This document shows positions 1 to 58,528 of a stretch of DNA of 58,528 nt, piece by piece. The stretch's first letter is position 1. Each line of letters starts with the position of its first letter. The notes under the pieces are model-generated. The model ran no database searches, was not told the origin of the DNA, and saw only the letters and a program-made list of their open reading frames with translations. Source of the stretch: Salegentibacter sp. 24 (GTDB taxonomy: Bacteria > Bacteroidota > Bacteroidia > Flavobacteriales > Flavobacteriaceae); assembly GCF_004362395.1 (NCBI RefSeq), contig NZ_SNWE01000025.1, positions 1-58,528 of the forward strand. Direction: 5' to 3'. Both the position numbers and the translations under genes were made by a program.

Positions 1-17
1 CAAACAATTTTACCAAA

Positions 18-1310
18 TTACTGTATTAAGTATTCCTTTAATTCAGAGTAATCGGAAATTTCAATGGATTTTTTTTGTCTGTTCATAGCGTCTTTTATCG
101 AAACCGGAATTTCTACCTTAGCTCCAATGACTCCTTCTACGGTTTCCAGGAATTTAACCGGGTGTGCGGTTTCCAGAAAGACACCATAGTACTCAGGATT
201 CTCGGATAGAAATTCCTGAAGCCCCAGGTACCCAACTGCACCGTGGGGATCCATGACATAATTATGTTTGTCTTTAACCTCTTTGATGGCATTTCTTGTT
301 TGGTTATCTGAATAACTAAAAGAAGAGAGTTGCTTTGATAAGGGCTTAAATTCATGATTAAAGAGTTCCAGAATACGTATAAAATTACTTGGGTTTCCAA
401 CATCCATAGCGTTAGATATGGTGGGAACACTGGGTTCAGGGTGATATTTCCGGGATTCCAAATAACGGGTAACTACATTGTTTTCATTATTGGAAGCAAT
501 AAAATGAGCTATAGGTAAACCCATCTTTTTTGCCAGCATACCCGCACAAATATTTCCAAAATTCCCGCTAGGCACGGAAAAAGCAAGCATATCTTTTTCA
601 GCCAATTCTTTATAAGCAAAAAAATAATAGAACATTTGGGGTAACCACCGGGCTACGTTAATGGAATTTGCAGAAGTAAGTTGGCGTTTTTCACTAATTT
701 CTGAATCAGAAAATGCTTTTTTGACCATGTCCTGGCAATCGTCAAAATTACCATTCACCTCCAGGGCCGTAATATTCTGGCCAAGGGTAGTAAGCTGTTT
801 TTCCTGGATTTCACTTACTTTCCCTTTAGGATAAAGGATAACTACATCTATCCCTTCAACACCTAAAAATCCATTGGCTACCGCACCACCGGTATCTCCC
901 GAGGTAGCTACCAGGACCGTGATTTTTCCAAGAGCGCCTTTTTTTACAAAATGTCCCAGGCAACCGGCCATAAATCCAGCACCAACATCTTTAAATGCCA
1001 ACGTGGGCCCGTGAAATAGTTCCAAAGTTCCAATTTTATCAGAAATTGGAACTACAGGAAAATCAAAATCCAGGGTTTTTTTAAGGATTTGCTGGAGGCT
1101 GTCATCATCGATTTCATCATCAATAAATTGCTTTATAGCCTCGTAAGCGATTTCCTCCTTAGAAAGCTTATCCAGGTTTTGAAAAAATTCCTTCGGTAAT
1201 GCCCCTATTTTTTCAGGAAAATATAATGCTTTTCCCGGAGCAAGGCCGCGAACAACGGCTTCTTCAAAGGAAACCTTGTGATTCTTATCGTTTAAACTAA
1301 AATATTTCAT
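18..1310 (-). CDS. thrC: threonine synthase
   Basis: Pyridoxal-phosphate enzyme that converts O-phosphohomoserine to threonine in the cytosol, the last step of the pathway. Seen: an N-terminus of the ThrC type (MKYFSLNDKN), the PLP lysine in GPTLAFKDVGAGF (about residue 107) and the phosphate-binding TSGDTGGA loop (about 136-143). About 430 residues is normal for the short ThrC class. An upstream in-frame ATG at 1328 adds only six residues (MPKYKH); the ATG at 1310 fits the family better. It is the third gene of thrA-thrB-thrC on the minus strand, with 97 bases between the thrB stop and this start, so it is probably co-transcribed. No terminator is visible in the 17 bases left of its stop. 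Confidence 0.95.
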   Translation of the reverse strand: MKYFSLNDKNHKVSFEEAVVRGLAPGKALYFPEKIGALPKEFFQNLDKLSKEEIAYEAIKQFIDDEIDDDSLQQILKKTLDFDFPVVPISDKIGTLELFHGPTLAFKDVGAGFMAGCLGHFVKKGALGKITVLVATSGDTGGAVANGFLGVEGIDVVILYPKGKVSEIQEKQLTTLGQNITALEVNGNFDDCQDMVKKAFSDSEISEKRQLTSANSINVARWLPQMFYYFFAYKELAEKDMLAFSVPSGNFGNICAGMLAKKMGLPIAHFIASNNENNVVTRYLESRKYHPEPSVPTISNAMDVGNPSNFIRILELFNHEFKPLSKQLSSFSYSDNQTRNAIKEVKDKHNYVMDPHGAVGYLGLQEFLSENPEYYGVFLETAHPVKFLETVEGVIGAKVEIPVSIKDAMNRQKKSIEISDYSELKEYLIQ

Positions 1311-1407
1311 GTGTTTATATTTTGGCACAAATAGAGAAATGCAATACGAGAATTTAATTATTTCCGATATTATTCCTGTGTTTGTGTTCAGCCCTATGCT
1401 GGTTTTA

Positions 1408-2331
1408 TTACGCTAATATTTTTATCCCTTCGGAATTGATTTTAGATAAATGCAGGTCAAAATCTATATTTTTATCCTGATAAAATTCCTGGAATTCCGC
1501 CTTCACCTTTTTCGCAACGATATCACCTTTACACATAGCAAAAACCGAGGGTCCAGATCCTGAGATCCCGAACCCCAGGGCTCCGCTTGTTAAAGCCAAG
1601 GCTTTAAGATCGTCAAAAAAAGGAATTAGGATAGAGCGCACGGGCTCTATGATTTCATCTTTTAAACTTCGACCCAAAAGCTCATAATCCTCCGTGTAAA
1701 GAGCACTTACCAAAGCGGCTAGATTCCCCCATTGGCTAATTGCTTTTTTCAATTCCACATTTTGCCTGATTACCGACCTTGAATCCCGTGTTTTGAGCTC
1801 AATTAACGGATGTAATACCAATATTCGCAGTTCCCCTAGGCTTGGTAAACTTATAATTTCAAGGGGCTCATAGCTTTTAACCAGGCTAAACCCACCTAGA
1901 AGGGCAGGTGCCACATTATCGGCGTGGGCATTGCCACTGGCAAGGCGCTCCCCTTCCATGGCAAACTTTATCAATTGACTAGCCGAAAATGGCTCCCCTA
2001 GTAATTTATTGATCCCAAAAACAGCTCCTGCAGCACTGGCCGCACTACTTCCAATACCGCTCCCGGCTTTGATATTCTTTTTTATTTCAATATCAAAACC
2101 CTGGTTCTCATCCAGAGCAGCTAACATGGCTTTTGCCGAAACCCCAGCTACATTTTCATCAACTTCCATAGGTAGGTCCTGCCCGGTAATTTTAGTAATG
2201 CGAAGTTCCTTCTCTGAATTTTTTGCAATAATCATCTCATCGCCTACCCCGTCTAAACAACAACCAAGCACGTCGAATCCGCAGGAAAGGTTCGCTACAG
2301 TTGCTGGTGCAAACAGTTTTATTCTTTCCAT
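1408..2331 (-). CDS. thrB: homoserine kinase
   Basis: GHMP-family kinase that phosphorylates homoserine with ATP to O-phosphohomoserine, the substrate of the ThrC encoded next. Seen: an N-terminal APATVANLSCGFD segment, the GHMP ATP-binding loop GSGIGSSAASAAG (about residues 90-102), and the C-terminal glycine-rich motif GFGISGSGPSVFA. At 307 residues it is full length. It starts 3 bases after the thrA stop, which points to translational coupling within the thrABC operon. Confidence 0.95.
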   Translation of the reverse strand: MERIKLFAPATVANLSCGFDVLGCCLDGVGDEMIIAKNSEKELRITKITGQDLPMEVDENVAGVSAKAMLAALDENQGFDIEIKKNIKAGSGIGSSAASAAGAVFGINKLLGEPFSASQLIKFAMEGERLASGNAHADNVAPALLGGFSLVKSYEPLEIISLPSLGELRILVLHPLIELKTRDSRSVIRQNVELKKAISQWGNLAALVSALYTEDYELLGRSLKDEIIEPVRSILIPFFDDLKALALTSGALGFGISGSGPSVFAMCKGDIVAKKVKAEFQEFYQDKNIDFDLHLSKINSEGIKILA

Positions 2332-2334
2332 AGC

Positions 2335-4782
2335 CTATTTTTTACCTATTCTAATAACATCTGCAAAAATTCCCGAAGCGGTCACCTCGGCTCCAGCGCC
2401 GGCACCTTTTACAATTAAGGGTTGTTCAGGATAACGCTCGGTAAAGAACAACACGATATTATCGCTTCCACTAAGGTTATAAAAGGGATGTTGTGCATCC
2501 ACAGCCTGAAGTCCGACAACCGCTTTTCCATTTTCCAACTGTGCAACGTATTTTAGCTGGGCACCTTTACTTTCTGCAGTTTTATAAATTTCCTGAAACT
2601 TCGGTTCATCTTTCTTTAGTATTTCAAAAAAGTCCTCGTTAGTGGTAGTGGCTAAACTTTCTTTAGATAAGAAATCTTCACTCTCAATATCTTCCAGTTC
2701 CATTTCGTAACCGCTTTCACGGGCAAGGATCAGTATTTTGCGTGCCACATCTACCCCACTTAAATCTATTTTAGGATCAGGCTCAGTATAGCCTTCTTCC
2801 ATGGCCATTTCTACGGTTTTATAAAAAGGATCCTCTCCCTTATAGGTATTGAATACAAAATTCAGACTCCCGGAGAGCACTGCCTGGATTTTCTTGATTC
2901 TATCCCCCGAAGCAATTAGGTTTTTAAGAGTGTCAATTATTGGAAGACCTGCCCCCACATTGGTTTCATATAAAAAGGAAGCCCCATATTCGCGGGCGAG
3001 GTTTTGTAGTTCCCGGTAATTCTCGAAACTATCTGCACAGGCAATTTTATTACAGGTCACCACGGATACCGAATTGGCCAGATATTCCTTATACCAGGCA
3101 GAAATTTCGGCACTTGCGGTGTTATCTACAAAAATGCTGTTTCGAAGGTTAAATGCATCAACCTTTTCAAAGAATACAGCTTTATCAGCTTTTTCCCCTT
3201 TTTCCAAAGCTTCTTCCCAGTTTTGAAGATCAATACCATTTTCATCAAAAAGCATCTTTCTTGAATTGGAAAGTCCGTGAACGCGAACCTTCAGCCTTAG
3301 TTTTTCTAGTAAGAACCTTTCCTGTTTTTTTAATTGGTTTAATAATTTGCTTCCCACATTTCCTACCCCGGTAATAAACAAATTGAGTTCCTTTGAAGGC
3401 ACTTCAAAGAATTGCTCATGCAGGGTATTGAGTGCTTTTTTTACATCTTTTTTTGCGATTACAGCAGAAATATTTCGCTCTGAAGAGCCCTGCGCTATCG
3501 CCCGAATATTGATATTATTATTCCCAAGGGCACTAAACATTTTTCCGCTTAAACCGTGATGGCTTTTCATCCGATCCCCCACCAGAGCCACAATAGCCAC
3601 ATTATCTTCTATTTCAACAGGCTTTATTTTCTTATACTGTATTTCCACCTCAAAAGCTTCATCTAAAGCTTCTTTTGCCAGCTGAGCCTCATCATCTTTT
3701 ACCGCGATACAAATACTGTGTTCTGAAGAGGCCTGGGTAATTAATACCACATTGATATTCTCCTGGAAAAGCACCTCAAAAAAACGCTTGGAAAATCCTG
3801 GAATGCCAACCATTCCACTACCTTCTATATTTAGCAATTTAATAGAATCAATATGTGTAATCCCGGTGACCCATCTAAAGTTCTTTTCTGAAGATTTCGA
3901 AATAAGGGTTCCTTCTTCATCGGGTTTGAAAGTATTCTTAATAAGGATATTAATTTGTTTATCCAGCAAAGGTTGAAGGGTAGGCGGGTATAATACCTTA
4001 GCTCCAAAATGTGACAGTTCCATGGCCTCCTGATAGGAAATATCCTTGAGTGGATAAGCGTGCGGAACAATTTGAGGATTTGCCGTATACATTCCATTTA
4101 CGTCTGTGTAAATAAGCACTTCTTTCACGTCTAAAGCAGCCCCATACAAAGCAGCTGTAAAATCCGAACCACCTCTACCCAGGGTGCTGGGAACCCCTTG
4201 TTCGTTTCGAGAAACAAAACCGGGAGCTATAAAAAGGGAAGCATCTTTTTGTGTAAAATACTTCTCGATGTTTTTATTGGTTAGCTGATAATTCACCTGA
4301 ACCTTTTCGTTGGTATTTTTACAAACTATCAGTTCACGTGAATCAACATACTGAGAATTTACTCCGAGATTTTTAAAATATTCAGCGATAATTAGAGAAG
4401 ATAAAACCTCTCCGAAACCAGCGACCACATGGCGGGTTTTGTTGGAAAGTTCGTTTAGCAGGTAAACGCCTTCATATAAAGTTTCCAGGCGGTTTAATTC
4501 GGTTTTCACCTTACTTAGAATACCGCTTTGAGAGTTTACCGGGATCAATTCCCGAACCGCTTCCAAATGCCTCTTTTCATTTCTTACCAGAATATCTTTA
4601 TAGGTTAGATCTTCCCGGGAAGCAAGATCCGCCATTTCCAGCAAATCATTGGTAACGCCACCGAATGCAGAAAAAACCACCAGGGTTCTATCTTCCTTTA
4701 AATGTTTCTGAACTGTTTTTGCTACGAGTTTTATACGCTCTGGAGATGCCAAAGAGGTACCTCCGAATTTTAGGACTTTCAT
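2335..4782 (-). CDS. thrA: bifunctional aspartokinase / homoserine dehydrogenase
   Basis: Fused enzyme for the first and third steps from aspartate to homoserine. Seen: an N-terminal aspartokinase domain opening with KFGGTSLASPERI and carrying GRGGSDFTA; central ACT-type regulatory segments (about 300-455), the usual site of threonine feedback inhibition; and a C-terminal NAD(P)-dependent homoserine dehydrogenase starting near residue 462 with a GVGNVGSKLL Rossmann motif. The 815-residue length matches ThrA-type fusions. First gene of thrABC. About 100 bases upstream lies a candidate leader peptide with competing hairpins, and a promoter-like TATTTTTG just before that. Confidence 0.95.
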   Translation of the reverse strand: MKVLKFGGTSLASPERIKLVAKTVQKHLKEDRTLVVFSAFGGVTNDLLEMADLASREDLTYKDILVRNEKRHLEAVRELIPVNSQSGILSKVKTELNRLETLYEGVYLLNELSNKTRHVVAGFGEVLSSLIIAEYFKNLGVNSQYVDSRELIVCKNTNEKVQVNYQLTNKNIEKYFTQKDASLFIAPGFVSRNEQGVPSTLGRGGSDFTAALYGAALDVKEVLIYTDVNGMYTANPQIVPHAYPLKDISYQEAMELSHFGAKVLYPPTLQPLLDKQINILIKNTFKPDEEGTLISKSSEKNFRWVTGITHIDSIKLLNIEGSGMVGIPGFSKRFFEVLFQENINVVLITQASSEHSICIAVKDDEAQLAKEALDEAFEVEIQYKKIKPVEIEDNVAIVALVGDRMKSHHGLSGKMFSALGNNNINIRAIAQGSSERNISAVIAKKDVKKALNTLHEQFFEVPSKELNLFITGVGNVGSKLLNQLKKQERFLLEKLRLKVRVHGLSNSRKMLFDENGIDLQNWEEALEKGEKADKAVFFEKVDAFNLRNSIFVDNTASAEISAWYKEYLANSVSVVTCNKIACADSFENYRELQNLAREYGASFLYETNVGAGLPIIDTLKNLIASGDRIKKIQAVLSGSLNFVFNTYKGEDPFYKTVEMAMEEGYTEPDPKIDLSGVDVARKILILARESGYEMELEDIESEDFLSKESLATTTNEDFFEILKKDEPKFQEIYKTAESKGAQLKYVAQLENGKAVVGLQAVDAQHPFYNLSGSDNIVLFFTERYPEQPLIVKGAGAGAEVTASGIFADVIRIGKK

Positions 4783-4817
4783 AAGTCGATTGATTAGAAT
4801 TAGAATGATTTGTTTTT

Positions 4818-4860
4818 AAAAAAACAGGTGTATACGGAAGTGCTATGTAGAATTATACCC
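4818..4860 (-). terminator. candidate attenuator upstream of thrA
   Basis: Read on the minus strand, GGGTATA (4860-4854) pairs with TATACACC (4834-4827) as seven base pairs with one bulged A. After two further bases come seven T (4824-4818), the shape of a weak intrinsic terminator. The same GGGG segment can instead pair as TACCCC-TTTT-GGGGTA (4871-4856), which would exclude the terminator. The leader frame at 4853-4888 runs through both. The direction of control cannot be deduced from the sequence. Confidence 0.4.
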
Positions 4861-4888
4861 CAAAAGGGGTAATACGAATAATAGTCAT
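4853..4888 (-). CDS. candidate thr operon leader peptide
   Basis: Short open frame, ATG to TAA, encoding MTIIRITPFGV: five of its eleven codons are Thr or Ile, the amino acids that control the thr operon in enterobacteria. It lies 71 bases upstream of thrA on the same strand. Its last codons and stop form one arm of two competing hairpins, one of which is followed by seven T. There is no clear Shine-Dalgarno, but that is common in this phylum. Short Thr/Ile frames can occur by chance, so the call rests on position and the hairpins. Translation is inferred, not shown. Confidence 0.4.
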   Translation of the reverse strand: MTIIRITPFGV

Positions 4889-4905
4889 GCCAGATATGCC
4901 CAAGC

Positions 4906-4913
4906 CAAAAATA
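4906..4913 (-). promoter_or_regulatory. Bacteroidota-type -7 element for the thr leader/operon
   Basis: On the minus strand TATTTTTG matches the TAnnTTTG consensus of Bacteroidota sigma-70 promoters. It would place transcription start about a dozen bases before the leader-peptide ATG. A TTTG lies upstream, but with only about 14 bases between, shorter than the usual -33 spacing. A second TATTTTTG occurs about 100 bases further upstream (5006-5013 region) and is an alternative. Confidence 0.35.
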
Positions 4914-5055
4914 CTTGTTAAAATACGCAAATTAATATTTTTTGTAATCCTCATTTTTGACCATATTCTGGTGATAAAAGTATATAATTTTGGGGGTAAT
5001 AAAAACAAAAATAGGCCTTTCGGGGAATAATTATGAATTTCTTTTTTTTATATAA

Positions 5056-5093
5056 AAAAAATACCCGATTAATAATTTAACCGGGTATTTTTT
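5056..5093 (-). terminator. intrinsic terminator after the MoxR-type ATPase gene
   Basis: Perfect 12-base inverted repeat: AAAAAATACCCG at 5056-5067 and CGGGTATTTTTT at 5082-5093, with a 14-base loop. It ends in a T-run when read on either strand. It lies 20 bases beyond the stop of the minus-strand ATPase gene (stop at 5114), so it most likely ends the VWA/MoxR transcript and separates it from thrABC. It is the clearest terminator in the window. Confidence 0.8.
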
Positions 5094-5113
5094 ATTTTTA
5101 TTTCAATAATTAC

Positions 5114-6577
5114 TTAAAGATCACTAATATAACTACCATAGAGATCTTTAAATTGTACCCCTTTGGCAAAACGGTGTTTGCTAAGCTTCTTATATTCCAC
5201 CAATGCCCAAAGCAAAAATTCCATTAAAAAATACCTGTCCTTTTCTGAGATTTTAGGCTGGTACTTTTTAATTAATTCGTTCAAAGGTTTTACAGCATCC
5301 AGTTTCTCCTTGTATTGGGTATTGGAAAGATCATCGGGTAATTCAAAACCACTTTCTTCGAAAAACCATTCCACTAAATCATCATAAGGAGTGGTTTCAC
5401 TGGGTTTTTGTAACTTTTCTATTTTCGGAAAATACAGTGGAAATAAGGTTTTTACAGCGTCCCCAATTAATTGAAGTGCCACACTTGCAGCGCCTTCCTC
5501 TTCTCCTTCGTAAACAAGTTCTACTTTTCCGGTAATGGAGGGAATTACACCGAGAAAATCACCAAAGCGTAACAATGTTTGATCGTCACCAGATTTCAGC
5601 AAACGCCTTTCCGCGGTACTTAAGAGGTTTTCGTAAGCAGTAATACTTAACCTTGCACTGATCCCGCTTTTTTCATCTATAAATTCACTTTCCCGGGCTT
5701 CAAAACTAATCTGTTCCAGTAAATCTTTGGCTAGTTCAGGCACGTGCACTAATTCGCTTTGCCTTTTATCGAGTTTAGCTTCCTGAGCGGTAATTGTTTT
5801 TGCTATATCAATACTATCGGGATAATGCGTCAGGATCTGGGAACCAATTCTATCCTTTAAAGGGGTGACTATACTTCCCCTGTTGGTATAATCTTCAGGA
5901 TTTGCTGTAAATACAAATTGTAAGTCCAGGGGTAATCTTAATTTAAAACCCCGGATCTGAATATCACCTTCCTGAAGAATATTGAATAAGGCTACCTGTA
6001 TTCGTGCCTGCAAGTCCGGAAGTTCATTGATCACAAAAATACTACGGTTAGCACGAGGGATCATTCCAAAATGAATAACGCGGTCATCGGCATAGCTCAA
6101 TTTCAAATTTGCAGCCTTAATAGGATCTACATCCCCGATCAAATCGGCTACCGTTACATCTGGGGTAGCCAGCTTCTCAAAAAACCGTTCCTCGCGGTGC
6201 ACCCAGTTTATTGGGGTATTGTCTCCTTTTTCTTTTAAAAGCTCTCTGGCATACCTGGAAATTGGATGTAGGGGATCGTCGTTGATTTCTGAACCCTGAA
6301 CTACCGGCATATATTCATCTAGCAAATTTACCATTAAGCGCGCCAGGCGGGTTTTTGCCTGACCTCTTAAACCAAGTAAATTAATATTATGTCTGGATAA
6401 AATCGCACGTTCCAGTTCCGGAATCACACTATCTTCATAGCCATGAATTCCCGGAAAGCTAGGTTCATTCTTCTTGATTTTTTCAATCAAATTTTCCCTG
6501 AGCTCCTCTTTAATTCCCCGACTTTTATATCCGGATTTTTTAAGCTCACCCAGGGTTTTTATATTTTCTATATTCAT
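5114..6577 (-). CDS. MoxR/magnesium-chelatase-like AAA+ ATPase
   Basis: AAA+ ATPase of the MoxR/ChlI type, probably acting as a chaperone-like remodelling partner of the VWA protein encoded upstream. Seen: a Walker A variant GLRGQAKT (about residues 69-76), Walker B FVINELPDL (about 181-189) and the segment after it typical of ChlI/MoxR (FNILQEGDIQIRG). The 487 residues include a long C-terminal extension beyond the AAA+ core. The start MNIENIKTLG is the only good one and lies 64 bases after the VWA stop, so the pair probably forms an operon ended by the hairpin at 5056-5093. Family is clear; the biological substrate is unknown. Confidence 0.85.
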   Translation of the reverse strand: MNIENIKTLGELKKSGYKSRGIKEELRENLIEKIKKNEPSFPGIHGYEDSVIPELERAILSRHNINLLGLRGQAKTRLARLMVNLLDEYMPVVQGSEINDDPLHPISRYARELLKEKGDNTPINWVHREERFFEKLATPDVTVADLIGDVDPIKAANLKLSYADDRVIHFGMIPRANRSIFVINELPDLQARIQVALFNILQEGDIQIRGFKLRLPLDLQFVFTANPEDYTNRGSIVTPLKDRIGSQILTHYPDSIDIAKTITAQEAKLDKRQSELVHVPELAKDLLEQISFEARESEFIDEKSGISARLSITAYENLLSTAERRLLKSGDDQTLLRFGDFLGVIPSITGKVELVYEGEEEGAASVALQLIGDAVKTLFPLYFPKIEKLQKPSETTPYDDLVEWFFEESGFELPDDLSNTQYKEKLDAVKPLNELIKKYQPKISEKDRYFLMEFLLWALVEYKKLSKHRFAKGVQFKDLYGSYISDL

Positions 6578-6641
6578 ATGTGTTTTATTTTATATTTATT
6601 ACCAATCCTGGACTAATGCCAAAACGAATTGCTTAATTGTT

Positions 6642-7772
6642 TTAATTGCCCCTAATTCTTTTCTTCCTATTGGTTTCGTAGTCTTCAAAAATCATTTCCC
6701 CCAGGCCTTTTAGGCCGGTGTAAAAAGCTTTGCCCTGATTTGCATAGGTAAACTCTCTGACAAACTGCATCAAATAGGGGTCTTGCGCAATCATAAACGT
6801 AGTAATGGGGATATGTAATTTACGTGCCTGACGGGCCATGGTGTAGCATTTTCCCAAAATATAAGGATCCAGCCCCATGCTGTTTTTATAATATGAGCCG
6901 TCACGCTCTTTTAAACAGCTAGGTTTCCCATCGGTTATCATAAAAATCTGACGATTGGTACTTCGCTTTCTTCGAAGGATATCCATAGCAAGTTTTAAAC
7001 CAGCCACAGTGTTGGTGTGATAAGGCCCTACTTTAAGATAAGGTAAATCAGCTATAGAAACCGGCCAGGCATCGTCACCAAATACAATAATATCCAGGCT
7101 ATCTTTGGGATATCTTGTCGTAATTAGTTCTGCCAGGGCCATAGCGACTTTCTTTGCAGGTGTAATACGGTCTTCGCCATATAAAATCATGCTATGGCTA
7201 AGGTCTATCATTAGTACGGTGCTCATTCGGGATTTGTAATGAGTCTCCTCTACAACCAGATCATCCTCTGTCATATTAAAATTCCCTATGCCGTGATTGA
7301 TTTGAGCATTTCGCAGGCTTTCGGTAACCGAAATTTTATCGGGAGAATCGCCGAACTGAAATGCTCTAAAATCTCCTGTATGTTCGTCTCCCCTGCCTAC
7401 GTGATTTGTTCTGTGGCTTCCAGAAGCACTTTTTTTCAATTTTCCGAAGATTTGGTCCAAAGCCTGCTTTCTAATAGCTCGTTCGGTTTTGGCTGTAATG
7501 GCCATCCCGCCACCTTCCTCCTGGGTTTCTTCCTTGATGTACCCTTTCTTTTTAAGGTCTTCTACAAAATCATCCAACGTATAATCTTCTGTAGATAATT
7601 TGTATTCCTCATCGAGTTGTTTGAGCCAGTCCAAAGCTTCGTCCAAATCACCTGAAGTATGCGTAATGAGTTCCTTAAAAACCTCGAAAAGCCTGTCAAA
7701 TGGTGATTTTTCTGGTTCTTCAAATTTATCAAAGAGAAATCCGCGACCTTGTCTGTAATCTTTCTTCTTCAT
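6642..7772 (-). CDS. VWA-domain protein, partner of the MoxR ATPase
   Basis: 376 residues with a charged N-terminal half (about 1-165) and a C-terminal von Willebrand A domain. Seen: the MIDAS metal motif DLSHS (about 180-184), a threonine in the GPYHTNTVAG loop, and FMITDGKPS, the usual fifth-strand MIDAS aspartate region. There is no signal peptide or membrane segment, so it is cytosolic. Genes for VWA proteins next to MoxR-type ATPases commonly encode a working pair; here it is the first gene. It starts 188 bases from the divergent PAP2 gene, so the intergenic region must hold promoters in both directions. Confidence 0.85.
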   Translation of the reverse strand: MKKKDYRQGRGFLFDKFEEPEKSPFDRLFEVFKELITHTSGDLDEALDWLKQLDEEYKLSTEDYTLDDFVEDLKKKGYIKEETQEEGGGMAITAKTERAIRKQALDQIFGKLKKSASGSHRTNHVGRGDEHTGDFRAFQFGDSPDKISVTESLRNAQINHGIGNFNMTEDDLVVEETHYKSRMSTVLMIDLSHSMILYGEDRITPAKKVAMALAELITTRYPKDSLDIIVFGDDAWPVSIADLPYLKVGPYHTNTVAGLKLAMDILRRKRSTNRQIFMITDGKPSCLKERDGSYYKNSMGLDPYILGKCYTMARQARKLHIPITTFMIAQDPYLMQFVREFTYANQGKAFYTGLKGLGEMIFEDYETNRKKRIRGN

Positions 7773-7847
7773 AATCTAAAATTACGGTATTTTAAATAGA
7801 ATTGGAAAATCTTTCCCTACAACAGGGATTAAACTTATGTTAATCTG

Positions 7848-7855
7848 TAAATTTG
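7848..7855 (+). promoter_or_regulatory. possible -7 element for the PAP2 gene
   Basis: TAAATTTG fits TAnnTTTG and lies about 105 bases before the chosen PAP2 start at 7961, in the divergent intergenic region. No good -33 TTTG is seen at the expected distance, so this is only a weak assignment. Confidence 0.3.
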
Positions 7856-7960
7856 TTAGTGCACGCATTGAGTATATATATTGTTATTCTTTTCTTAAAA
7901 ACTTCAGCAATTACTATGGAGTTTAGAGATTTGAAGAATATTAAATTTATATCAGAACAG

Positions 7961-8776
7961 ATGAAAAAAATATTGTTAAGCTTTTTTTGTTTCAGTCTTG
8001 TTGTTACAACCTACGCTCAGGATTCTCCTTATACTACCAAGGCTTGGGAAGACGCTGCTTATATTACTGGCGCTATCGGATTAAACATTTTAGGTTTTAC
8101 TTTTATCCAGAATAAAGAGGCGCTAACCGAGGCGGAAGTAGCTGAATTAGATAAAAATGATATTGCAGGAATTAATCGATGGGCTGCAGGAAACTATTCT
8201 GAAAAAGCGGATGCCGCCAGTTATATTCCCTTTTATGCGGCCCTGGGTATGCCCCTGGCCTTTTTACCGAGCCAGGCGGAAAGAAATAATTTTGGACAGA
8301 TAAGCGTTCTTTTTGTGGAAACCATGGCTACTACAGGAGTATTTTACACGATGAGTGCGGGTCTAGTAGACAAAAGCAGGCCCTTGGTATACAACAAGGA
8401 GCTTCCCATATCGGAACGTACCGAAGCCGGGGCACAACGTTCTTTTATTGCAGGTCACACAGCAGTAGCTGCGGCCGGGAGTTTTTTTGCTGCTAAAATT
8501 TTCAATGATTTTCATCCCAATTCGAAAGCCGTGCCGTATGTATGGGGAGGTGCTGCAGGTTTTTCGGTATTGATGGGTTATTTAAGAACAAAAGCGGGTA
8601 AACACTTTTTAACCGATAATATAGCGGGAATGCTAGTAGGTGCTGCCAGTGGTATTTTAATACCTGAACTGCACAAAAAAGGAAATGAAAATATTGATGT
8701 TTACCCTACTGCTAATTTTAATATTAACGGTACAGGGATAAACACCAAAGGATTAGGGTTTTCCTATAAGTTTTAA
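7961..8776 (+). CDS. PAP2-family phosphatase, exported
   Basis: Type 2 phosphatidic acid phosphatase-like protein, expected to dephosphorylate lipid phosphates such as phosphatidate or undecaprenyl diphosphate at the envelope. Start chosen at the ATG at 7961 because it opens directly on a signal peptide (MKKILLSFFCFSLVVTTYAQ); the frame extends further upstream to a TTG at 7853, but that would bury the signal. Seen: the three PAP2 motifs, with RP at about residues 140-141, FIAGH with catalytic His at about 166, and R209...H215...D219 (LRTKAGKHFLTD). The usual PSGH is IAGH here. It is followed 11 bases later by the EEP gene on the same strand. Confidence 0.8.
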   Translation: MKKILLSFFCFSLVVTTYAQDSPYTTKAWEDAAYITGAIGLNILGFTFIQNKEALTEAEVAELDKNDIAGINRWAAGNYSEKADAASYIPFYAALGMPLAFLPSQAERNNFGQISVLFVETMATTGVFYTMSAGLVDKSRPLVYNKELPISERTEAGAQRSFIAGHTAVAAAGSFFAAKIFNDFHPNSKAVPYVWGGAAGFSVLMGYLRTKAGKHFLTDNIAGMLVGAASGILIPELHKKGNENIDVYPTANFNINGTGINTKGLGFSYKF

Positions 8777-8787
8777 GCCAATTCTCA

Positions 8788-9864
8788 ATGGAGATTTTAG
8801 ACATCATAATGCTTGTAGTCTGTGGGCTGTTTTTAATTCCAAGCCTTGCTTCCGCCACACGTTTTGACCAGTGGTGGATTCGTGGGTTCGATTTTCCACG
8901 TCTACAAATTTCCCTGTTTATTACTGTGGTAATTGTACTGGCAATCCTGGTTTTTGATTTTTCCAAATCAATTCATTTTTTTGCAGTAGGCTTACTTTTA
9001 TTAAGCCTAATTTATCAGCTTCAAAAAATTTACCCCTATACCATACTGGCTAAAAAAGAGGTTATGAAATTTGAGGATGGTGATCCAACTGATAATATTT
9101 CTATTCTTGTTAGTAATGTGCTGACTACCAATAACAAGTATCATAAACTTCTTGAAATTATAAATAAAAGGCAGCCGGACCTTTTATTGACCCTGGAATC
9201 TGATAAGAAATGGGAAGAGGCATTAAAAGATATAGAAAAAGAATATAAGTATACCGTACAAGTTCCTCAGAATAATCTCTATGGAATGCATTTATATTCT
9301 AAACTGAAATTAGAAGAAACCGAGGTCAGGTATTTGGTAAGAAACGATATTCCTTCTATTCACGGTTTTGTAAGATTAGATGATAATACTAAAATAAGAA
9401 TTCATTGCATGCATCCAAGACCTCCAAGCCCTTCTGAAGCAGATACTTCAACAAATCGTGATGCGGAGCTACTGATGCTGGGAAGAGATGTAAGAGAACA
9501 GGATGAAAGCGTTTTGGTTTTTGGCGATTTAAATGACGTAGCCTGGTCCAGAACTACAAGGTTATTCCAACAGATGAGTGGCTTGCTGGACCCAAGGATT
9601 GGGAGAGGTTTTTTTAATACTTTCCACGCAGATTATCGGTTTTTTAGGTGGCCGTTGGATCATGTTTTTCACAGCAATGATTTTACTTTAATAGAGATTG
9701 CCCGGGAAAAACACATAGGTTCTGATCACTTCCCGATGTATATTAAATTGAATTTTGAACGCAAAGCCGAAGAAGAACAAGAGAAACCAGAAGCGGAAGA
9801 AGAAGAAAAAGAATGGGCACAGGAAAAAATTGACGATGCCAGGCCCAGAGAAAAAGGGGTTTAG
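8788..9864 (+). CDS. membrane-anchored endonuclease/exonuclease/phosphatase family protein
   Basis: Three N-terminal hydrophobic segments (about residues 4-22, 40-57, 61-79) are followed by an EEP (DNase I-like) catalytic domain. Seen: the metal-site residues in ILVSNVL (Asn about 110) and LTLESD (Glu about 137), FGDLND (Asp/Asn about 247-249), LDHVF and the terminal GSDHFP catalytic His. The tail is strongly acidic and charged (about 325-358). The substrate is not predictable; related membrane proteins are annotated only as EEP family. Starts 11 bases after the PAP2 stop. Its stop codon interlocks with that of the convergent response regulator. Confidence 0.8.
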   Translation: MEILDIIMLVVCGLFLIPSLASATRFDQWWIRGFDFPRLQISLFITVVIVLAILVFDFSKSIHFFAVGLLLLSLIYQLQKIYPYTILAKKEVMKFEDGDPTDNISILVSNVLTTNNKYHKLLEIINKRQPDLLLTLESDKKWEEALKDIEKEYKYTVQVPQNNLYGMHLYSKLKLEETEVRYLVRNDIPSIHGFVRLDDNTKIRIHCMHPRPPSPSEADTSTNRDAELLMLGRDVREQDESVLVFGDLNDVAWSRTTRLFQQMSGLLDPRIGRGFFNTFHADYRFFRWPLDHVFHSNDFTLIEIAREKHIGSDHFPMYIKLNFERKAEEEQEKPEAEEEEKEWAQEKIDDARPREKGV

Positions 9865-10271
9865 ACACGCTCGAAAAAATGGCTTATTTCCGAGATTTCT
9901 TTAATTTTCTCACAATCCTGGGCTGAGATAGGTTTTTCAATAAAGTACCGTACGGTGCTATATTTTTTTGCTTTTTCCTTGTCTTTCCGGTCTATTGAAG
10001 AGGTTACCATAATCACATGGTAATTTGATTTTTTTTCGTGACTCTCGAGGCAATCTAGAAAATCCCATCCATCCATATGAGGCATATTGATATCTAAAAG
10101 AATAAGGTAATCTTTTTCTAGGTCAGATTGTCGGTCCTTGATAATATGCTCTAATGCTGCCTGGGCCAGATTAAAACTAATAGGGTGTGAAGCGATCTCG
10201 AAATTGGTTATCATTTTCTTCTGAATAAAAACCACAATTTGATCGTCATCTACGATTATTACTTCAAGCAT
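9861..10271 (-). CDS. single-domain response regulator
   Basis: 136 residues made only of a CheY-like receiver domain. Seen: acidic pocket VDDD (8-10), phospho-acceptor Asp at about 60 in LLDINMPHMDG, Thr/Ser at VMVTSS (about 100), and Lys at about 113 in FIEKPIS. There is no output domain, so it probably acts by protein contact or phosphotransfer. It is the last gene of a minus-strand run with two PAS sensor proteins, starting 29 bases after the upstream stop, and is a likely partner of those sensors. Confidence 0.85.
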   Translation of the reverse strand: MLEVIIVDDDQIVVFIQKKMITNFEIASHPISFNLAQAALEHIIKDRQSDLEKDYLILLDINMPHMDGWDFLDCLESHEKKSNYHVIMVTSSIDRKDKEKAKKYSTVRYFIEKPISAQDCEKIKEISEISHFFERV

Positions 10272-10300
10272 TTTTAAAGATTTAGGTAGGGCACAAAAGC

Positions 10301-12055
10301 TTAAAATTCTTCTTCAGTTTTATTCGCAATTTTTCTGATTACCTTATCAAGCTCCTCAGACGAATTTAAGATATTATCTATAATTTCCTCAATATTATCG
10401 AGGTTATTTCTCTGATTTTTCAATAATTCAATCAAACCCATGATTCTTGCTAAAGGAGCCCTGACTACATGGTATTGGGTCCAGGCTATCTCCCTAAGCC
10501 TTTCGTTACTGCGTTCAATAGCGTTAATATACTTTCTTCGTTCAGTAATATCCTGCATAGAACCGATTATACGGGAAGGTTGATCATTGGCATCAGTAAT
10601 TACATAACTACGGTCAAGGATGTATTTATAGTTTCCGTTGGCGCATTTGAACCGGTATTCTATATTCAGTAGTTTCTGGCCCCTTTCGTGAATACCTCTT
10701 GAGGCTTCTATTACCCGTTCCTTATCATCCGGATGAATTTTGTCCTGCCACCATTGTTTCGATGTTTCTATTTTATCTTTTGTATAGCCAAAAGTGTCAT
10801 ATATTGCATTGCTATATTGAAAAACATCATTCTTTATATTATAATCCGAAATTAAATCACTGGTGGCTTTGGCAACTATATCATAACGCTCCAGGCTTTC
10901 TCTTAATTGTTTTTCCTGAACCTTGAACTTGGTAATATCCCTGGAATTTGCCACCAATCCATTGACCGCGGGATCATCTCTTAAATCACTAATTATGGTT
11001 TCTAACCAGCGCCATCCTCCGTTACCGTCTCTATATCTATAAGAGGGTAATTGATATGCTTTTTTCTTTCCTAAATACTGAATTTTATTCTCAATTCTTT
11101 CGCGGTCTTCCCTATGTATAAAATCAAATACATTTCTACCCTCAATTCTTTCCGGGTTGACCCCTAAAATATTTTTAGCACTAGGACTTACATAGATATA
11201 ATTAAAGTTTTCATCAAGGATACTAATAAGGTCACTTCCATCCTGGACTAGGGCCTTAAAACGCTGCTGACTATGCTTTAACCTTTCCTCGGCCTTTAAT
11301 CTTTCCGTTATGTTGTGGGCTAAGGTAACCCTGGCCTGGCGTCCGCCAAATTGAATGGGATTACTTTGAACATCGATGTAAATACCTTGACCACTTTTGG
11401 TATGATGTTTTACTTTGACAGTAAAAAAATCGTGAAAATTTTCTTCTACTGTTTTTTCAATTCTATCTGGATCCTCGGCCCAAAGATCTCGGACGGTCAT
11501 TTCCATAAACTCTTCCCGAGAATATCCATACAACTCTATTGCGGCCTGATTTACACTAAGGAATTCCAGACTATGCCTGTCTAAAACCCACATAGGGAGT
11601 GGACTAAAGTCAAAAAGAGTACGATATTTTTCTTCAGATTCATAAAGCTGCCGCTGTACTTTCTTTCGTTCCATACTATAATGGATACTTTTTGAAAGAT
11701 TGGAAGCGCTGATTTCATCTTTAAGCAAATAATCGGATACCCCCCAGGATAGGGTTTTAACCCCGTATTCTTTATTGGTATAACCAGTAAGAACTATAAC
11801 TGGTGCTCCATAAGATAAGGCCAGGATTTCCTTGACAAGAATTTCGGTATCGTTAATATCCGGAAGGGATAAATCGAGTAATATAGTATCAAAATTCGAA
11901 GGAACCTTCAGTAGACTTTTCGCCGATTTAAATGTTTCGGCGCGTTGTAATTCCAATGCATTATGTTCCTCGGAAAGATAATCTTCAATAAGAATAAAAT
12001 CGCCCGGGTTATCTTCGATAACTAAAACCTTTAATTCCCCAGACCTTTTCTTCAT
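10301..12055 (-). CDS. REC-PAS protein with DHp-like helix but no ATPase domain
   Basis: 584 residues. Receiver domain first (Asp about 61 in ILLDLSLPD), then at least three PAS/PAC units (about 143-500, each ending in ITERLK, ITKFK or ITERRK type PAC borders). The end is a helical segment with an H-box-like WTQYHVVRAPLARI (His about 529). The protein ends about 55 residues later, so the HATPase_c domain of a histidine kinase is missing. It cannot autophosphorylate alone; it may be a phosphorelay or scaffold partner of the kinase encoded upstream (12171-14342) and of the response regulator downstream. Confidence 0.85.
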   Translation of the reverse strand: MKKRSGELKVLVIEDNPGDFILIEDYLSEEHNALELQRAETFKSAKSLLKVPSNFDTILLDLSLPDINDTEILVKEILALSYGAPVIVLTGYTNKEYGVKTLSWGVSDYLLKDEISASNLSKSIHYSMERKKVQRQLYESEEKYRTLFDFSPLPMWVLDRHSLEFLSVNQAAIELYGYSREEFMEMTVRDLWAEDPDRIEKTVEENFHDFFTVKVKHHTKSGQGIYIDVQSNPIQFGGRQARVTLAHNITERLKAEERLKHSQQRFKALVQDGSDLISILDENFNYIYVSPSAKNILGVNPERIEGRNVFDFIHREDRERIENKIQYLGKKKAYQLPSYRYRDGNGGWRWLETIISDLRDDPAVNGLVANSRDITKFKVQEKQLRESLERYDIVAKATSDLISDYNIKNDVFQYSNAIYDTFGYTKDKIETSKQWWQDKIHPDDKERVIEASRGIHERGQKLLNIEYRFKCANGNYKYILDRSYVITDANDQPSRIIGSMQDITERRKYINAIERSNERLREIAWTQYHVVRAPLARIMGLIELLKNQRNNLDNIEEIIDNILNSSEELDKVIRKIANKTEEEF

Positions 12056-12170
12056 TAAAAAAAATTTAAAGTAATTATCTCGAATTCTATAAGCTGAACA
12101 AATTACCTTTATAAAAGTTATAATATTTTAGCTTCAGCACCACCGAGAACTCGCCTTGTGAGTAAATATA

Positions 12171-14342
12171 CTAAATTTGTTTTGGGATTGTAAAATAAAA
12201 GCTACTCCCTTTACCATAGACGGAATCCACCCATATTTTCCCGCCAAAACCTTCTACAATTTTTTTGCAGATGGCCAAACCTATCCCTGTTCCTTCATAT
12301 TGATCCCGTTGATGCAGACGCTGAAAAATAATAAAAATCTTTTCTTTGAATTCTTCTTCAATACCTATCCCGTTATCTCTTATTTCAAACTCCCAGACAT
12401 TTTCCTTTTCAAGAGCTGAAATGCGAATTTTTGGTAATCGCTCTTTTGAATAATACTTCAAAGCATTCCCGATTAAATTCGAAAATAATTGCTTTAAAAG
12501 TGGTTCTTCAATTTTCAATTTTGGAAGCCTATCAACCTGGATTTCTGCTTTCTTTTCTTCAATGCATCTTTTCTGAAGCGTTATCACTTCAGCAACCAGA
12601 CTATCTAGCTCTACAGCAGTAAGTTTGTGTTCCACTCTACCCACTCTGGAATAATCCAGTAGATCTAAGATTATTTGCCGCATTCGTGTGGCACCATCGT
12701 GTGCAAAATAAATATACTGTTGGGCCTTATCGTCCAGTTTATGGTTATACTTTTTTTTAAGTTGGCTTAAAAAACTGGTCACCATTCTAAGAGGCTCCTG
12801 GAGATCATGGGAAGCGATATATGCAAATTGCTCCAGTTCTTTATTAGACAAAGCAAGTTCATCGGCATGCTTTTTCAATTCCCTGTTTAATTCTTCTAAA
12901 GCTTTCTCCTTTTGCTTAATTTCCGTTATATTCCTTGATATCCCTACCAGGCCTTTTTTATTATCCCCAAATTTAAACGGGACCTTGGTTAAGAGTGTAT
13001 ATTCTAAATCCCCATTAAAGTTTTTTACAATGTCTCCTCGATTGATTACGGGAATTCCCTGATTCATAACCTTGGTATTATCCTTCATAATTTCTGAGGC
13101 TTCTTCTTTTGGAAAAAAATCGGATGCAATTAATCCCAAACTTTTCTGTTCATTATCAACTCCCAGGTAATGCTTATAAAAACTATAATTAGTCAAAATG
13201 GTTTCGTGCTTTTCATTTACCACAAAAATATGGTCGGGAATATAATCTATGATGGCCCTAAACATATTACGTTCAGCCAGTAATTTTTGCTCAATATGTA
13301 CTTGTTTGGTAATATCCTTTGCAATCCCGTATACCCCTGTTATTTCATTATTCACGTAAATTGGAAAATTAGTAACATCGAGAACCGTTTTTGTTCCTTT
13401 CAGACCTACGAAATTAGTCTTGTAACGTTGTACTTCGCCAGATACAGCTTTGAGCGAATGAGTGATAACCCGTTCCCTGTCTTCAGAAGGAATTAAAGGT
13501 AAAAAATTAATTTCCTGCGCACTTTCTCTCGAGCCTTCAACAAGCTTCAAAGCACCTTCATTAAGATCTATGAAATTTCCTTTCAAATCAAAAGAATAAA
13601 CAGCATCAGGATTATAATCAAATAAAGATTGAAAAGCCTGCATGTTGTTTTCGGCAATTAACTCCTGTCTTTTTCTTTCTGAAATATCGACTATGGCAGT
13701 ACTGGTTCGTTTCTCACCCTTGTGGTTAGTATAAATAACAGAATGAACTTCACAGGGAAAAGTTTCACCATTCTTTTTTATACCAGTCAATTCTCGTCTT
13801 ATCTCCCCGACTTCATTCCTTTGTTGTACCGCCTTCTCTAATTCAATGTTCTTTTCAATTATATCTTCCCTACTTAATTTCCTTAACTCTTCAAAGGTAT
13901 ACCCAAACAACTCGCATGCGGACTTATTGACATCTATAATCGGTCCCTTTGGATCCGATAAAAAAATTGCCAAGGAAGAATTATCAAGCATATTTTTAAC
14001 TTGAACAATATGTTCTGGATATGCAGGTTCTATTCTATTAGTTAATTTCAGAGATATAGAAAAGGATTCAATATTTCCATCAATATCCACACAGGGACTA
14101 CCAAATATATCTAGATCTTCTGCATCTGTAAAAGAAATGTTACTATGAAAAATTCCATTATTCTTTTTAAAATCACTTTTAATTTTTTTTGCAATCTTTC
14201 CTGGAAAAACACTAGATAAGCATAAATCTACTTTTAGTGAATTATTAAAATAATTCTTTACAAAATTTTCAGAAGCTGGGTTCCAGGAGATAACTTCAGC
14301 ATTTTCATTTATTTTTAAAACAGGTGTATATATTTGCTTCAT
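12171..14342 (-). CDS. multi-PAS sensor histidine kinase
   Basis: 723 residues with three to four PAS/PAC units (about 1-470), a short coiled coil (ITEIKQKEKALEELN onward), and then a full HisKA-HATPase_c core. Seen: H-box FAYIASHDLQEPLRM (about residue 500), N-box NLIGNALKYY (about 620), G1 RDNGIGIEEEF and G2 GTGIGLAICKKIVEG. There are no membrane segments, so it is probably a cytosolic sensor. It starts 27 bases after the Wzi-like gene, and is followed by the REC-PAS protein and the response regulator, suggesting one signalling unit linked to envelope or capsule functions. Confidence 0.9.
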   Translation of the reverse strand: MKQIYTPVLKINENAEVISWNPASENFVKNYFNNSLKVDLCLSSVFPGKIAKKIKSDFKKNNGIFHSNISFTDAEDLDIFGSPCVDIDGNIESFSISLKLTNRIEPAYPEHIVQVKNMLDNSSLAIFLSDPKGPIIDVNKSACELFGYTFEELRKLSREDIIEKNIELEKAVQQRNEVGEIRRELTGIKKNGETFPCEVHSVIYTNHKGEKRTSTAIVDISERKRQELIAENNMQAFQSLFDYNPDAVYSFDLKGNFIDLNEGALKLVEGSRESAQEINFLPLIPSEDRERVITHSLKAVSGEVQRYKTNFVGLKGTKTVLDVTNFPIYVNNEITGVYGIAKDITKQVHIEQKLLAERNMFRAIIDYIPDHIFVVNEKHETILTNYSFYKHYLGVDNEQKSLGLIASDFFPKEEASEIMKDNTKVMNQGIPVINRGDIVKNFNGDLEYTLLTKVPFKFGDNKKGLVGISRNITEIKQKEKALEELNRELKKHADELALSNKELEQFAYIASHDLQEPLRMVTSFLSQLKKKYNHKLDDKAQQYIYFAHDGATRMRQIILDLLDYSRVGRVEHKLTAVELDSLVAEVITLQKRCIEEKKAEIQVDRLPKLKIEEPLLKQLFSNLIGNALKYYSKERLPKIRISALEKENVWEFEIRDNGIGIEEEFKEKIFIIFQRLHQRDQYEGTGIGLAICKKIVEGFGGKIWVDSVYGKGSSFYFTIPKQI

Positions 14343-14369
14343 CGGGGCGAAGTTTGCTAGAATGATGCT

Positions 14370-15728
14370 TTACAAAATTGATTTTGAAATAGAGAGTCCT
14401 GCACCAAAATTAGGACCATCAATTTCGCTAAAATCAGCTCCCAGTTGAAGATTTAAGTTTACTACATTTTGCAAAAGATTTAGATCAAAATAAGTGGAGA
14501 TTATGTGGTAACCATCTACATTTCCGCTTCCCTTTCCGCCGTAATTTTGTCTAAAACTTCCCAGAAATCGATACGGAACTTTCTTAAAAGCCATTCCCGT
14601 TAAACCTATATGGTGTGCAATTAATTTGTTGTTGGCAATTCTGAAACGATCAGGGCCCAGTGTGATGAATGGTAGCCCGATCACACGGTTTTCATAAGTC
14701 CAGCCAGAGCGGTATAAATTGTTATTAAAGTAATTATCAGTTCCATCGGTAGTTGGTGTATTTTTACTCTGATTTTTTGTATAATAGAATTCGTACATCA
14801 CTGCCTTAAACCAGGAATCTTTTGCAGCTTTAGGGTCTTCTATAAAAACACCATAGCGACCGTCTGGTGTATTTCTAAGTAGGCTTCCCGAGCCGTCTTC
14901 AAATAGATGGTTATAAATAATCTCTACATTATACCCGGCCAAAATTGTTTTAATAGTTATCTCGTAACTTCCCAGATGGTTCCCTAGTCCGTTAATTTCT
15001 TCTGTTGAGAGCTCATCCATGGCATCCTCGCCTACACCTTTTCCGGTTACTACCCTGGTATAAGCTTCAAAATCTGAAGGTAAATCCCCGAAAACGGGAT
15101 GTGTCCCCCCCCACTGGACAAAGTGTCTTAAACCTGCAGAAATCTGGAACTTCGGAGATGATTTATAGATTAAATGAAAACTTTTATGATGAAGTCTTGT
15201 ATTTTCCACAAACCGCTCATCATCCATTAGATATTCTTCATAGGAAGCTTCAAACCCAAGTCCACGATTGTTTTTAAAAAATATAGGCCTTCTGGTAAAA
15301 AATCTTACCCCAGGTAGTGGCCTGGCATTGAGCGACCATAATATATTCTGATTTGTAGCACTCAAACCACGGTACAATTCCTGGCGCTGTTTTCGTCCAG
15401 CAACTATTCCGAGCCAGGAATTACTGAAAGCCACATAAGCCTGGTCCAACTGTAATTTATCAGAATATCCATCCTGGTAAAGCGCTCCAAGCCCAACTTC
15501 TAAATTTGAATTTCCGGAAAGATTATATATTCCTGAGACACTGATCAATCCGGAAAAATTGGTTGTTTCATCTATTCTTCCTCTTTGGTTGGTATGTAAC
15601 CAAAACGGAGAATTATCCTCTGAATATATTAAACCGGTCCCGCTCACCTGGCTTTTAAAATCCAATTTCTGGGCATGGAGTGAAAAAAATAACGAGAAAA
15701 ATAAAAGGGAAAGTAAACTTTGTTTCAT
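14370..15728 (-). CDS. Wzi-family capsule assembly outer-membrane protein
   Basis: 452 residues with a signal peptide (MKQSLLSLLFFSLFFSLHAQ) and a body rich in alternating aromatic/polar strands, ending in a short strand typical of outer-membrane beta-barrels. The pattern GSGLIYSEDNSPFWLHTNQRG-like near the N-terminus and the overall length fit the capsule assembly Wzi family, which holds capsule at the cell surface in E. coli. Its position next to the CpsB phosphatase and wzc/wza supports this. No single catalytic motif exists for the family, so the call rests on architecture and context. Confidence 0.75.
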   Translation of the reverse strand: MKQSLLSLLFFSLFFSLHAQKLDFKSQVSGTGLIYSEDNSPFWLHTNQRGRIDETTNFSGLISVSGIYNLSGNSNLEVGLGALYQDGYSDKLQLDQAYVAFSNSWLGIVAGRKQRQELYRGLSATNQNILWSLNARPLPGVRFFTRRPIFFKNNRGLGFEASYEEYLMDDERFVENTRLHHKSFHLIYKSSPKFQISAGLRHFVQWGGTHPVFGDLPSDFEAYTRVVTGKGVGEDAMDELSTEEINGLGNHLGSYEITIKTILAGYNVEIIYNHLFEDGSGSLLRNTPDGRYGVFIEDPKAAKDSWFKAVMYEFYYTKNQSKNTPTTDGTDNYFNNNLYRSGWTYENRVIGLPFITLGPDRFRIANNKLIAHHIGLTGMAFKKVPYRFLGSFRQNYGGKGSGNVDGYHIISTYFDLNLLQNVVNLNLQLGADFSEIDGPNFGAGLSISKSIL

Positions 15729-15804
15729 AAGTAGGCGTTAAGGCTATTCAAATATGTCTAATTCGAATTAAAAATATGTAATTTTATGCATCTAAAACTT
15801 AGAA

Positions 15805-16536
15805 ATGCTATCCATTTTTCAGAAAAAAATATTTTTAGTTGATTTACTGGAAGGGTTCACAGATTTCCATAATCATTTATTGCCCGGTATAGATGATGGT
15901 GCAAGCAATACAGAAGATGCTATTGCGATGATTGAGAAGTTCAATCAATTCGGTATAACTGACTTTGTTGCAAGTCCTCACATTATGGGAGAATTCTACC
16001 CCAATACTCCAGAAACTATTTATCCTGCTTTAGAGAAGCTAAAAAAAGCACTTCCAAAAGGTAATTCATTAAAGGCTGCCGGGGAATATATGATGGACCA
16101 CTTCTTAATAGAGCAGATGGAAAAGGAGAATGTGTTAAATGTGGTAGAAAACCATGTTTTAGTGGAAATGTCTTATTTCCAGGCCCCGATTAATTTAGCC
16201 GAAATTCTTTTTAAAATTCAGAACAGAAATCTAAAACCTATATTAGCTCATCCCGAACGCTATGCCTTTTTCCATGGAAGTAATCTTAATAAGTATGAAG
16301 ATCTAAAGGCACGGGGCTGCAGTTTTCAAATGAATATGTTATCTCTTACACCGCATTATGGTATTGCAATGCAGAAAACCGCACATCAACTTCTGGAAAA
16401 AGGTATGATAGATTTTATAAGTAGCGATGCCCACCGCTTAGCCCACCTGGAAAAGATAGAAAAGATAAAACTCAAGAAAAATCAACTTCCCCTGATCGAA
16501 CCCATAATTGAAAAATCCAAAACTTTGTTTAGGTAA
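15805..16536 (+). CDS. CpsB/YwqE-type PHP tyrosine-protein phosphatase
   Basis: Manganese-dependent PHP-fold phosphatase expected to remove phosphate from the tyrosine tail of the Wzc kinase and so control polymer length. Seen: FHNHLLPGIDDGA (His22, His24, Asp30, Asp31 region), ASPHIM, LAHPERY (about 147) and SSDAHR (about 205), the four metal-binding segments of the family. At 243 residues it is full length. It is the only plus-strand gene of the locus, convergent with wzc; its 3' end overlaps a hairpin that could terminate the wzc transcript. Confidence 0.9.
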   Translation: MLSIFQKKIFLVDLLEGFTDFHNHLLPGIDDGASNTEDAIAMIEKFNQFGITDFVASPHIMGEFYPNTPETIYPALEKLKKALPKGNSLKAAGEYMMDHFLIEQMEKENVLNVVENHVLVEMSYFQAPINLAEILFKIQNRNLKPILAHPERYAFFHGSNLNKYEDLKARGCSFQMNMLSLTPHYGIAMQKTAHQLLEKGMIDFISSDAHRLAHLEKIEKIKLKKNQLPLIEPIIEKSKTLFR

Positions 16537-16552
16537 ATAAAGCTTTGGATTT
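16508..16552 (-). terminator. candidate terminator of the polysaccharide operon
   Basis: Inverted repeat AAATCCAAA (16513-16521) / TTTGGATTT (16544-16552), extended after one mismatch by CTTT/AAAG (16523-16526 / 16539-16542). Read on the minus strand it ends in a run of T (GGATTTTTC), so it fits termination of the wza-wzc transcript 32 bases beyond the wzc stop. One arm lies inside the last codons of the convergent CpsB gene. Confidence 0.5.
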
Positions 16553-16583
16553 CTAAAACTCACTCTATATCTAGTAGAAATAA

Positions 16584-18989
16584 TTATGATTTTTTTCCCT
16601 TCATTCTGTTTATTATTCGTTTCCAACGGGATTCCTTGTCAACTCCGTATCCATAGCCATACCCATAAGAATAGCCATATTTAGCTCCATAAGAAAACTT
16701 AGAATAATCCACATCATTCAAAATGATAGCAGGACTTTTGATCTTGCCTTGTTGTTTAAGTTCTTTTGGGAAATCAAGCATTTTCTTATCGGTTAAATCG
16801 GCACGAACCACGTAAAGCGTGGTGTCGGCCAAAGGACTAATGAGTAAGGTATCTGTCACTATCATGGTAGGAGCCGTATCCACCAGTACATAATCATACA
16901 CTTTGGAAGTATATTGTAAAAGCTGCTCCATCCGATCGTTCATAAGCAGTTCTGCCGGGTTTGGGGGAATCGGGCCGGAAAGCACCATATCCATCTTAAT
17001 ACTACCACTTTGATCTTTAGAAATTATTTGTTCTTCTCTAACCTCAAAATCATAAAGGTAGTCTGAAAGTCCTTTTTCACCCATACTGACATCTGCATAG
17101 CGATGTAGTTTTGGGTTCCTGATATCAGCTCCAATTAAGAGAACTTTTTTTCCAGTACTCGCCAGGGTTCGGGCCATATTATAAGAAACAAAAGTCTTAC
17201 CTTCTCCTTTAATTGTAGAAGTAATATATATAATTTCTCCCCTTTCCTTTTTTTTGTTTTGAATCAGGTATGCCAAATTGGTTCTTAAAATCCTAAAAGA
17301 CTCTGCTAATGGTGAACGGTCATTGAGTTCGATTTGTTCGCTTTGGTCACTGGTTATTCTTGGAACCTCACCAATAAACGGTACATGTTTCGTTAAACCT
17401 TGTAATTCTCCTTTATGATGGACTTTTGTATCCAGCATATTTTTAAGAAAAATAATTAGAATTGGGATAATTAATCCAATTAAAAATCCACCAACTAAAA
17501 TTAACCAGGGCTCAGGATCTACCGGGGAATCAATAGTAAAAGCATCATCAATTACGCGTGCTACTGAAGCTGTTGCTGCAAAAGAAATAGCGGCTTCCTC
17601 CCTTCTCTGTAACAAAAATAAATAAAGCTGTTCTTTAATTGTTTGTTGCCTCTGAATACTTCGCATTCCTTTTTCCAAACCTGGAAACGTACTAAAGGCT
17701 CCCTGGGCAATATTTTCACGTTCACCAAGCTCTCTTAACCTTAAATTCAGTGAATTACGGGTGCTTTTAATACTTTCAAAGAGATTTTCCCTTAAACTAT
17801 CGAGTTGCTCGGTTATGGTCTTTACAATAGGATTTCGTTCTGTACCACCTTCCAGGTACAGGTTACGCTCCATAATTAAAGTATTATAGGAATTTACAAG
17901 ACCGGAAATCCCACCCTCACTTATTCCTACCTCAGGTAAAAGTTCATAATTCCCCTGATTTCTTAATAATTCTTCAATTGATTTTAAAAGTTCTAACTGA
18001 GTCTCCAGGTTAAAAATTTCCTGCTCCGCAGCAGAAAATTTCGTTTGGAACTGGGAAGCACCGCTACCCACATCCATTATTTGGTTCTCCCTTTTAAATT
18101 CTGCAATATTTCCTTCCACAGAATCTAATTCAGAGGTGATCATCTCCAGACGGTCCTGAATAAAAGCGGTAGTATTTTCTGCTACCTCCTGTTTATCTTT
18201 AATACCCTCCTCATTAAAACGGTGCATTAACTTATTGAGAAAATCTTCAGATTCTTCCGGAGTCGTCTGTACAATGCTTAAAACCAGGATGTCCTGGGCC
18301 TGACCTTTTTGCGAAATTTGCATTTTAGAAATATATTCGGCGGCTACATCACTTAGCGGACGAATTCTTATATGAACTGGGCTTGTTCTTCTAAAAGTTC
18401 CCTCAACCTTTCCGGATTTTGGTAAAATGGTAAACTTTATATCCCCCAGTGTAATGATTTCTCCTATTTTATGGGTCTCTGAATATTTGCTCGTTTCCTC
18501 TTCCAGAATAAAAGAGGTGTCAGAGATCGGGGTTACAAATAAGTTTTTAGAAATAGAATGAATAATAGCTTCCGGGGTAAGAAATTCTATTAAAACCGGG
18601 CTTGATTCGTATGCCTCAACAGTAATAACATTTCCCTCAATAAAATAACTGATATTATGATCCAGTTCATCAACTACACTTTCTACCAGTTGCTTAGATT
18701 TTAATTTCTCAATATGATTTTGAATTCCATCATCCCCCAGGGAAAAAATAGCACCTCCGGCGGACGGGGAGGCATTCATTGCGTTATTTCCCTGATCATC
18801 CACGATCATCATCGTGGCTTCGGTTCTATATTTAGGAATGGTATACCTATTGTATAAATAAGCTAGTAAGCCACCTATTAGAAAACCCAAAAGAATCCAT
18901 TTCCAATAGGTAAGATATTTAAAAAGCTCTGCTTTTAAATCGAAGGTGGATTCTTCTTTTTCTTCTGTGAAGTCGTTTAATTCTTCCAT
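16584..18989 (-). CDS. wzc: Wzc-type polysaccharide co-polymerase / tyrosine autokinase
   Basis: Inner-membrane protein that controls chain length and works with Wza in export. Seen: an N-terminal Wzz domain with one transmembrane segment near residues 31-50 and a second near 500-525, a long coiled-coil periplasmic region, and a C-terminal BY-kinase with Walker A IKGEGKTFVSYN (about 590), Walker A' LLIGADIRNP and Walker B YDYVLVDTAP. A tyrosine cluster (YGYSYGYGYGYG) near the C-terminus is the autophosphorylation tail. The 801 residues match fused proteobacterial/Bacteroidota Wzc. Starts directly after the wza stop (18990). Confidence 0.95.
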   Translation of the reverse strand: MEELNDFTEEKEESTFDLKAELFKYLTYWKWILLGFLIGGLLAYLYNRYTIPKYRTEATMMIVDDQGNNAMNASPSAGGAIFSLGDDGIQNHIEKLKSKQLVESVVDELDHNISYFIEGNVITVEAYESSPVLIEFLTPEAIIHSISKNLFVTPISDTSFILEEETSKYSETHKIGEIITLGDIKFTILPKSGKVEGTFRRTSPVHIRIRPLSDVAAEYISKMQISQKGQAQDILVLSIVQTTPEESEDFLNKLMHRFNEEGIKDKQEVAENTTAFIQDRLEMITSELDSVEGNIAEFKRENQIMDVGSGASQFQTKFSAAEQEIFNLETQLELLKSIEELLRNQGNYELLPEVGISEGGISGLVNSYNTLIMERNLYLEGGTERNPIVKTITEQLDSLRENLFESIKSTRNSLNLRLRELGERENIAQGAFSTFPGLEKGMRSIQRQQTIKEQLYLFLLQRREEAAISFAATASVARVIDDAFTIDSPVDPEPWLILVGGFLIGLIIPILIIFLKNMLDTKVHHKGELQGLTKHVPFIGEVPRITSDQSEQIELNDRSPLAESFRILRTNLAYLIQNKKKERGEIIYITSTIKGEGKTFVSYNMARTLASTGKKVLLIGADIRNPKLHRYADVSMGEKGLSDYLYDFEVREEQIISKDQSGSIKMDMVLSGPIPPNPAELLMNDRMEQLLQYTSKVYDYVLVDTAPTMIVTDTLLISPLADTTLYVVRADLTDKKMLDFPKELKQQGKIKSPAIILNDVDYSKFSYGAKYGYSYGYGYGYGVDKESRWKRIINRMKGKKS

Positions 18990-19772
18990 CTATCTGGTGA
19001 AAATTAAAATTAAACTCAGTACTGAGCTAACTAGGCCTAATATACTGCTTGGACTACCAAAAAAACCGGCGGATTTCATTCTTCCATATGTCGGTTCCAC
19101 ATAAACAATATCATTCTGTTTAAGATAATAATAGGGACTATCAAAAAGATCAACTTCAGTCATATCTAAATAACCTACTGATTTCACTCCGTCTACCTCA
19201 CGGATCACCATTATATTCTCCCTTTGTCCTGAATAAGTAATATCACCGCTCATAGCTAGTAACTCAGGCATCGAAACCCGTCCATCGGTAATTTGAATAC
19301 GGCCGGGAGCACCTACTTCTCCTAAAACAGTCACGCCGAAATTAACAATTCTGACATCAACTACCGGATTCCTTACATATTCAGAAATTTGCTTCTGTAA
19401 TTTATTTTGTATCTCTGTACGGCTCATGCCTTCAACGTCTACGGTACCAAGTACCGGGAAATTTATAGTGCCCTCAGGACTTACCAGGTAGCCAGTTAAA
19501 GAAAGATTTTGGCCTCCGCCACCTTCAGCTTGTCCTCCTCCTTGTTGATTCATCTGGAAAGGAGCTACAATTTCTTCATTAACTGATGAGGAGGAAACAT
19601 TAATTCTTAATACATCGTTAGCTTCTATTTTTGGCTCATATTCCAACAGATTTTTTTTACCCTCAAGGCTTTCTGCGTTGTTAAAATAGACCACATCATC
19701 TTTTGTGGCACAACTTGATAGGAGTATACTTAAAATAAGAAACATTCCTAGTTTCTTAACTGATATTAACAT
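18990..19772 (-). CDS. wza: Wza-type polysaccharide export lipoprotein
   Basis: Outer-membrane polysaccharide export protein. Seen: a lipoprotein signal with lipobox LLSSC (Cys21), a Poly_export domain (LEYEPKIEANDVLRINVSSS onward), an SLBB-like segment (VLGEVGAPGRIQITDGRVS) and a C-terminal hydrophobic stretch (LGLVSSVLSLILIF) instead of the amphipathic helix of E. coli Wza. At 260 residues it is the short Bacteroidota form. The stop abuts the wzc start, so the two are coupled. It follows the PglF-like gene by 10 bases. Confidence 0.9.
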   Translation of the reverse strand: MLISVKKLGMFLILSILLSSCATKDDVVYFNNAESLEGKKNLLEYEPKIEANDVLRINVSSSSVNEEIVAPFQMNQQGGGQAEGGGGQNLSLTGYLVSPEGTINFPVLGTVDVEGMSRTEIQNKLQKQISEYVRNPVVDVRIVNFGVTVLGEVGAPGRIQITDGRVSMPELLAMSGDITYSGQRENIMVIREVDGVKSVGYLDMTEVDLFDSPYYYLKQNDIVYVEPTYGRMKSAGFFGSPSSILGLVSSVLSLILIFTR

Positions 19773-19782
19773 GCAGTTTATT

Positions 19783-21759
19783 TTATTTACTTATTACTTC
19801 TTCTTTACTATCTAGACTCTCGAAAGTAGAGTTATTACTTTTAAATTCCGGAATGAGGATTTTTAATTTTTTAACCATCTTATCAGCTTTTAAAGAATTG
19901 GCCGATTTTATTATGCTTTCTATTTTCTCACTGATGTGTTCATAATCCCTAACCACTTCCTGACCTATCATAATTTTTTTATGATGTGTTGGCAATGTTT
20001 TACACTCATCATTCAATAATTCCTCGTATAGTTTCTCTCCTGGCCGTAATCCGGTAATTTTCACCTTAATATTCTTATTAGGGTCATAACCGGCAAGTTT
20101 AATCATTTTTATGGCCAAATCCATAATTTTAACCGGTTCTCCCATATCAAAAATAAAGATTTCCCCTCCTTTTCCCATAGCTCCGGCTTCTAGAACCAGT
20201 TGACAAGCCTCTGGAATTGTCATAAAATATCTAATGATATCTGGATGGGTAATGGTTACAGGGCCTCCTTTTTCTATTTGTTTTTTAAATAGTGGAACTA
20301 CAGATCCATTTGAACCTAAAACATTTCCAAAACGGGTAGTGATAAACTTAGTTGTATTTATATCATGAATTGTTCGTGAATGGTAAAGTGATTGCACATA
20401 CATTTCTGCCGCCCTTTTGGAGGCTCCCATGACATTACTTGGGTTTACCGCTTTGTCGGTTGAAACCATAACAAAATGAGTAACCTTATATTTCAAAGAA
20501 AGATCAGCAAGGTTTTTGGTGCCCTGAATATTTACAAAAACGGCTTCATGCGGATTTTCCTCCATTAAGGGAACATGTTTATATGCAGCAGCGTGATAAA
20601 CCACATCAATCGATTGATTTTGGAACATCAGTTCCAAGCGCTTTAGATTTCCGACATCGCAAATAATAAATTTACAATTCAACTCTGGATACTTGGCTTG
20701 TACCTCAAGACTTAGACTGTGTAAAGGAGTTTCAGCCTGATCCAGAATTATTAGCTTTTTTGGATTATATTGGGCAACCTGTCTCACAATTTCGCTCCCG
20801 ATGGAACCCGCACCCCCGGTTACCAAAATTGTCTTTCCAGTTAATTGTGCAATCTTATTTTCCGGATTAAGTTTAATCGGCTCCCGCTCTAAAAGGTCTT
20901 CAATTTGAAGCGATTTAACCTTCTTGGCAATAGGTTGTGTATCTTCTCCCCAGGTAGAGATAATGGGAGCATTAAAAACTTTTACATTATTTTCAAGACA
21001 GTCCTCTACAAATGAAAATTTCTCTTCTGCTGAAAAATTATTCTCAGAAAGAATAATAGCTTGCGCATTAACCGATTCAACGGCCTTATGAATTTCTGCG
21101 GAATAATTAATTACCGGCTTATCCAGCAAACGGATACTTTTATTATGTCTTTCATTGGTTAAAAATCCGACGATTTTAAACCTTCTGGGAATTTCAATAT
21201 CAAGCGCACCAGCTATAGAAATTGCATTTTCATCTGCTCCCAGGATAACCGCGTTTAAAATATCCTCATCCCTGCTAACCAATTTAAAATACTCATAGAT
21301 CTGTTTTACTCCCAATCTAAATAGAAATAGTAAAGAAAACGAAATACACAAATTGATTAATAACCCACCTACCAAAAAGAGCTTTTCACCTATGACGAAA
21401 TAAGTAATATAGTTGATGAACAATAAAGTTATAAAAGAACTAATGGTAGCAAGCAAAAGCTTTAATGCATCTATATTGGAAGAATACCTAATAATTCCCG
21501 CGTAGGTTTTAAAAATATAGAAATAAAATGTATGCACTGCTATTATAATAAATGCTTTATCGTAAAAACTCAGTACCGTATAGTAATTTGGAGTAAGGTC
21601 GACAACAATTAAAACAGTAAATAAGGTGGAAATAGCTACCAGGGCAAGGTCTATTAAATAAACTGCCCATCTGGGAAGATATTTGATATTTCTTAAATCC
21701 AATGCATTGTCAGTACCCGACAGAATATTTCTTAATGCATTATTTACTTTATTCCCCAT
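19783..21759 (-). CDS. PglF/FlaA1-like UDP-GlcNAc 4,6-dehydratase
   Basis: Membrane-bound nucleoside-diphosphate-sugar dehydratase. Seen: four N-terminal hydrophobic helices (within about residues 30-160), a CoA/nucleotide-binding-like middle, then an extended SDR domain with GGAGSIGSEIVRQ (about 315) and STDKAVNPSNVMGASKR (about 440), where Met replaces the usual SDR Tyr as in FlaA1/WbpM/PglF enzymes. The 658 residues fit the PglF/WbpM size. Adjacent PglE-, PglD- and PglC-like genes argue for UDP-2,4-diacetamido-trideoxyglucose (bacillosamine) synthesis; a WbpM-like role for QuiNAc alone is the alternative. Confidence 0.85.
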   Translation of the reverse strand: MGNKVNNALRNILSGTDNALDLRNIKYLPRWAVYLIDLALVAISTLFTVLIVVDLTPNYYTVLSFYDKAFIIIAVHTFYFYIFKTYAGIIRYSSNIDALKLLLATISSFITLLFINYITYFVIGEKLFLVGGLLINLCISFSLLFLFRLGVKQIYEYFKLVSRDEDILNAVILGADENAISIAGALDIEIPRRFKIVGFLTNERHNKSIRLLDKPVINYSAEIHKAVESVNAQAIILSENNFSAEEKFSFVEDCLENNVKVFNAPIISTWGEDTQPIAKKVKSLQIEDLLEREPIKLNPENKIAQLTGKTILVTGGAGSIGSEIVRQVAQYNPKKLIILDQAETPLHSLSLEVQAKYPELNCKFIICDVGNLKRLELMFQNQSIDVVYHAAAYKHVPLMEENPHEAVFVNIQGTKNLADLSLKYKVTHFVMVSTDKAVNPSNVMGASKRAAEMYVQSLYHSRTIHDINTTKFITTRFGNVLGSNGSVVPLFKKQIEKGGPVTITHPDIIRYFMTIPEACQLVLEAGAMGKGGEIFIFDMGEPVKIMDLAIKMIKLAGYDPNKNIKVKITGLRPGEKLYEELLNDECKTLPTHHKKIMIGQEVVRDYEHISEKIESIIKSANSLKADKMVKKLKILIPEFKSNNSTFESLDSKEEVISK

Positions 21760-21771
21760 AATCCAACACTT

Positions 21772-22926
21772 CTACTTTCTAAAACAGGATAAAACTCCGG
21801 TTTTAATACGAGCTTTTTCCTCCTGGGTCAAATTAGAACCCGAAGGTAAACAGAGCCCATTCTCAAATAACTGCCCAGCAACCCCCTCTCCGTAAAAAGG
21901 AGCATTTTTAAACACGGGTTGCATATGCATAGGTTTCCACAAGGGCCGACTTTCAATATTTAATTTTTCAAGATGTAAACGCAATTTTTCACGACTTATT
22001 CCACCGGTCCTATTTTTATCAAGGCTAACTACACTTAACCAATGGTTACAAAAATAATCATCGTTTGGGGCACTAAAAACTTTGACCCCTTCTATTTCAG
22101 AAAACAAATTTACATAAAAATCGTGCATTTGCCTTCTTGCCTCCACCCGGTCATCTATCACTTCCATTTGGCCTCGCCCTATACCTGCAGAAATATTACT
22201 TAGCCTGTAATTATAACCAATTTCACTATGTTGATAATGCGGCGCGGCATCTCTTGCCTGGGTAGCTAAAAAAACTGCCTTATCTTTTGCAATTTGAGAC
22301 CTGGTTACCAAAGCTCCGCCTCCAGAGGTAGTGATAATTTTGTTTCCGTTAAAAGAAAGTATCGCATATTCTGCAAAAGTCCCGCACTTTTCCCCTTTAT
22401 AAGTACTACCTAAAGCTTCAGCAGCATCTTCCACTACCGGGATTTCATACTTCCGGGCAACTTTATGGACTTCATCTACCTGGTAAGGCATTCCGTATAA
22501 ATGTACGGCAATTATTGCTTTTGGTTTTTTTCCTTTTGAAATTCTGTCCTCAATTGCTACCCTTAAGGCTTTAGGACAGAGATTTAAGGTTTTCTCCTCG
22601 CTATCAATAAAAACCGGGCTAGCACCTAAATAAGCAATAGGATTTGCGGAAGCCGCAAAGGTCATACTTTGACAAACCACTTCATCCCCTGCTTTGACCC
22701 CTAGCATTATCAATGCAAGATGCAGGGCGGCTGTCCCAGAACTTAAAGCAGCTACGGCTCCTTCCCCAGAGGAATTTGTAAAAAGATATTTTTTTATATC
22801 CTCTTCAAACCCATTAACATTGGGTCCCAAAGGGGCTACCCAATTTTGCTTAAAAGCTTCATTGACGAATTTTTGCTCATTTCCGCCCATGTGGGGAGAT
22901 GATAACCAGATTTTATCTTTATTCAT
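21772..22926 (-). CDS. PglE-like DegT/DnrJ/EryC1 sugar aminotransferase
   Basis: PLP-dependent aminotransferase expected to aminate C4 of UDP-4-keto-6-deoxy-GlcNAc. Seen: the opening WLSSPHMGGNEQKFV typical of this subgroup, SGTAALHLAL (about residue 62-71), ERD-type AAEALGSTY with cofactor Asp nearby (VVEDAAEALG), and the PLP lysine in SFNGNKIITTSGGG (about 195). The 384 residues are full length. The start overlaps the PglD-like stop by eight bases, linking the two steps. Product assignment comes from the neighbours. Confidence 0.85.
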   Translation of the reverse strand: MNKDKIWLSSPHMGGNEQKFVNEAFKQNWVAPLGPNVNGFEEDIKKYLFTNSSGEGAVAALSSGTAALHLALIMLGVKAGDEVVCQSMTFAASANPIAYLGASPVFIDSEEKTLNLCPKALRVAIEDRISKGKKPKAIIAVHLYGMPYQVDEVHKVARKYEIPVVEDAAEALGSTYKGEKCGTFAEYAILSFNGNKIITTSGGGALVTRSQIAKDKAVFLATQARDAAPHYQHSEIGYNYRLSNISAGIGRGQMEVIDDRVEARRQMHDFYVNLFSEIEGVKVFSAPNDDYFCNHWLSVVSLDKNRTGGISREKLRLHLEKLNIESRPLWKPMHMQPVFKNAPFYGEGVAGQLFENGLCLPSGSNLTQEEKARIKTGVLSCFRK

Positions 22927-23521
22927 TTAAATATTTTATTACTTTTCCAGGATTTCCGACCACTACAGCAAAATCCGGCACATCTTCAATTATAACAGCA
23001 CCAGCACCTATGGAAGCCCATTTTCCTATTCTTACTCCGGGTATAACCGAAGTCCCTGTACCGACCTGCGTACCCTCGCCAACATTTACATTGCCCGTAA
23101 TTACGGTGTTTGGAGCTATGTGCACAAAATCTTCCAGAAATACATCGTGTTCAACAACTGCACCAGAATTTATAATACAATGTTTTCCAATTTTTGTACC
23201 CGAATTAACAATAGCTCCCGGCATAATAACGGTTCCTTTATCACACTCAATATTTGGCGAAATAATTGCCGAGGCATGACTAAGTGCCTCAGAGAATAAG
23301 CCCGTAAACCTGCGGGCAACTTGCTTTCTAATTACATTATTGCCTATTGCAAAGACCGTGGGAGTTTTTAAAAGTTCTTCATTAGGCTTATGAATAACTT
23401 TAAACCCCATAAATTCTTCAATTTCAGTGTTGTCGTCAAAAATAGACACCAGTTGAATATTTCTGCTTCTCAGTATATCATAAACAACTTTTCCGTGACC
23501 GCTTGCTCCGTATATATTCAT
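22919..23521 (-). CDS. PglD/NeuD-like sugar O/N-acetyltransferase
   Basis: 200 residues: an N-terminal nucleotide-sugar binding Rossmann-like part (MNIYGASGHGKVVYDIL) followed by a left-handed beta-helix of hexapeptide repeats (from about residue 88, for example INSGAVVEHDVFLEDFVHI and IGKWASIGAGAVI). The His in VVEHD is at the place of the PglD catalytic base. Expected to acetylate the 4-amino group made by the adjacent aminotransferase. It lies one base after the sugar-transferase stop. Confidence 0.85.
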   Translation of the reverse strand: MNIYGASGHGKVVYDILRSRNIQLVSIFDDNTEIEEFMGFKVIHKPNEELLKTPTVFAIGNNVIRKQVARRFTGLFSEALSHASAIISPNIECDKGTVIMPGAIVNSGTKIGKHCIINSGAVVEHDVFLEDFVHIAPNTVITGNVNVGEGTQVGTGTSVIPGVRIGKWASIGAGAVIIEDVPDFAVVVGNPGKVIKYLNE

Positions 23522-23522
23522 A

Positions 23523-24128
23523 TTAGTTTTTTCCGTTAAAAGCTTCTGTGGTAGCCATATTAGCGGTATTAATTCCCTCTGAAATCATTACTTTTTTAAC
23601 TGTTTTAAATATGATACTTAGATCCAGCAAGAAAGACAGGTTTTCCACATACCAAACATCATATTCAAACTTCTTGGTCCAACTAATAGCATTTCTTCCA
23701 TTAACCTGGGCCCAACCGGTAATCCCCGGTTTGACCTTGTGCCGTTTTTTTTGCCTTTCAGAATATAAAGACAAATACTGGGGCAATAAGGGTCTGGGAC
23801 CTACCAAACTCATATCCCCTTTTAAAACATTTATTAATTGGGGAATTTCATCAATAGAAGTTTTTCTAACAAATCTTCCAATCGCTGTTAATCTTTTATC
23901 ATCAGGAAGCAAATTTCCATTTTCATCCTTCTGATCGGTCATTGTTTTAAACTTTATAATTTTGAAAATTCGCTCATCTTTCCCCGGTCTTCTCTGAAAA
24001 AAAAAGGGTTTTCCATTATTGGCCAAAACTAATAAAAGTAAGATTGGAATTAATAACGGACTTAGCACTAATAATGCCATAAAAGCAATAAAAAAATCAA
24101 GGAAATTTTTAAAAAAATGCCTGTACAT
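23523..24128 (-). CDS. PglC-like phosphoglycosyl transferase (initiating sugar transferase)
   Basis: Monotopic phosphoglycosyl transferase that moves a sugar-1-phosphate from UDP-sugar to undecaprenyl phosphate, starting the repeat unit at the inner membrane. Seen: one N-terminal re-entrant hydrophobic helix (about 12-36), FQRRPGKDERIFKIIKFKTM, the catalytic DE pair (SIDEIPQL), GPRPLLPQY and KPGITGWAQVNGRN. With 201 residues it is the short PglC form without extra membrane helices. Next to PglD/E/F homologues, so the donor is probably UDP-diNAc-bacillosamine. Confidence 0.9.
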   Translation of the reverse strand: MYRHFFKNFLDFFIAFMALLVLSPLLIPILLLLVLANNGKPFFFQRRPGKDERIFKIIKFKTMTDQKDENGNLLPDDKRLTAIGRFVRKTSIDEIPQLINVLKGDMSLVGPRPLLPQYLSLYSERQKKRHKVKPGITGWAQVNGRNAISWTKKFEYDVWYVENLSFLLDLSIIFKTVKKVMISEGINTANMATTEAFNGKN

Positions 24129-24173
24129 AGAAGAACTAGGGGATTTGTGGTAACCAATTTTGGCACTACAAAA

Positions 24174-25331
24174 CTAAGATTTTAAATATTGTTTTTCGAG
24201 GCTTTTGTATTCCTTTAACAGAATTTGCCAAAATTCATGCCGTTCATAATACTTGCAGATTTCCTTTCGAGCATTTGCTGACAATCTCTGGGTATAAGTC
24301 TTATTTTCAATAAATAATTCCATCGCGGTAACCAGTGCAGAAACATCTTTAACAGGAATAATAACACCATTAATACCTTCTACTACAATTTCATTACAGC
24401 CATTAATATCACTCACTATGGCTGGTAAATTCATTGCTCCGGCTTGCATCACCACATTAGGAAAACCTTCCCGATAACTCGGAAATGCCAGGGCGTTTGA
24501 AATAGCGAAATAAGGTCGTACATCTTCCTGGTAACCAGAAGTGAAAATTTTTTGGTTATCGCGTATAGTTTTAAAAGTCTCATCTTTTAAAGGATCCAGT
24601 TTCTTTTCAAAAGGACCAACGAGCAGTAAAGAAACATTCTTCTTTTTTATCTTTTTAAAAGCTTCAACAAGTTCATTTATACCTTTTTCTCCAACCAATC
24701 TTCCAACAAAAATAAATACAAAATCATCCTGTGGAATTCCAAGTGCCTGTCGCTTATTTTTCTTTTGAGTTTCATCGAATTGGTTTGGATCAAAGTATTT
24801 AGTATCAATCCCATTGGAACTACCTTTCCCTAGTACTTTTAATTTACCCTTTTCTGTAAAACCTTCCACAAAGATAATATCTCTTAAACCCCGGGAATTA
24901 GGATAGACCTTTGTTGCTAATTTATAGGTGAATTTTTCCACAAGATTTAAGAGCCTTCGCTTAATTCCTGTTGTCTCTAATAAAGGTAAACCAGCTACGG
25001 TATGCAGCCTTACTGGTACCCCGGCCATCTTAGCTGCCAGCATACCGACAATACCCGCTTTTGGAGTATGTGTATGGACAATTTCAGGTTTCTCCCTTTT
25101 GAAGAAATTGTAAAGTTTCCATACCGCTTTTAAATCCTGTAAAGGGGTAATCGATCTGGTCATTTCCACCCAGAAGGTCTTCACTCCATTTCTATTACTG
25201 TATTTCCTCAAACGCTCCTTTTCCGCAGCCACCGCAATTACTTCATAATAGCGGTTCATATAAGTCAGTTGACCCTCCAGGAGCTTTTCGAGCGAAAGTG
25301 GTATGGTTGTGATGCGAATGAGTTTTTTCAT
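24174..25331 (-). CDS. GT4 glycosyltransferase, PglA-like
   Basis: GT-B fold glycosyltransferase (385 residues). Seen: HTHTPKAGIVGMLAAKMAGVP in the N-terminal half, FIFVGRLVGEKGI (about 210) and the nucleotide-sugar site YREGFPNVVMQAGA with the EX7E-like acid (about 290-303). In bacillosamine loci a GT4 (PglA) adds the second sugar, and this gene directly precedes the PglC-like gene in transcription order, so that role is plausible. Donor and acceptor are not readable from sequence. Gap of 45 bases to the next gene. Confidence 0.8.
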   Translation of the reverse strand: MKKLIRITTIPLSLEKLLEGQLTYMNRYYEVIAVAAEKERLRKYSNRNGVKTFWVEMTRSITPLQDLKAVWKLYNFFKREKPEIVHTHTPKAGIVGMLAAKMAGVPVRLHTVAGLPLLETTGIKRRLLNLVEKFTYKLATKVYPNSRGLRDIIFVEGFTEKGKLKVLGKGSSNGIDTKYFDPNQFDETQKKNKRQALGIPQDDFVFIFVGRLVGEKGINELVEAFKKIKKKNVSLLLVGPFEKKLDPLKDETFKTIRDNQKIFTSGYQEDVRPYFAISNALAFPSYREGFPNVVMQAGAMNLPAIVSDINGCNEIVVEGINGVIIPVKDVSALVTAMELFIENKTYTQRLSANARKEICKYYERHEFWQILLKEYKSLEKQYLKS

Positions 25332-25357
25332 TAGTGCTTCTGTATAAAATATTCTAA

Positions 25358-26518
25358 TTATTTTAGGTTTCCCATTGCAGTAACAATCCTTTCAGTATAT
25401 TTCTTCCACGTAAAATTGCTTTCTAGCGAAGTAATTAAATGCTGCTTGTAGCTCAACTTACTTCTTAAATCAGGATCTGTAATCAAACGAAATAAATGAG
25501 ATTTCAATTCTGTCTTATCTTGAGAAGTCAACAACAAATCCTCCCCGTCTAAAAACATTTTCTCAACTGAAGGAATACGAGGTGCAATAACCGGGAGTCC
25601 AACAGAAAGATATTCAAAAATTTTCAAGGGATTCATATAAGTATTAGCATAGTGATGAACAGCCAGATCGAAACAATTAAGGTTTATATTTATATTTTCA
25701 TGCCTGGTCCATCCCCTGAATATAACTTTCCCCTCTAGCCTCAATTTTTTCACTTTATCTTTTAGCTTTGCCATTGCCGGGCCATCACCAATAATCACCA
25801 GGGCTAAATAAGAAAACTCCTTATGCAAGTCAAAAAAGGCCTCGATGAGGATCTCAAGTTTTTTATGATGGTCCAGAGTTCCAATGTAACCAATTATAAA
25901 AGAGTCTAGAGGATAATTCAGTGTTTTACGTAAACTCCGCTTATTATTTAAAGGAAAGAATTTATCTGTATCTGTTCCATTATGAATAACAAAATCCCTG
26001 GTCTGATCTAGATAATCCCCCATTATAGCTTTCCGGGAAAACTCTGATATAAAAATGTTTAAATCGGCCTGCTGATAGGCCTTCCTTTGTAATTTTCGAA
26101 ATTTATTTTTGAAAGCTATGTTTCTAAATGGCTCATCAAAAGGAGAACCGTTAACCTGGGTGCAAATCTTCAACTCTGGAAATTCCTTTTTAAGCTGGTG
26201 GATCTGCAGAAAATTGGAATCAATTTGCATAAACAGAACATCAGGCTTGAACTGTAGAATCTTTTCCTTTAAGGCCTTCATATAAAAACTACTCCTGCGA
26301 TAAAAAAAAACAACTTGCAGCAAAGGAATTGCTTTAAGCTTATTTTTAATTCCCGAATTTTCACTATTACCACTGCTAAATTCTCTTTTTACTTTTAAAG
26401 GAAAAATAGTTTTCTCTTCAATTACCGCCATGTTATCCAATTGCTTAAAAAATTCTTTAGACTGGATACTTCCCCCGTGATTGGCGTAAAAAGATGTGGA
26501 ATAATAAAGTAGCCTCAT
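25358..26518 (-). CDS. GT4 glycosyltransferase
   Basis: 386 residues, GT-B fold. Seen: an N-terminal segment opening YYSTSFYANHGGSIQSKEFF, IGYIGTLDHHKKLEILIEAF (about 205-225), VIIGDGPAMAKLKDKV, and LKIFEYLSVGLPVIAPRIPS, where the usual EX7E glutamate is replaced by a FEYLSVG arrangement common in GT4. Probably transfers a sugar to the lipid-linked repeat unit. Lies between the GT29-like gene (8 bases) and the PglA-like GT4 gene. Confidence 0.75.
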   Translation of the reverse strand: MRLLYYSTSFYANHGGSIQSKEFFKQLDNMAVIEEKTIFPLKVKREFSSGNSENSGIKNKLKAIPLLQVVFFYRRSSFYMKALKEKILQFKPDVLFMQIDSNFLQIHQLKKEFPELKICTQVNGSPFDEPFRNIAFKNKFRKLQRKAYQQADLNIFISEFSRKAIMGDYLDQTRDFVIHNGTDTDKFFPLNNKRSLRKTLNYPLDSFIIGYIGTLDHHKKLEILIEAFFDLHKEFSYLALVIIGDGPAMAKLKDKVKKLRLEGKVIFRGWTRHENININLNCFDLAVHHYANTYMNPLKIFEYLSVGLPVIAPRIPSVEKMFLDGEDLLLTSQDKTELKSHLFRLITDPDLRSKLSYKQHLITSLESNFTWKKYTERIVTAMGNLK

Positions 26519-26525
26519 ATTATTT

Positions 26526-27251
26526 TTATAATCGAATCAATGTATTTAAGGTTTCGTCCATTTTTATGCAATTGCAGGAAGTCAGGTTCAATTGCTTTTT
26601 AAACACTTCAAATTCAAGATCGGGGTTATGGATACCCTGTCTTTTCAAATGTTCATTATTTTTAGACAGATCTGTCAATTCTTTCCGATATCCCTGTGCA
26701 TAAGGTGTTTTAAAAAATGTAAAACCTGTTATATAAATTTCTTTACAATCACTCATCAGCACTCCTATTACAGCAGAAAACCCAACCGTTGGAACATAAC
26801 CTTGAAGTTTCTCTTCAATAGATTTGGAAATCTTCGGGGCTAAAATATAGGTCCTTTTTATTTTTAAGTGCCGTTTATAAAAATTAAGGTGTGTTCTTAG
26901 CCCTTTCCGGGAATAGTTTGGGTTTATTAATTTTTCGATCCCCATATTTTCAAATTTTCTAAAATCAATCTCCCCTCCACCGCTAAAGTCATTTTCGTAA
27001 AAACTATGAAATAGGTAAGTGAATTTCGTTCCTAAATAAACCGATTTTTTCTTCTCCCACACCTGTGCAGCTTTATTGATTCTAATCACAATATCATATG
27101 AATCAATGAGTCCCCCGTTTTGTTCTTCAAAAATGGAATTAGCTGCTCCAACTATGGCAACCCGCTTGTTTTTTAAATTCCTTTTAATGTTAAATATCCT
27201 TAGGGATAATAACATTAAAATTAGTGCGTAAATTGTCCTGATAACTTTCAA
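26526..27251 (-). CDS. GT29 sialyltransferase-like protein
   Basis: 241 residues with an N-terminal membrane helix (VIRTIYALILMLLSLRIF). Two segments resemble the sialylmotifs of GT29: an L-like VAIVGAANSI...GLIDSYDIVIRIN (31-59) and an S-like VPTVGFSAVIGVLMS...EIYITGFTFF (153-180). GT29 enzymes use CMP-sugars, and the next three genes upstream include a CMP-sugar synthetase. It overlaps the HAD gene by four bases. Most likely transfers the CMP-activated sugar of this cassette to the glycan. The assignment as GT29 is by motif reading, not by search. Confidence 0.65.
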   Translation of the reverse strand: MKVIRTIYALILMLLSLRIFNIKRNLKNKRVAIVGAANSIFEEQNGGLIDSYDIVIRINKAAQVWEKKKSVYLGTKFTYLFHSFYENDFSGGGEIDFRKFENMGIEKLINPNYSRKGLRTHLNFYKRHLKIKRTYILAPKISKSIEEKLQGYVPTVGFSAVIGVLMSDCKEIYITGFTFFKTPYAQGYRKELTDLSKNNEHLKRQGIHNPDLEFEVFKKQLNLTSCNCIKMDETLNTLIRL

Positions 27252-27871
27252 AAAAATGAACTTATATATTTTTTCCCTTCCTTATTTAAATTTTCGTTAT
27301 TGAAACCATAAAAAACTAAATTATTGGATGCTGCTGCTTCCATGTCATTTTTAGAATCCCCAATTAAACAGAGCTTTGTTGGATCATAACTAAATTCACG
27401 AATCAAATTACTAACAAGTTCTATTTTTGGGGTTGGAGAACCCCAAATCGTCTTAAAATATTGAGAGATGTTCAATTGTTCACATAGATACCTCAATTCC
27501 TTTCCATCCGAACCAGAGACAATATGCATTGTATACTTTTTATAATTTTGTTCTATAAAACTAATTGTTTCGGCAATAAGGTTCTCCCTGGAACAAAGTT
27601 TATTTCTCATTATACTTGAATAGCGGTCTGTAAAGGTTTTCAATTTTTCATCACTTAGAGCCTCTGCTCTGATTGCTTCGAAAAAATACCGAAACTTAAC
27701 ATAGCGGGACAATCCTCCATTTTCCCTATGAAATGCTAAAAGTTGTTCTATTTGTTCTTCTGGATATTTTTCGAGAACTTGCTTAAAACCGTATTCCCTC
27801 ACTGGCATGGAGTTCAAAATAACCCCGTCAAAATCCCATAATATCACTGCTTTATCTGTAAAACCTATCAT
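27248..27871 (-). CDS. HAD-superfamily phosphatase
   Basis: 207 residues, HAD subfamily I with a helical cap. Seen: motif I LWDFDGVILNS (Asp13, Asp15), motif II SGSDG (about 125), and motif IV LIGDSKNDMEAA (about 163-174). By context it probably dephosphorylates a phosphorylated keto-sugar before CMP activation, as KdsC or Neu9P phosphatases do in other ulosonate pathways. It overlaps the cytidylyltransferase gene by 20 bases at its start and the GT29-like gene by four at its stop. Confidence 0.8.
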   Translation of the reverse strand: MIGFTDKAVILWDFDGVILNSMPVREYGFKQVLEKYPEEQIEQLLAFHRENGGLSRYVKFRYFFEAIRAEALSDEKLKTFTDRYSSIMRNKLCSRENLIAETISFIEQNYKKYTMHIVSGSDGKELRYLCEQLNISQYFKTIWGSPTPKIELVSNLIREFSYDPTKLCLIGDSKNDMEAAASNNLVFYGFNNENLNKEGKKYISSFF

Positions 27872-28538
27872 AAACTGCTTCTGCTATTTTAAAATCTTCT
27901 TCGTAATCTATATCCAGGGAAACAATCTTATTCTGGGTGTGTAAAATTGGTTTGGTGCCTGTTCTATTTCCCATCTTATAATTTTCTCTCGCAGTTAAAA
28001 ATATAGCGTTATTTATTTCAAAACAATCAGATAAATCCTGGGTCCTGGGCCAGGACAATTCTGTATTATTATTTACAAATTTACCAGATTTTTTATCCAG
28101 GAGGAATTCTTTATAATCCCTTCCAGAAATCAAGGAATCATAGTTCTTCTTCAATCCCGTATCATAAAATTCAATAGCCTTAATATATTCCAGCGCATCG
28201 CAAAATGGAGAAGTTACATGAGTCCATAAAACTGAATCTCCGGAACATACCATTCCAGCATGCTCTATTAATTCACGGAGGGGCGTAGTTGATTTTCCCA
28301 GTTCACCAGGCCTTTCAATTACTTTAAGGTTCTTTATCTTATCTTTAAAAGAACTAGCAATCTTAAGACTGTCCTCATCATCTGTGGAGACTACAATTTC
28401 ATAGTTCTCCTTTATACTTTCTAACTGCCTAAGTTTTAGGTTTAGCAAACCGCCTTTAATCCCGGCAAAATCACGAGTATTCTTTTTAAGTACCCGTTCA
28501 CTCCCTTTTCTTACCGGTATAAAAATGGAATATTTCAT
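27852..28538 (-). CDS. acylneuraminate-type CMP-sugar synthetase
   Basis: 228 residues, NeuA/KdsB-type cytidylyltransferase. Seen: IPVRKGSERVLKKNTRDF (4-21), the CTP-binding R-GS-R-KN pattern; VSTDDEDSLKIA (about 70), and a C-terminal LDIDYEEDFKIAE common in NeuA-like enzymes. It would make a CMP-activated sugar acid in the cytosol. It overlaps the aldolase gene by four bases and the HAD gene by 20, a strong sign of joint function. No NeuB-, PseI- or KdsA-type synthase is seen in the window to supply a known substrate. Confidence 0.85.
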   Translation of the reverse strand: MKYSIFIPVRKGSERVLKKNTRDFAGIKGGLLNLKLRQLESIKENYEIVVSTDDEDSLKIASSFKDKIKNLKVIERPGELGKSTTPLRELIEHAGMVCSGDSVLWTHVTSPFCDALEYIKAIEFYDTGLKKNYDSLISGRDYKEFLLDKKSGKFVNNNTELSWPRTQDLSDCFEINNAIFLTARENYKMGNRTGTKPILHTQNKIVSLDIDYEEDFKIAEAVYDRFYR

Positions 28539-30067
28539 TTAAAAAAGGAATAAATTGAAGTTTTTCTAATAGTATATTCAGTAGGGGTTACCGACATTAT
28601 CCGGAGGTTTTCCTGCTGGTAATGCCTGAAAACCATCTCATTCTCTATAAATAATTCTTGCTGAGCTTTATTAAATATATTTCCGTAGCCATCATACCCG
28701 ATTAGATAAACTTCCTTAGCTTTAAATGCTTTTGCCGTTTTTAAACAATATTCCGTAACTGAATCTGGAAAATAGTATTCTTCTTCAGGTAATAATTTAT
28801 AAAATACTAGATTATTTAAATCTTCAGAATGTTGATGTTCCGGAGGAATTACCAGGAATCGAGCTTCTAATTCTTCTGGAGATAAATAATTTTTAAGCCT
28901 CTGCAATTCCTTCCCGGGGATTAAATGAATTTGAGGATTTTCTAATCCCTTAAAAATATTAGTGTTTTTTGAGCTGGCAAATATTATTGGAATTTTAGGA
29001 TTATCTTTCAAAAATTCCTGTATGGCAATTTTATGCTGTTCCGCCGAGCTACCCCCTCCTATAATAAATACTTTAGAGCTTTTTTCCAAAGGACTGAAAA
29101 CATTGATATTTAGGACCTTACTCAATTTTTCACCTTTTCCGGTAACATTGTGGATAATATTATCCAAGGAAAAATATCTTTTATTGACCTGCTCTTTTAC
29201 TTTATTCTGAGGCAGGGAAAAACTGCCTGAAACCATATAAGGAAGATTGGTTCCCCAATTGTATTTAGGTTTAAGTTCCAGAAAAGCTTCCAAAACTTCC
29301 AGCAAAACATCAAATTTAACCTCAAGTTTATTACGCTGATATAAGATACTTAATAATAATTCCGTTTTTAGGTTTCCAGCTCCTCTTCCCATACCATCAA
29401 TGGTAGCGTCAATAATATCAGCACCGTTTTGAATAGCTGCCAACGAATTAGCCAGGGCCATTTCAAGGTTATTGTGTCCATGAAAACCCAGACCAATTGT
29501 TAGCTCTGATTTCAAATAAGTGAAAATCCTTTCAACATCTTCTGGAAAAAGTCCGCCGTAAGAATCAACCACGTAGAAATAATCACAAGCTATATTAAGG
29601 GCTTTTACTTGAGAAATTGTGGGAAATTGAACCTCCCATTTACTGGCATACATTAAATTAAAAGCTACCTGAAAGCCAAGCTCTTTGACTGCGGCCGACA
29701 ATTCTATGCCCCGGTCAAAATTTTCGGGGGCTACAGCTAGCCTGACCATTTTAATTTGTCCTATACAGGGTTTTAATAATGGCTTAACTTTGTCTGTCCT
29801 AACATCCTTTTCGTTCAATATTATCGCCAGGTCTTTATTTGTTTGAGCCTTTATTTTTTCAATCACAAAAGCGGGTAAATAAAAATGTCTCCCAGAATAA
29901 TTTCCTTTTGGAGGGGACCTATAGCCTATCTCTATAACATCAATGGGCAATTTGTTCAACGCGGAAAAATAAGTTGTCACCAAATCTTCATTAAAATCCC
30001 AATTGGTATAATACCCTCCATCACGTAAGGTGCAATCTAGTATTAACGGAAAGTTATTTGAATTCAT
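28535..30067 (-). CDS. DRE-TIM aldolase fused to a C-terminal MptE/DUF115-like domain
   Basis: 510 residues. Residues about 1-280 form an HMGL-like/DmpG-type metallo-aldolase: LDCTLRDGGYYTNWDF (10-25), the HGHNN metal site (196-200) and DATIDGMGRGAGN. A different domain follows from about 310 (VFIIGGGSSAEQHKIAI, then VYLIGYDGYGNIF), resembling the MptE/DUF115 or CMP-sialyltransferase-like Rossmann folds. DmpG aldolases join or split pyruvate and an aldehyde, so this enzyme could build a keto-acid sugar. It is the first gene of the overlapping aldolase-CMP transferase-HAD-GT29 cassette. The function is inferred; no close characterised homologue is recalled. Confidence 0.75.
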   Translation of the reverse strand: MNSNNFPLILDCTLRDGGYYTNWDFNEDLVTTYFSALNKLPIDVIEIGYRSPPKGNYSGRHFYLPAFVIEKIKAQTNKDLAIILNEKDVRTDKVKPLLKPCIGQIKMVRLAVAPENFDRGIELSAAVKELGFQVAFNLMYASKWEVQFPTISQVKALNIACDYFYVVDSYGGLFPEDVERIFTYLKSELTIGLGFHGHNNLEMALANSLAAIQNGADIIDATIDGMGRGAGNLKTELLLSILYQRNKLEVKFDVLLEVLEAFLELKPKYNWGTNLPYMVSGSFSLPQNKVKEQVNKRYFSLDNIIHNVTGKGEKLSKVLNINVFSPLEKSSKVFIIGGGSSAEQHKIAIQEFLKDNPKIPIIFASSKNTNIFKGLENPQIHLIPGKELQRLKNYLSPEELEARFLVIPPEHQHSEDLNNLVFYKLLPEEEYYFPDSVTEYCLKTAKAFKAKEVYLIGYDGYGNIFNKAQQELFIENEMVFRHYQQENLRIMSVTPTEYTIRKTSIYSFFK

Positions 30068-30085
30068 TAAATAGAATTTGGAACT

Positions 30086-30997
30086 TTATTTATTTAAAGG
30101 AATATTTAAGATATAATTATCATTAAAAAAATCAATTAAAGCTTTTTTATGATAGTAAATAAATTTTTTGCCATATTTAAAACCATATCTGAATGACCAC
30201 AGGGATTTTATTACAATTTTGAAAATATTGTAAGCCAATGCAAAAAAGTATCTATTCTCTTTTAAAATGAATAGAAGGTTACGCGAGCTAAAATATTGTC
30301 GCCTCAAATCTCCAGCTCTTGTACCTGACTTTTTTACATAACGATAACTATCATCTCCATTTTTATCAAGTTGTCTTTTTTTATACCAGGATTTTGCATC
30401 CACAAAAATTCCAGCCCCCTGTTTTTTAAATTTTAAACATATATCGAGATCTTCAAAAGCAAAAAAAAGTTTTTCTTCAGGATAAGTTTTTTCATTCAAA
30501 TAATGAGTATTGATTAGCATACCGTGTCCTCCGGGTACCATATCCACTTCAATAATATCTTTTGCCTTTAACTGTTTATTGGAAAGTGAGCGAATCGTAC
30601 CGGTCCATTTATTAAACATTCCACCCTTACCTCCAATAATTCCAGCAACAATCCCCTGTCTTTCCAATTTTTCTTTACAAATAAAAAGCTCCGAGCACAC
30701 TTGATTATCTCTGGGTGGATTATCATCATCACCCCAAAAAATCCATTGATAATTTAATGCTTGAAGTTTTTTTAAACCCAGTTTTGAACCTCCTGCTGGT
30801 CCTGCATTATATCCGGTTTTAAAATAGTTGACTTCAGCATACTTTTTATCCAAATTTAATTTGTCAATAGAATCATCAAGGCTATTGTCTATAATAAGAA
30901 TATATTCAGGAGGTTCAGATTGCGATCTAAGAACATCTATATATTTAATTAAAGCCAAAGGCCTTTCAAAACAAATTATAAAAGCAGCATATCTCAA
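30086..30997 (-). CDS. GT2 family glycosyltransferase
   Basis: 303 residues, GT-A fold of the rhamnosyl/galactofuranosyl-transferase kind. Seen: ILIIDNSLDDS (about 33-43), YNAGPAGGSKLGLKK (about 65), the metal-binding FWGDDDNPP (about 92-100) and a later EDLDICLKFKKQG motif. The C-terminus carries positively charged hydrophobic segments that may touch the membrane. Probably adds one sugar to the repeat unit. It lies 18 bases upstream of the aldolase gene in transcription order and 10 bases after the capsule protein gene. Confidence 0.8.
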   Translation of the reverse strand: MRYAAFIICFERPLALIKYIDVLRSQSEPPEYILIIDNSLDDSIDKLNLDKKYAEVNYFKTGYNAGPAGGSKLGLKKLQALNYQWIFWGDDDNPPRDNQVCSELFICKEKLERQGIVAGIIGGKGGMFNKWTGTIRSLSNKQLKAKDIIEVDMVPGGHGMLINTHYLNEKTYPEEKLFFAFEDLDICLKFKKQGAGIFVDAKSWYKKRQLDKNGDDSYRYVKKSGTRAGDLRRQYFSSRNLLFILKENRYFFALAYNIFKIVIKSLWSFRYGFKYGKKFIYYHKKALIDFFNDNYILNIPLNK

Positions 30998-31007
30998 ATT
31001 TAAATAG

Positions 31008-32468
31008 TTAAGCTATTCTTATCTTAAAGGCCCAGTAAATCAGTTGTATAATTTTGGCCTTTAACCTTTGGGTAAATTTATAAAAGAAAACCCGTTTTCC
31101 TTTTAAGAAAATACCTTTACCTTTTCTATCCTCAAAGTAATATTTCGCTTTTACCCCTCCGTCTAAATAATAATATCCAAATTTCAGTATATCTTGAGAT
31201 GCTTTTGAAGATAGCCTGGCACTGAGCAAATCTTTAATGTCAAGCTTACTATCAGGTACATACACAAAGTCCTGGTAAAAATAATAACATTTCCCCAGCA
31301 AAATAACGGGTTTACCAATAAGTGATGCTTCCATCCCGGTTGTTGAACCAAACACTACCACTTTTGAAGCTATCTTCATCAAAGCATAGGTATGTATACT
31401 ACTTGTGGGGCCGATAACATGTACATTAGGGTAAATTTGATCAAGCTTTTTAATATAGGATACATAATCAAAATTAACATACTGTAAATTTGGATGCATC
31501 CTTATGATCAGGTTGGCTTGTTTAAAGTCCTTCCCGACCAATTCCGCTAAGTAGGAAAGCCCTTCATTTTGATCTTTGAAAAAAGGGTTTTTAAAATGAT
31601 CCCCTAGAGCGGCATACTCATCGTCTGAACTCGTAAAAACAACTATATTCTCACTCTTTTCATCAATAAAAGACGGTAATTCTCCTTCCGTTTGTGTTGC
31701 TACATATGACGGCATATTTACCCCTTCCCCTATTCTCTTTCTATCAAAAAACTCCCGACCTAATTCTTCTTTCTCATTTACAGTCAGCGGAGAATCTTTC
31801 CAATTTTTTTCCACATTTTGCCATCTCGCCTTTATATCTTGAGGCAGGGTATTTTTAAAGAATTCAATGTTTCCTCCAAGACTAGGTCTTTCCAGGTTCC
31901 AACAATCTATACCTTGTGCTAAACTTGCTTTTAAAACCGCCCTTACATATTCCTGTCTGCCGTTAAAATTATATACTATATTAAAATTATACTTCGCGAT
32001 ATAATCTCTGATTCCCAAGTAGAGACAAAGGGCATTCTCAACCAGTTCCCTTACCGGAAATTCGTCCATCTTGGTTAAATACCTATCCCGGGTTATCGAA
32101 ATATAAGTGCTTAGGCTAGCCTCCCCTACTTCAAAATTATCATATACCAGATCAAAATAATTTCCTTGATATTCTTTAAAAAGCCTATTCGCAAGTAACC
32201 TATGCTCTTTTTTAATTATATCATCAATCTTTATATGCTGATAGTTCCCTTCAATAAGCTGTAAAGAATTCTTAACCCCGGTCTTACATCTATAACAAAT
32301 ATCAGGTTGTTTTTCCTTATTAAAATAACAAAGATCAAAGCTATTTGAACAGGTTAAATAGTGTATATCAGCTTCAGGGAATTCATCGATTTGAGTTTGT
32401 AGCCAGTCTGGCATGATACCTCGGGAGTAGCTATTAATTCCATAAATTGCCGCTATAAGTATCTTCAT
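31008..32468 (-). CDS. KpsC/KpsS-like capsule polysaccharide biosynthesis protein
   Basis: 486 residues, GT-B-like with the signature KVVVFGSTTGMEASLIGKPVILLG (about 375-400), typical of Caps_synth/KpsS-type and CDP-glycerol glycerophosphotransferase-like proteins. Upstream it has IIRMHPNLQY, another family mark. KpsC and KpsS use CMP-Kdo, and the CMP-sugar cassette is a few genes away, so a CMP-linked donor is possible but unproven. It overlaps the ABC transporter gene by four bases. Confidence 0.65.
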   Translation of the reverse strand: MKILIAAIYGINSYSRGIMPDWLQTQIDEFPEADIHYLTCSNSFDLCYFNKEKQPDICYRCKTGVKNSLQLIEGNYQHIKIDDIIKKEHRLLANRLFKEYQGNYFDLVYDNFEVGEASLSTYISITRDRYLTKMDEFPVRELVENALCLYLGIRDYIAKYNFNIVYNFNGRQEYVRAVLKASLAQGIDCWNLERPSLGGNIEFFKNTLPQDIKARWQNVEKNWKDSPLTVNEKEELGREFFDRKRIGEGVNMPSYVATQTEGELPSFIDEKSENIVVFTSSDDEYAALGDHFKNPFFKDQNEGLSYLAELVGKDFKQANLIIRMHPNLQYVNFDYVSYIKKLDQIYPNVHVIGPTSSIHTYALMKIASKVVVFGSTTGMEASLIGKPVILLGKCYYFYQDFVYVPDSKLDIKDLLSARLSSKASQDILKFGYYYLDGGVKAKYYFEDRKGKGIFLKGKRVFFYKFTQRLKAKIIQLIYWAFKIRIA

Positions 32469-34252
32469 AGTTCCTGTAAGCTTAGCATGCGTCGAAAACT
32501 TGCCGAAGAGTCTATCAATTCTGAGTATTTTCCGGTAGCTTCTATTTTACCATTTTGCAACATTATAATTCTGTCAGCTCCTTTAATAGTGGAAATCCTG
32601 TGAGCGATAATCAACATGGTATAAGCCCCTTTCAATTTATCAAGCTTCATGTGTATTTCTGCTTCGGTTTCACTATCTAAAGAAGATGTCGCCTCATCAA
32701 GTAACAAGAGATCAACATCTTTATAAAGCTCTCTGGCGATAGATAATCGTTGTTTCTGTCCGCCACTAACATTAATCCCATTATTCCCTAAGATACTATT
32801 TTCCTTTCCGGGTAAAGAGTCCACGAAATCCAATATAGCTGCCTTTTCAATTGCAGTGTAAAAGCGTTTTAGATTATAATCGCTTTTTTCGGCCCAAAAA
32901 GTTACATTATTAAAAATGCTGTCACTAAAAATTACCGGATCCTGGACGATGTACCCGATTTTTTTTCGATAGGAATTCGGTTTGAAGTCAGAGATGTTAT
33001 ACCCGTCAATCAAAATCTCACCGGAAGTTGGTTTTAATATTCCGGTAAGTAAATTGATTAAGGTTGATTTTCCAGATCCACTAGGACCAACTATGGCAAG
33101 GGTTTCATTTTTTTTAATGGCTAACTGAAAATGTTTTAATACCAGGTTTTTTTCTTCATATGTAAAGCTCAAATTCCTAAATACTATGTTTTCTTTAAGT
33201 CCCGGAAATTCTAAATTACCGGCTACCTCTTTATTTCTGGAAAGATCCTGGGTAAACTCCTGTATATTCTCAATACTTCCAGAAACGCCTAAAAACATAT
33301 TCCATTGTTCCTGTGCTGCCATAAAAAAAGTTATTGCACGGTAAAGTAACAGCAAACTTAAGAGTATACCTCCCACTACTTCATCAAATAACTGGACATA
33401 GAAAAATATTGCCCCGAAAATAACAAGAATACTTATAGGTTCGCGAATACTTCCAAGAGCCGCATCTACCATCCCTAGTTTTCTCTGAACAAACTCCATC
33501 TCATTAATATTATTCTTTAATTTGGAACTATAAGTAGACAAAAGACCGGTCGCTTTGAGATATTTATACAAACTAACCTTTTGCATTAAAAGTTTGTGAA
33601 AAATGTGACTTTTAGCAACAAGTTGTCTTGAAAAATATTTGGTCCTAGCATAAAGAAATTTAAACGCCTGATTAACGATTAGTCCTCCTGATATAACAAG
33701 AATTGTAAACTTCCAGTCCGATCCCAAGGCGAGAGCGAAATATACCAGAATAAGCACGAAAAATTGTATGGCCTTAAAATAAAACCGATTAGCCATATTT
33801 AATTTATTCACTTCACTGCTTAAGGTATTCTGAATTTTACCGGCATCAGCTTTCACAAATTGATCATAAGAATAATTATTTAGAAGTTCTAAAGTTTCAA
33901 ACCTAATTTTCCGCATAAAAATTTGCATTAGAATGGTCCTGGTATAAGATTCAAAAAATTTCATAATCCCTTTAAGACTAAAAAATAAGAAAATCAAAAA
34001 AAAGATATTTAATAAAGTAGGATTGATTTCCAGGGTGTTTAAAATAAAATTACTTACGGCATCGCTATCCTCTGCAAGAGCTTCTCCGTCCTTTCTCACC
34101 ACCAATTGAATTAAGGGAATGAATAATGCCAAGCCAAGACCATCCAGGACTCCAACGCCCAAACTGAGCCCTAATGCCGCAACAATTCGCCAACCCAGAT
34201 ACTTGTAAAAGAACTGAAAATGTTTAAAATTATTTTTTAAACTGAATTTCAA
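32465..34252 (-). CDS. PglK/MsbA-like ABC transporter (glycolipid flippase)
   Basis: 595 residues: a six-helix transmembrane domain (about 20-320) fused to an ATP-binding domain. Seen: Walker A GPSGSGKSTLINLLTG (about 390), signature NVSGGQKQRLSIAREL (about 500) and Walker B DLLLLDEATSSLD. Half-transporters of this type form homodimers that flip lipid-linked oligosaccharides (PglK) or lipid A (MsbA). Its place in a bacillosamine-type locus favours the PglK-like role. A Wzx flippase also occurs in the same locus (50028-51467). Confidence 0.85.
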   Translation of the reverse strand: MKFSLKNNFKHFQFFYKYLGWRIVAALGLSLGVGVLDGLGLALFIPLIQLVVRKDGEALAEDSDAVSNFILNTLEINPTLLNIFFLIFLFFSLKGIMKFFESYTRTILMQIFMRKIRFETLELLNNYSYDQFVKADAGKIQNTLSSEVNKLNMANRFYFKAIQFFVLILVYFALALGSDWKFTILVISGGLIVNQAFKFLYARTKYFSRQLVAKSHIFHKLLMQKVSLYKYLKATGLLSTYSSKLKNNINEMEFVQRKLGMVDAALGSIREPISILVIFGAIFFYVQLFDEVVGGILLSLLLLYRAITFFMAAQEQWNMFLGVSGSIENIQEFTQDLSRNKEVAGNLEFPGLKENIVFRNLSFTYEEKNLVLKHFQLAIKKNETLAIVGPSGSGKSTLINLLTGILKPTSGEILIDGYNISDFKPNSYRKKIGYIVQDPVIFSDSIFNNVTFWAEKSDYNLKRFYTAIEKAAILDFVDSLPGKENSILGNNGINVSGGQKQRLSIARELYKDVDLLLLDEATSSLDSETEAEIHMKLDKLKGAYTMLIIAHRISTIKGADRIIMLQNGKIEATGKYSELIDSSASFRRMLSLQEL

Positions 34253-34297
34253 AGGCTTTGATTTAATTACACAAATTATAAAAATATAAGACTTTGT

Positions 34298-36199
34298 TTA
34301 TAAACCCGAATAGGTTTCTTTATACCATTTTTGAAAACAGAAAAAGGCCCAAACTCTAAAAGTATTATCCTGTTTTCCTGAGATATGATTTTCAACCAGG
34401 TTTTGTACAAACTCCTTTTTGAATAAATTCTGTTGTTCTAAAAAATTATTATCCATATAGGATTCCAGTTCCGGCTTCAGGTAGCCTCTTAACCAGTCGC
34501 CCACCGGAATACCAAAACCTTTTTTCGATTTATTCAAAAAATCTTTTGGAAAATATTCCTTAAAAGCTTCCTTTAAAATGTATTTCTTATCCCAACCTTT
34601 CATTAAATAATTTTCGGGAAGCTGACTCGTGAAATCCCAAAGCTTTTTATTCAGAAACGGTGCTCTTGATTCCAGGGAGGTCAGCATACTGGTGCGGTCA
34701 ACTTTGACCAGCATATCACCTTCAAGACTTAAGATCTTATCAATATTCCGGAAATCTGTCAGGTTTTTTGCTTTATTCCCCAGTTTACTTTTATAAGGCT
34801 TAAATACTTCCGACTTCACCCATTTTTCTTTTAATAAAAGAGAAACCTCCTCGCTCTGAAATGCAAGGGAGATAATATTATAATAAAAATCGCCCTCATA
34901 ATTGATCGCATTCATCAACTTTCTGAGCCTAAAACGGTTTCCACGTTTATCGTCCTGGGTACTTAAAAGTTTATTTGCTGCATCCCTCAATTTACCATGA
35001 AAATTCTCCGGTACCACAGCGGAATATTTGTGGTTCATTTTTCCGATATAATACTTGTTATACCCTCCGAAAATTTCATCTCCGCCATCGCCCGTGAGCG
35101 CGACCTTAACATGCTGTCTTGTTTTATTTGCTACAAGGTACGTAGGAAGAGATGAAGAATCTGCAAAAGGCTCGTCAAAATTCAACAATATTTCATCTAA
35201 ATTGCCCTTCAGATCATCTACAGACACTATAAATTCATGGTGATTACTGTTAATAATATTCGCTACCGTTCTTGACTTATCTGATTCATCGAAAGATTTT
35301 TTTTCAAAGCCTACAGAGAACGTATCAATATTAGTATCAAGCTGTTTCGATAATGCAAGCGAGACTACAGAAGAATCTACACCCCCGGAGAGAAAAGTAC
35401 CCAAGGGCACATCAGCCACAGACCTGCTTTTCACACTCTCCAGCACTAACTCGTGTGTTAATGATTTAGCTTCTTGAAAAGATATATCAGGATCAATCTC
35501 AATATTCCTTTCTGTTTTAATGGGCAAGATTTCCAATTCAAGGCTATCTGTTGAAATCTCCATATAATGATTAGCCTCTAACTTATATACCTCTTCGTAA
35601 ATAGAATAAGGTGCCGGGATATAGGTTAACCTAAAAAAAAGATTAAAACCTTCTTTTGAAATCTGAGGCTTTCCATTTAAGTTTTTCACTAAAGATTTCA
35701 ATTCAGAACCCCATATTATTTGATTTTCGGTTCTTGAATAGTAAAGAGGTTTTTCACCAAAAAAATCCCTGGTAATAAATATTTTGTTTTTAGTTCTATC
35801 ATAAATGCTAAAGGCAAACATGCCATCCAACATTCCAAAACTGTCTGTACCCCATTCCTCGTAAGCCTTTAAAATCGCCTCAGTATCTGAGGTAGTTTTA
35901 AATTCATGTCCCTTTTTCAGAAGAATTTCTTTTAGTTCTCGGTAATTATATATTTCACCATTAAAAAAAATGAGCATTTCCTCAGATTTATTAAATATTG
36001 GCTGCGCCCCTGTCCCCAGATCGATAATGGAAAGTCTGCGCATCGCCATTCCAATCGAAGATGAAACATTAGATTCGGTAAAAAAACCATCCTGATCTGG
36101 ACCCCGATGAATAATTTTATTATTCATCTCTTCAAGCTGGTGTCTTAAATCTTCCTGGCTTATTTGCCCTTTCTTAATAAAACCGTTAATTCCGCACAT
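34298..36199 (-). CDS. glutamine-dependent asparagine synthase-like amidotransferase
   Basis: 633 residues. N-terminal class II glutaminase with the catalytic Cys2 (MCGINGF) and IIHRGPDQDG, then an asparagine-synthase ATP-pyrophosphatase domain with PLGTFLSGGVDSSVVS (about 270). Full-length AsnB type. In polysaccharide loci such proteins (for example WbpS in Pseudomonas O-antigen loci) are thought to convert a uronic acid to its amide instead of making asparagine. Context supports that here. It lies between the ABC flippase and a polysaccharide deacetylase. Confidence 0.85.
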   Translation of the reverse strand: MCGINGFIKKGQISQEDLRHQLEEMNNKIIHRGPDQDGFFTESNVSSSIGMAMRRLSIIDLGTGAQPIFNKSEEMLIFFNGEIYNYRELKEILLKKGHEFKTTSDTEAILKAYEEWGTDSFGMLDGMFAFSIYDRTKNKIFITRDFFGEKPLYYSRTENQIIWGSELKSLVKNLNGKPQISKEGFNLFFRLTYIPAPYSIYEEVYKLEANHYMEISTDSLELEILPIKTERNIEIDPDISFQEAKSLTHELVLESVKSRSVADVPLGTFLSGGVDSSVVSLALSKQLDTNIDTFSVGFEKKSFDESDKSRTVANIINSNHHEFIVSVDDLKGNLDEILLNFDEPFADSSSLPTYLVANKTRQHVKVALTGDGGDEIFGGYNKYYIGKMNHKYSAVVPENFHGKLRDAANKLLSTQDDKRGNRFRLRKLMNAINYEGDFYYNIISLAFQSEEVSLLLKEKWVKSEVFKPYKSKLGNKAKNLTDFRNIDKILSLEGDMLVKVDRTSMLTSLESRAPFLNKKLWDFTSQLPENYLMKGWDKKYILKEAFKEYFPKDFLNKSKKGFGIPVGDWLRGYLKPELESYMDNNFLEQQNLFKKEFVQNLVENHISGKQDNTFRVWAFFCFQKWYKETYSGL

Positions 36200-36250
36200 A
36201 TATTATTTCTAAAGCCTGCAAATATATAAGTATAAAGCCAAATTTTATTT

Positions 36251-37216
36251 TTAAAGCCCGAACAGCTTTCCAGTTTCACACATATTTAACGATATATAGC
36301 CATATTTTTGTCGTAAAGTGTCAAAATGCATTAGTAGTTCTTCCAAATCCTTTAAATTCTCCTGTGGATGATCCCCAAAGTTGTGTGGATGCCACCATAG
36401 ATGATAAAATTCCTTAGCTTTGGCAGCTTTGGTCATTTCATTTTTAATCCTTTTTAATTTCAAGGTATTCAACCTTTTATTGGGGTAATAAGGCCTTAGT
36501 AATCTACTAGCCTTTTGAGAAAATGGATGATTACCTGCAACAATATTTTCAGAAAGTTTATAAGATTTATTATTTGGACCAATATAGGCATCTCCTGTTC
36601 TAAAGACTTTATTTATTAAAGATTCACTTTTAGTATCCTTCCAATACCAATTGCTAGGATTTGACCGGACATTTTGAATTCCCTGCTTTTTACATACTTC
36701 CAAATATTTCTCATTAAACTGATTTCGGGGAAAAACTAATGATTTTAACTCCACTCCCAGCTTCTTAGCCATCTTGATAGATAGTCGAAGATCTGTTTCA
36801 AAACTCTCGATGGTCTGTCCCTTCTCAAGGCAATAATAATGTGAATAGGTATGAGTGGCAACCTCCTGTAATGGAGTATTTTTAATTTGATTTATAAGGC
36901 CGGGAGCAAAACACAATGCTTCGGTTTCATTTGATTGAATTGCCATCCCATATTTGTAGGCTGAGAGAGCTGCATTGGAATATTCTGGATAGTTATCTGG
37001 TTTATTAGTATTCCATTCTTCCCAATTCTCATTGAACAGCATTCCTACAGTAGCCCAGGTACAGGAAATATTATATTTGTCAAAAAGTTGGAGAATTTGC
37101 GGAATAAGTTCCCGGGTATTTTTAAAGTACTCTTTTTTTTCCCTCCAATCAACCTTATCAAAAACGCCCCACAGTAATTCAAAATCCAGTGAAATAACTA
37201 AAGCCCCATTTTTCAT
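36251..37216 (-). CDS. NodB-type polysaccharide deacetylase family protein
   Basis: 321 residues with a NodB homology fold: SLDFELLWG (Asp about 10-12, the first metal/base motif), ATHTYSHYYC with the HxxxH-like metal histidines (about 137-145), and a C-terminal WWHPHNFGDHP carrying the catalytic His. There is no signal peptide, so it is cytosolic and would act on a nucleotide- or lipid-linked precursor, unlike secreted deacetylases. It lies 51 bases upstream of asnB-like in transcription order. The substrate is unknown. Confidence 0.75.
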   Translation of the reverse strand: MKNGALVISLDFELLWGVFDKVDWREKKEYFKNTRELIPQILQLFDKYNISCTWATVGMLFNENWEEWNTNKPDNYPEYSNAALSAYKYGMAIQSNETEALCFAPGLINQIKNTPLQEVATHTYSHYYCLEKGQTIESFETDLRLSIKMAKKLGVELKSLVFPRNQFNEKYLEVCKKQGIQNVRSNPSNWYWKDTKSESLINKVFRTGDAYIGPNNKSYKLSENIVAGNHPFSQKASRLLRPYYPNKRLNTLKLKRIKNEMTKAAKAKEFYHLWWHPHNFGDHPQENLKDLEELLMHFDTLRQKYGYISLNMCETGKLFGL

Positions 37217-37464
37217 ATCTTATAATTATATTCGAAACTAACAACAAATTGTAATGAACATTTGTGAATGTCTAAAAATAAATACATTACAATATAATCC
37301 TCTACTTAACCAAAATTAATAACCCCAATACGCCCTCCATATGAAACCCATCAAAGAGTGTGCTATGGAAAAGCTGTTTCTTTTAATTTTCAAATTTCTT
37401 TGGACCACTTGATGGAATTCAAAGACCAAACAGCCTCAAATGACCATTGAAATTAACTAATTCC
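37217..37464. other. 248-base gap with nested inverted repeat, no intact gene
   Basis: Between the deacetylase and the polymerase genes. It holds an 8-base inverted repeat TTGTAATG (37249-37256) / CATTACAA (37285-37292), enclosing a smaller ACATT/AATGT hairpin. There is no T-run, so it is not a convincing terminator. Short open stretches on the right-hand half could be decayed coding sequence, but nothing is recognisable. Confidence 0.4.
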
Positions 37465-38667
37465 TCAAACAGTTGCCAATTCACTCTTCCTATTTCTTTC
37501 CCTAAGCCGTTTAAGTTTTAACAACTTATCATATTTTTTCTTAGCCAGATAGTAATAAATGACAAAGAATATATAGTACATAACCATAGATTTTTGTCGC
37601 ATAATTATTCCCAGGTTAGACATAACGAAGGTCATGGCAAAAGAAGTACTTATAAATATTACAAAACTCATCTTCACCACTGCAGGAGATTTCTTTATAA
37701 ATTTTATAAAATCTTTTTTCAAAATTTTAAAAAATAACAACAAATAGATCAGATTCTCGGCGGAAACTATTAAACCGAGCATGTTAGGTGCATCAATAAA
37801 CAAAGGCCTAAACCAAAAGGTAAATAATTTAAAGGGCAAAGGATAAGAAGACATATCTACTCCAGATCCGGCTGAACTAAGATCTTCCGCCCGCTCTTCA
37901 GACTGTTCTTGGAAGTCAGCTATAATATTTTCGGAATTCTGCAAGTTCATTACCGCCAAAATCTGATCCTGCAATAAAACAAGGGCCCCACCAAGGGTTA
38001 AAAAAACAAGGGCCTTTTGCCAAAACGGAATTTTTTCTTTTCCGCTCATATATCCTAAGACTGTTCCTATAGCAACGAACATAAACATATGAGGTCTTAT
38101 ATAATAAATAATAATCGACCCCAGGATCAATAAATTAATACGCTTCTTAGGTTTTATAATTGCATAAGAAAACATCATTAAACCTAAAAAAATAGCAGAT
38201 CCTTTTCCCAGAGAAGCAGTCCAGAAATGCATATTAGGAAAGAATAAAATAAGCGTTAACAGGTCAAAATTTTTAAATACTTTAATCTTAATAGGTATTT
38301 TTTCTCTTATAAATAAATATGCATATAAAAAACCCAGGTATCCGAACCAAGCGAAGGTTACCATGAGCATATCGTAAGAAAACCCGATAGAATAAAAGGG
38401 ATAACCAAAAAAATGTATAAAGGCCGTATCGGTGCCAAATAATTCCAACCAACCACCTTGATGACCGGATATTTCTCTAAAGTAATTCTTAGAATCGGAA
38501 GGATTATTATAGGCATACCAGGTATAGACCCCGTAAAATACCAAATGATATAAATACAGTAAGTTGAGTTTCTTTTTATCAAAAAATGCATGTCGCTTAG
38601 AATAAGCTCCAAAAATCACCTGATTGAGGATGAAAAATAATATTATTAAAAAGAAAACTCCTAACAT
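37465..38667 (-). CDS. Wzy/EpsG-like polysaccharide polymerase
   Basis: 400 residues with about ten to eleven hydrophobic segments spread along the chain and a charged loop near 255-275 (ADFQEQSEERAEDLS). This layout, the WYAYNNPSDSKNYF segment near the N-terminus and its single copy in the locus fit the EpsG/Wzy repeat-unit polymerase family. Wzy proteins share little sequence, so identification relies on topology and context. It lies one base after the GNAT gene stop. Confidence 0.7.
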   Translation of the reverse strand: MLGVFFLIILFFILNQVIFGAYSKRHAFFDKKKLNLLYLYHLVFYGVYTWYAYNNPSDSKNYFREISGHQGGWLELFGTDTAFIHFFGYPFYSIGFSYDMLMVTFAWFGYLGFLYAYLFIREKIPIKIKVFKNFDLLTLILFFPNMHFWTASLGKGSAIFLGLMMFSYAIIKPKKRINLLILGSIIIYYIRPHMFMFVAIGTVLGYMSGKEKIPFWQKALVFLTLGGALVLLQDQILAVMNLQNSENIIADFQEQSEERAEDLSSAGSGVDMSSYPLPFKLFTFWFRPLFIDAPNMLGLIVSAENLIYLLLFFKILKKDFIKFIKKSPAVVKMSFVIFISTSFAMTFVMSNLGIIMRQKSMVMYYIFFVIYYYLAKKKYDKLLKLKRLRERNRKSELATV

Positions 38668-38668
38668 A

Positions 38669-39610
38669 TTAAAACAACTCTAAGTCTCCTAAACTATTAT
38701 TCCAGTTATTGATTTTTAAAAAATATGCCTGATCTTGATTCTTTAAACTTAACGCATTAAAAGTAAGTATTGGCCCTAGATTACCTTTTTTGCCACTCAT
38801 AGAAATTAAATTGGGTGAAAAGCTAATAATATGGCAATTAAACCTAGAGACTAACTTATTGATGATTTTTTTAAGTTCCTTTATCCGGATTATATTCTCA
38901 TCATATAGGCATTCAGCAATCCTAAATTCTCTAAACTTACCTCTCTTTTTTATATATATTGCTAGATAATATCCTGCTCCGGCGTCAATTTCATAAGATT
39001 GTAACGGATTTTTCTCATAACGCCACATCAAAATTTCAGCAGATTTAGGTGTAAATAATCCGGTTTTAGTGGCTAAATTCTTATTCCAGTTCTGGCATAA
39101 TTCTTCTATCTGATTCTGAGAAATATTCTTGTTCAGTTTATAAACCGTTTCCTTATTTGTAAGATTCAAAAATGACAAAGAAGGTTTTAAACCTATATTA
39201 ATTTTTCCAACCTTCCGCCAACCCATTTTCAGATATCCTGGCCTGCTTTTTTCATTCGGGGTATTAAAAATGAAATTATCATGATCCGCTTTTGCATAGT
39301 CAACAGCTTTTAATGTCAACTTTTTAAAAATACCTTTCCCCTGATGGTTAGGATGCGTCGCAGTATCTACCGCCCTTAGGGCAGAAAATTGTTTTGAGCC
39401 ATGTTGCCATTTCCAACGCATAAATGCACGTACCCCAATTATTTTATTATCCTCTATAGCTAGGAAAACTATTGATTTCCCAAAGGGATTGTCAATATGC
39501 TTAAATCTCCACACTTTTTCTGAAAGCTCTAATTGACCCTCTCCAAGACTCGCTTTTAAAACATCAACAATATCAGGGATATCATTTTCATTAGCTACCC
39601 GAATCTCCAT
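38669..39610 (-). CDS. GNAT-family acyltransferase
   Basis: 313 residues. N-terminal GNAT fold: RVANENDIPDIVDVL, then the acyl-CoA pyrophosphate loop AVDTATHPNHQGKGIFKKLT (about 82-101) with its Q/R-x-x-G-x-G/A pattern (HQGKGI). A second half of about 150 residues has no recognised motif. Probably acetylates or otherwise acylates a sugar amine or a nucleotide sugar of this locus. It sits next to the polymerase gene, downstream of a gap without a gene. Confidence 0.75.
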   Translation of the reverse strand: MEIRVANENDIPDIVDVLKASLGEGQLELSEKVWRFKHIDNPFGKSIVFLAIEDNKIIGVRAFMRWKWQHGSKQFSALRAVDTATHPNHQGKGIFKKLTLKAVDYAKADHDNFIFNTPNEKSRPGYLKMGWRKVGKINIGLKPSLSFLNLTNKETVYKLNKNISQNQIEELCQNWNKNLATKTGLFTPKSAEILMWRYEKNPLQSYEIDAGAGYYLAIYIKKRGKFREFRIAECLYDENIIRIKELKKIINKLVSRFNCHIISFSPNLISMSGKKGNLGPILTFNALSLKNQDQAYFLKINNWNNSLGDLELF

Positions 39611-39946
39611 ATTTATAAATTTATTTTTTATTTATATTATCTATTAAATTACAGATTAACGAGGTAATAATAACACCATAGTGTCCAGAAAGAGTTGTCC
39701 TAGCACTATCAATTGATCAAACACACAACTAATCAATTGGTTATAAGAAGATCATGATATAAACAGAAGTTCTTGGAGTGGTAACCCTATCCTATACATA
39801 AATCCACTGTATCTTCATTCAATTTCACTATACTTCTAAATATTGGTATTGTAAAAGAAAAAGGAATTTGGCAATCCTTTACTTCAACTAAACCATAACC
39901 AATTAAAATATTAATGATTCCACTACTTTATAATATTAAAATTTTA
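39611..39946. other. 336-base gap without an intact gene
   Basis: AT-rich and without a full open frame. On the minus strand a stretch of about 45 codons is open (from about 39922 to the stop at 39787), reading IINILIGYGLVEVKDC at its start; it has no identifiable product and may be decayed coding DNA. An inverted repeat CAATTGAT (39710-39717) / ATCAATTG (39732-39739) lies within. No terminator or clear promoter is seen. Confidence 0.4.
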
Positions 39947-41062
39947 TTAATCAACCATCAGCTCAAAATAACATTTCTCTAACTCTTCCACCATCGTGGA
40001 CAGACTAAATGAAACTACCACCCGAATTCTTGCTGCCTCCTGTAATTCCTTCAGTCGTTCTGGTTTTTTTAATAATACCATGCAATTGGCTGCAAGTGCC
40101 GGGGCATCTCCAACTTCATTTAACAACCCGTCCCTATCACTTCTCACAGCTTCTACAACCCCCCCTGCTTTTGTCGAAACAATAGCGCAACCACATCCCA
40201 TCGCCTCAAGTAAGGCTATAGGTAAACCTTCAAACTGAGAACTCATCATAAAAATATCCATAGCAGATAAATATGCTACGGTATTGGTTTGCAGTCCAGG
40301 AAGAAAAATCCTATTTTCCAAGCCGTATTCCCTAATAAGTCTTTTTATTTCCTGCTCTTTTGGCCCTGCACCCACTATCATACCGAACACCTCCGGAAAT
40401 GATTCGTTAATTATTTTAAAAGCTTTCACCCAGGTCACAAGATCCTTTTGTTCCCTAAAAACCGCTAGATTTCCAATTATTAAAGCCTCGTCGGGAATAT
40501 TCATTTCTTTCCTTAATTCTTCGGCTGCATTTTTATCTCTGCTAAACTTCTGGGTATTGACCCCATTTAACAAAGTTTGCACAGGAATTTTCGGGTTTAT
40601 ATTATTCTTTACTGACTTAGTTACATCAGCCGAAACTCCTAAAACTTTACTTTGCCAGTTAAAAGACAGTGCATTTAGTTTCCTGGTAACAATATGATAA
40701 CGTTCCTGTATATTATGCTCGGTATAAATTACCGGGATTTCTATATTCTTAAAGACAAGCCTGGAAAGAAAACCAGACCAAGGTAAGTGGGAATGAATAA
40801 TATCAATTTTATTCCTTTTGCAATAAACTGAGACCTCCTTATATTTTGAAAGCAATTTTATATTGTTTCCAGCTTCCATACAATTTACAATTCCTCCAGC
40901 TTCTTTAATTTCTGTTACCATCTGATTCTTCCACGGAAGAAAATAGATATAATGAAATTCAAATTTCTCTTTATTGTGCACTCTTAAGGTTTCCGGAAGT
41001 AGCATTTCTGCACCACCTCTTCCCAGAGATTTTATTATATGAAGTATCTTAAGTTTGGACAT
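39947..41062 (-). CDS. GT4 glycosyltransferase
   Basis: 371 residues, GT-B fold. Seen: KILHIIKSLGRGGAEMLLPE at the N-terminus (glycine-rich loop GGAE), IIGNLAVFREQKDLVTWV (about 195), VGAGPKEQEIKRL, and the donor site SSQFEGLPIALLEAMGCG with the EX7E glutamates (about 280-290). A standard sugar-adding enzyme of the repeat unit; donor unknown. It is flanked by noncoding gaps of 336 and 130 bases, so it may have its own promoter. Confidence 0.8.
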   Translation of the reverse strand: MSKLKILHIIKSLGRGGAEMLLPETLRVHNKEKFEFHYIYFLPWKNQMVTEIKEAGGIVNCMEAGNNIKLLSKYKEVSVYCKRNKIDIIHSHLPWSGFLSRLVFKNIEIPVIYTEHNIQERYHIVTRKLNALSFNWQSKVLGVSADVTKSVKNNINPKIPVQTLLNGVNTQKFSRDKNAAEELRKEMNIPDEALIIGNLAVFREQKDLVTWVKAFKIINESFPEVFGMIVGAGPKEQEIKRLIREYGLENRIFLPGLQTNTVAYLSAMDIFMMSSQFEGLPIALLEAMGCGCAIVSTKAGGVVEAVRSDRDGLLNEVGDAPALAANCMVLLKKPERLKELQEAARIRVVVSFSLSTMVEELEKCYFELMVD

Positions 41063-41192
41063 AGAGCAAATAAAGCTGTAAAGTTAAGCCATTAAACTCC
41101 TTTACCAAGAAATTTAAAATTAATTAAGATTTCAAAGTTCTATACCTCCTTAGATTCAAGGTAATTTAAAGTCATAGGTTAGAACCAGTTTT

Positions 41193-42266
41193 CTATTTAC
41201 CAATAACCCTCTTATAAAACACCAAAAATTCTACTGCAAGCTTACTATTTATAAACTTTTCAGTGACCATTTCATAGGCTTTTTCTATTTGAGAACTATT
41301 AATTTTCTTTAAATTATCCAATATAGCATTAGTAAACTCCTTTTCATTCCCTTTTTCAACCAATGTACCGGTTTCAATATTAATAATTTCATTAATTCCC
41401 CCAACATCGTAAGCAACTACAGGAGTCTTACAATACATAGCTTCGAGTAACACTCCTGGCAGACCTTCGATATTACTTGGTAAAATTAAAAGCTGACTGG
41501 CTTTAATGTAATCTAATGGATTATTTACGAAACCATAAAATGTAACATATTCTTCAATACCAAACTCGCGTACTAAACCTTCAGTTTCAATTCTTAATGG
41601 ACCATCACCAATCAAATGAAGCTGAGTTCTTGACTCTTTTTCAACTACTTTTTTAAAAATTCTTAATAGTCCTTCGTGATTTTTTTCAAAGGTAAAACCT
41701 CCTACATGTACAATATTATAATCGGCCTCATCAGAAAACTCTACAGGCTTAATATTTAATTCCCCCTCAAGGCCAATAGGAATTACTTTAGTTTTCAATT
41801 TCAAAAAAGGAAAATGCTCTATAAGGTCTTTTCTAGATTTTTCTGAGACGGAAGCAACCGCAGCTATGTTACGATAAAGAAAAGTATTAAACTTTTTTTG
41901 AAAATACTGATTCAAGTATTGTCCTACTTCACTGGCATTTCTAAAAATTATTGGAGTTTTCCAACCAAATATTCTTTTGGAAATAACAGAATACTTTAAG
42001 GTATCCCCAGAATTAGCTTGTACGATATCCGGTTGAAAATCCTTTATCTCCTTAGCTAATCTTTTCCATGCTTTCCAATCAAAAAATTGATCCTCTTGCC
42101 CATTTAAATTCCCTATGGGGCCTATCCACGGTAATTTTGATTTCCCATTATAAACAGTGACAATCTTAATATCATGTTTTAATCTCTTTTGGTGACTGGC
42201 TAACTGGCAAGCAAAGGTTTCAGCCCCTCTGTTCTGTGGTTTATGAATTAAATGAAGTATTTTCAC
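41193..42266 (-). CDS. GT4 glycosyltransferase
   Basis: About 357 residues, GT-B fold. Seen: KILHLIHKPQNRGAETFACQLA (read from the start), IVHVGGFTFEKNHEGLLRIF (about 190), LIGDGPLRIETEGLV and the donor site PSNIEGLPGVLLEAMYCKTP with EX7E glutamates. I place the start at the GTG at 42266, one base after the stop of the upstream gene, because the family usually begins KILHLI. An ATG at 42296 is also in frame, but its first ten residues would lie in the upstream gene. Donor and acceptor unknown. Confidence 0.75.
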   Translation of the reverse strand: MKILHLIHKPQNRGAETFACQLASHQKRLKHDIKIVTVYNGKSKLPWIGPIGNLNGQEDQFFDWKAWKRLAKEIKDFQPDIVQANSGDTLKYSVISKRIFGWKTPIIFRNASEVGQYLNQYFQKKFNTFLYRNIAAVASVSEKSRKDLIEHFPFLKLKTKVIPIGLEGELNIKPVEFSDEADYNIVHVGGFTFEKNHEGLLRIFKKVVEKESRTQLHLIGDGPLRIETEGLVREFGIEEYVTFYGFVNNPLDYIKASQLLILPSNIEGLPGVLLEAMYCKTPVVAYDVGGINEIINIETGTLVEKGNEKEFTNAILDNLKKINSSQIEKAYEMVTEKFINSKLAVEFLVFYKRVIGK

Positions 42267-42267
42267 G

Positions 42268-43884
42268 TTATTTCTTAATTTTTCCCTGGGCATCAATTAC
42301 CGTAAATCCCTCTTCGAAATTTAAAGTATGAGCGGCTAGTAAGTCCTTATCCCATTTTGGTAATATATCACTAAGCTTTTCCTCAATGAATTCAGTAGTA
42401 GATAATTGTTTAATTTCATTAATCTGTATCCCATATCCGTATTTGGGAGCACCGATTTGTGTTGGTCTTAATAACCTACCGTTTTCCTTGAAAATTTTCC
42501 CGGCCGGTCGCGCACCCCTAACATCCAAACTCAAGGGATTCAAGGGATGAGAAACCCAATTTTCTGAATCCAATTCTTTAGAATAGTACAGGTGTAAATA
42601 TTGATCTCTATTTCCTCCTTCAGATAATTTTTCAGTTCCGAAAAGATACCAGTAGCCTTCATGAAAATATAGGCTGGCATCATAAATTTGCTTGTTACTA
42701 AAAATTTTTTGGTATTTTTTCCATCTTTCAGGAAACTCTTCACTCTTATATAACCAAAGTTCATTGGCATCAGCTGACTCAGGTAGCATATAATAATTTG
42801 AATCCTCCTTAAAAATAAATGGATAGGACAAATGATATTCTTCATTTAGTACTTCTACCGGTCTCTCATTTAATAAGGTTCCTTTTTCATCGAATTGAAA
42901 GAGACTAATGTGACCATTTCCAGTACCTATTTTTATTTCTTCAAAAAATAAATAGAACCTTTGGTTTTCTTTAATTATAAATGGATCGGCCCAGTCATAT
43001 CCCTTAGGAGGATATAGAGTCTTATACCTGAAAATGTTCTTTTCTAAAAAAGAGTCTTTTTTAAATTTATATAGAATATACCATTGGGGAAAGGAAAATT
43101 TTTCTTTAGCTACTTCTAAAATCCTTCTACTCCAGAAAAGTAGTAATATTTTTACTGAAGTACTATTGTCTGGATCTTTATAAAGTGGATGGCAGTAAAA
43201 TTGAAATGAACTTTTTTCTACTTCATATTTCAATATGCCACGGCTTAATTCATCTAGGGCCAAATTAAACAATTCTATCCCTGCCCAAAATGCTTCGTTT
43301 TTATTTCGGTAAAAAGATGTGGTATTGGTTTTTATAAAAGACCGTTTTATAACTTTTCCGCCATCTAGCTCCTCAGATAACTTTTGAAGCGTTATGCCTG
43401 TAACATCTTCCCTGTTAGCTACTTCCCAAAAAGCAGGCGGGCCACCTCGGTTTATACGATTATCACCGTGGTGAAGTGACCATACACCATTTTTTGCTGC
43501 ATCTAAAATTCCTCCCCTCAAAATACCAAAACCAAACCGGATCATAATATCTAAATCCAGATCCTTAATCCTTTCTATGTCTTTTATTGCAACCCTATAA
43601 CTAAATCGTTTTTCTTCTCCTTCTATATAATAAATAGGTAAATCCTTTTCGTTTTTTTCAAGTGAAATCTCTTTAAATACATCTTTCTTTACAGGAAAAA
43701 TTTTTCGATCTAATACCTGTGAAGCACGATAGAAAAATGAACCAGGAACTACGTATTTAGGTTTATTAGCATTTATTATAAAAGTAGTGAGTTCCAGATT
43801 CGGATGGGATTTTATGTAATTTATAATTTCATTTTGCCACCTCTTTATTTTTAGATTATCCAATAAAAGTCCTATTCTAACCAT
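42268..43884 (-). CDS. formyltransferase-like domain fused to a beta-propeller (GINT1-like) domain
   Basis: 538 residues. The N-terminal 235 or so resemble the formyl_trans fold: GVWSLHHGDNRINRGGPP (133-150) with a conserved His138, and EELDGGKV (171-178) with Asp174 at the place of the catalytic Asp of Fmt/ArnA-type enzymes. The usual Asn before the His is Ser. The C-terminal 300 residues are aromatic-rich blade repeats (YDWADPFII, LSYPFIF, YDASLYFHEGYWYLFG) like the five-bladed GH43/glucosamine-inositolphosphorylceramide transferase domain. Probably modifies or transfers a sugar of the repeat unit. Exact reaction unknown. Confidence 0.7.
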   Translation of the reverse strand: MVRIGLLLDNLKIKRWQNEIINYIKSHPNLELTTFIINANKPKYVVPGSFFYRASQVLDRKIFPVKKDVFKEISLEKNEKDLPIYYIEGEEKRFSYRVAIKDIERIKDLDLDIMIRFGFGILRGGILDAAKNGVWSLHHGDNRINRGGPPAFWEVANREDVTGITLQKLSEELDGGKVIKRSFIKTNTTSFYRNKNEAFWAGIELFNLALDELSRGILKYEVEKSSFQFYCHPLYKDPDNSTSVKILLLFWSRRILEVAKEKFSFPQWYILYKFKKDSFLEKNIFRYKTLYPPKGYDWADPFIIKENQRFYLFFEEIKIGTGNGHISLFQFDEKGTLLNERPVEVLNEEYHLSYPFIFKEDSNYYMLPESADANELWLYKSEEFPERWKKYQKIFSNKQIYDASLYFHEGYWYLFGTEKLSEGGNRDQYLHLYYSKELDSENWVSHPLNPLSLDVRGARPAGKIFKENGRLLRPTQIGAPKYGYGIQINEIKQLSTTEFIEEKLSDILPKWDKDLLAAHTLNFEEGFTVIDAQGKIKK

Positions 43885-45038
43885 TATTTGCTCTTGTTAT
43901 AGTTAATTAGAACCTCATCATATAAATCTTCATGTTCCTGGGCTATTAGCTCTATATCAAATCTTTTTTCAGCCTCACTCCGTGCATTTTTTGCATATCT
44001 CAGCATTTTACTCGGGTTCTCGATAGCCCAACTTATTGTGTTACTTAAATCACTTATATCCCGGTATTTAAAAAGTTTAGCCGAAAAATTATCTTTTACT
44101 GACTCCATTAAAACTGGGATACCTGTGGCAATTATTGGCTTTTCCATTAGCATAGCTTCTACCAATGCTCCCCCCTGACCTTCATAATGTGAGGGGAAAA
44201 GGAATATATCGGAAGCTTTTAATAAAGAAGGCACATCGCTTCGGTTTCCTAATAAAAAGACCCGATTTTTTAAATTAAGTTCCTCAATCAAAGATTCAAT
44301 AATTCTCTGGTCAGGACCCCAACCTGCAATAATATAAGTAGTATCCGGATACTTTTCATTTACTTTTTTAAATGCTTTAATCGCTTCCAGGTAGCCTTTT
44401 CTTACAAGTAGCCTGGAAACTGTTAAAATAATTGGTCCGGGGCCATATTCAGACTTTATAAAACTGACTTTTTCATCATCAACATTTTGCCATAATTTTT
44501 GAAAATTTCTTCCTCTATGTATCACCTTTACATTTTTTGGCTCTATAGCCAGTGCCTTGGAATTGTTTTCTATTATTGCTTTGGTGAGGGACATAAATTT
44601 CGTAACCTTTGGTGCCATCAATCTGTCGATAAGCTGATATACCGAAAGACTGATTCTTTGTTTTAAAGGCAGTAGCTCTTTTCTTTCAGGGGAATAACTA
44701 TCGTTTACGAAAGAATTGATAACCGGGATATTATTTTTTTTTCCCAGGTATCTTGCAAATTGATCAGCCATAAAAAGATTAGAATGTATCAAATCTGGTT
44801 TTTCTTTATCCAGAATTTCCTGAATCCCTTTCTTAGTAGGGATTAAGGAAAGCTGGGATTCTATATCAAGACTGTACACCCTGATTCCTCTTTTTTCAAA
44901 ATCCTCACGTAATTCGGTACCTTGATATATACTAACTACAATGGCTTCCCATTTATTAAGCCTACTTGCAATCTCTAGCGTACTGGTTTCTGCACCACCT
45001 CTTTTTAAGGCATCAAATAGATAAAGTACTTTTGGCAT
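43884..45038 (-). CDS. GT4 glycosyltransferase
   Basis: 384 residues, GT-B fold. Seen: VLYLFDALKRGGAETSTLEI, ILTVSRLLVRKGYLEAIKAF (about 205), IIAGWGPDQRIIESLI and the donor site PSHYEGQGGALVEAMLMEKP with EX7E glutamates (about 290-303). It overlaps the upstream GT2 gene by one base (stop/start) and the formyltransferase-like gene by one, so translation of the three is linked. Donor unknown. Confidence 0.8.
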   Translation of the reverse strand: MPKVLYLFDALKRGGAETSTLEIASRLNKWEAIVVSIYQGTELREDFEKRGIRVYSLDIESQLSLIPTKKGIQEILDKEKPDLIHSNLFMADQFARYLGKKNNIPVINSFVNDSYSPERKELLPLKQRISLSVYQLIDRLMAPKVTKFMSLTKAIIENNSKALAIEPKNVKVIHRGRNFQKLWQNVDDEKVSFIKSEYGPGPIILTVSRLLVRKGYLEAIKAFKKVNEKYPDTTYIIAGWGPDQRIIESLIEELNLKNRVFLLGNRSDVPSLLKASDIFLFPSHYEGQGGALVEAMLMEKPIIATGIPVLMESVKDNFSAKLFKYRDISDLSNTISWAIENPSKMLRYAKNARSEAEKRFDIELIAQEHEDLYDEVLINYNKSK

Positions 45039-45949
45039 TATAAAGAAGATATTTTTCGGTGAAACTTGGAAGCTTTATCTAAAGACAAAAATTCATATAA
45101 CATTTTTGTGGTTAAAGCTTTAAGTTTACCAGGATTTATTTTTCCCGGTATTTTGTTGTAATATTTTCTGGCTTCTGTCTTATTTTCTAGGTGGTAATTC
45201 AGCCACATCATTTTATAATAATATTTTAATTTAAGAAAATCGTCACTATCAATGTTCTTAAAATGCTGAGGAAGAAAAATATTATATGCTTTTGCTATGT
45301 TACCAAAAGATTTGGACATCCTGTCTTCTCCAGTTTTTACCACGTTCACTAGTATATAATTGCTATTAACGTAATCATATTCTTGGGTAAATCGAAGAAA
45401 AAAATCGGTGTCCTCTGCTGCTGGTAAATTTTGGTTAAACCCTCCACACTCTATAAAGGCCAATCTTTTTATAGATATTCCAGATCCAGAGCCAATCTGT
45501 AAGTTATGTAATAAACTAAAATAAGCATTCTTCTTTCGAATAGGAGTCCATGAATGTTCATGCACACCCTCGTTGGTGAAATACCTAACCCCAGTCCACA
45601 TAAACCCTATATTAGATGCGGTTTTTGAAAGTTTTTGATAACTTTCTTCCAAAAAATCTTTTTCATAATAATCATCGCTGTCTAAAAAAGAGATAAACTC
45701 TCCTCGAGCTATATTAGCACCATAATTTCTGGCTGTAGCTGCTCCTGAATTCTTTTCTAATTGATAAACATTTAATTTTTCATCTTTTATCTTATTCAAT
45801 TCTATTAAAGAATCATCAGTAGATTTATCATCCACTACTATTAATTCAAAATCCTTAAAAGATTGATTTAAAACACTTCTTACAGCAGTCCTTACAGAAG
45901 ACGATCTGTTATAGTTGGGTATTATTACACTAAATTGGGGGTTAATCAA
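45038..45949 (-). CDS. GT2 family glycosyltransferase
   Basis: 303 residues, GT-A fold. Seen: FSVIIPNYNRSSSVRTAVRS at the start, ELIVVDDKSTDDS (about 35-47), ARNYGANIARGEFISFLDSDD (metal-binding DSD about 94) and AEDTDFFLRF (about 185), the catalytic ED motif. Probably adds one hexose-type sugar at the cytosolic face. It lies three bases after the upstream GT4 stop. Confidence 0.8.
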   Translation of the reverse strand: MINPQFSVIIPNYNRSSSVRTAVRSVLNQSFKDFELIVVDDKSTDDSLIELNKIKDEKLNVYQLEKNSGAATARNYGANIARGEFISFLDSDDYYEKDFLEESYQKLSKTASNIGFMWTGVRYFTNEGVHEHSWTPIRKKNAYFSLLHNLQIGSGSGISIKRLAFIECGGFNQNLPAAEDTDFFLRFTQEYDYVNSNYILVNVVKTGEDRMSKSFGNIAKAYNIFLPQHFKNIDSDDFLKLKYYYKMMWLNYHLENKTEARKYYNKIPGKINPGKLKALTTKMLYEFLSLDKASKFHRKISSL

Positions 45950-45952
45950 AGG

Positions 45953-47083
45953 TTAATAGTTTTGAATTGTTTGATTTATAATATTTTGAAGTCCTTCTTT
46001 TTCCTTCTGCAGGCAAAAATAATTCTTTATCCTTGCTCTTGAATTTTTACTGAGACGATCTCTCAAATCCTTATTTCTATAAAGATCTAAAAATGTTTTG
46101 GCATGAGTATCTATATTCCCAGGCTCTATTAAATACCCTGTTTCTCCATTAACAACGCTATCTGATACGCCACCAGACCTTCCCGTAACCACCGGCAGTC
46201 CATATGACATAGCTTCAATTATAGTCACCCCAAAAGCTTCAACCTGATTGGTATACGAATCAATTTTATTATGAGCGGTAAATATATCACATTTATTATA
46301 AAGGCTTTGGGCCTGGGCCTTATCCACCCAGCCTAACATTTGAATATTTGATCTATATTTAGATTTTTCAATTTTCTCTTTACATTTGTCTTCTAATTCT
46401 CCTCCCCCAGCAATAATAAGCTCTCCTTTTAATCCCAAATCACAAGATTTTTCAAAAGCATCAATAGTTTCAAGAGGACCTTTAAAATCTACTAATCTTC
46501 CCAAATATAAAATCCTAAATATGTTATCTGTAGGATTTTTACTTTTTTCTTTAAGCTCAATCCCAAAGTGATTTATAAAAATTTTAGATTTTTCAATTCC
46601 CATTTTTAATAATTGATTCCGTGTAAAATTTGAGTTGGCTATAAAGAATGCATGCTTAGCAAGTTCTTTTACATCCCGAAAATAGGCATCAGAATGATAA
46701 TCCTCTCCTGATTCGATCTTTTTTAAATCCCACATAATATCTTTACCATGACAATGAATAAGTGTGGGACTAGTTGAATTAAAAATAAAATTCTTAAAAT
46801 TAACTGCGAAACTTAAAAAATGAACATAATTTATAGTAGTGTTAAAGTTTTGTTCTAAACCATTTAAAATAGCTGTATATATGTATTTTTGATTTAAACC
46901 CTCATCTATCCTTCTAATAATTTTAGAATATAATGGATTAAGGTTTTGCTGTGGTAAATCTATTCTTTCTAAATTAATTTCATTAGTAGCAACATAAGCT
47001 ATATCTTCCTTGAGGTTGTTAATTAAAGTAAAAAGCCATTCAGACCTAATCTGTAAGGAAGGACAAATCATTAAAATTCTCAT
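45953..47083 (-). CDS. GT4 glycosyltransferase
   Basis: 376 residues, GT-B fold. Seen: RILYLGRLVDFKGPLETIDAF (about 180-200), LIIAGGGELEDKCKEKI, IQMLGWVDKAQAQSLYNKCD and a donor site QVEAFGVTIIEAMSYGLPVV with the EX7E glutamates (about 278-286). This is a PimA/GtfA-like arrangement. It overlaps the next GT2 gene by four bases. Base composition is very AT-rich here, as in the neighbouring genes. Confidence 0.8.
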   Translation of the reverse strand: MRILMICPSLQIRSEWLFTLINNLKEDIAYVATNEINLERIDLPQQNLNPLYSKIIRRIDEGLNQKYIYTAILNGLEQNFNTTINYVHFLSFAVNFKNFIFNSTSPTLIHCHGKDIMWDLKKIESGEDYHSDAYFRDVKELAKHAFFIANSNFTRNQLLKMGIEKSKIFINHFGIELKEKSKNPTDNIFRILYLGRLVDFKGPLETIDAFEKSCDLGLKGELIIAGGGELEDKCKEKIEKSKYRSNIQMLGWVDKAQAQSLYNKCDIFTAHNKIDSYTNQVEAFGVTIIEAMSYGLPVVTGRSGGVSDSVVNGETGYLIEPGNIDTHAKTFLDLYRNKDLRDRLSKNSRARIKNYFCLQKEKEGLQNIINQTIQNY

Positions 47084-47949
47084 ATTACATTTAAAGTTTT
47101 AAAAAATATTTTGAGATTATACGGGAAATTATCAAAATCCCGTTTTGCAATCTGGTTAAGAAGATAGTAAAAATTAGATTTCACAAGATATTTGCTTATC
47201 TTTCTGGACTGTACATTTTCATCTTTTAAAATTTTTAATACATAATACCTTGCTAATATTTGATTTTTTACATATAATGAATATTTTCGATTATCTGCCA
47301 TTTGGTTTTCGTGACTTCTAACAAGAACCAAGATGTCGTCGATTAGCGAAACTTTTACGTTTCGCGCCAGCATTTTTATGATCATCAAATATTCTTGTGA
47401 ATTCCTTAAATTTTCATGGTATGGTTTTTCTTGTAAAATACTTTTGCGCCATAGACCATCGTTATTAGAGAATCGAGATTTTCCCATAACAAAATCTTCA
47501 AGCAATGTAGATCCATTGGCGATCCCATCGTGCCATAATTTTCCTTGTAAAATCTCACCTGTAATAGGATCGTTTTTAAACCATCTACTCCTGCCAAATA
47601 CAACGTCCGTTTCATCTTGCTCTATAATATAAAGCTGTTTCTCTAAGCAGTCGGGGAGTAATACATCATCAGAATCCAACCATTTAATATACTTCCCTCT
47701 GGATATTTCATATCCATAATTTCTTGCCGCATTACCTCCACCTCTTTTTTCCTTAGGTCTTGTTGTATAAACAATGCACTTATTTTTTAAAAAAGGCTTT
47801 ATTATCTCGGCTGTATCATCTGTAGACCCATCATCTACAATTATTATTTCCACGTGCTCATAGGTTTGATTTAAAACCGATTCTAAAGTAGAAAGCAAAA
47901 GATTTGCCCTGTTATAAGTTGGTATAATTATACTAATAAGTATTTCCAA
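47080..47949 (-). CDS. GT2 family glycosyltransferase (tandem paralogue 1)
   Basis: 289 residues, GT-A fold. Seen: SIIIPTYNRANLLLSTLESV, IIIVDDGSTDDTAEII (about 34-49), GGGNAARNYGYEISRGKYI and KWLDSDDVLLPDCLEKQ with the metal-binding DSD. It is clearly a diverged copy of the next gene upstream (47961-48851), sharing blocks such as GGNAARNYG, KWLDSDD and LRNSQE. Function beyond sugar transfer is not readable. Confidence 0.8.
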   Translation of the reverse strand: MEILISIIIPTYNRANLLLSTLESVLNQTYEHVEIIIVDDGSTDDTAEIIKPFLKNKCIVYTTRPKEKRGGGNAARNYGYEISRGKYIKWLDSDDVLLPDCLEKQLYIIEQDETDVVFGRSRWFKNDPITGEILQGKLWHDGIANGSTLLEDFVMGKSRFSNNDGLWRKSILQEKPYHENLRNSQEYLMIIKMLARNVKVSLIDDILVLVRSHENQMADNRKYSLYVKNQILARYYVLKILKDENVQSRKISKYLVKSNFYYLLNQIAKRDFDNFPYNLKIFFKTLNVI

Positions 47950-47960
47950 TGAATAAGTTT

Positions 47961-48851
47961 TTATTTTGACCGCAAGTTCATACCTATATAAAACGATTTA
48001 ATAAGGAGTGAAAGGTTAGTTACTAAATATTTAAACTTTCCTTTTTTTAAAGGGGCTATAAAATTTAACAACATATTTTTATGGAGATATTCAAAAGCCG
48101 AATAAGATAATTTATTGTTAGCACTAAGGTGGGAAATTGCATAAAAACGGGCTAAAATCTGGTGTTTATAATGTAAAGCTAATACTTTATTATAATGCAT
48201 TTGCTCCCCATGCAACCTGCTATACACCAAAACCTCTTCATCTATAAGATATTTAGGTTCTTTGGATAATTGTTGAATCAGCATAAGCCATTCCTGGGAA
48301 TTCCTAAGATTTTCTTTAAATGGAACATCATCAATAAAATTTCTCTTCCACAGTGCATCTGCGGTACTAAACCTGATTTTTCCAAAAAGATAATTCTTAA
48401 ACGGTTCACTTAATGGAAAAGATCTGGACCAGTATTTATCCCAAGTGAAATCCCCATTTTTATCTTTAGTCGAAAAAAACCTGGAACGTGAAAATACCAC
48501 ATCATAATTACCTTGCTCCATAAGTTTCATTTGTTTTTCAAGACAATGGGCCGCCAAAAGATCATCAGAATCTAACCACTTGACATAGCTACCCTTAGCT
48601 ATTTCAAAACCATAATTTCGCGCGGCATTACCACCGCGAAGCCTATCTTTTGGCCTTTCTACATAAATTATACGAGGATCTATTAAGAAATGTTCTATTA
48701 CTTCCGCAGTGTTATCAAAAGAACCATCATCAACCAATATTAATTCCCAATTCTCAAATAATTGGTTTTTTATACTTTCTATTGTTTCCCAAATAATATG
48801 AGCCCGATTGTAAGTGGGAATAATAATTGAAACTAAAGGAATGTTAGACAT
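47961..48851 (-). CDS. GT2 family glycosyltransferase (tandem paralogue 2)
   Basis: 296 residues, GT-A fold. Seen: SIIIPTYNRAHIIWETIESI, LILVDDGSFDNTAEVIEHFL, RGGNAARNYGFEIAKGSYV, KWLDSDDLLAAHCLEKQ and FKENLRNSQEWLMLIQQL. These blocks align in order with the downstream gene at 47080-47949, so the two arose by duplication. Eleven bases separate them. It probably acts in consecutive or alternative sugar additions. Confidence 0.8.
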   Translation of the reverse strand: MSNIPLVSIIIPTYNRAHIIWETIESIKNQLFENWELILVDDGSFDNTAEVIEHFLIDPRIIYVERPKDRLRGGNAARNYGFEIAKGSYVKWLDSDDLLAAHCLEKQMKLMEQGNYDVVFSRSRFFSTKDKNGDFTWDKYWSRSFPLSEPFKNYLFGKIRFSTADALWKRNFIDDVPFKENLRNSQEWLMLIQQLSKEPKYLIDEEVLVYSRLHGEQMHYNKVLALHYKHQILARFYAISHLSANNKLSYSAFEYLHKNMLLNFIAPLKKGKFKYLVTNLSLLIKSFYIGMNLRSK

Positions 48852-48852
48852 T

Positions 48853-50004
48853 TTACGAATTTATTATTAATTTCTCATACATATTCAAAACGCTATCTTC
48901 ATTAAATTTACTCATTATTAAAGCATAATTCCTTTGTTTAAATTCCAAAGATAAGGGAGATAAATCTCCATTAAAATCATCTTCAAAACTGAATATTTTA
49001 ATCCCTAAATTATTATAATATGCCAATAAATTATTATCATTTCTAAGGTAAATTTTTGTGCCAGCAGCTATAAGAAAGGTTAAATTACCTCCGGCCTCCT
49101 GTCTCCTATGTCCAAAAAAAGCAATATCAATTTCTCTCAGCATTGTAAAATATTGCTCTTTAGTCAAAAAATTCAAAATAGGAGAATATTCTTTTTTAAA
49201 ATTCATTCTACAAAATTCATCTGTCATTTTAATAATTTTATCATTACCATAATTAAGAGGAACTATTAGTCTATTAATTAAATTCTTAATTTGATCTTCA
49301 TTCAGCTTTTTTAGTAAAGTTAGATGGTTGCCGCTTAGTGACCCAGAATGATTAACTAAACAGTTTACCTTTTTAGAACCTTTTAAGCTTGATATTCCTC
49401 GTGGATATTCCAATTCATCGATTGAAAAAGAATCGTAAATGAACTCTTTGAATTCTGCGTTTGTTTCATAATGCTCCTTCACTATTTCAAAATCATAGAT
49501 ATTCCAGAAACAAAAGAAATCCAAATCATTTATAAAAATTTTTATAGCTAATTCCTCTTTCCAGTAATTGAAATAATAATAGCTTTTCCTAAGTTTCCGT
49601 TTTAATTTTAAATAAAATGGAGAAATATTTTTATTATAATCATATAATTCATATCTACCTTTGAGATATAACCTATTATATATATCAGCACCATAAAATA
49701 TCCAATAAGAATTAAAGGTTAGAGTATTTTTAATTTGATTAACCAAGCTAGCTTTTCTATAATTTAAAAAATGAGTAAAAATGTTCACTACCTTTTTGTC
49801 ATTAGAACTTTTTATAATTAAATCAAGTATTATTTCATGGTTATTAAATTTAAAAAATCTAATCTTATCTGATTGGCCTAAATGTTTCAGTGATTTTTCG
49901 TCGCCATCTACAAGAAACAAGTTCTTCTTCGGAAACTTCTGCTCAAAGATTTTTATTGAATGTGCGATGAATTTCTCATCATCCATTAAATGAATATTTA
50001 TCAT
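48853..50004 (-). CDS. WecF-like (GT56) 4-acetamido-sugar transferase
   Basis: 383 residues. Features resemble WecF, the TDP-4-acetamido-4,6-dideoxygalactose transferase of enterobacterial common antigen: a start with IHLMDDEKFIAHSIKIFEQ, a central CLVNHSGSLSGNHLTLLKKL (GNSG...NNH-like) and later DIAFFGHRRQEAGGNLTFLI. A dTDP-4-acetamido-sugar pathway is encoded just upstream in transcription order, which supports this substrate type. No TM segment. The family call is by pattern and is moderate. Confidence 0.6.
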   Translation of the reverse strand: MINIHLMDDEKFIAHSIKIFEQKFPKKNLFLVDGDEKSLKHLGQSDKIRFFKFNNHEIILDLIIKSSNDKKVVNIFTHFLNYRKASLVNQIKNTLTFNSYWIFYGADIYNRLYLKGRYELYDYNKNISPFYLKLKRKLRKSYYYFNYWKEELAIKIFINDLDFFCFWNIYDFEIVKEHYETNAEFKEFIYDSFSIDELEYPRGISSLKGSKKVNCLVNHSGSLSGNHLTLLKKLNEDQIKNLINRLIVPLNYGNDKIIKMTDEFCRMNFKKEYSPILNFLTKEQYFTMLREIDIAFFGHRRQEAGGNLTFLIAAGTKIYLRNDNNLLAYYNNLGIKIFSFEDDFNGDLSPLSLEFKQRNYALIMSKFNEDSVLNMYEKLIINS

Positions 50005-50027
50005 ATCTAAAACTCTAAATTCAATTT

Positions 50028-51467
50028 CTATTTCTTTTTTGAAACCATATGAATGATATCGTCTAAACTAGAATATTTTAATAAAAATGCAATGCTTAAA
50101 TAACTCAAAATTCCGAAAAAAGCACCAAAACATAGTCTTACCACATCTATTTGACCATACAAAAGATAATAATCTAATAAAAAAACTATTGATCCCGTAA
50201 GAGCAGCCAATAAGATAGCTGGTAACACATCCAAAACTTGCTCCCAAGCTGAATATTTAATAAACTTCCCCGAGTAATATGTGTTTACAATAAAAGCAAT
50301 AATTGAAGTAAAAACCTCACCATAAAGTAAAGCAATAATTCCATAATTTATTGTAAATAAGATAGTGATCACAATTATAACTTTCTTTACAACCTCTAAC
50401 TTTAAAAAAAGATCACTACGTCCTTTTACATTTAAAATATTAAGGTTATAAGCATGAATAGGATAGAGAATACCGGTAACACAGAGAATCTGAAAATAAG
50501 GAACTGCCGGAAGCCATTTTTCGGTAAATAAAAATCTGAAAAGCGGCTCGGCTAAAACAGCGAGATAAACAAGCGTTGGTGCTATTACAAAAATCACCAT
50601 TTTCATCAGTTGTTTGTAGACTCTCTTAAGTCGCACATCATCATCTTTAATGCTTGCAAAAAGCGGATAGGTGACTTTATTAAGGGCATTGGATATATTG
50701 GTAACCGGCAACTGTTTCATGGTTTGGGCTCGGGTATATAAACCCACCTGGCCCGCAGAAAAAAACCTTCCTATCACAATAATATATATATTCTGAAATA
50801 CAGAATTTAAAAGTTCAGACAAGGTTAATTTATAACCAAAATTAAAATGATGTTTAAATTTTACCATGCTAAATGTAAGACTTGGGCTCCATTTAGAATA
50901 AATCCAAAGCTGTATGGAATTAATAAATGCACTTGAGAGGCCACTCCATACCAGACTCCATACTCCAAATCCATAATATGCCATTCCTATTCCAACAATT
51001 CCTCCAATTATATTAGAGGGAATGGAGATTATTGCCAAAGTCTTAAAATCCATTATTTTTGTGAGACGAGCTCCTTGAACAGCAGTAAAACCAGAAATGA
51101 TAAATGTAAGACAGTAAACTCTTATCAGATTAATAAGGATTTGCTGTCCATAAAAATCAGCAATAAAAGGTGCAGAAAAATAAATTAGCCCATAAATTAA
51201 TAGGCTTGCCGCAAAATTAAAATAAAATACGGTTGAAAAATCATCTTGATCGAGATCTGAACTTCTAATTAGCGATTGGGTTAATCCGGAGTTTAAAAGA
51301 GTCTTTCCTATTGCTACAAACACTGCGATCATTCCAATTAGACCGAATTCTTCTGGCATAAGTATCCTGGCTAGAATCAGTGACACTATAAATCCAATAA
51401 ATTGATTGCCAAATTGTTGAGCGAAAGTCCAAACTATACCAGAAGTGGCCTGTTTTCTTAAAGACAT
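50028..51467 (-). CDS. Wzx-type polysaccharide flippase (MOP family)
   Basis: 479 residues with about twelve to fourteen transmembrane helices. The start SLRKQATSGIVWTFAQQFGNQFIGFIV and the repeated LARILMPEEFGLIGMIAVF block are typical of the Wzx/RfbX/WzxC branch. It flips undecaprenyl-linked repeat units across the inner membrane before Wzy polymerisation. The same locus also carries a PglK-like ABC flippase (32465-34252). It begins 57 bases after the acetyltransferase stop. Confidence 0.85.
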   Translation of the reverse strand: MSLRKQATSGIVWTFAQQFGNQFIGFIVSLILARILMPEEFGLIGMIAVFVAIGKTLLNSGLTQSLIRSSDLDQDDFSTVFYFNFAASLLIYGLIYFSAPFIADFYGQQILINLIRVYCLTFIISGFTAVQGARLTKIMDFKTLAIISIPSNIIGGIVGIGMAYYGFGVWSLVWSGLSSAFINSIQLWIYSKWSPSLTFSMVKFKHHFNFGYKLTLSELLNSVFQNIYIIVIGRFFSAGQVGLYTRAQTMKQLPVTNISNALNKVTYPLFASIKDDDVRLKRVYKQLMKMVIFVIAPTLVYLAVLAEPLFRFLFTEKWLPAVPYFQILCVTGILYPIHAYNLNILNVKGRSDLFLKLEVVKKVIIVITILFTINYGIIALLYGEVFTSIIAFIVNTYYSGKFIKYSAWEQVLDVLPAILLAALTGSIVFLLDYYLLYGQIDVVRLCFGAFFGILSYLSIAFLLKYSSLDDIIHMVSKKK

Positions 51468-51524
51468 GCTATATATATTGTCCTAAAAAGGAATTGTTTT
51501 ACAATAAATCTCAATTACTTTTAA

Positions 51525-52163
51525 TTAGGAACCATTTCTAATTTTTATAATTTTAGCAGGCACCCCTACTGCTACACAGTTATCGGGCAAACTCTTGGTA
51601 ACTACCGTCCCTGCACCTACCGTTACATTTTTGCCTATTTTAATTCCTGGAAGCACGGTAGCGTTGGCACCGATAGACGTGAAAGCTCCTACTTTTACAT
51701 TTCCAAGTAGAATAACACCAGGGGAAAGCTCAACAAAATCTTCAATAATACAGTCGTGTGTAATATTAACGTTGTAATATACAAGACAACCTTTACCTAA
51801 TTTTACTGAATTAGAAATAACCGCATTGGCTAAGACGGTACAGCCATCTCCTATGGAGACGTTATAGTTACCAATAATAGCCTTATTAGAAATAGATGAC
51901 ATAAGTTGTCCTCCAATTTTGGAAAATTTTTCTTGTAATTTTAATCTTAAATTTGGGATTCCTAAGCCAAGGAAAAAACGGTGATCTGAACTTTCTAAAT
52001 AATCCTTTGCTGCTTCTAAATTTCTTAAAATTGGAAATCTTTGATATACCAAATTAGGAGAATTTAAATTTACATCATCATAAAAGACCAAATTTTGTTT
52101 TTCCTCTGAACTAAAATTTTGTAACAATTCAGTTGCGAATCCACCAGCGCCTAATATTAACAT
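51525..52163 (-). CDS. LbH acetyltransferase (VioB/PglD-like)
   Basis: 212 residues: N-terminal LILGAGGFATELLQNF, then a left-handed beta-helix of hexapeptide repeats (from about residue 95: IGDGCTVLANAVISNS, LSPGVILLGNVKVGAFTSIG, VTVGAGTVVTKSL). The His in NITHDCIIEDF takes the place of the catalytic base. Probably acetylates the 4-amino group made by the next enzyme. It overlaps the aminotransferase gene by seven bases. Confidence 0.8.
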   Translation of the reverse strand: MLILGAGGFATELLQNFSSEEKQNLVFYDDVNLNSPNLVYQRFPILRNLEAAKDYLESSDHRFFLGLGIPNLRLKLQEKFSKIGGQLMSSISNKAIIGNYNVSIGDGCTVLANAVISNSVKLGKGCLVYYNVNITHDCIIEDFVELSPGVILLGNVKVGAFTSIGANATVLPGIKIGKNVTVGAGTVVTKSLPDNCVAVGVPAKIIKIRNGS

Positions 52164-53254
52164 ATAGTTTCCAGTATAATTTTCGAAATTAATTGGATTT
52201 TCTCTTGGCTCAATCTATAATAAAGTGGAAGACACATTATTCTTTTAGAAATATCCTCGGAAATTGGAGCGGGTTGATAATTCACAATTTCCGTATAGGA
52301 ATTTACAGAAGGATAAAAATACCTTCGAGGGAAAATTTCCTGTCTATTCAGATTCCTCTCAACTTTCAACAACTGCTCTTCAGAACTAAAAATTACTGGG
52401 AAATATGAATAATTTGTTTCATTTTCTTTAATTTTTTGGAATTTCAAGAATTTTGATTTTCCTAATAGCTTTTTATAAAGCAAATATTTAGTTTTTCTAT
52501 CGTCCAAAACCTTGTCAAAATATTTTAAATTCGCGATACCCAGCGAGGCATGAATTTCCGTCATTTTTCCATTAAATCCATCTTCAACAATTTCTTTATC
52601 TCGATTGTGTCCAAAAAATCTAATTCTTTCCAATTTTTCTTGCAGATCCGCAGAATTTGTAATACAAGCTCCTCCTTCTCCAGTATTAAATAATTTTGTA
52701 GCATGTAAGCTAGTAGCAGAAATATCTCCATACTGTAGCAAACTCTTTCCTTTATATAAACTACCTATAGCGTGAGCAGCATCATAAATGACCTTTAAAC
52801 CGTGTTTTTTAGCCAATGATTCAATTTTCTCCACATTACAAGCAGTTCCAAAAACATGGACTGGCATAATAGCTACAGTATCTTTAGTAATAAGATTTTC
52901 AATCTTGTCCTCATCAATGTTTAAAGTTTCAGGATTTATATCACAAAAAACCGGCTTACATCCTTCCCAGTTGATGGCACTTATTGTAGCTACCCAGGTA
53001 AAAGGAGTAGTTATAATTTCTCCCTTTAATCCTAATGCTTTAATAGACATTTGCAAGGCAACAGTTCCATTTAAGACTAAAGTAAAATTAGAAACCTCTA
53101 ACTTTTCTTTCATTCTTTCTTCCAATAATTGAACTTTAGGTCCATTATGAGTAAGAATTCCTGAATCCCAGACTTCCTTTAATAACTCCGAATATTCTAC
53201 TAGAGGAGCAATTGTTGGTTGAGTCACAAAAATTGGTGTACTTATCTTATTCAT
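52157..53254 (-). CDS. VioA/FdtB-like dTDP-4-keto-sugar aminotransferase
   Basis: About 365 residues, DegT/DnrJ/EryC1 fold. Seen: the start NKISTPIFVTQPTIAPL, LNGTVALQMSIKAL, VIYDAAHAIGSLY with the cofactor Asp, and the PLP lysine in SLHATKLFNTGEGGACIT (about 180), the context seen in VioA/FdtB-like enzymes. Start chosen at the ATG at 53254, which overlaps the upstream stop by eight bases; an ATG at 53275 adds MKLKLNL and overlaps more. Expected to aminate C4 of a dTDP-keto-sugar. Confidence 0.8.
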   Translation of the reverse strand: MNKISTPIFVTQPTIAPLVEYSELLKEVWDSGILTHNGPKVQLLEERMKEKLEVSNFTLVLNGTVALQMSIKALGLKGEIITTPFTWVATISAINWEGCKPVFCDINPETLNIDEDKIENLITKDTVAIMPVHVFGTACNVEKIESLAKKHGLKVIYDAAHAIGSLYKGKSLLQYGDISATSLHATKLFNTGEGGACITNSADLQEKLERIRFFGHNRDKEIVEDGFNGKMTEIHASLGIANLKYFDKVLDDRKTKYLLYKKLLGKSKFLKFQKIKENETNYSYFPVIFSSEEQLLKVERNLNRQEIFPRRYFYPSVNSYTEIVNYQPAPISEDISKRIMCLPLYYRLSQEKIQLISKIILETIC

Positions 53255-54224
53255 TAGATTTAATTTTAATTTCATTTAAAAGTCTGGATTGGTTAATATT
53301 ATCCAAATATTCCTGGTTCTTATCTCTAATTCCTGTTATAAGATCATAAAAATAGAGTAACATATTTCTAAAGTGGTTGTCTTCTTTTAATTGTATCTCT
53401 CGTAATCCATCTTGATTTGTTTCTAAATTTACTACCGGTTGAAATCCACTCTTTGCTGTGAAAATTCTATTTGAATATAATTTACCTTTGGATCCAATTA
53501 CCTCAAGATTACATTGATAGTAATTATCAAAGCCAAATGCAATTTGAGAAAAAAGATTCCCATTATTCTGTTGTAAAAAGGCACCGCCCCAAATATCTAC
53601 ATCAAACCCTTCTTTTTTATTTAATACAGCCGAAGAAACATAAATATTATTACCCATTAATATTTGGGATAATTTTAATGGATACGCCCCTGCATCCAGT
53701 AAGGCTCCTCCACCTAACGAATTATTGTAACGAATATTTTCCTTGTCTGGAAAGGGAGGAAAACAAAATGTGCTTCTTATTATTCGAAGATCTCCGATAG
53801 TACCTTTATCTAATATTTTTAATATGGCGTTTAATTGAGAGTGAAATCTAAATTGAAAGTTTTCAACTAATACTAGATTTGAATTTCTTGCAATTTTATT
53901 TAGTTCTATAACTTCTTGCTCATTACAAGCCAGGGATTTTTCTACTAATACGTGCAAACCTTTTTGAAGAGATTTTTTAACCCATTCAAAATGGAGAGCA
54001 TTAGGCAAAGGGATATAAATTGCGTCTAATACACTTTTATCCAGAATGCTTTCATATCCCTTAAATACTTTCCCTTCAAAACTTACCTGTTCAGGATTTC
54101 TTCTGCTTGCAATTCCAACAAAATCGAAATTATTATTTAGAATTTTTAATTCAGGAACAAAAGATCTCAAGGCTATATTTGCTGCTCCCAGTACACCTAT
54201 TTTTATTTTTTTATTTTCCTTCAT
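53247..54224 (-). CDS. Gfo/Idh/MocA-family dTDP-sugar 3-ketoreductase
   Basis: 325 residues. Seen: an N-terminal NAD(P) motif IKIGVLGAANIALRSFVPEL and the VEKSLACNEQE segment (about 92-102), where Ser replaces the usual Pro of EKP. The His/Tyr-containing GGALLDAGAYPLKL follows later. In dTDP-deoxysugar pathways such proteins (for example KijD10) reduce the C3 keto group after 2,3-dehydration. Four-base overlap with the dehydratase gene supports that link. A different substrate cannot be excluded. Confidence 0.75.
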   Translation of the reverse strand: MKENKKIKIGVLGAANIALRSFVPELKILNNNFDFVGIASRRNPEQVSFEGKVFKGYESILDKSVLDAIYIPLPNALHFEWVKKSLQKGLHVLVEKSLACNEQEVIELNKIARNSNLVLVENFQFRFHSQLNAILKILDKGTIGDLRIIRSTFCFPPFPDKENIRYNNSLGGGALLDAGAYPLKLSQILMGNNIYVSSAVLNKKEGFDVDIWGGAFLQQNNGNLFSQIAFGFDNYYQCNLEVIGSKGKLYSNRIFTAKSGFQPVVNLETNQDGLREIQLKEDNHFRNMLLYFYDLITGIRDKNQEYLDNINQSRLLNEIKIKSNE

Positions 54225-55642
54225 AAATTATAAGATAAAGCAGCCATGAGACTTCTGGCTTGAATGTTAATATAATTGTTATGTTTTATGAAGGTTTGTA
54301 ACTGATTATAGGTCATCCAAATAAAATTTTCTGACGTTTCTTCCGGAAAATCATCATTAGCTAAAATGATCATATTCCTATTTTGCTCCTGATAAAATCT
54401 GCCTCCTTCTTCTGATTGAAAGGTGTCGAATATAATTTCATCTTTTTTTACATTTATAACGTAATCTAGATACGGTAGGTTTTTAATGGAATAATCATTT
54501 TTATAATTCCCTGTAAGAGACTGAACAGTAGGTGCAAATTCTATTATATCAAAATTACCACATTCCAATTTAGCCTGAACCAGGAAATGCAATACTCCAT
54601 CTATATTTTTGCAGACAAATGCACAGATTCCTTCTTGTACTGGTTTTACCATCGGCTGTGTCCAGCTTACAACTTCTCTATTGCCTATTTTTATATCTGT
54701 CGCAATAATTTCAAAATATTTATTTTCTATATGCCGGATCTTCGATTCTTCAATTATCCAGTCATTCAAAGAAAATAAAGGTATTTGAGTAATTTGTAAA
54801 TCAAACTTACATTTTTGATGAGTAATAAATAAGATTATATCATTGATAGAATTGACACCTTCGATATCAAAAGAGCTAGACTTTAGAAGACCATTAGCAA
54901 ACTTACTTATGGGTAAGCCTGAAAAACCTCTAATTAAATTTAAACTTTCGAAATTAAAACCTCCAATTGGAATGCCAGAGAGTACCGTTCGAGTATCCAT
55001 ATTAACGATATTATCTAATTGCATTAATTCCTTTATTTGAGCTAATGTTAACCAAATAAAATTTTCTAAGACCTCAATATCTTCCTCGATTGTGATTATA
55101 ATATTCCTGTTTCTTTTTTTTAAAAATCGCCCACCTTGCTCAGATTGAAGCTGATCTAACAAAATATTATTTTTATTTGCTTTTTGAAAATATTCCAAAT
55201 ATGGTGGTGGATTTCCTTTATGTACTCGAAGATAATTACTTTTTGTGGCCTGAAGGGTAGGTGATAATTGTACAAAATTTATATTACCGGGCTCGACTTT
55301 TGCCTGCATCAAAAAATGCAACACACCGTTAAATTCTTTGGTTATTAACCCTAGATAACCTATTTCAGGTTGATTAATAATAGGTTGATTCCATGTATTG
55401 ACAGCACCATAATTCGTGGTAATTTCTAGACCATCGATAGAAAAGAAATGCCCAGACTCATGCTTAAGTGAGTTATTATCAAAATCCCAATTTTTTAATT
55501 TAGAAAACGGGATTTGATCAATCTCAACTTCTATAACTTCATTTTGTCTTCTGATCCAGTTCAGAGCGAAATCTGTTGATACAAGGGATTTATCTTTCTC
55601 TAAGAGACTTTTCAAAAACTTTTGATTAAAACCTATTTTCAT
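54221..55642 (-). CDS. dTDP-4-keto-6-deoxyhexose 2,3-dehydratase
   Basis: 473 residues made of two similar halves, the hallmark of the EvaA/TylX3 family. Repeat 1 has NTWNQPIINQPEIGYLGLIT and FLMQAKVEPGNINFVQLSPT; repeat 2 has VSWTQPMVKPVQEGICAFV and FLVQAKLECGNFDIIEFAPT. It removes water from dTDP-4-keto-6-deoxyglucose, giving a 3,4-diketo-2,6-dideoxy sugar. Next genes: a Gfo/Idh ketoreductase and an aminotransferase. Its substrate needs an RmlB, but only a decayed rmlB lies nearby. Confidence 0.85.
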   Translation of the reverse strand: MKIGFNQKFLKSLLEKDKSLVSTDFALNWIRRQNEVIEVEIDQIPFSKLKNWDFDNNSLKHESGHFFSIDGLEITTNYGAVNTWNQPIINQPEIGYLGLITKEFNGVLHFLMQAKVEPGNINFVQLSPTLQATKSNYLRVHKGNPPPYLEYFQKANKNNILLDQLQSEQGGRFLKKRNRNIIITIEEDIEVLENFIWLTLAQIKELMQLDNIVNMDTRTVLSGIPIGGFNFESLNLIRGFSGLPISKFANGLLKSSSFDIEGVNSINDIILFITHQKCKFDLQITQIPLFSLNDWIIEESKIRHIENKYFEIIATDIKIGNREVVSWTQPMVKPVQEGICAFVCKNIDGVLHFLVQAKLECGNFDIIEFAPTVQSLTGNYKNDYSIKNLPYLDYVINVKKDEIIFDTFQSEEGGRFYQEQNRNMIILANDDFPEETSENFIWMTYNQLQTFIKHNNYINIQARSLMAALSYNL

Positions 55643-55686
55643 TACAATTTTTTCTTATAATATAATACCTAATCGTATATTCTAAT

Positions 55687-56559
55687 TTACTCTAATATGG
55701 TTTCACCCATCTCCCTTAAGTATTGTCCATATTTAGACTTACCATATTGTTTGTGCAATTTTGCTAACTGTTGTTTGTTAATAAATTTACTTAGAAATGC
55801 TACTTCTTCTATACATCCGATCATAGTACTTTGACGGTTTTGTAAGACCCTAATAAATTCGGTCGCATCATCAAGTGATTCAACTGTACCTGTATCAAAC
55901 CAACTCATACCGCGATTCATAACTCCTACTTCCAGATTATTATTTTGTAAGTAAATTTCATTAATTGCAGTAATCTCTTTTTCTCCTCGCGCCGAAGGTT
56001 TTACTTCTTTAGCATACTCCACTACATTATTATCATAAAAATACAAACCGGGTATAGCATATTTGGATTTAGGGATTTTAGGTTTCTCTTCTATACTTTT
56101 TACTTTTTGATTTTCATCAAACTCTACCACCCCATAGCGTTGGGGATCTTTAACTGGATAAGCAAAGATAGACGCTCCATTAATATTTAATTTACTTCTT
56201 AATAAATTGACAAGACCATTTCCATGGAAAATATTATCGCCTAAAGCTAAAGCCACTTTCTCATTGCCAATAAATTTTTCGCCAATTAAAAAAGCTTCTG
56301 CAAGTCCATTTGGTTCTTCCTGTATTGCATATTGGAAATCACAACCAACCTGGGAACCATCTCCTAATAATTTCTGGAAAGCTTCCTGGTCATGAGGTGT
56401 TGTGATGAACAAGATTTCTCTAATTCCTGATAACATCAAAACAGATAATGGATAATAGATCATTGGTTTATCATATACAGGAAGAAGTTGTTTACTTACC
56501 GCAATAGTAATTGGATATAAACGTGTTCCACTACCTCCAGCTAGAATTATTCCTTTCAT
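55687..56559 (-). CDS. rmlA: glucose-1-phosphate thymidylyltransferase
   Basis: 290 residues. Makes dTDP-glucose from dTTP and glucose-1-phosphate. Seen: GIILAGGSGTRLYPIT (3-18), KQLLPVYDKPMIYYPLSVLM, LALGDNIFHG (about 110), ARGEKEITAINEIYL and GMSWFDTGTVESLDDAT. A complete and typical RmlA. It lies eight bases downstream of the decayed rmlB (56568-57130) and 44 bases upstream of the 2,3-dehydratase gene, so it feeds the dTDP-sugar branch of this locus. Confidence 0.95.
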   Translation of the reverse strand: MKGIILAGGSGTRLYPITIAVSKQLLPVYDKPMIYYPLSVLMLSGIREILFITTPHDQEAFQKLLGDGSQVGCDFQYAIQEEPNGLAEAFLIGEKFIGNEKVALALGDNIFHGNGLVNLLRSKLNINGASIFAYPVKDPQRYGVVEFDENQKVKSIEEKPKIPKSKYAIPGLYFYDNNVVEYAKEVKPSARGEKEITAINEIYLQNNNLEVGVMNRGMSWFDTGTVESLDDATEFIRVLQNRQSTMIGCIEEVAFLSKFINKQQLAKLHKQYGKSKYGQYLREMGETILE

Positions 56560-56567
56560 ATTTATTT

Positions 56568-57130
56568 TTATTTACATTGTTCTTTATCATGATTTTGGTA
56601 TCCTCATCTGGCAATATTTTCTAACCAATCTTAATTTTCCAAATAGCAATCAATTGTTTTCTCCAGTCCTTCTTAAAAAATTATTGTTGACATCCAATCT
56701 AATTATATTTAATTATTAATGTATCTATGGCATAACTTTAATTATAACCCGGTCTATCCTTTAAATAAGAAATCAAAATAACTGAATAACCCTCATCCAT
56801 AATTTATTATCTCTCAGCTTATCTATTAAATGAATAAATACTATATTCTGCCATTCATTAAAGTCTCCAATATACAGGTTTCTTTAATTTCATTCTTAAT
56901 AAAAAGAAGATCAATTGTCTCAACATGATCTTTATCAAACAATAAGTCCCTGGTATACTAAATACCGAATAAGTTAAATTAATTTTTCGATCCTATAACT
57001 TTCAAATTTTCGAGATTCCCTACATAAATAAAGTATCGATACTAAAATTTCGTCTTGAGGATATTTAATTACAAATAATCTCACAAACTGGAAACCTATA
57101 AATTTTTCACCACCTAATTAAAATTTTCAT
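56568..57130 (-). pseudogene. rmlB: decayed rmlB (dTDP-glucose 4,6-dehydratase) remnant
   Basis: Minus-strand DNA between rmlA and the sulfotransferase reads, across several frames and stops, as pieces of RmlB in the right order. They are: MKILI plus GG-KFIG...FVRLFVIKYP (N-terminal Rossmann motif, from the ATG at 57130); RDLLFDKDHVETIDLLF (compare the RDWLFVEDH signature); IGDFNEWQNI; LISYLKDRPGYN...YAID; and EGLEKTIDCYLEN with a near-normal C-terminus ending at a TAA at 56568. At about 560 bases it is roughly half the normal size; the middle with the catalytic YxxxK region is missing. The comparison is from memory of RmlB motifs, not an alignment. Confidence 0.8.
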
Positions 57131-57134
57131 ATTT

Positions 57135-57338
57135 TCACTTTTTATTTACGAATCGCTTAATAATTAAATCCAATTGTTTCTTTTGTTTCTCTTCAAAAAA
57201 AATCATCTTCAATCCAACTAAAAAACCAGTTTTAGCATTTCATCCTAAACCATGAGCAACTCCAAATTTTAAAAGCTAATACCGTTTTTCCTATACCAAA
57301 CTAACCACAATGGAATCTTTCCTACCTTGATTTAGGAA
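57135..57338 (-). pseudogene. unidentified decayed coding remnant
   Basis: Between the sulfotransferase stop and the rmlB remnant. On the minus strand the last 35 or so codons are nearly open, reading NAKTGFLVGLKMIFLKRN and then KQLDLIIKRFVNKK, ending in a TGA at 57137-57135 five bases before the rmlB ATG. Upstream the frame is broken by a TGA and at least one shift (IPLWLVWYRKNGIS, then KFGVAHGLG). It looks like the 3' part of a lost gene that preceded rmlB, but I cannot name the family. Confidence 0.4.
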
Positions 57339-57992
57339 CTACTTTGAAATAAAGTTTTGATAATATTTTAAGTCATCTTCGTTAAAAACTTTTTTCCAAC
57401 TATCTTTAGATCCTTTATTGGGTAATAATCCTAAAGGTTTTTCTATAATTTTTATATCTGTATTGTTAAATTTTTTATAATATTGCATTGGAAAACAATG
57501 TAACAATATTTTTTTATAAACTTTTCCAGGATTCTCTAATAGTTCTTCGTAAGAAATTAAAACAATATTTCCTTTAAGTCGACTCCACTCCTCAACGTGT
57601 TTACTCCAGTGTTCAAAAATGGTTAATCCTTCTCCTATTTTATTTCCAGGGCTACCTTTCCAGTCTAATGGAGTGCGTAAAAATTCAGAAAAGCTTAATC
57701 CACTCATTTCTCTATTAAGAAAATTAGGAGTTTTCCAAATGGAATAAGCTACAGCTCTCCCATCTCTGTAAATATAGAGAAGGGGTTTAGGTTTTAATCT
57801 AAAGCTTCGTTTTGGAAAGTGGTGTCCTCCGAATAATTGACCGTAAGGATTCAATTCTTTAGTTTTTCTATTCGACCAATGCCCCCAAGTTAAATCTTTA
57901 ACACTAAGATCTCTATTCGGATAAAAGTTATTTGCAACAAAGGCTTCCAGAAAATGTGTGCCAGATCTAGGATGCGAAAATATTTTAATCAT
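57339..57992 (-). CDS. sulfotransferase-domain protein
   Basis: 217 residues. Seen: the 5'-phosphosulfate-binding loop FSHPRSGTHFLE (about 4-15) and a later IYRDGRAVAYSIWK (about 93-106), the 3'-phosphate-binding RDxRxxAxS-like motif of PAPS sulfotransferases. Near the C-terminus LISYEELLENP is also typical. Would transfer sulfate from PAPS to a sugar. CysN, which helps make the activated sulfate, is encoded directly upstream with an 18-base gap. Cytosolic; acceptor unknown. Confidence 0.8.
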   Translation of the reverse strand: MIKIFSHPRSGTHFLEAFVANNFYPNRDLSVKDLTWGHWSNRKTKELNPYGQLFGGHHFPKRSFRLKPKPLLYIYRDGRAVAYSIWKTPNFLNREMSGLSFSEFLRTPLDWKGSPGNKIGEGLTIFEHWSKHVEEWSRLKGNIVLISYEELLENPGKVYKKILLHCFPMQYYKKFNNTDIKIIEKPLGLLPNKGSKDSWKKVFNEDDLKYYQNFISK

Positions 57993-58010
57993 TACAACTG
58001 ATTTTTAAAT

Positions 58011-58528
58011 TTAAACTATCATTCCCGCAGCCACGGTTTCATTTGTGCTTTCATCAATTAGTATAATGCTACCGGTATTACGGTTTTCTCGGTAAGTATC
58101 CAACATCATCCTTCTGGTAGTTCTTATTTTAACCCTTGCAATATCGTTCATATCAAGGGTCGGATCATTTTTATCCCTTTCAAAAGTATTGATATCCATT
58201 TTATAAACCACTTCTTTGATTATGGCACGTTCTTCGTGAGTAGTGTGCAGAATGGTATATTTCGCCCTGGGCTTTGCCGGATCATTATTAAGCCAACATA
58301 ACATTACATCAAATTCCTGCTCCATTTCAGGCTGATTGTTTTTTCTTACAATCATATCACCCCTACTAACATCAATATCATCTTCAAGGGTCAATGATAT
58401 ACTCATAGGAGCATAAGCCTCCTGAACTTGCTCTTCCCCTGTATTAATCGATTTGATTTTAGATTGAAATCCAGATGGTAAAACAGCTACGTCATCCCCA
58501 ACTCTGTAAATTCCGCTGGCTATTCTTC
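58011..58528 (-). CDS. cysN: sulfate adenylyltransferase subunit 1, C-terminal part (cut by window edge)
   Basis: The frame is open through the right window edge, so only about the last 171 codons are seen. They match the second and third beta-barrel domains of the EF-Tu-like GTPase subunit CysN: RIASGIYRVGDDVAVLPSGF, TLEDDIDVSRGDMIV, MLCWLNNDPAKPRAKYTI and the C-terminal RKN-TGSIILIDESTNETVA region. The G-domain lies outside. Works with CysD to make adenosine phosphosulfate. Whether it is fused to an APS kinase cannot be judged here, although the C-terminus ends right after the barrel. Confidence 0.85.
   Translation of the reverse strand, partial: RIASGIYRVGDDVAVLPSGFQSKIKSINTGEEQVQEAYAPMSISLTLEDDIDVSRGDMIVRKNNQPEMEQEFDVMLCWLNNDPAKPRAKYTILHTTHEERAIIKEVVYKMDINTFERDKNDPTLDMNDIARVKIRTTRRMMLDTYRENRNTGSIILIDESTNETVAAGMIV

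Follow-up and report, generated by a model that had tools for sequence, protein, structure and literature searches.

A three-gene cassette of bacterial surface-polysaccharide loci: a probable route through a metal-type aldolase to an activated sialic-acid-like sugar acid

An exopolysaccharide locus of Salegentibacter sp. 24 contains a set of three overlapping genes, encoding an aldolase, a cytidylyltransferase and a HAD phosphatase. The likely role of this set is to produce a sialic-acid-like sugar acid and activate it, a metal-type aldolase taking over from the usual synthase. The core of this reading, a CMP-keto-acid pathway without NeuB whose chemistry is predicted, is well supported by genomics: gene order, protein families, intact catalytic residues, conservation across loci and the frequent absence of NeuB, all taken at the level of sequence. 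To the whole explanation, a mobile cassette in which a metal aldolase would give an ulosonate phosphate and then a CMP-sugar for a polysaccharide, we assign a probability of about 0.6.

Results

The window analysed here is the whole stretch of 58,528 nucleotides. The cassette and its neighbour occupy positions 26526–30067 as four overlapping minus-strand genes, beginning with a DRE-TIM-type (HMGL-like) aldolase of 510 amino acids (28535–30067; PF00682, 100.5 bits, cut-off 29). It is followed by a CMP-ulosonate synthetase-like cytidylyltransferase of the NeuA/PseF-like type (27852–28538, 228 amino acids; PF02348, CTP_transf_3, 28.6 bits, cut-off 22.6), a HAD family phosphatase (27248–27871, 207 amino acids; PF13419, HAD_2, 66.5 bits, cut-off 23.8) and a GT29 glycosyltransferase with a TTG start (26526–27251, 241 amino acids; PF00777, Glyco_transf_29, 49.8 bits, cut-off 23), successive genes overlapping by 4, 20 and 4 bases. 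This layout and these families had been proposed in a sequence-only reading, and both the open reading frames and Pfam agree with it. Directly upstream, on the same strand, a family 2 glycosyltransferase (30086–30997; PF00535, 25.2 bits, cut-off 23.3) is part of the polysaccharide locus. Beyond it, also on the minus strand, lies a gene for a capsule-synthesis-like protein (31008–32468; PF05159, 31.6 bits, cut-off 20), a possible partner of the cassette, whose cluster (cluster 15) recurs in 7 of 60 related loci, or in eight loci counting the window.

The HMGL-like domain of the aldolase, at residues about 9–315, was confirmed by Pfam, while a second, C-terminal domain had been overlooked in the earlier reading. 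The best structural match is 3dxi, a putative aldolase of the same family (7.7e-95 over residues 9–315), which by eye is the sequence of the Phocaeicola vulgatus relative L037. The solved chain of 320 residues differs in lacking the C-terminal domain, and the L037 cassette differs in holding a gene resembling 2-keto-3-deoxygluconate kinase (KDG-kinase-like) and no HAD gene in its flank. Residues R15, D16, Y19, H196 and H198 are invariant in 59/59 full-length aldolases (58 relatives and the window, the cut sequences L055 and L056 being excluded). Four of them, R15, D16, H196 and H198, align with an Arg, an Asp and two His of 1nvm, which we take to be the neighbouring Arg and the metal ligands of DmpG. 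The invariant Tyr19 occupies the position of a 1nvm His, presumably the catalytic His of DmpG, and the reaction may therefore differ from that of DmpG. The earlier label ‘DmpG-type’ had to be abandoned, since the score of 106 bits against the 4-hydroxy-2-oxovalerate aldolase model TIGR03217 (cut-off 286), the Tyr at the catalytic-His position and an unrelated C-terminal domain rule out membership of that group.

These features bear on an alternative in which the aldolase acts like relatives of isopropylmalate synthase, producing an acid that is not a sugar, by Claisen-type chemistry or otherwise, so that a non-carbohydrate acid would be attached via a CMP intermediate. The protein does have matches among the synthases of isopropylmalate and homocitrate, at 4.4e-25 or weaker, and its active-site Tyr together with a conserved GGYYxxWDF stretch sets it apart from the aligned pyruvate aldolases. 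We nevertheless regard this alternative as quite unlikely, considering that 4-hydroxy-2-oxovalerate aldolases form the top-scoring family and also the four structures ranked next to 3dxi, and that the KDG-kinase-like and HpaI/GarL-like partner genes found in some loci resemble enzymes of 2-keto-3-deoxy acids, at scores below curated cut-offs.

The second domain of the aldolase (residues about 322–510) scored 18.1 bits as MptE-like, below the Pfam cut-off of 34.6, and Pfam gave no match to the DmpG C-terminal domain in the protein. In its predicted model (pLDDT 92) the domain resembles an MptE/Maf/sialyltransferase-like fold, the nearest folds being 8sd5 (E 1e-4, TMq 0.49) and the Maf protein 5mu5 (E 1.2e-4, TMq 0.66), with ST8SiaIII (5bo9) at E 3.5e-3 and TMq 0.47; the unrelated PdxJ 3f4n reached E 3.1e-3 but a TMq of only 0.29.

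Scanning genome contigs yielded 60 relatives of the aldolase, 58 of which shared their gene run with a cytidylyltransferase, the two exceptions (L055 and L056) lying at contig ends, while the HAD family of the window was present in 47 of the 60. The 58/60 pairing excludes a chance neighbourhood. A sample of 395 genomes of the phylum contained ten aldolase copies, the window's included; cytidylyltransferase and HAD genes adjoin the aldolase in all nine others, and among the seven of these that were new (two were repeats of earlier loci) aldolase and cytidylyltransferase occurred together in 7/7. Hosts comprise Bacteroidota in the wide sense, including gut Bacteroidales, as well as Malaciobacter, a SAR86 genome and a Leisingera plasmid. 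A phage origin was discarded, as none of eight records in the phage collection covered 80% of the query.

The same survey addresses the idea of an aldolase from some degradation pathway that merely happens to lie in this locus. Homologues that lack the C-terminal domain do occur in other contexts, for example L069 near amidohydrolase and ring-cleavage genes. Against this stand the cytidylyltransferase adjoining 58/60 relatives and loci with many genes for glycosyltransferases, flippases and dTDP-rhamnose (names mostly assigned from sequence); the conserved gene order refutes degradation as a general reading, which we hold to be extremely improbable.

By fold and profile, the activating enzyme of the window is assigned as a CMP-ulosonate synthetase. 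A profile built from 26 relatives matched NeuA 1eyr at 2.8e-21, and the predicted model (pLDDT 94) found NeuA 6ifd as its best Foldseek match (1.2e-17). Among the best 30 matches, 28 were titled as synthetases of the CMP-ulosonate kind, spanning NeuA, CMP-Kdn, CMP-Pse and CMP-Kdo synthetases, and the remaining two (3oam) merely as cytidylyltransferase. Residues R10, K19, D209 and D211 are invariant in 26/26 sequences, and the score against the PseF model TIGR03584 was 44.8 bits (cut-off 205.7).

The cytidylyltransferases of the family fell into two BLAST clusters (>110 bits, single linkage), NeuA/PseF-like (type A) and KdsB-like (type B). Type B occurs in the run of 28/60 loci, in 26 of them alone and in L014 and L061 together with type A, while the NeuA/PseF-like enzyme stands alone in another 28/60 and in the window. 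Two type-B proteins, from L020 and L040, exceeded the cut-offs of the KdsB subfamily models NF009905 (285.4 and 279.7 bits, cut-off 255) and NF003952 (240.2 and 259.3, cut-off 193), and fell below those of TIGR00466 (135 and 151.8, cut-off 155.2) and NF003948 (144.3 and 164, cut-off 281). On the aldolase tree at least 14 switches between the two types were counted, which suggests one product usable by both. The count comes from a quick tree with long end branches at L054, L057, L061 and L067, in which L061 counted as B despite having a type A gene upstream as well, and L007, L013, L014, L076 and L077 carried no label; it is 13 with L080 unlabelled and 14 with L080 as type B, as which it scores.

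KdsB-like partners raise the alternative that ordinary Kdo from the housekeeping KdsA is what the cassette activates for the polysaccharide. Its cytidylyltransferase would then be a CMP-Kdo synthetase dedicated to the capsule, with the aldolase making or trimming another building block. Capsule-specific CMP-Kdo synthetases are known (1h6j is among the Foldseek matches), both type-B proteins scored exceed two of the KdsB subfamily cut-offs, and a KdsA-sized PF00793 gene (272–290 amino acids) exists in 10 of the 14 cassette genomes in which NeuB was not found. Several observations weigh against it, apart from the loci with a NeuA/PseF-like enzyme alone. The window enzyme has a His where 6ifd has a Gln, a residue that we equate with Gln104 among the CMP-Neu5Ac synthetase residues described in PMC2901514. 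The aldolase is the constant member, found without the cytidylyltransferase only at the two contig-end loci; the remaining four NeuB-less genomes (G019, G036, G038 and G047), which may be incomplete, showed no KdsA-sized gene; and the HAD enzyme would duplicate KdsC. Taken together, this alternative appears unlikely.

Returning to the cassette as a route of its own, the HAD enzyme probably takes off a phosphate ahead of activation, its residues D13, D15, S119, K149, D172 and D176 being invariant in 17 aligned sequences (48 found). A KDG-kinase-like gene replaces it in 7/60 loci, and both are missing in 6/60, three of which are at contig ends. Four of the 60 loci, and also the two copies in genome G162, carry a gene for an HpaI/GarL-like aldolase located between those for the cassette aldolase and the cytidylyltransferase, an odd arrangement if the acid is already formed by the cassette aldolase. 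The KDG-kinase-like, HpaI-like and epimerase-like (SDR) genes nearby suggest the chemistry of 2-keto-3-deoxy acids, and no single chain length.

The GT29-like protein of the window, which matched sialyltransferase 2wml at 4.8e-5, is a candidate transferase of the CMP-activated acid. Genes of the GT29, POLYST or GT52 families lie within 6 kb of the cassette in 23/60 loci, a figure based on clusters whose sizes agree with Pfam counts, with L046 and L047 added after separate tests; such genes were not seen in the other 37. Of 32 neighbouring proteins scanned (E 0.001), 14 matched PF07388 and 10 PF00777. In the phylum sample, GT29 exceeded the Pfam cut-off in only 1/395 genomes, the window's own, so that among the nine aldolase genomes it was matched there only. 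POLYST was present in 5/9 aldolase genomes vs 8/386 others (Fisher p 1.9e-6), the gene lying away from the cassette in two of those five.

A NeuB gene elsewhere that supplies the CMP-transferase had been named beforehand as evidence against the pathway, and the window's genome does hold two NeuB genes, both on contig C7, although PF03102 (NeuB) had no match in the window. C7 also carries two further cytidylyltransferases, one overlapping a NeuB gene; no cytidylyltransferase was seen within the 3.7 kb surrounding the second NeuB. PF00793 genes of the same genome lie on contigs C18 and C5. Along these lines, the substrate of the aldolase might be a NeuB product, or the enzyme might serve the turnover of sialic acid, breaking down or reassembling ulosonic acids that originate elsewhere, and the cassette would need a genomic NeuB. 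NeuB was indeed present in 36/50 cassette genomes (72%), but the phylum rate is equal (295/395, 75%; Fisher p 0.73). It was not found in 14/50, most of them drafts but including the complete chromosome behind L021, nor in the single-contig genomes G248 and G162 of the phylum sample, and it occurs in only 4/60 locus flanks (one phmmer query). The family-wide data thus speak against NeuB dependence, which we reject, and the closed NeuB-less genomes largely refute an action on NeuB products, leaving it highly improbable.

Discussion

Our results favour aldolase, cytidylyltransferase and HAD enzyme as a sugar-nucleotide cassette of surface-polysaccharide loci, apparently mobile. The aldolase would use a divalent metal to form the enolate of pyruvate and add it, in the synthetic direction, to a sugar aldehyde, most likely phosphorylated, and the product would be the phosphate of a 2-keto-3-deoxy (ulosonic) acid. 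Next, the HAD enzyme would dephosphorylate this acid, the cytidylyltransferase would convert it to a CMP-sugar, and the GT29-like protein, replaced elsewhere by POLYST, GT52 or MptE-like proteins, would move the sugar acid onto the polysaccharide. With its resemblance to transferases that use CMP-sialic acid, the C-terminal domain of the aldolase may sense or hold the CMP-product. The make, dephosphorylate, activate and transfer module of the sequence-only reading is consistent with the CMP-ulosonate-type activator, the sialyltransferase-type neighbours and the NeuB-free genomes, its individual reactions being predicted.

The proposed route parallels the Kdo pathway (KdsA, KdsC, KdsB and Kdo transferases), in which an ulosonate phosphate is likewise made, dephosphorylated, CMP-activated and transferred, and many cassettes share a KdsB-like cytidylyltransferase. 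In contrast, the C–C bond would be formed by a metal-dependent DRE-TIM aldolase rather than by the PEP-dependent KdsA, and the HAD enzyme scored far under the KdsC-family model (15.6 vs 106.95 bits). With the nonulosonic acid pathways (NeuB/LegI/PseI, NeuA/PseF and sialyltransferases) the cassette shares a NeuA-like fold with metal-binding aspartates and nearby transferases of the GT29 and POLYST families, but its locus lacks NeuB, none is needed in the genome, and it has no fixed sugar-modifying gene. DmpG/BphI share the HMGL-like domain, whereas the cassette aldolase stands in a polysaccharide context and carries an MptE-like C-terminal domain. None of the literature matches listed, from a search outside subscription journals and preprints, describes the cassette, nor does the available part of PMC10433991 contain anything on it.

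The recurrent KDG-kinase-like and HpaI/GarL-like partners hint at an unusual chain length. As a tentative and rather doubtful extension, the product could be a 2-keto-3-deoxy acid that is activated with CMP and has a chain length not known from other CMP-sugars, for instance six carbons from pyruvate and a glyceraldehyde unit. It would represent a nucleotide-sugar class formed by its own C–C-bond enzyme and destined for the surface glycans of Bacteroidota from marine and gut habitats, the aldolase sensing the CMP-product through its sialyltransferase-like domain.

If the main reading is true, the cassette would constitute a second natural route to surface sugars of the sialic acid/Kdo kind, with a metal aldolase replacing PEP-dependent synthases, and NeuB-based searches for sialic-acid-like sugars would overlook it. 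It would also assign a role to 3dxi, a solved structure of unassigned function, and predict the donor sugar for a group of bacterial GT29 proteins.

A probable cassette for a CMP-activated keto-acid sugar

The window lies in a genome of 4.15 Mb and carries a long exopolysaccharide locus on its minus strand. The four genes at 26526–30067 (minus strand) were found as the sequence-only reading had described them, with reading frames overlapping by 4, 20 and 4 bases, and their families (HMGL-like, CTP_transf_3, HAD_2 and Glyco_transf_29) were all recovered above the curated Pfam cut-offs. The best reading of this arrangement is a pathway in which the aldolase would join pyruvate to a sugar aldehyde, probably a phosphate, giving a 2-keto-3-deoxy acid phosphate from which the HAD enzyme would remove the phosphate; the cytidylyltransferase would convert the dephosphorylated acid into a CMP-sugar, and the sialyltransferase-type enzyme would transfer it. 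The catalytic residues of the phosphatase and of the cytidylyltransferase are intact in alignments of 17 and 26 sequences, respectively.

Other genes of the window deserve mention. At 51525–56559 (minus strand), a gene named RmlA-like by eye is followed by genes encoding an NDP-hexose 2,3-dehydratase (PF03559, 508 bits), a Gfo/Idh oxidoreductase, a DegT aminotransferase and a PglD-like acyltransferase, an arrangement suggestive of a 2,3-dideoxy amino sugar gene set within this polysaccharide locus. The protein encoded at 42268–43884 (minus strand) is formyltransferase-like by eye in its N-terminal half, while its C-terminal half matches GINT1_N (PF24793, 129.5 bits), a name derived from glucosamine inositolphosphorylceramide transferase. 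At the window end (57339–58528, minus strand), a sulfotransferase (PF00685) adjoins a partial frame named CysN-like by eye, so that the polysaccharide may be sulfated.

Conservation and spread

A single scan of genome contigs with the window aldolase yielded 60 loci, almost all of them in Bacteroidota taken broadly, so as to include the kin of Balneola, together with one Malaciobacter and one SAR86; the closest relatives, at 71 and 63%, are from Salegentibacter. A cytidylyltransferase lies in the same gene run as the aldolase in 58 loci, and in the other two (L055 and L056) the sequence stops within or just past the aldolase. A HAD gene of the same family as that in the window is present in 47 of the 60, on the opposite strand in L042 and L054; in seven, all Bacteroidales (L037, L039, L040, L044, L046, L047 and L062), it is replaced by a PfkB kinase gene, and six have neither, three of these at contig ends. 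The same three genes occur amid glycosyltransferases on a Leisingera plasmid, annotated as aldolase catalytic domain protein, CMP-Kdo synthetase and HAD hydrolase. Among 395 genomes sampled from the phylum, nine carry the aldolase, in 10 copies, and cytidylyltransferase and HAD genes adjoin all nine copies other than that of the window, seven of them outside the earlier locus set. This low frequency with constant neighbours indicates that the cassette is rare (∼2%) and patchily distributed, its genes being inherited together. The single-contig genome G162 holds two cassettes ∼20 kb apart (L076 and L077).

Activation and transfer

The structure model of the window cytidylyltransferase (pLDDT 94), which belongs to the NeuA/PseF-like cluster (type A), has among its best 30 Foldseek matches 28 titled NeuA, CMP-Kdn, CMP-Pse or CMP-Kdo synthetases and two titled cytidylyltransferase only, IspD matches starting at rank 31; by its modelled fold, the enzyme is a CMP-ulosonate synthetase. 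R10, K19, D209 and D211 are invariant in all 26 type A sequences, and we equate them, via the NeuA alignment, with the residues to which passages of one study ascribe nucleotide and Mg binding in CMP-Neu5Ac synthetases (PMC2901514). The same passages report that Gln104 affects Neu5Ac binding (PMC2901514); where NeuA has the Gln that we equate with it, His stands in the window protein, a hint that the sugar differs.

Gene runs contain type A alone in 28 of the 60 loci, the KdsB-like type B alone in 26, both in two (side by side in L014, type A upstream in L061), a third type in two (L007 and L013) and none in two. On the aldolase tree (67 sequences, of which 62 labelled, 32 A and 30 B), there are at least 14 switches of type by a raw minimum count, one of them separating L048 and L082, whose aldolases are sisters. 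The simplest reading of these sequence comparisons is a single aldolase product that enzymes of either family can activate; in that case it would be an ulosonic acid.

As judged from gene clusters, GT29 genes occur in the window and eight loci, POLYST-family genes (PF07388) in 13 loci and L046, and GT52 in L047; together they lie within the 6 kb flanks of 23 of the 60 loci, the other 37 having none of the three by the same count. Pfam matches among 32 such neighbours, tallied per family and not per named protein, were POLYST (14), GT29 (10), MptE-like (2) and CST-I (1), the two POLYST clusters holding 14 proteins and the GT29 cluster nine. In known cases, CMP-sialic acid is the donor used by these families. 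Within the 395-genome sample, GT29 exceeded its cut-off in the window's own genome alone, reached E 0.001 in three, and was not found in the other eight aldolase genomes. POLYST was present in five of the nine aldolase genomes versus 8 of 386 others (p 1.9e-6), at up to ∼6 kb from the cassette in three of the five and not so near it in the other two. These neighbouring transferases agree with the CMP-ulosonate reading.

The aldolase and its variable partners

Residues 9–315 of the aldolase (510 aa; 28535–30067, minus strand) match the solved putative aldolase 3dxi (7.7e-95), followed by 4-hydroxy-2-oxovalerate aldolases (1e-20 to 2.6e-15). In the alignment to 1nvm, R15, D16, H196 and H198 coincide with the active-site Arg and three metal ligands of that structure, and Tyr19 with its catalytic His; none of the five varies across the 59 full-length aldolases, which also share a GGYYxxWDF stretch. 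Judged from its sequence, the protein is a DRE-TIM enzyme of aldolase-like kind whose active site is specific to its family, and the DmpG-type label initially attached to it has to be abandoned, given Tyr19 in place of that His. Its C-terminal 189 residues (model pLDDT 92) find their best fold match in Methanocaldococcus jannaschii MptE (E 1e-4, TMq 0.49), along with a Maf glycosyltransferase (E 1.2e-4, TMq 0.66) and, more weakly, human ST8SiaIII (3.5e-3, TMq 0.47), unrelated barrels matching at similar E with TMq ∼0.3. Two plasmid homologues that match over the barrel only (L068 and L069) have no annotated cytidylyltransferase within 6 kb in a partial gene table, so that the C-terminal domain may go with CMP-activation; it may sense or hold the CMP-sugar.

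The kinase that replaces the phosphatase, a single change on the aldolase tree, has as its best solved relative the 2-keto-3-deoxygluconate kinase 2afb (6.2e-90), below curated NCBIfam cut-offs; it is a reversal of the proposed step and does not fit the scheme. A second aldolase gene, HpaI/GarL-like although below curated cut-offs, separates the DRE-TIM aldolase gene from that of the cytidylyltransferase in four of the 60 loci (L007, L011, L013 and L027) and both copies of G162 (L076 and L077), with at least four changes on the tree. The similarity of both partners to enzymes that act in 2-keto-3-deoxy acid metabolism supports the proposed kind of product, but their presence makes it less certain what the DRE-TIM enzyme does and hints at a short chain.

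Independence from NeuB

The sequence-only reading had held that a NeuB- or KdsA-type gene elsewhere, supplying the cytidylyltransferase, would count against the scheme. The window genome does contain two NeuB genes, both on its contig C7, where two more cytidylyltransferase genes are located, one of which overlaps a NeuB gene. Against dependence on NeuB, it is present in 36 and absent from 14 of the 50 cassette genomes counted out of 60, most of them drafts of untold completeness, and with a rate of 295/395 in the phylum sample it has no association with the cassette (p 0.73). The anticipated occurrence of the cassette without NeuB was indeed seen, for example in the complete chromosome behind L021, which has no NeuB, two CTP_transf_3 genes (that of the cassette and one elsewhere) and two PF00793 genes, of KdsA size and DAHP-synthase size. 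NeuB is likewise lacking in four of the nine aldolase genomes of the phylum sample: two single-contig genomes, G248 with zero matches and G162, and also G104 and G173, the last three being absent from the matches listed. The cassette does not need NeuB.

For type B cassettes, activation of Kdo is a possible alternative: both type B proteins tested exceed two NCBIfam KdsB subfamily cut-offs, both falling below TIGR00466, and a KdsA-sized PF00793 gene occurs in 10 of the 14 NeuB-less cassette genomes; G019, G036, G038 and G047, which may be incomplete, have neither NeuB nor such a gene.

No title or abstract start among the papers listed in searches of the open literature described the cassette, subscription papers lying outside the search. 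Returning to the pyruvate-aldolase scheme, no sugar-modifying gene is fixed in the cassette, which suggests that its product is a common precursor. The cassette would represent a CMP-keto-sugar pathway with another carbon–carbon bond-forming enzyme.
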